From assembly GCA_028681035.1 (NCBI GenBank), contig JAQUJJ010000047.1, forward strand, positions 1-24,785: a stretch of DNA of 24,785 nucleotides, in the 5' to 3' direction. The stretch's first letter is position 1. Every line of letters begins with the position of its first letter. Shown here piece by piece: positions 1-24,785 of the stretch. The position numbers and the translations under genes are program-made. Source of the stretch: Candidatus Cloacimonadota bacterium. Lineage in GTDB: Bacteria > Cloacimonadota > Cloacimonadia > Cloacimonadales > Cloacimonadaceae. The notes beneath the pieces are model-generated. The model had not been told where the DNA came from. It did not search any database and saw only the letters and a program-made list of their open reading frames with translations.

Positions 1-346
1 TACCGGAGCTACAGGAAAATCCACTGGAGCTACAGGCGTCTTACACACAGGAGCTACAGGCGTCTTACACACAGGAGCTACAGGCGTCTTACACACAGGA
101 GCTACAGGCGTCTCGCCTGTACTGGTCTTAGCGGGCATCTTGCCTGCTTGCTTAATAACGTAAGCGGGACGCTTACTCCTCCAGTACAGACGAGACGTCT
201 GTAACTCCAATGTCGAGACGTCTGTAACTCCAATGACGAGACGTCTGTAACTCCAACGTCGAGACGTCTGTAACTCCAATGACGAGACGTCTGTAGCTCC
301 AATAACGAAACGTCTGTAACTCCAATAACGGAACGTCGCTAGCTCC
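1..346. repeat. REP family 1 (GGAG-headed) array, left block
   Basis: The block continues past the left window edge. From 1 to about 97, tandem half-units of 24 bp (one of 21 bp) start GGAGCTACAGGCGTC on the + strand. The core at 98-208 has four hairpins with 3-nt loops: TACAGGCG/TCT/CGCCTGTA (103-121, preceded by GGAG at 98-101), GCGGGCA/TCT/TGCCTGC (131-147), GTAAGCG/GGA/CGCTTAC (160-176) and TACAGACG/AGA/CGTCTGTA (185-203). From 196 to 346, 23-bp half-units run in the opposite orientation and end ACTCC, the complement of GGAGT. GGAG followed by a palindrome is the known layout of REP elements mobilised by RAYTs. Short ORFs across the array come from the repeat period and are not genes. Confidence 0.9.
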
Positions 347-411
347 AGTAAAAAATCCCTTTACAAATATAAGGCAGCTATATTCCTATCTCATTCATAA
401 TTATCTCCCTT

Positions 412-418
412 AAAGGAG
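412..418 (+). promoter_or_regulatory. Ribosome binding site of RAYT 1
   Basis: AAAGGAG lies 7 nt before the ATG at 426. It fixes the start and suggests the transposase is still translatable. Confidence 0.7.
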
Positions 419-425
419 CATCCTT

Positions 426-1073
426 ATGCCAGAAATAATCGAACAGCACCGCAGATTTCTGCCGCACTTTCAGGCAGCCGAGCAGATTATCTCTCTAACT
501 TGGCGATTGGCTTTTACCTTGCCCAGTCACCTTATAAATCTGCATGCAGAAATACAGGAACAACTGCAAGAATTGCGTCTGCAAAAAGACAGCCACCTAA
601 AGCACCAGCAAATTCTCACTTACACTAAAAAGATAGAAGATTACGATGCGCTGCTTGGCAGATGCGAAGTTTCAGAAGTATCTCTGTGTAAACCTATTAT
701 TGCCGAAATGCTCTGCACTGCTTTCAAGTTTTACGATACCAATCTCTATGAGCTTCATGCCTATTGCCTGATGCCCAATCACATCCACCTGCTTATCAAA
801 CCCCTGCAAAACACTGCTGGAGACTATCATAAACTCAGCACTATCGTGCAAAGGCTGAAAAGCTATACCGCCAAAGAGATAAACCACATCATCGGGAAAC
901 AAGGTAAAGTTTGGGGCGATGATTATTTCGATCGCTACATCCGCTGCCAAGATGATTACAACAATACCGCAAACTACATCCTCTATAATCCAGTGAAAGC
1001 AGGATTGGTAGAGCTTGCAGAAAACTGGCACTATTCTTATTATTACGATGCATCACTTTGGGAGGATTCATAG
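426..1073 (+). CDS. REP-associated tyrosine transposase (Y1/HUH, RAYT)
   Basis: This 215-residue protein belongs to the single-strand HUH transposase superfamily (Y1_Tnp, RAYT branch). RAYTs bind and cut REP hairpins through a 5'-phosphotyrosine. Visible features are the N-terminal TWRLAFTLP strand (25-33) typical of RAYTs, the metal-binding HUH motif MPNHIHLL (H119 and H121), FDRYIR (168-173), and the likely nucleophile Y184 in NYILYNPVKAGLV, a hallmark of the group. The middle section at about 40-80 is helical and charged. The start follows a good Shine-Dalgarno sequence. The gene has no operon partner and is flanked by GGAG-type REPs, its likely substrates by analogy with other RAYT loci. 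All catalytic residues look intact, so it may be active. It is unlike the second transposase in the window except for the HUH core. Confidence 0.9.
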   Translation: MPEIIEQHRRFLPHFQAAEQIISLTWRLAFTLPSHLINLHAEIQEQLQELRLQKDSHLKHQQILTYTKKIEDYDALLGRCEVSEVSLCKPIIAEMLCTAFKFYDTNLYELHAYCLMPNHIHLLIKPLQNTAGDYHKLSTIVQRLKSYTAKEINHIIGKQGKVWGDDYFDRYIRCQDDYNNTANYILYNPVKAGLVELAENWHYSYYYDASLWEDS

Positions 1074-1240
1074 TTTGGTGGGTGTTTAGTTTAGAGGGTG
1101 TATTGTTTGGCGAGTGTTTAGTTTAGTGGGTGTTTAGTTTAGAGGATGTTTAGTTGGTGAGTGTATTGTTTGGGGGGTGTTTAGTTTAGAGGATGTTTCG
1201 TTGGTGAGTGTTTAATTTAGTGGGTGTTTAGTTTAGAGGT
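1074..1240 (+). repeat. G/T-rich degenerate tandem array after RAYT 1
   Basis: Imperfect repeats of GTGGGTGTTTAGTTTAGAGG and shorter variants begin at the transposase stop codon. The + strand has almost no C for about 165 bp (an isolated C near 1107 and another near 1199) and many TAG/TTAG triplets. I see no coding potential. Confidence 0.8.
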
Positions 1241-1252
1241 ACCTTGCGTACC

Positions 1253-1598
1253 GGAGCTATAGGCGTCTCGCATACTGGAGCTACAGGTTTCTTACACACA
1301 GGAGCTACAGGCGTCTCGCATACCGGAGCTACAGGTTTCTTACACACAGGAGCTACAGGCGTCTCGCATACCGGAGCTACAGGAAAATCCACTGGAGCTA
1401 CAGGCGTCTTACACACAGGAGCTACAGGCGTCTTACACACAGGAGCTACAGGCGTCTCGCCTGTACTGGTTTAGCGGGCATCTTGCCTGCTTGTTAAATA
1501 ACGTAAGCGGGACGCTTACTCCTCCAGTACAGACGAGACGTCTGTAACTCCAATGTCGAGACGTCTGTAGCTCCAATGACAGAACGTCTGTAACTCCT
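1253..1598. repeat. REP family 1 array, right block
   Basis: This is a near copy of the left block in the same overall orientation. From 1369 it follows the sequence that begins at position 1, one 24-bp unit shorter and with a few changes. Forward 24-bp half-units (GGAG heads from 1253) lead to the four-hairpin core: 1447-1465, 1474-1490, 1503-1519 and 1528-1546. About two reversed half-units follow, to 1598. Variants such as GGAGCTACAGGTTTC alternate with GGAGCTACAGGCGTC, which suggests higher-order duplication of unit pairs. ORFs on both strands here (Gly-Ala-Thr-Gly repeats or Pro-Val-Ala-Pro repeats) stay open only because the period is 24 bp. Confidence 0.9.
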
Positions 1599-1826
1599 GC
1601 TAAGGAGATACCTATAGCACACCTTGTTGGAATGTTTAACACCAAAGTTTAGCATTATAGCATTAGTATCTTCAGCGGTGTTAAGGACTACAGCGAACAA
1701 TGGCAGGGTTACCATAAATAGTGCGGTGCTTACGGTGTAGTCCATTTGGCATATAACATTATAGCTAAGAGTGAAGCCAGCATCTGCCAAATCGACTCCA
1801 CACTTAATGGGCACCGCAGTAAACTC
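1599..1826 (-). other. Intergenic stretch, possible decayed coding fragment on the minus strand
   Basis: No intact gene is visible. On the minus strand, 1814 down to about 1620 reads as an open frame of roughly 64 codons with a protein-like composition (for example LPLFAVVLNTAEDTNAIMLN) before it runs into the REP array. There is no ribosome binding site and I recognise no family. It may be the 5' remnant of a gene cut by the REP block, or chance. Confidence 0.2.
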
Positions 1827-1928
1827 CTCGACCTCTCGACCTCTCGACTTCTCTACCTCTCGACTTCTCGACTTCTCGACTTCTCGACTTCTCGACTTCT
1901 CGACTTATCGACCTCTCGACCTCTCGAC
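1827..1928 (+). repeat. 8-bp tandem repeat (CGACTTCT)n
   Basis: About 12 head-to-tail copies of CGACTTCT and variants (CGACCTCT, CTACCTCT, CGACTTAT). The period is not a multiple of 3, so all frames pass through 24-bp super-periods, which explains the short ORFs over it. It lies about 290 bp upstream of the first secreted-protein gene. Confidence 0.9.
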
Positions 1929-2065
1929 CCTCCCCAAAGAAAAAATGAAAATAACTGAATTTATTGCTTGACAGGATTTACAGTGTTCTTAAAGTGGGAA
2001 CTGTTATTAAAGTAACTAAAAATAAAGAGTGTAATGTGCGATGAAACAGTACCTTAACCTTTCAA

Positions 2066-2158
2066 AAACATGCCCCGGCAACAGCCAAGTTGGCTGCCGG
2101 ACTAATGCTAAAACGTCGTTCTTTGTCCTCCGGCACGATGCCAGCGGCTGGATGTTTG
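2066..2158 (+). other. Hairpin-rich segment upstream of the secreted-protein pair
   Basis: Three nested or adjacent pairings are visible: an outer AAACAT (2067-2072) with ATGTTT (2152-2157), an inner CCGG..CAGCCAA with TTGGCTG..CCGG (about 2075-2100), and GGCA/CGA/TGCC (about 2132-2142) flanked by CCTCC and AGCGG. It resembles a three-way-junction RNA but matches no riboswitch consensus I know. The candidate promoter at 2156-2184 overlaps its end, so it could instead be an untranscribed DNA palindrome region. Confidence 0.3.
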
Positions 2159-2184
2159 GATAAGATCACATAATTTAGTATCTT
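2156..2184 (+). promoter_or_regulatory. Candidate sigma-70-type promoter of the secreted-protein operon
   Basis: TTGGAT (2156-2161), a 17-nt spacer, then TATCTT (2179-2184), 35 bp before the start codon at 2220. Spacing is ideal and each box matches consensus in four of six positions. Confidence 0.4.
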
Positions 2185-2219
2185 AAAAGAATTATATCAT
2201 TTCCTTTAGGAGGAATGTT

Positions 2220-2888
2220 ATGAAGAAATTTATATTACCGCTACTGCTACTTCTTGCCATTGGCATGCTCGCAGCGGTAGAATCAGATCCCTCCGCTGTG
2301 GTGGGATATGTAAAGTATGATTGCGTTGTTGCAGCCAATGGTAGCAATAATTTGATCGCCTTACCCATGGACACTGGCTACACTATGGCGAGTGATCTGG
2401 GTGATGCCTATCCTGGCGTCATCACTGCGATTACTCAGTGGGTACCTTCTACTCAGACTTGGTCTGCTGCTTCTTTTAATGGCACATCATGGTTTGGCGA
2501 TTTTGCCTTGGCACCCAGTATGTCTTATATGGTAACTGTTACTGAGGCAGTATCTGTCTATAGCATTGGCGACATGTTTGCCCCTGCTACCTATAACCTT
2601 GTGTCCGTTGCCAATGGCAGCAATAACCTGATTATGGTGCCCCTAAATGAAAGCGGCTTGGCTACTGCCAGTGCTTTGGGAACCGATATCGGTGTTGCCA
2701 ATGCGGTTAGCACATGGTTGCCAGCTAGCCAAACTTGGTCTGCCGCTTCTTATAACGGTACCTCTTGGTTTGGCGAATTTGATATCAGCATTGCTACTCC
2801 CTTGATGGTTACTGTAACCGAAAATACAAGCTGGGGTGCTGCGGCTACCAAAACTGCACCTTCTTATAACTCACGTTCCAGAAAATAA
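2220..2888 (+). CDS. Secreted protein with two internal repeats
   Basis: I do not recognise a named family. The 222-residue product starts with a Sec signal peptide (MKKF, hydrophobic 5-18, likely cleavage near residue 19). The rest is an internal duplication. Residues about 36-115 and 127-207 align with an offset of 92 residues, each opening with NGSNNLI (from 40 and from 132) and each containing QTWSAAS(F/Y)NGTSWFG(D/E)F (79-95 and 171-187). Beta-strand-like, Gly/Ser/Thr-rich composition suggests two small beta domains. It lacks the C-terminal sorting domain of its downstream neighbour. The start is set by AGGAGG at 2208-2213, 6 nt from the ATG. The next gene follows after 18 nt, so the two are probably co-transcribed and both exported. 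Confidence 0.85.
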   Translation: MKKFILPLLLLLAIGMLAAVESDPSAVVGYVKYDCVVAANGSNNLIALPMDTGYTMASDLGDAYPGVITAITQWVPSTQTWSAASFNGTSWFGDFALAPSMSYMVTVTEAVSVYSIGDMFAPATYNLVSVANGSNNLIMVPLNESGLATASALGTDIGVANAVSTWLPASQTWSAASYNGTSWFGEFDISIATPLMVTVTENTSWGAAATKTAPSYNSRSRK

Positions 2889-2906
2889 AAATAGGAGAAT
2901 GAAATT

Positions 2907-5036
2907 ATGAAAAAGTCAATTTTAATCTTAGTTATCGCCATGGCGATGCTGTTATCTTTAAGCTCTGTTTTTGCACAGGCTCTAAAACCCATCTTGGTAG
3001 AGCTCTACGATTTTGGCGGATCTTTCCCCGGAAACGTAATCTATCCTGCCGCAGGCACAATTAGCTATAATGTATATGTAACTGCCCGTCCCGCTGATGT
3101 GCAGACGGGTCCTTCTGCATCTTGCACCGCAGGAATGGACGTAGGCAAGTTCGTATTGTCCTATAATATGGGAAACTTTTCCCTTCCTTGGACTGTAGGA
3201 GAAACCCTACATATGGACATCCTGCAGACCACAACTGGAAGAATTTCCACGGTTGAATTTCTAATTTCAACCGGAAACTTTCCTCAATTTCAATTTGACG
3301 CTTTGGGTGTAGCTTTAATAGACCCTCCAACCGTACTCTTCAACACTAATGCCCCTCAGAATAACTTGATGGGAAACTTTGGTCTGACCAATGTAACAAA
3401 TACTGCCGGTGTATGGCAAGGTACCGGATGGTCATTAAACGACTATTGGAGTGCTAGCTTTAGTACTGCTGGTTGCACCGACCTTAATTTAACCTCAAAA
3501 ATCAGACGCCAGTACATGTTCGACGACGTAGACTTGTTCGATGATGTCTGGGGTCCCCGCTTGTTTAGAACCTATTATAGCACCGATGGCGGAACTATTT
3601 GGACTCAATATCCTGCTGTTAATTATACTTTGGGAGCTGATCAGAACTGGCTTACAATCGCATTTGACTTGCCAGCAGCACTAAATGGTCTTCCAAACGT
3701 AATGATCAAATGGGCAATGTGGAACGCTAACGGCCCAGCAAACGACGGTTGGGGCGAGATTAAAGACGTAAAAGTTACCGGTATTTCTTCTGGACCCGAG
3801 CACACATGGAACTACAACCTTCAGTTCACAGTTCCTGTATTAGTTCCTGCAGCTACCATCAATGGTATAGGTGCTCCCTATCTGTTCACAGACCATGACG
3901 ATTTAGAGCCCAACACCTTGCTGGGTGAATACACCATTTCCGCAGCCCCAGCTGGTTACCACTGGGTACCTGCTTCCTACACCTTAGTTGCCGAAGATTT
4001 TGTTCTCGCTAAGACAGCTTATGTGTACAATGCAGCCAAAACATTTGTGCTTGAAGAAGATGCACCTGTTTATGATTACCCCGTTGATACTCCTGTAGTC
4101 GTAGCTCCTGGTGTAACTATTGAAGTTGCAGATGGCAATGGTAACGATGTGCTCATCGTACCCGCTGCAGTAGAAGGCGAAGCTGGATATTACCCTCCAA
4201 CACCAGTCCAACTTCATGGTGCTGTAGTACATCAGCAGATAGTTCAATTGTTAGGTGCCGGTCCTTGGACTATTAACTATACATCCCTTGCTCCTTTTGG
4301 CGCATGGTATAGCTACAACACAGGCTTGTGGACAATCGTTCCTAGCGTCGGTGGAGTAGTTGTGTTTACAATCCCCGTGGGTGGAAAAGATATTCCTGAA
4401 GTACCCATTGTTCTTAAAGACGGACCCCTACCGGTAGAATTTAGCAGCTTTGCCGCTACTCTCACCGCACAGAACTTCGTTAAACTTACTTGGGTAACTG
4501 AGACTGAAACCAGTCTTAGCGGCTATCGTGTATATCGCAATGACAGTGCCGATCAGGCAACTGCCGTCGCTATCAGCGGTTTACTTGAACCCACCAACAC
4601 CAGCCAAACCCAAACCTACACCCACATTGATAATGAAGTAACTCCTGAAACAACCTATTCCTACTGGTTAGAAGTTGTTGAAATGGACGGATCAACTGCT
4701 TTCCATGGCCCCACAACTGTTTATGTTGAGCTGCCTGCTGAAGTAGTTCCCAGCCTCGTAACCAATATGGGCAATGCCTATCCCAATCCTTTCAAAGCCA
4801 ATTCCAGCACCAATATCGCTTATGAAGTGAAAGCTGGAGAAGCCGGAACCATCACGATATACAACATCGTTGGTCAGGTTGTGAAGACTGTTCCCGTGAC
4901 AGAAACCACCGCCCCCAAGACCTTCAAATGGAATGGTCGTGACAGCAAAGGCAACGCTTGCGGCAGTGGAATCTATTTCTACAAACTTAGCACTCCTTCC
5001 CGCAACGTAACCAAGAAAATGGTGATTGTTAACTAA
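2907..5036 (+). CDS. Secreted surface protein with type IX-type C-terminal sorting domain
   Basis: The 709-residue protein has a Sec signal peptide (MKKSILILVIAMAMLLSLSS, cleavage probably after VFA or AQA near 23-25). A long, aromatic- and Gly/Asn-rich beta region of no family I can name covers about 25-500. LPVEFSSF begins near 509, followed by an FN3-like segment (VKLTWVTETETSLSGYRVYR) to about 610. The C-terminus is a FlgD-like Ig/Por-secretion domain: YPNPF at 625-629, TITIYNIVGQVVK, WNGRDSKGNACGSGIYFYKL and a final KKMVIVN. This architecture is typical of type IX cargo in Bacteroidota-like phyla. The domain sorts the protein across the outer membrane, usually to the surface. An AGGAG about 10 nt upstream supports the start. 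A strong terminator follows. Confidence 0.85.
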   Translation: MKKSILILVIAMAMLLSLSSVFAQALKPILVELYDFGGSFPGNVIYPAAGTISYNVYVTARPADVQTGPSASCTAGMDVGKFVLSYNMGNFSLPWTVGETLHMDILQTTTGRISTVEFLISTGNFPQFQFDALGVALIDPPTVLFNTNAPQNNLMGNFGLTNVTNTAGVWQGTGWSLNDYWSASFSTAGCTDLNLTSKIRRQYMFDDVDLFDDVWGPRLFRTYYSTDGGTIWTQYPAVNYTLGADQNWLTIAFDLPAALNGLPNVMIKWAMWNANGPANDGWGEIKDVKVTGISSGPEHTWNYNLQFTVPVLVPAATINGIGAPYLFTDHDDLEPNTLLGEYTISAAPAGYHWVPASYTLVAEDFVLAKTAYVYNAAKTFVLEEDAPVYDYPVDTPVVVAPGVTIEVADGNGNDVLIVPAAVEGEAGYYPPTPVQLHGAVVHQQIVQLLGAGPWTINYTSLAPFGAWYSYNTGLWTIVPSVGGVVVFTIPVGGKDIPEVPIVLKDGPLPVEFSSFAATLTAQNFVKLTWVTETETSLSGYRVYRNDSADQATAVAISGLLEPTNTSQTQTYTHIDNEVTPETTYSYWLEVVEMDGSTAFHGPTTVYVELPAEVVPSLVTNMGNAYPNPFKANSSTNIAYEVKAGEAGTITIYNIVGQVVKTVPVTETTAPKTFKWNGRDSKGNACGSGIYFYKLSTPSRNVTKKMVIVN

Positions 5037-5067
5037 GCTGTTAGCTTAAATTAACAAACCAATATAT

Positions 5068-5103
5068 GAAAGCCCTAAGCGAAAGCTTGGGGCTTTCTTT
5101 TTT
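5068..5103 (+). terminator. Rho-independent terminator
   Basis: A 13-bp stem (GAAAGCCCTAAGC with GCTTGGGGCTTTC, one G-U pair), a GAAA tetraloop and a run of T (5098-5103), 31 bp after the surface-protein stop codon. This is the clearest terminator in the window. Confidence 0.95.
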
Positions 5104-5852
5104 AAATTAAGCATTAAGATTTAAGCAGTTCGATTGATGGGTGCTTGGTTTAGCTTTGGAATATTTACTGAGTTGATGCTTACTTTTAACACAGAGAAAA
5201 GCAGAGGGTATTTTACAAAGAGGAAAAGAGGAAAAGAGGAAAAGAGAGATAAGGGTGCTTGGTTTAGTTTTGGACAATATACTAAGTTGATGCTTTCTTT
5301 CAACACAGAGAAAAGCAGAGAAAAGCAGAGGGTATTTTACAAAGAGTAAAAGAGTAAAAGAGTAAAAGAGTAAAAGAGTAAAAGAGTAAAAGAGTAAAAG
5401 AGTAAAAGAGTAAAAGAGGTAATGAGAGAATATTAATCGGTAAAACGTAGCTTGTCCATGATTGAAAGTAATGATACTGTGTATCCAGTTGTCCCAGTTA
5501 TCCACCTTCCATTCTCTCTTTGCCTCTTTTACTCTTTTACTCTTTGTAAAAATACTATCTCACCACTCCAGCAGCACCCGCCTTCCACTTTTTTTTCTCT
5601 CTTTTACCCTTTGTTAAAATATCCTCTTTCCCTCTTTCCCACTTTTTATATCCCCCTCTCTTTTCCCTCTTTTACTCTTTTACTCTTTGTTTAATCATGG
5701 TAAATCCAGTCGATCCAGTTATCTGCGTTCTATTGATTCTCTTTTCTCTGCTTTTCTCTGCTTTTCTCTGTGTTAAAATAGAAACTTAAAACCTGTATGT
5801 TGTTTAGCTTTAGCAAGACAGCTTATCGGTGATCTTACTCTTATCTTTAGCA
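5104..5852. repeat. Purine-rich repeats mirrored by pyrimidine-rich repeats
   Basis: No gene. A unit starting GGGTGCTTGGTTTAG and running through AACACAGAGAAAAGCAGAG to GGTATTTTACAAAGAG occurs at 5139-5230 and again from 5253. The second copy runs into nine perfect AGAGTAAA octamers (5343-5414). From about 5520 to 5776 the complements appear: repeated CTCTTTTA at 5522-5550 and 5666-5690, and CTCTGCTTTTCTCTG ending GTGTTAAAA (to about 5776). The whole is an imperfect inverted repeat of some 640 bp, with purines on the left arm and pyrimidines on the right. ATCCAGTT-containing segments (5482 and 5711) form a further short repeat. ORFs predicted on either strand are low-complexity artefacts. Confidence 0.85.
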
Positions 5853-5980
5853 GGATCGGAATCCTACTCTACAATGATATTAACTCTTAACCATTTCATT
5901 GGCATCGTATTTGATAAAGCTCTCAAAATCGGAATCCTACTCTACAACGATCTTAACTCTTAACTCTTAACTCTTAACTC
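5853..5980 (+). repeat. Duplicated 20-mer with (TTAACTC)4 tandem
   Basis: ATCGGAATCCTACTCTACAA is identical at 5855-5874 and 5928-5947, and each copy is followed by TTAACTCTTAAC. The second copy expands into four perfect TTAACTC heptamers (5953-5980), directly before the upstream region of the WecA-like gene. Confidence 0.85.
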
Positions 5981-5995
5981 CATTGCTTGATTTGC

Positions 5996-6001
5996 TTGAC
6001 A
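5996..6001 (+). promoter_or_regulatory. Candidate -35 box upstream of the envelope operon
   Basis: TTGACA in the context TTGCTTGACA lies 52 bp before the start codon. No convincing TATAAT-like box is at 16-18 nt. A similar TTGACA followed by AGCCG at the same distance precedes the SNF2 gene (17377), and the same TTGCTTGACA occurs at 1964-1973. Confidence 0.25.
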
Positions 6002-6052
6002 AATATCCTATTCTCCAGCCGAGTGTCAAATACAGATAAAAGTGGAGAAATA

Positions 6053-7138
6053 ATGGATAATCGGATATATGAATACCTAAGTGTGTTTATTATGGCATGG
6101 CTGTTTGTGTATGGTCTCACGCCATTTATAATACGTATGGCAAATGGTCTGAACTTCGTGGATAAGCCCGAAGCAAGGAAGATACATCTAAAAACCGTAC
6201 CCTTATTAGGTGGCTTAAGCGTGGCTCTTGGTTTTGTTCTGTTATGCGTCTATGATGTTCTTATATCTCCGGGGCGGTATTTTGATAAACCGATGATGGG
6301 TTATCTGGCGGGCACCGTACTTATAGTGATAATCGGTTTAATTGATGATCGCCGAGGCATGCGTCCTATAGTAAAAATGCTGGGGCAATTCCTGGTAAGC
6401 GGCATATTTATCCTTAGTAATTTTAGCCTTATAGAGCTAAGGCTGATGTTTGGCAGCATCTACATCTCTTTGCCCTTGATGGTATTGTGGATGGTAGGGC
6501 TGATGAATGCCCTCAATTTCTTGGATAATATGGATGGGATTATCAGTGGCATGGCGGGTATCTTAGGTTTGGGTTTCTTTGCTTTTGCGCTAACAAATAC
6601 TACGCAGGCAAATCACGAAGCCATGGCTTTGATGGCACTAATATCTCTTAGCTTTGCTGGCTCTGCCTTTGGCTTTCTCCCCTTCAATTTCAATCCTGCA
6701 CGCATCTTCTTAGGTGATGCAGGCAGCATGTTTATAGGCTACTTTCTTTCATCTATGGGGATTCTGATGGCTCAGCATGCCGGCAACAGATACAATGACA
6801 AGTTCTTCTATTTATTACCGGTGCTGCTACTGTCCTATGCCATCTTCGATATCTCGCTGGTAAGTTTCACCCGTAAACGTGATGGCAGGCATGTGATGCA
6901 AGGTGGCAAAGACCACAGCACCCACAGGATAAATACGGTACTCGGCTCCATCAAAGTAACGGCTGCGATAATCTACACAATAAATGTGCTTATCGTGCTT
7001 ACTTCGATTATTATATTTAGGATTGGTAACAGGCAACTCCTGGTAATCACCACGGCTATGTTCGCTTTGTTTTTCTTGTTCTTTGGACGGAAGCTGGATC
7101 AGGTACCGATTGTTGTGCCGCCCAATCAGAGAAAATAG
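6053..7138 (+). CDS. Undecaprenyl-phosphate N-acetylhexosamine 1-phosphate transferase (WecA/MraY family)
   Basis: An integral inner-membrane enzyme that transfers a UDP-sugar phosphate to undecaprenyl phosphate, the first step of envelope polysaccharide synthesis. GlcNAc is the likely sugar (WecA/TagO type). The 361 residues carry the family motifs: DKPEARKIH (37-45) with PLLGG, the DD pair at D98-D99, NALNFLDNMDGIISG (152-166), GDAGS with D222, and the HxxH loop DHSTHR (H288, H291). About ten membrane segments are apparent. I place the start at 6053, behind a GTGGAG-like site. A start at 5987 would add 22 residues without membrane character across the repeat and TTGACA region. The absence of a peptidoglycan-type MraY context favours an O-antigen, exopolysaccharide or teichoic-type role. 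It leads a six-gene operon. Confidence 0.9.
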   Translation: MDNRIYEYLSVFIMAWLFVYGLTPFIIRMANGLNFVDKPEARKIHLKTVPLLGGLSVALGFVLLCVYDVLISPGRYFDKPMMGYLAGTVLIVIIGLIDDRRGMRPIVKMLGQFLVSGIFILSNFSLIELRLMFGSIYISLPLMVLWMVGLMNALNFLDNMDGIISGMAGILGLGFFAFALTNTTQANHEAMALMALISLSFAGSAFGFLPFNFNPARIFLGDAGSMFIGYFLSSMGILMAQHAGNRYNDKFFYLLPVLLLSYAIFDISLVSFTRKRDGRHVMQGGKDHSTHRINTVLGSIKVTAAIIYTINVLIVLTSIIIFRIGNRQLLVITTAMFALFFLFFGRKLDQVPIVVPPNQRK

Positions 7139-7150
7139 AAGGTTTTAGGT

Positions 7151-7888
7151 ATGGAAGCAATCATCTTAGGTTCTGGGTCAGGTGTCCCACAAACAGACCG
7201 CCACCTATCCAGCATACTAATCCGCAAGGAAGGCTCAAGTGTGTTGGCAGATTGTGGAGATGGCTGCACAAAGCGTTTGCTGGAGCACAAGATTAGCCCT
7301 GATGAATTGGATGCTGTGTTTATTACACACTATCATCCAGACCACGTAAGCGGGTTGTTTATGCTATTACAATGGCAGTATCTCGCCGGACGAACTAAGC
7401 CGCTTTATCTCTTCCTCCCAGAAAGACCTTCGGTGATAATGGATATCCTGCATATTATGTACACCTTTTCAGAAAAGTTCCCGTTTAAGCTGCATGTGTT
7501 GGATATGGAACAGACAGAGCTATATTTTGATTGGATTTCTAGCACTAACACAGACCACTTATACGGTTATGCAAACATCATACGGGAGCATAGCCTGCAC
7601 AATCAAATGAAATCCTACTCTCTTAAATTCACTGGCGATAATGGTGATTTGGTGTATAGCAGCGATTTGGAAACTACAGATTGTATTGCAGAGTTTATCA
7701 CGGGAGTGGATACCATTATTGTGGATGCTGGGCATCCAGATGCAGAACAAATACTTAAGCTGAAGTATCGGGATATACGCAGGATTGTTCTTACGCATGG
7801 TATTTCCCCCAGCCTGCAAACCCGCAGGGACGAGCTGGATAAAGACTACTTTGAGCTTGCTAGGGAAGATTGTGTTTATGTTGTATAA
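7151..7888 (+). CDS. Metallo-beta-lactamase-fold hydrolase, RNase Z/ElaC-like
   Basis: A 245-residue cytoplasmic MBL-fold protein. It shows LGSGSGVP near the N-terminus (7-13), the metal motif THYHPDH (H60, H62, D64, H65), a probable third-site histidine (H150), SSDLETTD with D172 in the position of the bridging aspartate, DAGH (H195) and LTHG with H216. The arrangement is that of RNase Z and related phosphodiesterases, but it is shorter than standard RNase Z (about 300 residues). I see no clear exosite arm, so it may be a phosphodiesterase other than tRNase Z. The start is 12 nt after the preceding stop. Its end overlaps the next gene by 11 nt. Substrate unknown. Confidence 0.8.
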   Translation: MEAIILGSGSGVPQTDRHLSSILIRKEGSSVLADCGDGCTKRLLEHKISPDELDAVFITHYHPDHVSGLFMLLQWQYLAGRTKPLYLFLPERPSVIMDILHIMYTFSEKFPFKLHVLDMEQTELYFDWISSTNTDHLYGYANIIREHSLHNQMKSYSLKFTGDNGDLVYSSDLETTDCIAEFITGVDTIIVDAGHPDAEQILKLKYRDIRRIVLTHGISPSLQTRRDELDKDYFELAREDCVYVV

Positions 7889-9296
7889 AGGCAGGCGGAT
7901 ACTGGTAGTTTCTGCGGTTCTTGTAACGCTGCTTTTTGTTAGCGGCTGCGAAATCAATCGTTTGAAGAGTGCCGAAGAGCTGTATGCAGGAAAGCGTTAT
8001 GCCGCTGCAATAGTGGAATTGGACGATTTGATAGTAAGTGGCAACAACGGCGCAATAGTTACCAGAGCCGAATTACTGCGTTCAGATAGCTATTCAGCTT
8101 TGGGAGAAGCAGCCCTACAAAGGAAGAACTGGGCTTTGGCGGAACGCTTTTATAAGCTTGCCAATTCAAGTGAAGCTAACCTGCGCTTGGCAGAGATTTA
8201 TATAGATTTAGGCGCAACAGCTTTTAAGAATGGAGATTCTGCCGCTGGTAAGGCTTATCTGGATGCGATTATTCGGGAAGCACCTGAAAGTCCCTTAATT
8301 CCAGAGATTCGCTATCGCAGGATTAGCTACTTTATGGAAATCGCCAATGACCAGGAAGCTGCCTGGCGCGATTATATGGAGCTATACGACGATTATCCCA
8401 ACAACTCGTATGAAATACAAGCACGTAGCTATATCCTCAAGTTCATCCCCAACAAGATGGAATATGCCGAGCTACTTGCCAGTAAAGAGTATTATAGCGA
8501 CGCCTTGAACCTGCTGTTCGAAATATCCAAATACCCGATTGTAGAAGTAAACAAGCTGAACTTACAAATATCGGACGTATATGAAAATCATGCAGAGACG
8601 TTTATAGATGATCAGGACTATGTGGAAGCAGACCGCCTCTTCCGTATCGCTATTCAATACTGCCCGGAGAAAAAGGCACAGATATACCACCGCCTAGAAG
8701 CTATTACTTCGCTTTATGTAAGCAAGGGGAACAGCTTGTTGGAAGCTGGAGATTATGCGAATGCACTAGTTCATTACCGTAAAACATTCGATATTATTCC
8801 CGATTACCAGCCTGCTCTTGATGCAATTAATCGACTGCTAGTAATCCAAGACAATATCCGTAAGGCTGTGGAAATTGCCGCCGAAGGTGACAAATTTGAA
8901 GCAACCGGTAGAAACAACGATGCGGTTAAAGCCTTTAACCAAGCTTATGAACTTAACCCTAAGCCCGAATACAGACAAAAAGCCATTCAGATGCAAAACC
9001 TGATTGATGCCACAAACAATCCCACTGCTTTCGCTAAGAAGATAATAGACGAATACCGAGGAGGGTTGCTGAACATCCGCATCCGCAATAAAAAGCAAGA
9101 ACTGCTAAGGCTACACAAAGCCTCTGAGATTAGCGATAGCGGCTGGAAGATACTGCTTTCCACAGGGCAGTATAAGTATGAAGCTCGCTATGATTTGCTT
9201 ACGCCCAGTGGAACTTTCCTTTACGTGTGGCAGATAAACTTGAGGGATAAAAGCATTGTACCCTTGAACAGACTTTCGGAGGCGTTGCTAAAATGA
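7878..9296 (+). CDS. TPR-repeat lipoprotein
   Basis: The 472-residue product begins MLYKGRRILVV with a lipoprotein signal peptide ending VSGC (acylated Cys24). I chose this ATG because it gives a proper signal sequence and an 11-nt overlap with the preceding gene; the longer frame from 7785 would bury the signal. The body is helical with several TPR-like units: ELYAGKRYAAAIVELDDL just after the signal, a repeat around KNGDSAAGKAYLDAIIREAP, and a clear set in the last third (DYVEADRLFRIAIQYCP, LEAGDYANALVHYRKTFDIIP, GRNNDAVKAFNQAYELNP). The last 60 residues look like a small beta domain (YKYEARYDLLTPSGTFLYVW). It is probably a periplasmic or outer-membrane scaffold. The stop overlaps the next start by 4 nt, so the genes are translationally coupled. 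Confidence 0.85.
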   Translation: MLYKGRRILVVSAVLVTLLFVSGCEINRLKSAEELYAGKRYAAAIVELDDLIVSGNNGAIVTRAELLRSDSYSALGEAALQRKNWALAERFYKLANSSEANLRLAEIYIDLGATAFKNGDSAAGKAYLDAIIREAPESPLIPEIRYRRISYFMEIANDQEAAWRDYMELYDDYPNNSYEIQARSYILKFIPNKMEYAELLASKEYYSDALNLLFEISKYPIVEVNKLNLQISDVYENHAETFIDDQDYVEADRLFRIAIQYCPEKKAQIYHRLEAITSLYVSKGNSLLEAGDYANALVHYRKTFDIIPDYQPALDAINRLLVIQDNIRKAVEIAAEGDKFEATGRNNDAVKAFNQAYELNPKPEYRQKAIQMQNLIDATNNPTAFAKKIIDEYRGGLLNIRIRNKKQELLRLHKASEISDSGWKILLSTGQYKYEARYDLLTPSGTFLYVWQINLRDKSIVPLNRLSEALLK

Positions 9297-9904
9297 AACA
9301 TGGTTGCTACATACACGCTTCTTTCGCTTTGCCCGCTCTAATGTTTATGTTACTGCTTTTTGCGCTGCCTCTTTGTGCGCAGAGTTTTGACATTCAAGCG
9401 TTTTCAGATAGCACCAAGTATGGCTGGAAAGATTACCAAGACCGTGCTGATTATCGTGAACAACTTTATCACAAACAGAGCCTGCTGCAAATCTACGAGC
9501 TGGAAGCACAACCGGTGAATGCCAATATTGCAAAATCTGCCACGGTTCCGGGCTGGGGGCAATTCTCTAGTAAAGCCAGCACCAAAGGCACTTTAATCCT
9601 AAGCACCGAACTGGTACTGATAGGTACATCACTTTATTTCTGGGACAGGGCTATGACAAATTATCGGCTCTACAAAAAAGCTACACAGGCACAGGAAATT
9701 GAGGACTTTTACAAAGCAGCGCAGAGTCCGCATCAATACTCTCAAATCATGTTGGGCTTTGCCGGCATAGTATGGATTTATAATGTCTTCGATGCGATTC
9801 AGACCACTCAGCAGTACAATACCAACTTGTGGAACAATATACAAGAGCGCAGCCAAAACAATCCCATTCAGATAACACCGGCAGGTGTGGAAGTGAGGTT
9901 TTAA
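9293..9904 (+). CDS. DUF5683-like membrane protein with PGWGQ motif
   Basis: 203 residues with a Sec signal peptide (1-29, ending PLCA). NANIAKSATVPGWGQFSSK (75-93) is the hallmark of the DUF5683-type family common in Bacteroidota and relatives. Two hydrophobic segments follow (about 99-116 and 151-167), separated by a charged helix. A polar tail ends PAGVEVRF. Such proteins probably sit in the envelope, and their function is not established. The start overlaps the TPR lipoprotein stop (ATGA) and the stop overlaps the next ATG by one base (TAATG), so it is coupled on both sides. Together with the two lipoproteins it may form an envelope assembly. Confidence 0.75.
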   Translation: MKHGCYIHASFALPALMFMLLLFALPLCAQSFDIQAFSDSTKYGWKDYQDRADYREQLYHKQSLLQIYELEAQPVNANIAKSATVPGWGQFSSKASTKGTLILSTELVLIGTSLYFWDRAMTNYRLYKKATQAQEIEDFYKAAQSPHQYSQIMLGFAGIVWIYNVFDAIQTTQQYNTNLWNNIQERSQNNPIQITPAGVEVRF

Positions 9905-10368
9905 TGAGCACCAGTGCAGCTTTAATACTTAAGAAAAGACACCATGTGTGGCTTGCGCTATTCTTACTCGCTATGCTTATCTCGCTAAGTTCTTGCGGGT
10001 TAAAGCGCAGCAATCCCTTAGACCCGATTGGGAACTCCAGCGTTGTAATTCCAGATGCAGTGCAAAGCCCATCTGCCACAGCCTCTTCTGCTCATGCTAC
10101 AGTAAAAAGCGTAACCTTGCGCTGGACACCTAATGCCGCAGCGAACACTTCCGGCTATTACGTCTATCGTGGCTTGGGATACTTCTCGTCCTACACTCTT
10201 GTCGGAACGGTAAATGATGCAGAAAACAATAGCTTTATCCATAGCGGTCCTACTGTTCTCCCTGGATATTACTACTTTTACCGCATATCTGCTTTCAAAT
10301 ATTATCCTGGAGCAGGAAACCTTGAAGGTGCCAGAGCTGAAGTTGCACCAGTAATTATACCCGATTAA
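9904..10368 (+). CDS. FN3-domain lipoprotein
   Basis: A 154-residue lipoprotein. The N-terminus has basic residues (KKRHH), a hydrophobic stretch, and the lipobox LSSC with Cys31, followed by SNPLDP, a post-lipobox motif frequent in lipoproteins of this kind of bacterium. One fibronectin type III-like domain fills the rest (about 58-150), with LRWTPN, GYYVYRGLG and YYFYRISAF strands. The start at 9904 overlaps the previous stop by one base. An upstream in-frame ATG (9829) would lie inside the preceding gene and hide the signal peptide. Probably exposed in the periplasm or on the outer membrane as a binding or scaffold module. Confidence 0.8.
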   Translation: MSTSAALILKKRHHVWLALFLLAMLISLSSCGLKRSNPLDPIGNSSVVIPDAVQSPSATASSAHATVKSVTLRWTPNAAANTSGYYVYRGLGYFSSYTLVGTVNDAENNSFIHSGPTVLPGYYYFYRISAFKYYPGAGNLEGARAEVAPVIIPD

Positions 10369-10371
10369 CTG

Positions 10372-12549
10372 ATGATACCCCAAAGCTATCGCAAGGAGCT
10401 GAACGAGCGTCAGTTGGAAGTGGTTACAGATACCGAAAGCCCCATTTTGGTGCTTGCTGGTGCTGGTTCGGGCAAAACCAAATCCATCATCTACCGAGCT
10501 GCTTATCTTATCAGAGAGTTACAAATCCCCCCCTGGAAACTACTGATAGTAACCTTCACCAATAAAGCTGCACGCGAGCTGCAAGAACGCCTGGAAAACC
10601 TGCTTAACATCCCCATGCGTACTCTGTGGGTGGGCACCTTTCATTCGCTATGCTCCCGCATCCTGCGTTTTGAAACTGCGCATCTGCCCTTCAATTCCAA
10701 TTACTCCATATACGATACCGATGCACAGAAATCCCTGCTTAAGAAACTGTATAAAGAACACGGTTTTGATGCGACGAAAATGCCGATTAACAAAGTATTA
10801 AACCGCATCGGGAGCTACAAAAATAAGCTCTTATTACCTGAAGAGCTAAAGGAATATGCCGAGGGCGAGGACAAAGAGTTTAACAGCTTTCTGAACATCT
10901 ACCGCCTATATCAACAGCAGCTTCTCTTAAACCAAGCCATGGATTTTGACGATATTCTGCTTTTTACTGCCAAGCTGCTGCAAAGCAACGATGCCGTACG
11001 CGAGAAATACCGCAGCCAGTTTCAATACGTGATGATAGACGAGTATCAGGACACAAACCAAGCGCAGTTTGAGATTATCCACCAGATAGCTTCTGGGCAT
11101 CAACGTGTTTGTGTGGTGGGAGATGATGACCAGGCTATTTACAGCTTCCGTGGGGCAACTTTGCGTAATATTCTGGAGTTCGAGCGCGATTATTCATCGG
11201 TACGCAGCATCCGCTTGGAGCAGAATTACCGTAGCACGGGCAACATCCTGGCGTTGGCGAATGCAGTGATTGTCCACAACCGCAGAAGGCATTCCAAAGA
11301 GCTGTGGAGCGATCTTCCAGAGGGCAATAAGCCTAAGCTGCAAACTTATGAGAACGAAAACCAAGAGGCAGAGAAAGTTACCAGAGCCGTACAGGAACTT
11401 GCCGACAAGGATATACCGCTAAAGCAAATTGCCATTCTATACCGCACTAATGCGCAGTCTCGTGTGTTCGAAAGTGCGCTGATGCAAGCCAAAATCCCAT
11501 ATAGCATTGTCGGTAGTTTGCACTTTTACCAACGCAAGGAGATTAAGGACTTGCTTGGCTATCTTGCCTGTCTGAATAATCCCGCCGATAACGAGAGCAT
11601 CCTGCGTATTATTAATGAGCCTCCCCGCGGCATAGGACAAACCACAGTGAACCGCATCATCAGTTTTGCCGCTAAAACCAGAATACCGATATACAATGCA
11701 GTGCAAAATGCGGATGCCATCGATGAACTTAACTCCTCTGCCAAGAAACGTGTATCAGAGTTTGCTGCACAGCTTGAAAGCTGGCGTATGACGGCAATAA
11801 AAAGCCCTGTGCTTGAGCTTGTGAAGGCAATTGTGGAAGAGCTGGGCTTGGTTGCGCTGTATCGCAAGAGTAGCGACCCTCGAGATATTGCCCGCGCCGA
11901 GAACTTGATAGAGTTTGTAAGCTCGGTGAGTGAATTTAGCGAACGTAGCCTCCGCGATGAGGAAAAACAGCCATTACTCGCAGACTTCCTGCCTTTTGTA
12001 GCTTTGCAGACGGATATGGACATGGTGAATGAAAGCACAGATTCCTTGCGTTTAATGACCCTGCATAATGCCAAGGGTTTGGAATTTGAGGCAGTCTTCA
12101 TCGTAGGCTTGGAAGATGAATTGCTCCCTCATCGCATGAGTATGGACAGCCGTGAAGAGATTGAAGAAGAGCGTCGTTTGTTCTATGTAGGCATCACCCG
12201 CGCCAAACGCCATCTTCACTTAAGCAATGCACGTTCTCGCAGAATATATGACACCTTTTATTTTGCCAAACCCAGCCAATTTATTGGTGAAGTTAACCCC
12301 CTGCTATTCGATCAACCGGGTGGCGAATTAGGCATTGCTCCTGCACCACGAGGAGCTAAGAAACCGCTGAAAAGCAGCCGAGAAAGCCAGAAACATTACC
12401 GTATCGGACAAAAAGTTTATCACAAAGAATACGGAGTGGGCACCGTCCTTAGTGTGGATGGAGAAGGAGCAGATGCACGCCTAACGATATCTTTCAGCGC
12501 AGGCAAGCTGGCAAAGATAATCGGTAGTTTTGTACAGACAGAGCCGTGA
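10372..12549 (+). CDS. ATP-dependent DNA helicase UvrD/PcrA
   Basis: A 725-residue SF1A 3'-5' helicase for nucleotide excision and mismatch repair and for clearing protein from DNA. It has the Q motif NERQ (Q14), Walker A AGAGSGKT (29-36), Walker B DEYQD (223-227), motif III VVGDDDQAIYSFRGA, motif IV QNYRST, motif V LMTLHNAKGLEF and motif VI YVGITRAKRH. The C-terminus (about 676-725) is the small Tudor-like module of PcrA/UvrD (IGQKVYHKEYGVGTV), which contacts RNA polymerase in studied homologues. Length is normal. The start is 3 nt after the FN3 lipoprotein stop with no clear ribosome binding site, so coupling is likely. It is an odd functional partner for the envelope genes. A 16-bp repeat array begins at its stop codon. 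Confidence 0.95.
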   Translation: MIPQSYRKELNERQLEVVTDTESPILVLAGAGSGKTKSIIYRAAYLIRELQIPPWKLLIVTFTNKAARELQERLENLLNIPMRTLWVGTFHSLCSRILRFETAHLPFNSNYSIYDTDAQKSLLKKLYKEHGFDATKMPINKVLNRIGSYKNKLLLPEELKEYAEGEDKEFNSFLNIYRLYQQQLLLNQAMDFDDILLFTAKLLQSNDAVREKYRSQFQYVMIDEYQDTNQAQFEIIHQIASGHQRVCVVGDDDQAIYSFRGATLRNILEFERDYSSVRSIRLEQNYRSTGNILALANAVIVHNRRRHSKELWSDLPEGNKPKLQTYENENQEAEKVTRAVQELADKDIPLKQIAILYRTNAQSRVFESALMQAKIPYSIVGSLHFYQRKEIKDLLGYLACLNNPADNESILRIINEPPRGIGQTTVNRIISFAAKTRIPIYNAVQNADAIDELNSSAKKRVSEFAAQLESWRMTAIKSPVLELVKAIVEELGLVALYRKSSDPRDIARAENLIEFVSSVSEFSERSLRDEEKQPLLADFLPFVALQTDMDMVNESTDSLRLMTLHNAKGLEFEAVFIVGLEDELLPHRMSMDSREEIEEERRLFYVGITRAKRHLHLSNARSRRIYDTFYFAKPSQFIGEVNPLLFDQPGGELGIAPAPRGAKKPLKSSRESQKHYRIGQKVYHKEYGVGTVLSVDGEGADARLTISFSAGKLAKIIGSFVQTEP

Positions 12550-12602
12550 TGAAGTAACAGAGTGATGAAGTAACAAAGTGATGAAGTGATAAAGTTACAA
12601 AG
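12548..12602 (+). repeat. 16-bp tandem repeat at the uvrD stop codon
   Basis: Three to four copies of GATGAAGTAACAAAGT and variants. The first overlaps the uvrD TGA. The units carry TGA and TAA triplets in more than one frame. The same units recur at 13308-13376, 13456-13495 and 13569-13606, each time just before a family 2 REP pair. Confidence 0.85.
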
Positions 12603-12613
12603 AATTCAAACAC

Positions 12614-12711
12614 CTTCATGTACACCTCGTAGAGGTGAAACCACTGTAGCACGGTGCGTAAGCGCCGTGACACAATGCCGAAAACAAAACCAGCCTCGTA
12701 GAGGCGACACC
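12614..12711 (+). repeat. REP family 2 (GTAG-headed) doublet, upstream of RAYT 2
   Basis: Three hairpins in order: ACCTC/GTA/GAGGT (12624-12636), GTAG followed by CACGGTGC/GTAA/GCGCCGTG (12646-12669, an 8-bp stem with one G-T pair and a GTAA tetraloop), and GCCTC/GTA/GAGGC (12692-12704). GTAG plus a palindrome is a canonical REP layout. Confidence 0.9.
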
Positions 12712-12718
12712 AACATAC

Positions 12719-12723
12719 AGGAG
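12719..12723 (+). promoter_or_regulatory. Ribosome binding site of RAYT 2
   Basis: AGGAG, 7 nt before the ATG at 12731 and only 7 bp after the last REP hairpin. REP folding or REP binding by the transposase could therefore affect its own translation. Confidence 0.65.
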
Positions 12724-12730
12724 CAAGTTT

Positions 12731-13195
12731 ATGGCAAACGCATATTCAAAGTTATATGTTCATATCGTGTTTACCCCAAGAGGGCGAATTCGGATAACAA
12801 ATCTTGATCTTCGCATTTTAATTGAGAAGTACATCTATGGTATATTGGATAATCTTAAATGCCATGTTCTTGCCATGAAATGTATGCCAGATCACATTCA
12901 TATTCTTACAAGCATTCACCCAGACCGTTCAGTCAGCGAAATAGTAAGAACCATCAAAGCCAATTCATCCAAGCACTTAAATGAAATCAAGGCGTTTCCT
13001 GGGATGTTTCATTGGCAGCAAGGTTATGGAGCATTTTCCTATTCCCAAAGTTCTATCCCCAATGTTGTACATTATATTAACAATCAGGAAGAGCACCATC
13101 AGCGTATGAGTTTTGAAGACGAATATAAAAGCTTCTTAGAATCCTTCCAGATTGACTATAATCCAGCGTATTTGTTTGATAAGGAACCCGATTGA
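12731..13195 (+). CDS. IS200/RAYT-like Y1 (HUH) transposase
   Basis: The 154-residue protein has the IS200/IS605 TnpA fold (Y1_Tnp). It starts MANAYSKLYVHIVFTPR, the usual first strand. The HUH motif is MPDHIHIL with H55 and H57, the likely nucleophile is Y115 in VVHYINNQEEHH, and WQQGYGAFSYS (95-105) is the conserved segment between them. It is complete for an IS200-type TnpA (about 150 residues) and all key residues are present. It cuts and rejoins single-stranded DNA at hairpin-marked ends. No typical IS200 ends are seen. Instead it is bracketed by GTAG-headed REPs in mirror orientation, so it is best viewed as a RAYT-like domesticated or REP-mobilising enzyme. It is only distantly related to the 215-residue transposase at 426. 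Confidence 0.9.
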   Translation: MANAYSKLYVHIVFTPRGRIRITNLDLRILIEKYIYGILDNLKCHVLAMKCMPDHIHILTSIHPDRSVSEIVRTIKANSSKHLNEIKAFPGMFHWQQGYGAFSYSQSSIPNVVHYINNQEEHHQRMSFEDEYKSFLESFQIDYNPAYLFDKEPD

Positions 13196-13209
13196 TTGGG
13201 TGAATAGTG

Positions 13210-13302
13210 GGTGTCGCCTCTACGAGGCTGTTAATATCGTTTCCTTCTTTTCACGGCGCTTACGCACCGTGCTACATTGGTTTAGCCTCTACGAGGCAAT
13301 TG
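13210..13302 (-). repeat. REP family 2 doublet, inverted copy downstream of RAYT 2
   Basis: Reverse complement of the upstream block: 13210-13230 is a perfect 21-bp inverted match of 12691-12711, and 13252-13275 is a perfect 24-bp inverted match of 12646-12669. A further CCTC/TAC/GAGG hairpin lies at 13292-13302. The two blocks form terminal inverted repeats about 480-650 bp apart around the transposase. Confidence 0.9.
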
Positions 13303-13307
13303 AAAGT

Positions 13308-13728
13308 GATGAAGTAACAAAGTGATGAAGTAACAGAGTGATGAAGTAACAGAGTGATGAAGTGATAAAGTTACAAAGAAATCAATTATCTTCATGTACA
13401 CCTCGTAGAGGTGAAACCAATGTAGCACGGTGCGTAAGCGCCGTGACATAGTTTCAAAGTAATAAAGTAACATCGTGATAAAGTAACAAAGAAATCAATT
13501 ATCTTCATGTACACCTCGTAGAGGTGAAACCAATGTAGCACGGTGCGTAAGCGCCGTGACATAGTTTCAAAGTGATAAAGTAACAAAGTGATGAAGTTAC
13601 AAAGAATTCAAACACCTTCATGTACACCTCGTAGAGGTGAAACCAATGTAGCACGGTGCGTAAGCGCCGTGACACAGTTCCGAAAAGAAACCAGCCTCGT
13701 AGAGGCGAAACCATGCTTAATGATTACT
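13308..13728 (+). repeat. REP family 2 tandem array, 113-bp period
   Basis: After 16-bp units (13308-13376), three copies of a 113-bp unit begin at 13390, 13503 and 13616. Each has CTTCATGTACACCTCGTAGAGG, then GTAG plus the palindrome (13422-13445, 13535-13558, 13648-13671), then 16-bp-type spacer repeats. The third copy ends like the block upstream of the transposase, with GCCTCGTAGAGGC at about 13694. Minus-strand ORFs over this array are repeat artefacts. Confidence 0.9.
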
Positions 13729-13822
13729 CCATATACCACACCTGCTAATAATTCGTTTGACATAAAACAGCACTCATCTCAACTATCCCAATATTAAAGA
13801 TAACTACCTGTTTTCGGTATTG
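13729..13822. other. Intergenic stretch before the palindromic element
   Basis: AT-rich with no gene. It contains TTGACA at 13757-13762, without a good -10 box, about 205 bp upstream of mfd. Confidence 0.3.
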
Positions 13823-13916
13823 TCCTTGCAAGCATTGCCCTATCATTGCCCACTCAATGCCCATATGGAGGGCAATGGGTGGGCAATGATAGGGAGATAA
13901 AAGCAAGGAAGATGCT
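13823..13916. repeat. MITE-like palindromic element, copy 1
   Basis: A 25-bp stem (13838-13862 with 13870-13894; one G-T pair and one mismatch) around a 7-nt loop, built from ATTGCCC and CCCTATCATTGCCC motifs. An outer arm TCCTTGC (13823-13829) pairs with GCAAGGA (13903-13909), and GCAAGGAAGATGCT (13903-13916) is the exact complement of 20831-20844 in the second copy. It lies 51 bp before mfd. Confidence 0.85.
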
Positions 13917-13967
13917 AATACAGCCCATCTAAGAAATTAGAAATCATACAGTAAAGTAAGGTATAAG

Positions 13968-16900
13968 ATGCTGCACACCACTTTAAAGGACGTTCTCGGC
14001 AATTCGGAATTTCTTTCTAGCGTTAGTTCTATGCCCATTTCCAGTGAAGCTTTTCAGCTATATCATCTCTCGCAAAGTGCACGCGCTCTTGTGGCAGCAC
14101 ACTTATGGCAGATTACCGCAAAGAATCTGATTATCGTTTCGCAAGATGATATTATTGCAGAAGATATTTGGGATGATCTATGCGCTTTGATAGGCAAAGA
14201 GAATGCGCATTATCTTCCGGATTATGAGATACTACCTTATGAAGAGCGTTCCCCGCATTACAGCATCCGTGCCACGCGTATGGAAAGCCTGCTGTATGCC
14301 TTGCAGAGTGACAAGCCGGCGATATACAGCCTCTCGATTCGTTCTTTTGGACGCTATATGCCCTCTCGAGACAGCCTTGCGAAGCATGTTCTGCATCTTC
14401 ATAAGGGGTCGGAATACGACCCACAGCAGCTACTTGCCGACCTGCAGAACATGGGTTATGGCATAGAGTATCAGGTTTCCAAGGTGTATCAGGCGGCACG
14501 CCGGGGTGGGATAATTGATGTGTTCAGCCCTCCCTCTCAGGCACCTGTGCGCATAGAGTTCTTTGGAGATGAAATTATCGCCATGCGCCAATTTTCTCTT
14601 GCCACGCAGCGCAGTATTCCGGGTGATATCAAAGAGCTTACAGTTATTCCGGCGCGGGAATTGTGTCTGGATGATGTGGATAGCGGTTCGCCCATCATTG
14701 CTAAGGTGCGGGACAAGGGATTTTTTGACGGCATAGAAAACTATTATGCCTTGCTAAGTAAAGACTTGCAGCTATTTGCGGATTACTTTCCAGAGGAAAG
14801 CCGTCTGCTGGTGTGGAACAATTATATTTACGTTCACGAAGAATACGAAGCACTGATGGAGCAGACTCTAGCGGCATATCTGAAAGCATCTAAGCACAGC
14901 GGCAAAGCCAAACTGCCAAGACCTGAGGCTCTGATGGCGGACGAGGGGGCATTTGCCCACCTGCGCAATCACAGCACCAATCTGTACCTGTCCCAAAGCG
15001 AATTTGTGCTTCCCTTCCCTACCTTAAATATCCGCTCTCCCTTTGAGGCACAACCTCCCTTTGATGCCGATTTGAGCTTGCTTGCCGAAACTCTTGCCAC
15101 CCAAGAAGCCGAAGGTTGGCGTAATATCCTGCTATTTGATAACCTCAGCCAATCGAAACGCATGCAGCAAAGCCTTGGCACAGATAACTTTGAAACGCAT
15201 ATAGGCGTATTGCACGAAGGCTTTAGCATCCAAGATTGTCGGCTGAACCTGTGGACAGATCACGAGATATTTAACCGCTACAAACGCAAACGCTATGCTC
15301 CGCGCTATTCCCCCGGCGAAAGTATTGTAGATTATGAGAACCTGAAACCCGGAGATTACGTGGTGCACGTGGATCACGGCATAGGCGTGTTCGAGGGCTT
15401 GAAGATTATTAAGCTGGATGGAGCAGATGTGGAATGTTTAGTATTGCGTTATGCAGAGGATGACAGAGTTTATGTCCCCACTTTCCAGCTCACGCTGGTT
15501 TCCAAATACATCGCCGAAGAAGGTGCCAGCCCGGTGCTTAACAAGCTTGGCTCTGCGAAATGGAGCGCAACTAAACACCGCGCTACGCAGCAGATAGAGC
15601 TTATCGCCGCAGATATAGTAAAGCTCTATGCAGAGCGTTCTGCCCGTATTGGCATCGCTCACAAACCCGATAGTGACTGGCAAAAAGAACTGGAGGAATC
15701 CTTTATCTACGAGGATACTCCCGACCAAAGCCGTGCCAGCAGAGAAATTAAGGACGATATGGAGCTTGCTGCCCCCATGGAACGCTTGTTGTGCGGAGAT
15801 GTGGGCTTCGGCAAAACAGAAGTTGCCATACGTGCGGCTTTCAAAGCTGTGTGCTCCGGCTATCAGGTGGCAGTATTGGCACCCACTACCCTGCTTGTGG
15901 AACAACATTGGCGGGTGTTCAAGGAACGCCTGGCACAGTATCCAGTACGCATCGGGATGTTCAGCCGCTTCCGTAGCGCAGCAATGGTAACAAAAGACTT
16001 AGTTGGTGTACGTAGCGGAACGGTGGATATCGCCATCGGGACGCATAGGCTGCTATCCAAAGACGTGAAGTTCAGTAAGCTCGGCTTGCTGATAATAGAT
16101 GAAGAGCATCGCTTTGGAGTTCGCCACAAGGAAAAACTGCGGGCTTTGCAAACCAATGTGGATACGCTGTACATGAGTGCCACGCCGATACCGCGTACCT
16201 TGAATATGGCACTTGCGAAACTGAAAGAAATATCCCTGATGCAGACCTCGCCGAAGGAACGCCTTCCCATCCGCACGATTATCACCCCCCGTGATATGGA
16301 CGTGATTAAAGATGCCATCAGACGCGAGATAGACAGGGGTGGACAGGTTTTCTTCATTCATAACCGCGTGCAAACTATCGAAACAGTTGCAGAGGAACTG
16401 CGTCGGGAAATGCCCAATGTCCGCTTTGGAGTTGGGCACGCACAGATGCCGGAACACCATCTGGAACAGGTGATGGATGCCTTCGTGGCAAAAGAATATC
16501 AGGTGCTTATCTCCACCACTATTGTGGAAAACGGCATTGATATCCCCAACGCCAATACTATCCTTATAGACCGTGCCGATACTTTCGGGCTGTCACAGTT
16601 GTACCAGATGCGGGGCAGGGTGGGGCGTAGCAATCGCCGTGCCTATGCCTATCTGCTTATCCCTAAAGGTACGACTACAGACGCCAAGCACCGCTTGGAA
16701 GCTTTGACGCAATATGACTATCTGGGAGCAGGCTTTCAGGTTGCGCTGAGGGATTTGGAACTGCGCGGTGCAGGAACTATTCTGGGGACAAAACAAAGCG
16801 GTATTATCCAAGCCATTGGCTTTAATTACTATAATCGCATCCTGGCTAACGCCATAGAGGCAGTGGAAAATGGAGATACCAGCAGTCTGTATGAAGATAT

Positions 16901-17348
16901 CACCCCCGCTGCAAGGCAGAAAGTGCGCACCGAGATAGATTTGTACTTCCCGCCCGGCTATATCGATGATGATGAGGAACGACTGCGGATATACAGACGC
17001 TTGGGAGAACTGGACAAGCTGGAAGATGTTGACGAATTTGAAGTGGAACTAATGGATAGGTTTGGCGAGATACCGGAGCAGGCACGTTGGCTGCTGAACT
17101 ACTTTAAGCTTAGCCAGCTTACCAAGAAACACTCTCTGCTAAACTGCCATGTGAAACGTGATAAGCTAACCATGGAATTCGACCCACGTAAGATGCCGCC
17201 TAAACAAGAGCTGCTGCGCTTTACCAGTAAGATTAGCCTGCCCCTGCGCTTTGATGCCGCCAAGAACCTGAAACTAATCGTGGAACTAGACCCGGAACAG
17301 AGCTATATTCAGCAGTTTGAAACATCAATAGAGATACTGAAAGGCTAA
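13968..17348 (+). CDS. mfd: Transcription-repair coupling factor Mfd
   Basis: At 1126 residues it is full length (usual 1100-1180). It removes RNA polymerase stalled at lesions and recruits UvrA. Domains in order: N-terminal UvrB-like module (QVSKVYQAARRGGIIDVFSP near 165-185), the RNA-polymerase interaction domain (GDYVVHVDHGIGVFEGL near 462-478), the RecG-like SF2 translocase with Walker A GDVGFGKT (610-617), DEEH (711-714), SATPIPRT and the TRG region (QMRGRVGRS), and the C-terminal D7 domain. It is preceded by AAGG at 13958-13961. Only 86 bp separate it from the SNF2 gene, with no clear terminator. Upstream lie a palindromic element and REP arrays that may isolate it from the transposase. 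Confidence 0.97.
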   Translation: MLHTTLKDVLGNSEFLSSVSSMPISSEAFQLYHLSQSARALVAAHLWQITAKNLIIVSQDDIIAEDIWDDLCALIGKENAHYLPDYEILPYEERSPHYSIRATRMESLLYALQSDKPAIYSLSIRSFGRYMPSRDSLAKHVLHLHKGSEYDPQQLLADLQNMGYGIEYQVSKVYQAARRGGIIDVFSPPSQAPVRIEFFGDEIIAMRQFSLATQRSIPGDIKELTVIPARELCLDDVDSGSPIIAKVRDKGFFDGIENYYALLSKDLQLFADYFPEESRLLVWNNYIYVHEEYEALMEQTLAAYLKASKHSGKAKLPRPEALMADEGAFAHLRNHSTNLYLSQSEFVLPFPTLNIRSPFEAQPPFDADLSLLAETLATQEAEGWRNILLFDNLSQSKRMQQSLGTDNFETHIGVLHEGFSIQDCRLNLWTDHEIFNRYKRKRYAPRYSPGESIVDYENLKPGDYVVHVDHGIGVFEGLKIIKLDGADVECLVLRYAEDDRVYVPTFQLTLVSKYIAEEGASPVLNKLGSAKWSATKHRATQQIELIAADIVKLYAERSARIGIAHKPDSDWQKELEESFIYEDTPDQSRASREIKDDMELAAPMERLLCGDVGFGKTEVAIRAAFKAVCSGYQVAVLAPTTLLVEQHWRVFKERLAQYPVRIGMFSRFRSAAMVTKDLVGVRSGTVDIAIGTHRLLSKDVKFSKLGLLIIDEEHRFGVRHKEKLRALQTNVDTLYMSATPIPRTLNMALAKLKEISLMQTSPKERLPIRTIITPRDMDVIKDAIRREIDRGGQVFFIHNRVQTIETVAEELRREMPNVRFGVGHAQMPEHHLEQVMDAFVAKEYQVLISTTIVENGIDIPNANTILIDRADTFGLSQLYQMRGRVGRSNRRAYAYLLIPKGTTTDAKHRLEALTQYDYLGAGFQVALRDLELRGAGTILGTKQSGIIQAIGFNYYNRILANAIEAVENGDTSSLYEDITPAARQKVRTEIDLYFPPGYIDDDEERLRIYRRLGELDKLEDVDEFEVELMDRFGEIPEQARWLLNYFKLSQLTKKHSLLNCHVKRDKLTMEFDPRKMPPKQELLRFTSKISLPLRFDAAKNLKLIVELDPEQSYIQQFETSIEILKG

Positions 17349-17376
17349 GAAATAAGAATTTAGCCCCTTTTTTAGG

Positions 17377-17382
17377 TTGACA
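17377..17382 (+). promoter_or_regulatory. Candidate -35 box before the SNF2 gene
   Basis: TTGACA in the mfd-SNF2 gap, 52 bp before the ATG, the same distance as before the WecA-like gene. The following 24 bp agree at about 14 positions with those after 5996, including AGCCG, but no clear -10 box is present. Confidence 0.25.
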
Positions 17383-17434
17383 AGAATCCACAATCCTAGC
17401 CGCATGATCGGATTAATGTAAAAAGGAAGTTTAC

Positions 17435-20400
17435 ATGGCGCGGCTATTCATCAAGGATTATTCTGACAAATCCACCAGTTGGTACTTCAACCATGCAGTG
17501 ATTGCTCTGGAAAACGGAGACCTGTGGTATTGGAAGTCTTTGGATGAAAGCGGCAACTATCACTTGCGTTTCTTCCCGATTCCTGCCAAGCATCAGTACT
17601 TCTGTGAGCATGTGGATATTGTGTATAATCCTGTAAGTGAGCTAATAACTTCCCATCAGTGCTCCGAATGCCATGAAGACGATTCCTGCCGCCATTATCT
17701 CTCCATCCTGCGCTATGCCTACCTATATCTAAGCACTGCGATATTTGAAACAGAGGTTGTGGAAACCTGCGGAGGTAATGCCCTTAGCGGCGATGAAACT
17801 TGGCAAAACACAGCCCGCACAGCCAAGCTTTACATAGAAGGGATATACAATCCCGAAACAGACAAAATCCGCTTTTATCACACCGACTTTGCTCCTTTAG
17901 ACCCTGTTCTTATGGGCAAGATGTATGCTGGCGAAGTTAGCGATGATTCCAAGCATAAGCTAAACAGCAGTTATGCTGCCAACCTAGGTGCTTTCCGCGA
18001 TGAAGAACTACGGCTCTTTCACTTCCTGAACACCCACCGAGCCGCTTATAGTACAAAAGGTAGCTTCTGGTCAATTTACAAAAAGGACTTTGCCGCTGCG
18101 CTGTCAATAATGCAGAACTGCCGTCCTTTCTTTGTGATTAAAGAGAGCGACGAGCCTCTAACCTTTTCCCCGCATCCATACCCCCTTAGTTTGCGCATCG
18201 AACCTGCTGGAGCCAAGCACTACTTGCTAAAAGCAGTGGTTATAGACGAGCTTTCTGTCTGGTTCACAGGGCATCCCACCTGGTTATTGTTTCGAAACCG
18301 TATTACTAAAAAACACATCCCGCTGCGCAGCGAAGTGATTGACGCCATCTTCGGTTCAGGTTTGACCCTTAAGCCGAAAGACTTGGTATATTACCGCAGC
18401 ATTGTACACCGCGAGCTACATGAGCAAGAGATATACCTGGATTTCGACCCCAGCATCAGCCTGCCGGAGATAATCGACGAACCTGCACGCAAGAGACTGC
18501 ACCTTAAGAAACTGGGCGATAAAGTCTTAGTGGGTGGAAGCCTGGTGTTCTCCGGTGAGAAAGAGATACCGCTATCCGTGCTACGTTTCCGTAAACCCTT
18601 GGTACACTGCAAATACATTGATGAAGACAGGGGCGGAGAAGCATGGTTTCATCTCACGCCCGACCTATTTCAGCAAACCCGAAAGCTGCTTGCCAAATTA
18701 CCGGAACCAGAAATGAACCGTTTAGAGCAGTATGCAGAATTGGTCTTTGGCGGAGAAGCAAAGCTGCTAAAGCTACGCGAGGCTATCTTTGACCTCAGCG
18801 ATCAGGATTGGGATATCCGCATTGATGACGAGCTAAACCACGAATTCGTGGCTAAAATCCCGCTGCAAGTGGAAGTAATCGCCAGCAAGGAAGACGATAT
18901 AGATTGGTTCAGCTACGATATCCGCTATCATTATCAGGATATTAGCTTTACCCACGAAGAGCTGCGCCGTTTCTTTAAAAGCAAGGATGAATTCCTGCAT
19001 ACTGCCGAAGGGCGTATTGTGTTCATCAGCAATCCGCAGGTGTTTTTCGAGGTGGAAGCGCTCATCAACCAAAGCGAACTGAAGGCAGACAACGTTTATC
19101 GTGCCCGCATGATTAACCTGCCCTATTACCTAAAACTAAGGGAAGAGAATCCCGCCTTCCGCATGAAAGGCGATGAGTGGCTGGAAGGCTTGTTTGAGGC
19201 GCTTCTCAGCCGCAGAATGAGCAGCAACGAAGCACTTCCCATTTACCTGCAAACCGTACTCCGCGGCTATCAGAAAGCCGGTGTTGCCTGGATTAAAATG
19301 CTGGCACACTATCATCTGAACGGTATTCTTGCCGATGAGATGGGCTTGGGCAAAACTATTCAAGCTCTCTCCGTTATTTCCACCACCGCCGAAGGGCGCA
19401 TCTCGCTGGTTATCTGCCCCAAAACACTGCTCTATAACTGGGCTGCGGAGATAGATAAGTTTCACACAAACATCCCCTTTGCCATTGTTGAGGGAGATAA
19501 GGCAAGCCGTGCTGAGATTCTTGGCAGCCCCAATATTAAGCTGTTTATCATGAGCTACTCCATGGTTCTGGGTGATATTGCGCTGTTGAGAACGATGGAG
19601 TTCGAGTGGATAGTGCTGGATGAAGCGCAGAACATCAAAAACGTCTCTGCCCAGCGTACTTCCGCCATCAAAAAGCTCAATTCTCGCCATCGCCTTGCCC
19701 TTTCCGGCACACCTGTGGAGAATAACCTTACAGAGCTGTGGTCTATTATGGACTTTCTAAATCCGGGCTATCTGGGCACCCTGAACAAGTTTAAGCAAAA
19801 CTACCTGCCTTCCGATGATAATACCCAGGCAAGGCTTTCTTTGCGGCGCATGGCGGCTCCTTTCATGCTGCGCCGCATCAAGAAAGAAGTGCTGCTGGAG
19901 CTTCCCGATAAGCAGGAGCAAATCTCTTGGTGCAAGCTTAGCCCTGTCCAAGAAAAGCTTTATCTCCAAATACTGGATATGGTTCAGAAAAAGCTGATGC
20001 CCAATGGGAACGAAATGCCTAGCTATGTGCATATTCTTGCTGCACTTACTAAGCTACGCCAGCTATGCAATCACCCGCATCTGGCGAATCCCGATATTCT
20101 ACCTGAAATTGAGGCGTCTTCAAAGCTGGAACAACTTGTGGAACTGGTAACCGAAGCCACGAATGCCGGGCATAAAGTGTTGGTATTCAGTCAGTTTGTC
20201 CAAATGCTTGCCATCATGCGCAAGGTGTTTGATAAGCTCGGCATCAGCTATGCTTATCTGGATGGAAAAACCAAGGATCGCGTTACTCCAGTAAAGCGTT
20301 TTGAAAGCGAACCTGATCTGAAGTTGTTCCTCATCAGCCTAAAAACAGGAGGGGTGGGGCTGAATCTAACTGCCGCAGATACCGTTATCTTGTATGACCC

Positions 20401-20635
20401 ATGGTGGAACCCAATGGTGGAAAACCAGGCAATAGACCGCACCCACAGAATAGGGCAGACCCGTAAAGTGCAGGTGTTCAGACTTATCGCCAAAGGCACT
20501 GTGGAAGAGAAGATTATCGCTCTGCAGGAGGCTAAACGCGAGATGTTCGAGACGGTTATCGAAGGCGGACAAGGCGTGCTGAAAACCATGAATATAGATG
20601 ATTTGAAACAGCTATTTAGCTATGAGAATGGTTAG
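17435..20635 (+). CDS. SNF2/Rad54-family helicase with N-terminal zinc-finger-like module
   Basis: A 1066-residue SF2 DNA translocase of the bacterial HepA/SNF2 group. The N-terminal third has a Cys/His cluster, C76-x2-C79-x5-C85-x-H87, resembling a SWIM zinc finger. The middle region (about 150-560) matches nothing I can name. The helicase lies at about 600-1060: DEMGLGKT (634-641), DEAQ (729-732), LSGTPVENN, the helicase C motif LVFSQF, SLKTGGVGLNLTAADTVILYDPWWNP and QAIDRTHRIGQ. The start follows AAGGAA (17423-17428). Such proteins remodel protein-DNA complexes, and HepA/RapA recycles RNA polymerase. This architecture with SWIM and a long spacer is the common bacterial SNF2 type of unknown specific role. 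Its place after mfd suggests DNA or transcription maintenance. Confidence 0.92.
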   Translation: MARLFIKDYSDKSTSWYFNHAVIALENGDLWYWKSLDESGNYHLRFFPIPAKHQYFCEHVDIVYNPVSELITSHQCSECHEDDSCRHYLSILRYAYLYLSTAIFETEVVETCGGNALSGDETWQNTARTAKLYIEGIYNPETDKIRFYHTDFAPLDPVLMGKMYAGEVSDDSKHKLNSSYAANLGAFRDEELRLFHFLNTHRAAYSTKGSFWSIYKKDFAAALSIMQNCRPFFVIKESDEPLTFSPHPYPLSLRIEPAGAKHYLLKAVVIDELSVWFTGHPTWLLFRNRITKKHIPLRSEVIDAIFGSGLTLKPKDLVYYRSIVHRELHEQEIYLDFDPSISLPEIIDEPARKRLHLKKLGDKVLVGGSLVFSGEKEIPLSVLRFRKPLVHCKYIDEDRGGEAWFHLTPDLFQQTRKLLAKLPEPEMNRLEQYAELVFGGEAKLLKLREAIFDLSDQDWDIRIDDELNHEFVAKIPLQVEVIASKEDDIDWFSYDIRYHYQDISFTHEELRRFFKSKDEFLHTAEGRIVFISNPQVFFEVEALINQSELKADNVYRARMINLPYYLKLREENPAFRMKGDEWLEGLFEALLSRRMSSNEALPIYLQTVLRGYQKAGVAWIKMLAHYHLNGILADEMGLGKTIQALSVISTTAEGRISLVICPKTLLYNWAAEIDKFHTNIPFAIVEGDKASRAEILGSPNIKLFIMSYSMVLGDIALLRTMEFEWIVLDEAQNIKNVSAQRTSAIKKLNSRHRLALSGTPVENNLTELWSIMDFLNPGYLGTLNKFKQNYLPSDDNTQARLSLRRMAAPFMLRRIKKEVLLELPDKQEQISWCKLSPVQEKLYLQILDMVQKKLMPNGNEMPSYVHILAALTKLRQLCNHPHLANPDILPEIEASSKLEQLVELVTEATNAGHKVLVFSQFVQMLAIMRKVFDKLGISYAYLDGKTKDRVTPVKRFESEPDLKLFLISLKTGGVGLNLTAADTVILYDPWWNPMVENQAIDRTHRIGQTRKVQVFRLIAKGTVEEKIIALQEAKREMFETVIEGGQGVLKTMNIDDLKQLFSYENG

Positions 20636-20661
20636 TTAGGGTGAGCTTATAGTTTTCTTTT

Positions 20662-20740
20662 CAACACAGAGGAAAAGCAGAGAAAAAAGAGAAAAGCAGA
20701 GAAAAGACTGATAAAAAAGAGGGAAAGAGGATAAGAGGGC
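20662..20740 (+). repeat. Purine-rich AACACAGAG repeat, third copy
   Basis: AACACAGAGGAAAAGCAGAG followed by AGAAAAGCAGAGAAAAG and GAGGGAAAGAGGATAAGAGG. It is the same family as 5184-5240 and 5301-5335, here directly after the SNF2 stop. The next 90 bp (20741-20830) are AT-rich with nothing recognisable. Confidence 0.75.
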
Positions 20741-20830
20741 TTTTCAATACTGTTTTGATGGAACTGGTTTATTTACAATTCATGATAATTTGACCTGCCC
20801 ATATTATATCCTTGATTTTTAGCGGATTAC

Positions 20831-20911
20831 AGCATCTTCCTTGCAAGCATTGTCCTATCAATGCCCTATCATTGCCCTCCACATGGACATTGAATGGGCA
20901 ATGATAGGGCA
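20831..20911. repeat. MITE-like palindromic element, copy 2
   Basis: AGCATCTTCCTTGCAAGCAT (20831-20850) followed by a perfect 16-bp stem TGCCCTATCATTGCCC (20862-20877) with its complement at 20896-20911, and an 18-nt loop. It shares the 15-mer TCCTTGCAAGCATTG with copy 1 (13823). The right outer arm is missing here, whereas copy 1 keeps it. Confidence 0.85.
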
Positions 20912-21355
20912 GTTGGAGCAAAGTATGAAATGATAGATAATAATGTTTTTACTCACAATTACGCTGCGAAAATGGTGAAACGACTCCACACTTACATAGT
21001 AATAACAATCGCCCCCGACTGTTTATCTAGTGTCTTGTCAAGCATAGGGTGGCAAACTCAGATTTGCCACAGATTGGAGGAATGCTTAGATGAGAGCCTC
21101 GCTGTTACTGCCAATTCGGAGATGGTAGCAGACAAGATACCTGCAAACCTGTACAGGCGAGACGCCTATACCTCCTGCTACCCGGAGATACAGGCGTCCC
21201 GCTTGTTCAAGACCCTTAAATGTATGTAGCGTCACTTTATGCTTGATGCCACACTAGGAAAATTCACACGAGGCGTGTGAAATTACAACTCGGCAAACTA
21301 ACAGCATGGTGCGTAAGAAATTACGGCTCCACAGACAGGCTGGATAAGATTTTAC
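20912..21355. repeat. Degenerate REP relics in the intergenic region before ribH
   Basis: No credible gene; a 111-codon frame at 20894-21229 runs through repeats and has no ribosome binding site. Relics seen: an isolated hairpin GTGGCAAA/CTCAGA/TTTGCCAC (21049-21070), a reversed family 1 REP TACAGGCG/AGA/CGCCTATA then CCTCC (21152-21175), a forward half REP with GGAG at 21184 and TACAGGCG at 21189, a hairpin TTCACAC/GAGGC/GTGTGAA (21263-21281), and a family 2 relic AGCATGGTGCGTAAG (21303-21317, 14 of 15 matches). Confidence 0.7.
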
Positions 21356-21383
21356 TTGAACTAATTCGCAGGCTAATTATATT
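21356..21383 (+). promoter_or_regulatory. Candidate promoter of the ribH operon
   Basis: TTGAAC (21356-21361), 16-nt spacer, TATATT (21378-21383), 41 bp before the ribH start. No FMN riboswitch consensus is visible upstream. Confidence 0.4.
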
Positions 21384-21424
21384 GGCATTTCAGAAGAAAT
21401 AACACATGCTCAAAGGAGCGAAAG

Positions 21425-21904
21425 ATGAAAGTTATAGAAGGAAAGCTTGTATCCAAGGGCTATCGCATCGCATTGGTGGTAAGCCGTTTTAACGAGTTTA
21501 TCGGTCAAAAATTGCTGGATGGTGCATTGGATTGCCTGTTGCGTCATGAAGTGAAAGAAAAGGATATACAGGTTATCTGGTGTCCCGGTGCTTTCGAGAT
21601 TCCGATGATAGCTCAGGAAGCTGCACTGGATAAGAATGTGGATGCCGTTATCTGCCTTGGTGCCGTGATTCGTGGTGCCACACCTCACTTTGAATACGTG
21701 AGTGCAGAGGTTACCAAGGGCATAGCTCAGGTTAGCCTTGCCACCCGCAAGCCCGTGATATATGGTGTTTTAACCACAGACAGCATAGAGCAAGCCATCG
21801 AGCGTGCTGGCACAAAAGCCGGGAACAAAGGCTTTAGCGCAGCTACCGCAGCTCTGGAAATGTTGGGACTACTTATTGAGATGAGAAATGGGACAAAGGC
21901 GTAA
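21425..21904 (+). CDS. ribH: 6,7-dimethyl-8-ribityllumazine synthase
   Basis: The penultimate enzyme of riboflavin synthesis. It condenses 5-amino-6-ribitylamino-uracil with 3,4-dihydroxy-2-butanone 4-phosphate, usually as a pentamer or 60-mer shell. The 159-residue protein has the substrate-binding SRFNEF (20-25), CPGAFEIP (53-60), [14 protein letters not shown] with catalytic H88, and [11 protein letters not shown] near 126-136. Length and motifs are standard. AAAGGAGCG precedes the ATG. Its 3' end overlaps nusB by 17 nt, the common ribH-nusB pairing. No other riboflavin genes are in the window. Confidence 0.97.
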
Positions 21905-22355
21905 AGCCAGAGAAATGGCGGTGCAGTGCCTATACTCGCTGGAATTCAGTGAAGCAGAGCGTGAATTCAGGGAATACGGCATGCTGAATGAATACCCGGA
22001 AGTGTTGCAGAACCTTAGTTCCGCTGAGAACATAAATCCCTCATCGCCCGTGTATGCCTTTGCTGATGAACTGGTGAAAAACACTATTATAAATATAGAA
22101 GATGTGGAAGCGGAGATAGATAAGCATAGTGATAACTGGAGCTTGGAAAGCATTGCGCATCTTGATAGAAGCATACTTTTCGTGGCGGTTTACGAGCTGC
22201 TATTGACCGATACTCCCCCCGCAGTAGTGATTAACGAAGCAATCGAGATTGCCAAACGCTTTTGCAGTGAGCCTACTGCGAAGTTTATCAATGGGATTCT
22301 GGATAGTATTCGCAAAGAAATAGCACAGAAACAAAAGGCAGAATTGCACACATAA
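21888..22355 (+). CDS. nusB: Transcription antitermination factor NusB
   Basis: 155 residues, all-helical. NusB pairs with NusE (S10) on boxA RNA to promote rRNA antitermination. Family signs are the N-terminal [19 protein letters not shown] (2-20) and C-terminal [30 protein letters not shown] and [11 protein letters not shown]. An insert of about 20 residues (roughly 30-50) is longer and more polar than usual, making it slightly larger than typical (about 140). The start lies in the ribH 3' end. The next gene begins 3 nt after the stop, so this is one operon. Confidence 0.93.
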
Positions 22356-22358
22356 TAG

Positions 22359-23249
22359 ATGGAAAAACTGAAAAGCTCAATCGGCATTTTTGCGCATAAT
22401 GAAGCGGATAATATCCTAGCTTTGTTGAATGCTTTGCTGCAACAGAAAACTGAGGTAGCCGAGATTGCCGAAATAATCGTGGTATCCAGTGCTAGCACTG
22501 ACGGCACGGATGATATTGTGAGAACTTTTGCGATGGAGCATTCGGTGGTTCGCCTTGTTACCCAAGCAAAGCGCGAAGGTAAATCGGCGGCGATAAATAT
22601 ATTCTTGGCAGAAGCCAAGCACGAGATATTGGTGGTGATTAGCGGGGATGTTATTCCTGCGGAGCACACTATAGAGATGCTGGTGACTGCCTTTAGCGAT
22701 AAAAAGCTTGGTGCTTGCGGTGGCAGACCCGTACCAGTTAATCGCTATGATACTTTTATGGGCTATGCCGTGCATTTGCTGTGGCGACTGCATCACAGGA
22801 TGGCGTTAATATCTCCTAAGCTGGGAGAAATGATAGCCTTCCGTAAGGTGATGGATAGCATCCCGCGGGATTCGGCAGTAGATGAGGCAAGCATTGAAGC
22901 GATTGTTCGTAATCTTGGGCTTAAGCTGCGCTATATCCCAGAGGCGATTATTCACAACAAGGGACCGGAGAATATTGCGGATTTCATTAAGCAGCGCAGA
23001 CGCATTCAGAACGGGCATCTGTGGCTGGAAAAGCATCAGGATTACAAGGTGATATCTCAGGATAATGGCGCCTTGCTGAAGATAATGCTATCCGAGCTGA
23101 AAGATGCTCCACGTGAAGCTCTTAAACTGATTTGTGTGATGGGCTTGGAAATGTATTGCCGTATGCTTGGAAGCTGGGATTACCACGTAAAGAAAAAGAA
23201 TCCCTTCACTTGGGAAATTGCCCGCTCCACAAAGAACCTAACAAAGTAA
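22359..23249 (+). CDS. Glycosyltransferase family 2
   Basis: A 296-residue GT-A-fold enzyme. It opens SIGIFAHNEADNI (7-19), then SASTDGTDDI (44-53, nucleotide-sugar loop), KREGKSAAIN (71-80) and SGDV (95-98) in place of the usual DxD. VDEASIEAIVRNLG probably supplies the catalytic acidic pair (D/E-D/E) and HNKGPENIADFIKQRRR the C-terminal Q/RxxRW-like region. It is processive-like in sequence but lacks clear transmembrane helices, so it is probably cytoplasmic or membrane-associated. Donor and acceptor are unknown. It sits between nusB (3 nt) and a radical SAM gene (9 nt), which suggests joint envelope or glycan modification. Confidence 0.85.
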   Translation: MEKLKSSIGIFAHNEADNILALLNALLQQKTEVAEIAEIIVVSSASTDGTDDIVRTFAMEHSVVRLVTQAKREGKSAAINIFLAEAKHEILVVISGDVIPAEHTIEMLVTAFSDKKLGACGGRPVPVNRYDTFMGYAVHLLWRLHHRMALISPKLGEMIAFRKVMDSIPRDSAVDEASIEAIVRNLGLKLRYIPEAIIHNKGPENIADFIKQRRRIQNGHLWLEKHQDYKVISQDNGALLKIMLSELKDAPREALKLICVMGLEMYCRMLGSWDYHVKKKNPFTWEIARSTKNLTK

Positions 23250-23258
23250 GTTGGATAA

Positions 23259-24344
23259 ATGATAAGTATTTTATTTAGAATAATTGGATACTGGCTGATG
23301 AAGCATATCGGCGCACCGCGACTGATGCCCATGAATTATACAGTAAGCCTTTTATACACATGTAACTCACGCTGTTCCACCTGTAAAATTTGGAAGAAGA
23401 AGGCAAGGAACCTTAGCGTGGATGAATACAAGCAAATCTTCCGTAGCATTGGGCATTCGCCGTATTGGATAACCTATAGCGGCGGCGAGCCTTTCCTGCG
23501 AAACGATATTGTGGAGATTGTAAGTGAGATATACAAGATATCCCAGCCGAGGATAATAAATATCCCCACCAATGGCTTGCTGGTGAAAACTGTGGTGGAT
23601 AAAGCTGAAGCCATCGCTAAAGCCTGCCCCAAGGCACAGGTGATTATTAACGTTTCCATAGATGGCATAGAAAACCAGCATGATGAGATACGCAATGTGC
23701 CAGGGAATTACAAGAAGGCGATATCTACCTTCAACGGCTTGAAAGCATTGAAACAGCCGAATCTCAGCGTAGGCATACATACCGTTATCTCCCGCTTTAA
23801 TGTGGAACATTTCTCTTCCATTGCCAACGAACTGATGCGCCTGAATCCCGATAGCTATATCACCGAGATTGCCGAAGAAAGAGAGGAATTGGATACGATA
23901 GGCACGGATATCACGCCTTCACTGGTGTCCTATAAAAGTGCTGTGGATTATCTGATACACCGCATCAAGAACGGCAAATACAAAGGCATGATGAAGATAA
24001 CTCAGGCTTTCAGGATAGAGTATTACAATTTGGTGAAAAAGATTATGCGCGACCAGACTCAGGTGATACCCTGTTATTCGGGTGTTGCGTCCTGCCAGAT
24101 TTCGCCCGATGGTGATATCTGGACTTGCTGTGTTAAAGCCAAGCCTTTAGGGAATCTGCGCAAAGAAAAGTATAACTTCCGCAAGATATGGTATTCCCCG
24201 GAGGCAGAACTGGAACGCAGGTCAATACATAAGAAAGAATGCTGGTGTCCCCTAGCCAATGCCTCTTATACAAATATGCTGATGGATATTCCCACCCTGA
24301 TGCGGGTAACATGGCGTAGTTTCTTTCGCTGGTGGAGTAGCTAA
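23259..24344 (+). CDS. Radical SAM protein with SPASM-like C-terminus
   Basis: A 361-residue enzyme that uses a [4Fe-4S] cluster and S-adenosylmethionine to make a 5'-deoxyadenosyl radical. The cluster motif is CNSRCSTC (C35, C39, C42), followed by YSGGEPFLRNDI (SAM-binding GGE), IPTNG and VSIDG. The C-terminus carries CYSGVASCQISPDGDIWTCC and a later CWC, a Cys pattern like SPASM auxiliary-cluster domains, and ends in a hydrophobic, Trp/Arg-rich tail. Homologues act in peptide maturation, sugar or lipid-linked modifications. The substrate cannot be told here. It starts 9 nt after the glycosyltransferase with only a weak ribosome binding site. The next ATG follows its stop directly. Confidence 0.88.
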   Translation: MISILFRIIGYWLMKHIGAPRLMPMNYTVSLLYTCNSRCSTCKIWKKKARNLSVDEYKQIFRSIGHSPYWITYSGGEPFLRNDIVEIVSEIYKISQPRIINIPTNGLLVKTVVDKAEAIAKACPKAQVIINVSIDGIENQHDEIRNVPGNYKKAISTFNGLKALKQPNLSVGIHTVISRFNVEHFSSIANELMRLNPDSYITEIAEEREELDTIGTDITPSLVSYKSAVDYLIHRIKNGKYKGMMKITQAFRIEYYNLVKKIMRDQTQVIPCYSGVASCQISPDGDIWTCCVKAKPLGNLRKEKYNFRKIWYSPEAELERRSIHKKECWCPLANASYTNMLMDIPTLMRVTWRSFFRWWSS

Positions 24345-24785
24345 ATGATATCACTCCAAAGCCGGGAAGCATCACCACCGCGCAGTATATGCGAATATAG
24401 AGCGTCCAAAGATGGGCGCTTTGCTTGGTTCCTGCTAACCTGGCATCCAGAGAAAGATGTGGTGTTGGAAGAGATTGTAGCCGAGATTAAGCTGGAAGTG
24501 CTGAACTCTGAGATAAATAATATCTCCCGCATGGAAATTGAGAAATGGCTGAGAAGTTTCTTTGCAGATTTGCATTGGAAACTGCATGCCCGCTTACGGA
24601 AGAGTTCTCTGGTAGAAAAGGGAATCTCGCTATTCTTTGGCGTGTTGTATGACCACGAGCTTTACTTTGTGAAGACCGGACGCATCTTCGCCATAGTAAC
24701 CGATGCCAAGAAGATACGCTCTGTGGGCAAAGACTGGAAGAATTACCAGGTACAGAGCCAAAAAGGCTTGCAGTTATTTGGCTAT
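24345..24785 (+). CDS. Unknown protein, 3' truncated by the window edge
   Basis: An open frame from ATG directly after the radical SAM stop to the window end, 147 codons without a stop. I do not recognise it. It begins MISLQSREASPPRSICEYRA, has a charged helical middle (EIEKWLRSFFADLHWKLHAR) and then SLFFGVLYDHELYFVKTGRI. The last pattern resembles the strand pair of PP2C-type phosphatases that carries a GDS motif, but the catalytic aspartates are not evident, so this is only a hint. Codon use and spacing match the operon. Confidence 0.6.
   Translation, partial: MISLQSREASPPRSICEYRASKDGRFAWFLLTWHPEKDVVLEEIVAEIKLEVLNSEINNISRMEIEKWLRSFFADLHWKLHARLRKSSLVEKGISLFFGVLYDHELYFVKTGRIFAIVTDAKKIRSVGKDWKNYQVQSQKGLQLFGY

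Follow-up and report, generated by a model that had tools for sequence, protein, structure and literature searches.

The window analyzed here, which is the whole stretch of 24,785 nucleotides, carries near its start a gene encoding a REP-associated tyrosine transposase (RAYT), bracketed by two near-identical repeat blocks in direct orientation (1–255 and 1369–1598). The earlier note on this DNA had described these blocks around an HUH transposase, and the description holds, with 225 identical positions in the alignment of the blocks and an intact open reading frame between them. Block 1 contains one additional 24-nt unit in comparison with block 2, and the window starts inside the repeat, with the left edge of block 1 lying beyond it. 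The coordinates of the features are collected in Table 1.

The predicted protein scores 89.9 bits with the model NF047646 (REP-associated tyrosine transposase), for which the cut-off is 80. Its HUH motif is H119-I-H121, and the equivalent of the catalytic tyrosine, by alignment, is Y178; the residues H119, H121, and Y178 are invariant in 30 aligned rows. In the alignment with the TnpAREP of E. coli, the guide-loop residues Y167 and R170 correspond to positions 98 and 101 of that enzyme. The AlphaFold2 model has a pLDDT of 88, and its best match in the PDB is 4er8, the TnpAREP–REP complex (E 9.4e-8, TM 0.47/0.60). The locus does not qualify as an IS200/IS605 insertion sequence, given that NF033573 returns 21.3 bits against a cut-off of 55, and that the gene occupies an orthologous locus in the related genome G005. 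Its closest relative with an organism name is P0003, of Candidatus Cloacimonetes bacterium HGW-Cloacimonetes-3 (68%), and RAYT matches are found in 84 of the 124 genomes of the phylum.

Table 1. Position and strand of the RAYT gene and of the repeats that accompany it in the window.
Feature	Position	Strand	Details
Tandem half-REPs	22–113	+	24-nt units GGAG-CT-ACAGGCG-TCT-TACACACA; TRF, 3.8 copies, 98% matches
Outer REP, composite 1	98–125	+	GGAG guide, short spacer, 7–8 bp stem, TCT loop, ACTGG tail
Inner hairpin A, composite 1	130–148	+	Pyrimidine loop, strand as left outer REP; counterpart in G005
Inner hairpin B, composite 1	160–176	-	Pyrimidine loop on minus strand; counterpart GTAGTCGTGACGACTAC in G005
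Inverted outer REP, composite 1	181–208	-	GGAG-TT-ACAGACG-TCT-CGTCTGT-ACTGG
Inverted half-REP tandem array	189–337	-	23-nt units; TRF, 6.5 copies, 91% matches
RAYT	426–1073	+	215 aa
Half-REP tandem array preceding composite 2	1253–1457	+	24-nt units, partly 48-nt dimers
Outer REP, composite 2	1442–1469	+	
Inner hairpin A, composite 2	1473–1489	+	
Inner hairpin B, composite 2	1503–1519	-	From sequence
Inverted outer REP, composite 2	1524–1551	-	
Inverted half-REP tandem array following composite 2	1532–1597	-	
Outer-type REP, distant pair	21148–21175	-	GGAG-GT-ATAGGCG-TCT-CGCCTGT; 3 substitutions from pattern
Second outer-type REP, distant pair	21184–21211	+	GGAG-AT-ACAGGCG-TCC-CGCTTGT; 4 substitutions, degenerate tail

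Each block is a REPIN-like composite, formed by an outer REP headed by GGAG, the inner hairpins A and B, and an inverted outer REP, in which the outer REP has the form GGAG-NT-RCANRCG-TCY-CGYNTGY-ACTGG. The four consecutive hairpins of 7–8 bp that had been noticed previously are confirmed: each folds alone (8, 8, 7, and 8 bp in composite 1), and in no case did any of 200 shuffled sequences fold as well. Their loops read TCT, TCT, GGA, and AGA, which implies that two plus-strand hairpins are followed by two minus-strand ones. The core as a whole (98–208) has a folding z of -8.3, equaled by none of 200 shuffles, and its minimum-energy fold is one long stem between the two outer REPs, enclosing the two inner hairpins, rather than four hairpins side by side. 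As in REPINs, the inverted REPs are able to pair and are dispersed as a unit, at low copy number, as observed in G005.

The stem of the outer REP has changed on both sides at four of its seven pairs, and only two of the 91 cells are unpaired in 13 distinct outer REPs from two species, a count which omits the second outer REP of the composites on contigs C27 and C28 of G005, given that these fall outside the 28-nt register (by eye, through a stem mismatch or longer loop). This covariation supports a conserved hairpin. As a means of discriminating single hairpins from a long duplex, the pairing data provided no clear separation, the local and long-range pairs being kept about equally; in the composite with the most divergent outer REPs, on C13 of G005, the failures amount to 1/14 of the local stem pairs and 3/28 of the long-range pairs.

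Both cores are accompanied by tandem arrays of half-REPs, absent from the earlier note, with 24-nt units on the left and inverted 23-nt units on the right. The first of the left arrays may extend past the start of the contig. Most of the units terminate at TCT, the exception being one unit per block, GGAGCTACAGGAAAATCCACT. The other half of the stem is missing from the half-REPs, which leaves the array across the core as their only pairing partner, and the two arrays together form one large imperfect hairpin. The position of most of the unit junctions at the TCT site means that such arrays could be created by the strand joining of the RAYT or by slippage, and they are consistent with joins between C and T or, equally, with slippage at the shared GTCT. 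A third pair of outer REPs, more degenerate than the others, lies 20 kb from the RAYT, where a degenerate hairpin A (21129–21145, by eye) adjoins the first of its members.

The window also contains repeats of other kinds. Intergenic tandem arrays of unrelated sequence, with a period of 8 or 16 nt, as opposed to the 24 or 23 nt of the half-REP arrays, are found at 1071–1239, 1830–1930, 5219–5430, and 12546–13604. A further palindromic repeat, CATTGCCC...GGGCAATG, at 13823–13907 and 20832–20920, matches four places on contig C15 of G005. A second Y1 transposase (12731–13195), which scores above the cut-off of the IS200 model, lies inside 12546–13713, surrounded by repeated imperfect palindromes headed by GTAG, GTAGCACGGTGCGTAAGCGCCGTGAC (by eye), and CCTCGTAGAGG hairpins. 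The junction between PcrA and Mfd spans approximately 0.3 kb in G005 and 1.26 kb in the window, and positions 1–100,000 of C15 contain no match to this second Y1 gene.

The window is collinear with C15 of the relative G005 (1–100,000 compared), except that SNF2 and RibH lie approximately 17 kb further apart in G005, and the neighboring proteins are 96% (GT4), 93% (Mfd), 91% (SPASM), 90% (PcrA), and 89% (SNF2) identical. The RAYT of G005 occupies the orthologous position, with the same genes for secreted proteins downstream of it, and is 69.6% identical to that of the window. An unusually fast evolution of the RAYT finds no support, as this value falls within the 42–96% of its neighbors. In G005, the gene is flanked on both sides by REPs of another sequence, GGAA-CT-GCAGACG, with GCAGACG stems and TGC or TGT loops, in comparison with the ACAGGCG or ACAGACG stems and TCT loops in the window. 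The order of outer REP, A, B, and outer REP is retained between the two species, and the A–B orientation relative to the RAYT is opposite, which indicates that the flanking copies were not simply inherited. In each species, the gene has kept its place while the repeats to its left and right were replaced in parallel, which suggests, from these two species, the coevolution of the RAYT and its REPs, with local homogenization.

Beyond the locus, the window has the one degenerate distant pair; copies are scattered through G005, and GGA-headed REPs of other kinds through further relatives. Composites with the order of parts found in the window were recognized on C15, C27, C28, and C13 of G005, and partial ones on C6, C9, and C11, in a reading of 20 stretches that covered approximately 0.37 of its 2.7 Mb. 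With up to two mismatches, the pattern of the outer 28-nt REP occurs at nine places in G005, three at the RAYT and six on other contigs, and in no other of the 124 genomes of the phylum, while the reversed-pattern control returned none. This copy number is low in comparison with the 37–427 perfect copies of the Stenotrophomonas cases (PMC2817692). A DNA search of the 124 genomes with the core returned two weak places, both in G005, and a search of viral contigs for a 22-base piece of the core found no exact match. The earlier note had named wide occurrence in genomes without this RAYT, or confinement to this locus, as findings that would count against a cassette; for the outer REP, neither was encountered.

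Several relatives have numerous GGA-headed REPs of other kinds. Genome G011, for example, whose RAYT has an identity of 46%, has 140 copies of the kind GGAA-NN-RCCGACG-TCCY, G024 (54%) has 35 copies of GGAR-NN-RCARACG, and G001 (RAYTs of 43–49%) has 41 copies of GGAT-TGCARGCG-TCT. These kinds are found in three, nine, and six of the 124 genomes, respectively, and are not strictly private. All 29 heads classified in G024 are GGAG, a figure biased by the selection of stretches with a pattern containing GGAR, and 63 of 66 palindromes in G011 carry GGAA or GGAG, only the second REP class (29/31) being free of such selection. GGA-headed REPs also occur in G032 (21), G041 (12), and G038 (11), bins in which no RAYT was found, an observation that counts against a strict link between the two. 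RAYTs lie inside repeats that break assemblies, and the loss of a contig is thus possible in these bins, as is a real loss of the gene. Among the places listed for G001, CAGGCG surrounds the RAYT on C57 and CAGTCG that on C89; these two RAYTs of a single genome (loci L082 and L081) each have their own surrounding REP variant. In a search of the Acidobacteria, a RAYT (locus L344, genome G376) was found to be flanked by GGAGC-GCAGGCG-TCT-CGCCTGC-ACTGG, which is nearly the outer REP of the window, including the ACTGG tail.

The relationship between the guide and the protein was evaluated at 176 RAYT loci from several phyla, retained from 213 after the removal of identical proteins and those below 80 bits, with near-duplicates being kept. 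Each locus was labeled by the first two head bases of the flanking hairpins, in a scan of all 16 dinucleotide starts which superseded earlier head scans (one of four fixed tetranucleotides, and one open to any tetramer, in which the registers were mixed). Loci with two or more hairpins numbered 73 for GT, 48 for GG, 44 for AA, and 40 for TT, and the hairpin totals were 348 for GT, 219 for GG, and 201 for TT, so that GG is narrowly ahead of the background by the count of loci with at least two hairpins. The labels were restricted to GT and GG afterwards. This classified 97 loci (61 GT and 36 GG, with 79 unclear), 32 of them on the basis of just two hairpins, in comparison with 31 of the 176 (19 GT, 12 GG, and 145 unclear) in the reversed-flank control, which has no visible link with the residues.

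In E. coli numbering, 33 of the 36 GG loci have R101 without S98, two have R101 with S98, and one has H101, while the 61 GT loci comprise 53 with H101, seven with R101 and S98, and one with Y101. A rule by which R101 without S98 denotes GGA, and H101 or S98 denotes the GT type, thus fits 94 of the 97 loci (the exceptions being L331, L342, and L048), although the clause on Ser98 was introduced after the residue table had been viewed. This rule holds for 46 of the 48 loci fetched later and for 29 of the 30 earlier loci outside the 27 first compared. R101 alone fits 89/97, and 46/48 among the loci fetched after the first look. Two close relatives remained unlabeled, L085 (GT 3, GG 5) and L088 (GT 7, GG 10, with a GTGGAT head that reads both ways), and their heads are GGAA and GGAT by eye.

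The association may nevertheless reflect shared ancestry only, with one old RAYT clade having inherited both the GGA guide and R101, an explanation that is given somewhat less than an even chance. Loci of like label group together on the tree, the AU test does not reject a single GGA clade (p 0.122), three columns outside the guide loop are more informative about the guide class than column 101, and many columns are more informative than column 98. Against this, the trees built without the motif columns require 4–5 changes of guide class, 2–3 of which are forced by well-supported branches; in the resolvable independent pairs, which are fewer than the six that a sign test would need for significance, the residues change with the guide class and never against it; and the residues of the E. 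coli TnpAREP that interact with the guide (W94, Q95, E100, H101, and R104) include H101, which is sometimes R in two subclasses, according to the part of PMC6006769 available here. The first tree omits L048, which is AT-rich and probably spurious, and the AU-test tree omits L048, L342, L288, L078, and every locus below three hairpins. The link between residue and guide is thus a strong lead, rather than a proven cause. It is tentatively proposed that the guides of REPtrons may be written in two or more alphabets, GT[AG][AG] and GGA[AGT] among them, and read through a guide-loop switch at positions 98 and 101, with Ser/His for the former and aromatic/Arg for the latter. This switch might have arisen repeatedly, one of the occasions being in the Cloacimonadota clade to which the window belongs, with the REPs re-addressed each time, and the half-REP arrays as footprints of strand joining between C and T.

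The locus is best interpreted as a REPtron, in which a RAYT keeps a fixed place in the chromosome and is accompanied by copies of its own repeat. The 28-nt outer REP is the most likely unit of recognition, and the composites are REPIN-like, a reading with a probability of roughly 0.8. The computed results behind it are the family of the gene, the architecture of the repeats, the covariation of the stem, the dispersal seen in the relative, the orthologous locus, and the relationship of guide class to residue. The RAYT gene is flanked by its own REPs in both the window and G005, and the outer REPs of the window bear GGAG in place of the GTAG or GTGG guide of REPtrons. The suggestion that the locus is a RAYT–REP cassette in an uncultured phylum has gained support from the NF047646 score, the dispersal of outer REPs in G005, and the stem covariation. 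GGAG constitutes a variant guide class, with a testable recognition code, and this departure from the standard GTAG appears to be matched by altered residues in the region of the protein that is predicted to recognize the guide.

The mechanism can be outlined by analogy with the TnpAREP of E. coli, which binds a folded single strand, checks the guide, and nicks at a nearby site between C and T (as set out in the part of PMC8266576 available here). The substrate would be the single-stranded 28-nt outer REP, consisting of GGAG, one or two bases, and a hairpin of 7–8 bp whose loop is TCY. This folded hairpin would be bound by the RAYT, the loop holding Y167 and R170 would read the guide, and Y178 would nick nearby, as the E. 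coli enzyme does. Two inverted outer REPs, together with the inner pair of hairpins, form the composite, which may be mobilized to spread at low copy number, and which brackets the RAYT gene. Between the two species, the RAYT and its REPs differ jointly. The tandem half-REPs would be by-products, either of RAYT strand joining or of plain slippage.

Hairpin A bears on the earlier suggestion that the whole four-hairpin core, as one folded unit, may be the substrate. With up to three mismatches, its pattern is found in nine of the 124 genomes, including ten places in G051, which has no RAYT match, and has no match in G024, G011, or G001, whose RAYTs have GGA hairpins alongside. Hairpin A is thus less specific than the outer REP. 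In G051, the hairpin-A-like repeats lie on contigs C121, C247, and C150, several being clustered near the contig ends. The A–B spacer also varies, from 13 nt in the window to 30–128 nt in four G005 copies, and the pairing data do not decide the matter. The core fold is very stable, however, the order of its parts is shared with G005, and other hairpins alternate with the GGA hairpins in G001 and beside the second RAYT of G024, which means that composites may be the usual arrangement. The suggestion is therefore weakened, and a whole-core substrate is considered unlikely, while the outer 28-nt REP is probably the unit recognized.

The blocks might also be transcription terminators or mRNA-end structures, with the proximity of the RAYT being incidental, given that they are intergenic, inverted, and stable, and that such roles of REPs are listed in the part of PMC6006769 available here. 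This explanation is very improbable, as the GGA head is conserved and strand-specific, the REPs change to match the neighboring RAYT across genomes, and classifiable heads are more frequent beside RAYTs than in the reversed flanks. The movement of the RAYT and two direct composites as one compound element, suggested by the near-identical direct copies in the window and by one complete and one partial flanking copy in G005 (with 142 identities among the 177 positions aligned where the two overlap), has hardly any likelihood, and was set aside on the synteny with G005, where the RAYT has the orthologous position with the same neighbors on the readable side, and where, of the five RAYT-like matches, the others listed have 31–35% identity.

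The GGAG head, which the earlier note took as known, finds no support in the sources available, which describe mainly GTAG and GTGG heads, besides degenerate variants of GTAG in some cases and, in class 3, a CnGA foot; the main texts of PMC2817692, PMC3733652, PMC6006769, and PMC3686654 contain no word-start match to GGAG. In the available part of PMC6006769, the 66 known REP families used include GTAG or GTGG, with four breaking the rules, and the search pipeline accepts only GTAG and GTGG heads, by which a GGA-headed class would be missed. Among the main texts of openly available papers, a literature search for RAYT, guide sequence, and palindrome recovered PMC6006769 only, and no paper was found that linked RAYT or REP terms to Cloacimonetes or Cloacimonas acidaminovorans, or REP sequences to both TnpAREP and GGAG; the GGA guide class may already be in print elsewhere. 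The link between residues and guide offers a simple test of site choice by a single-strand-DNA nuclease, involving two residues and two bases, and the orthologous locus, with a differing RAYT and REPs in two species, provides a natural pair for a test of specificity.

One of the closest known systems is the REPtron of E. coli (TnpAREP/RayT, 4er8, with BIMEs of REP y, z1, and z2), with which the locus shares an HUH/Y1 enzyme related in both sequence and fold, the location of its gene amid REPs, the pairing of REPs in inverted orientation, and a tetranucleotide 5' of the hairpin. It differs in the GGAG guide in place of GTAG, in a perfect stem of 7–8 bp with no bulge, in an N-terminal portion that is longer by approximately 60 residues, mostly helical, ahead of the HUH motif, and in a guide loop with Y/R rather than F98/H101. 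The Group 3 or subclass 2.5 REPtrons of Stenotrophomonas and Marinomonas (Mb) also have short perfect palindromes, loops of 3–4 nt, and a guide 0–2 nt from the stem, although their guide is GT[AG]G, and tandem half-REPs are not described for them in the available parts of PMC8266576 and PMC6006769. In REPINs, as presented in the part of PMC3116915 available, two inverted REPs likewise form a larger hairpin, whereas the halves of the composites in the window each add an inner hairpin and extend outward by half-REP arrays. The double inverted repeats that flank RAYTs in P. putida and P. fluorescens (degenerate GTAG-1 and unrelated stem-loops), and the TIRtrons, similarly combine a REP unit with another stem-loop, flank the RAYT, and are dispersed, but the TIRs there are derived from GTAG or unrelated to REPs, according to the available part of PMC3733652, in contrast with the GGA-headed REPs of the window. 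Some of the Acidobacterial "TIRYTs" of the same source could belong to the GGA class.
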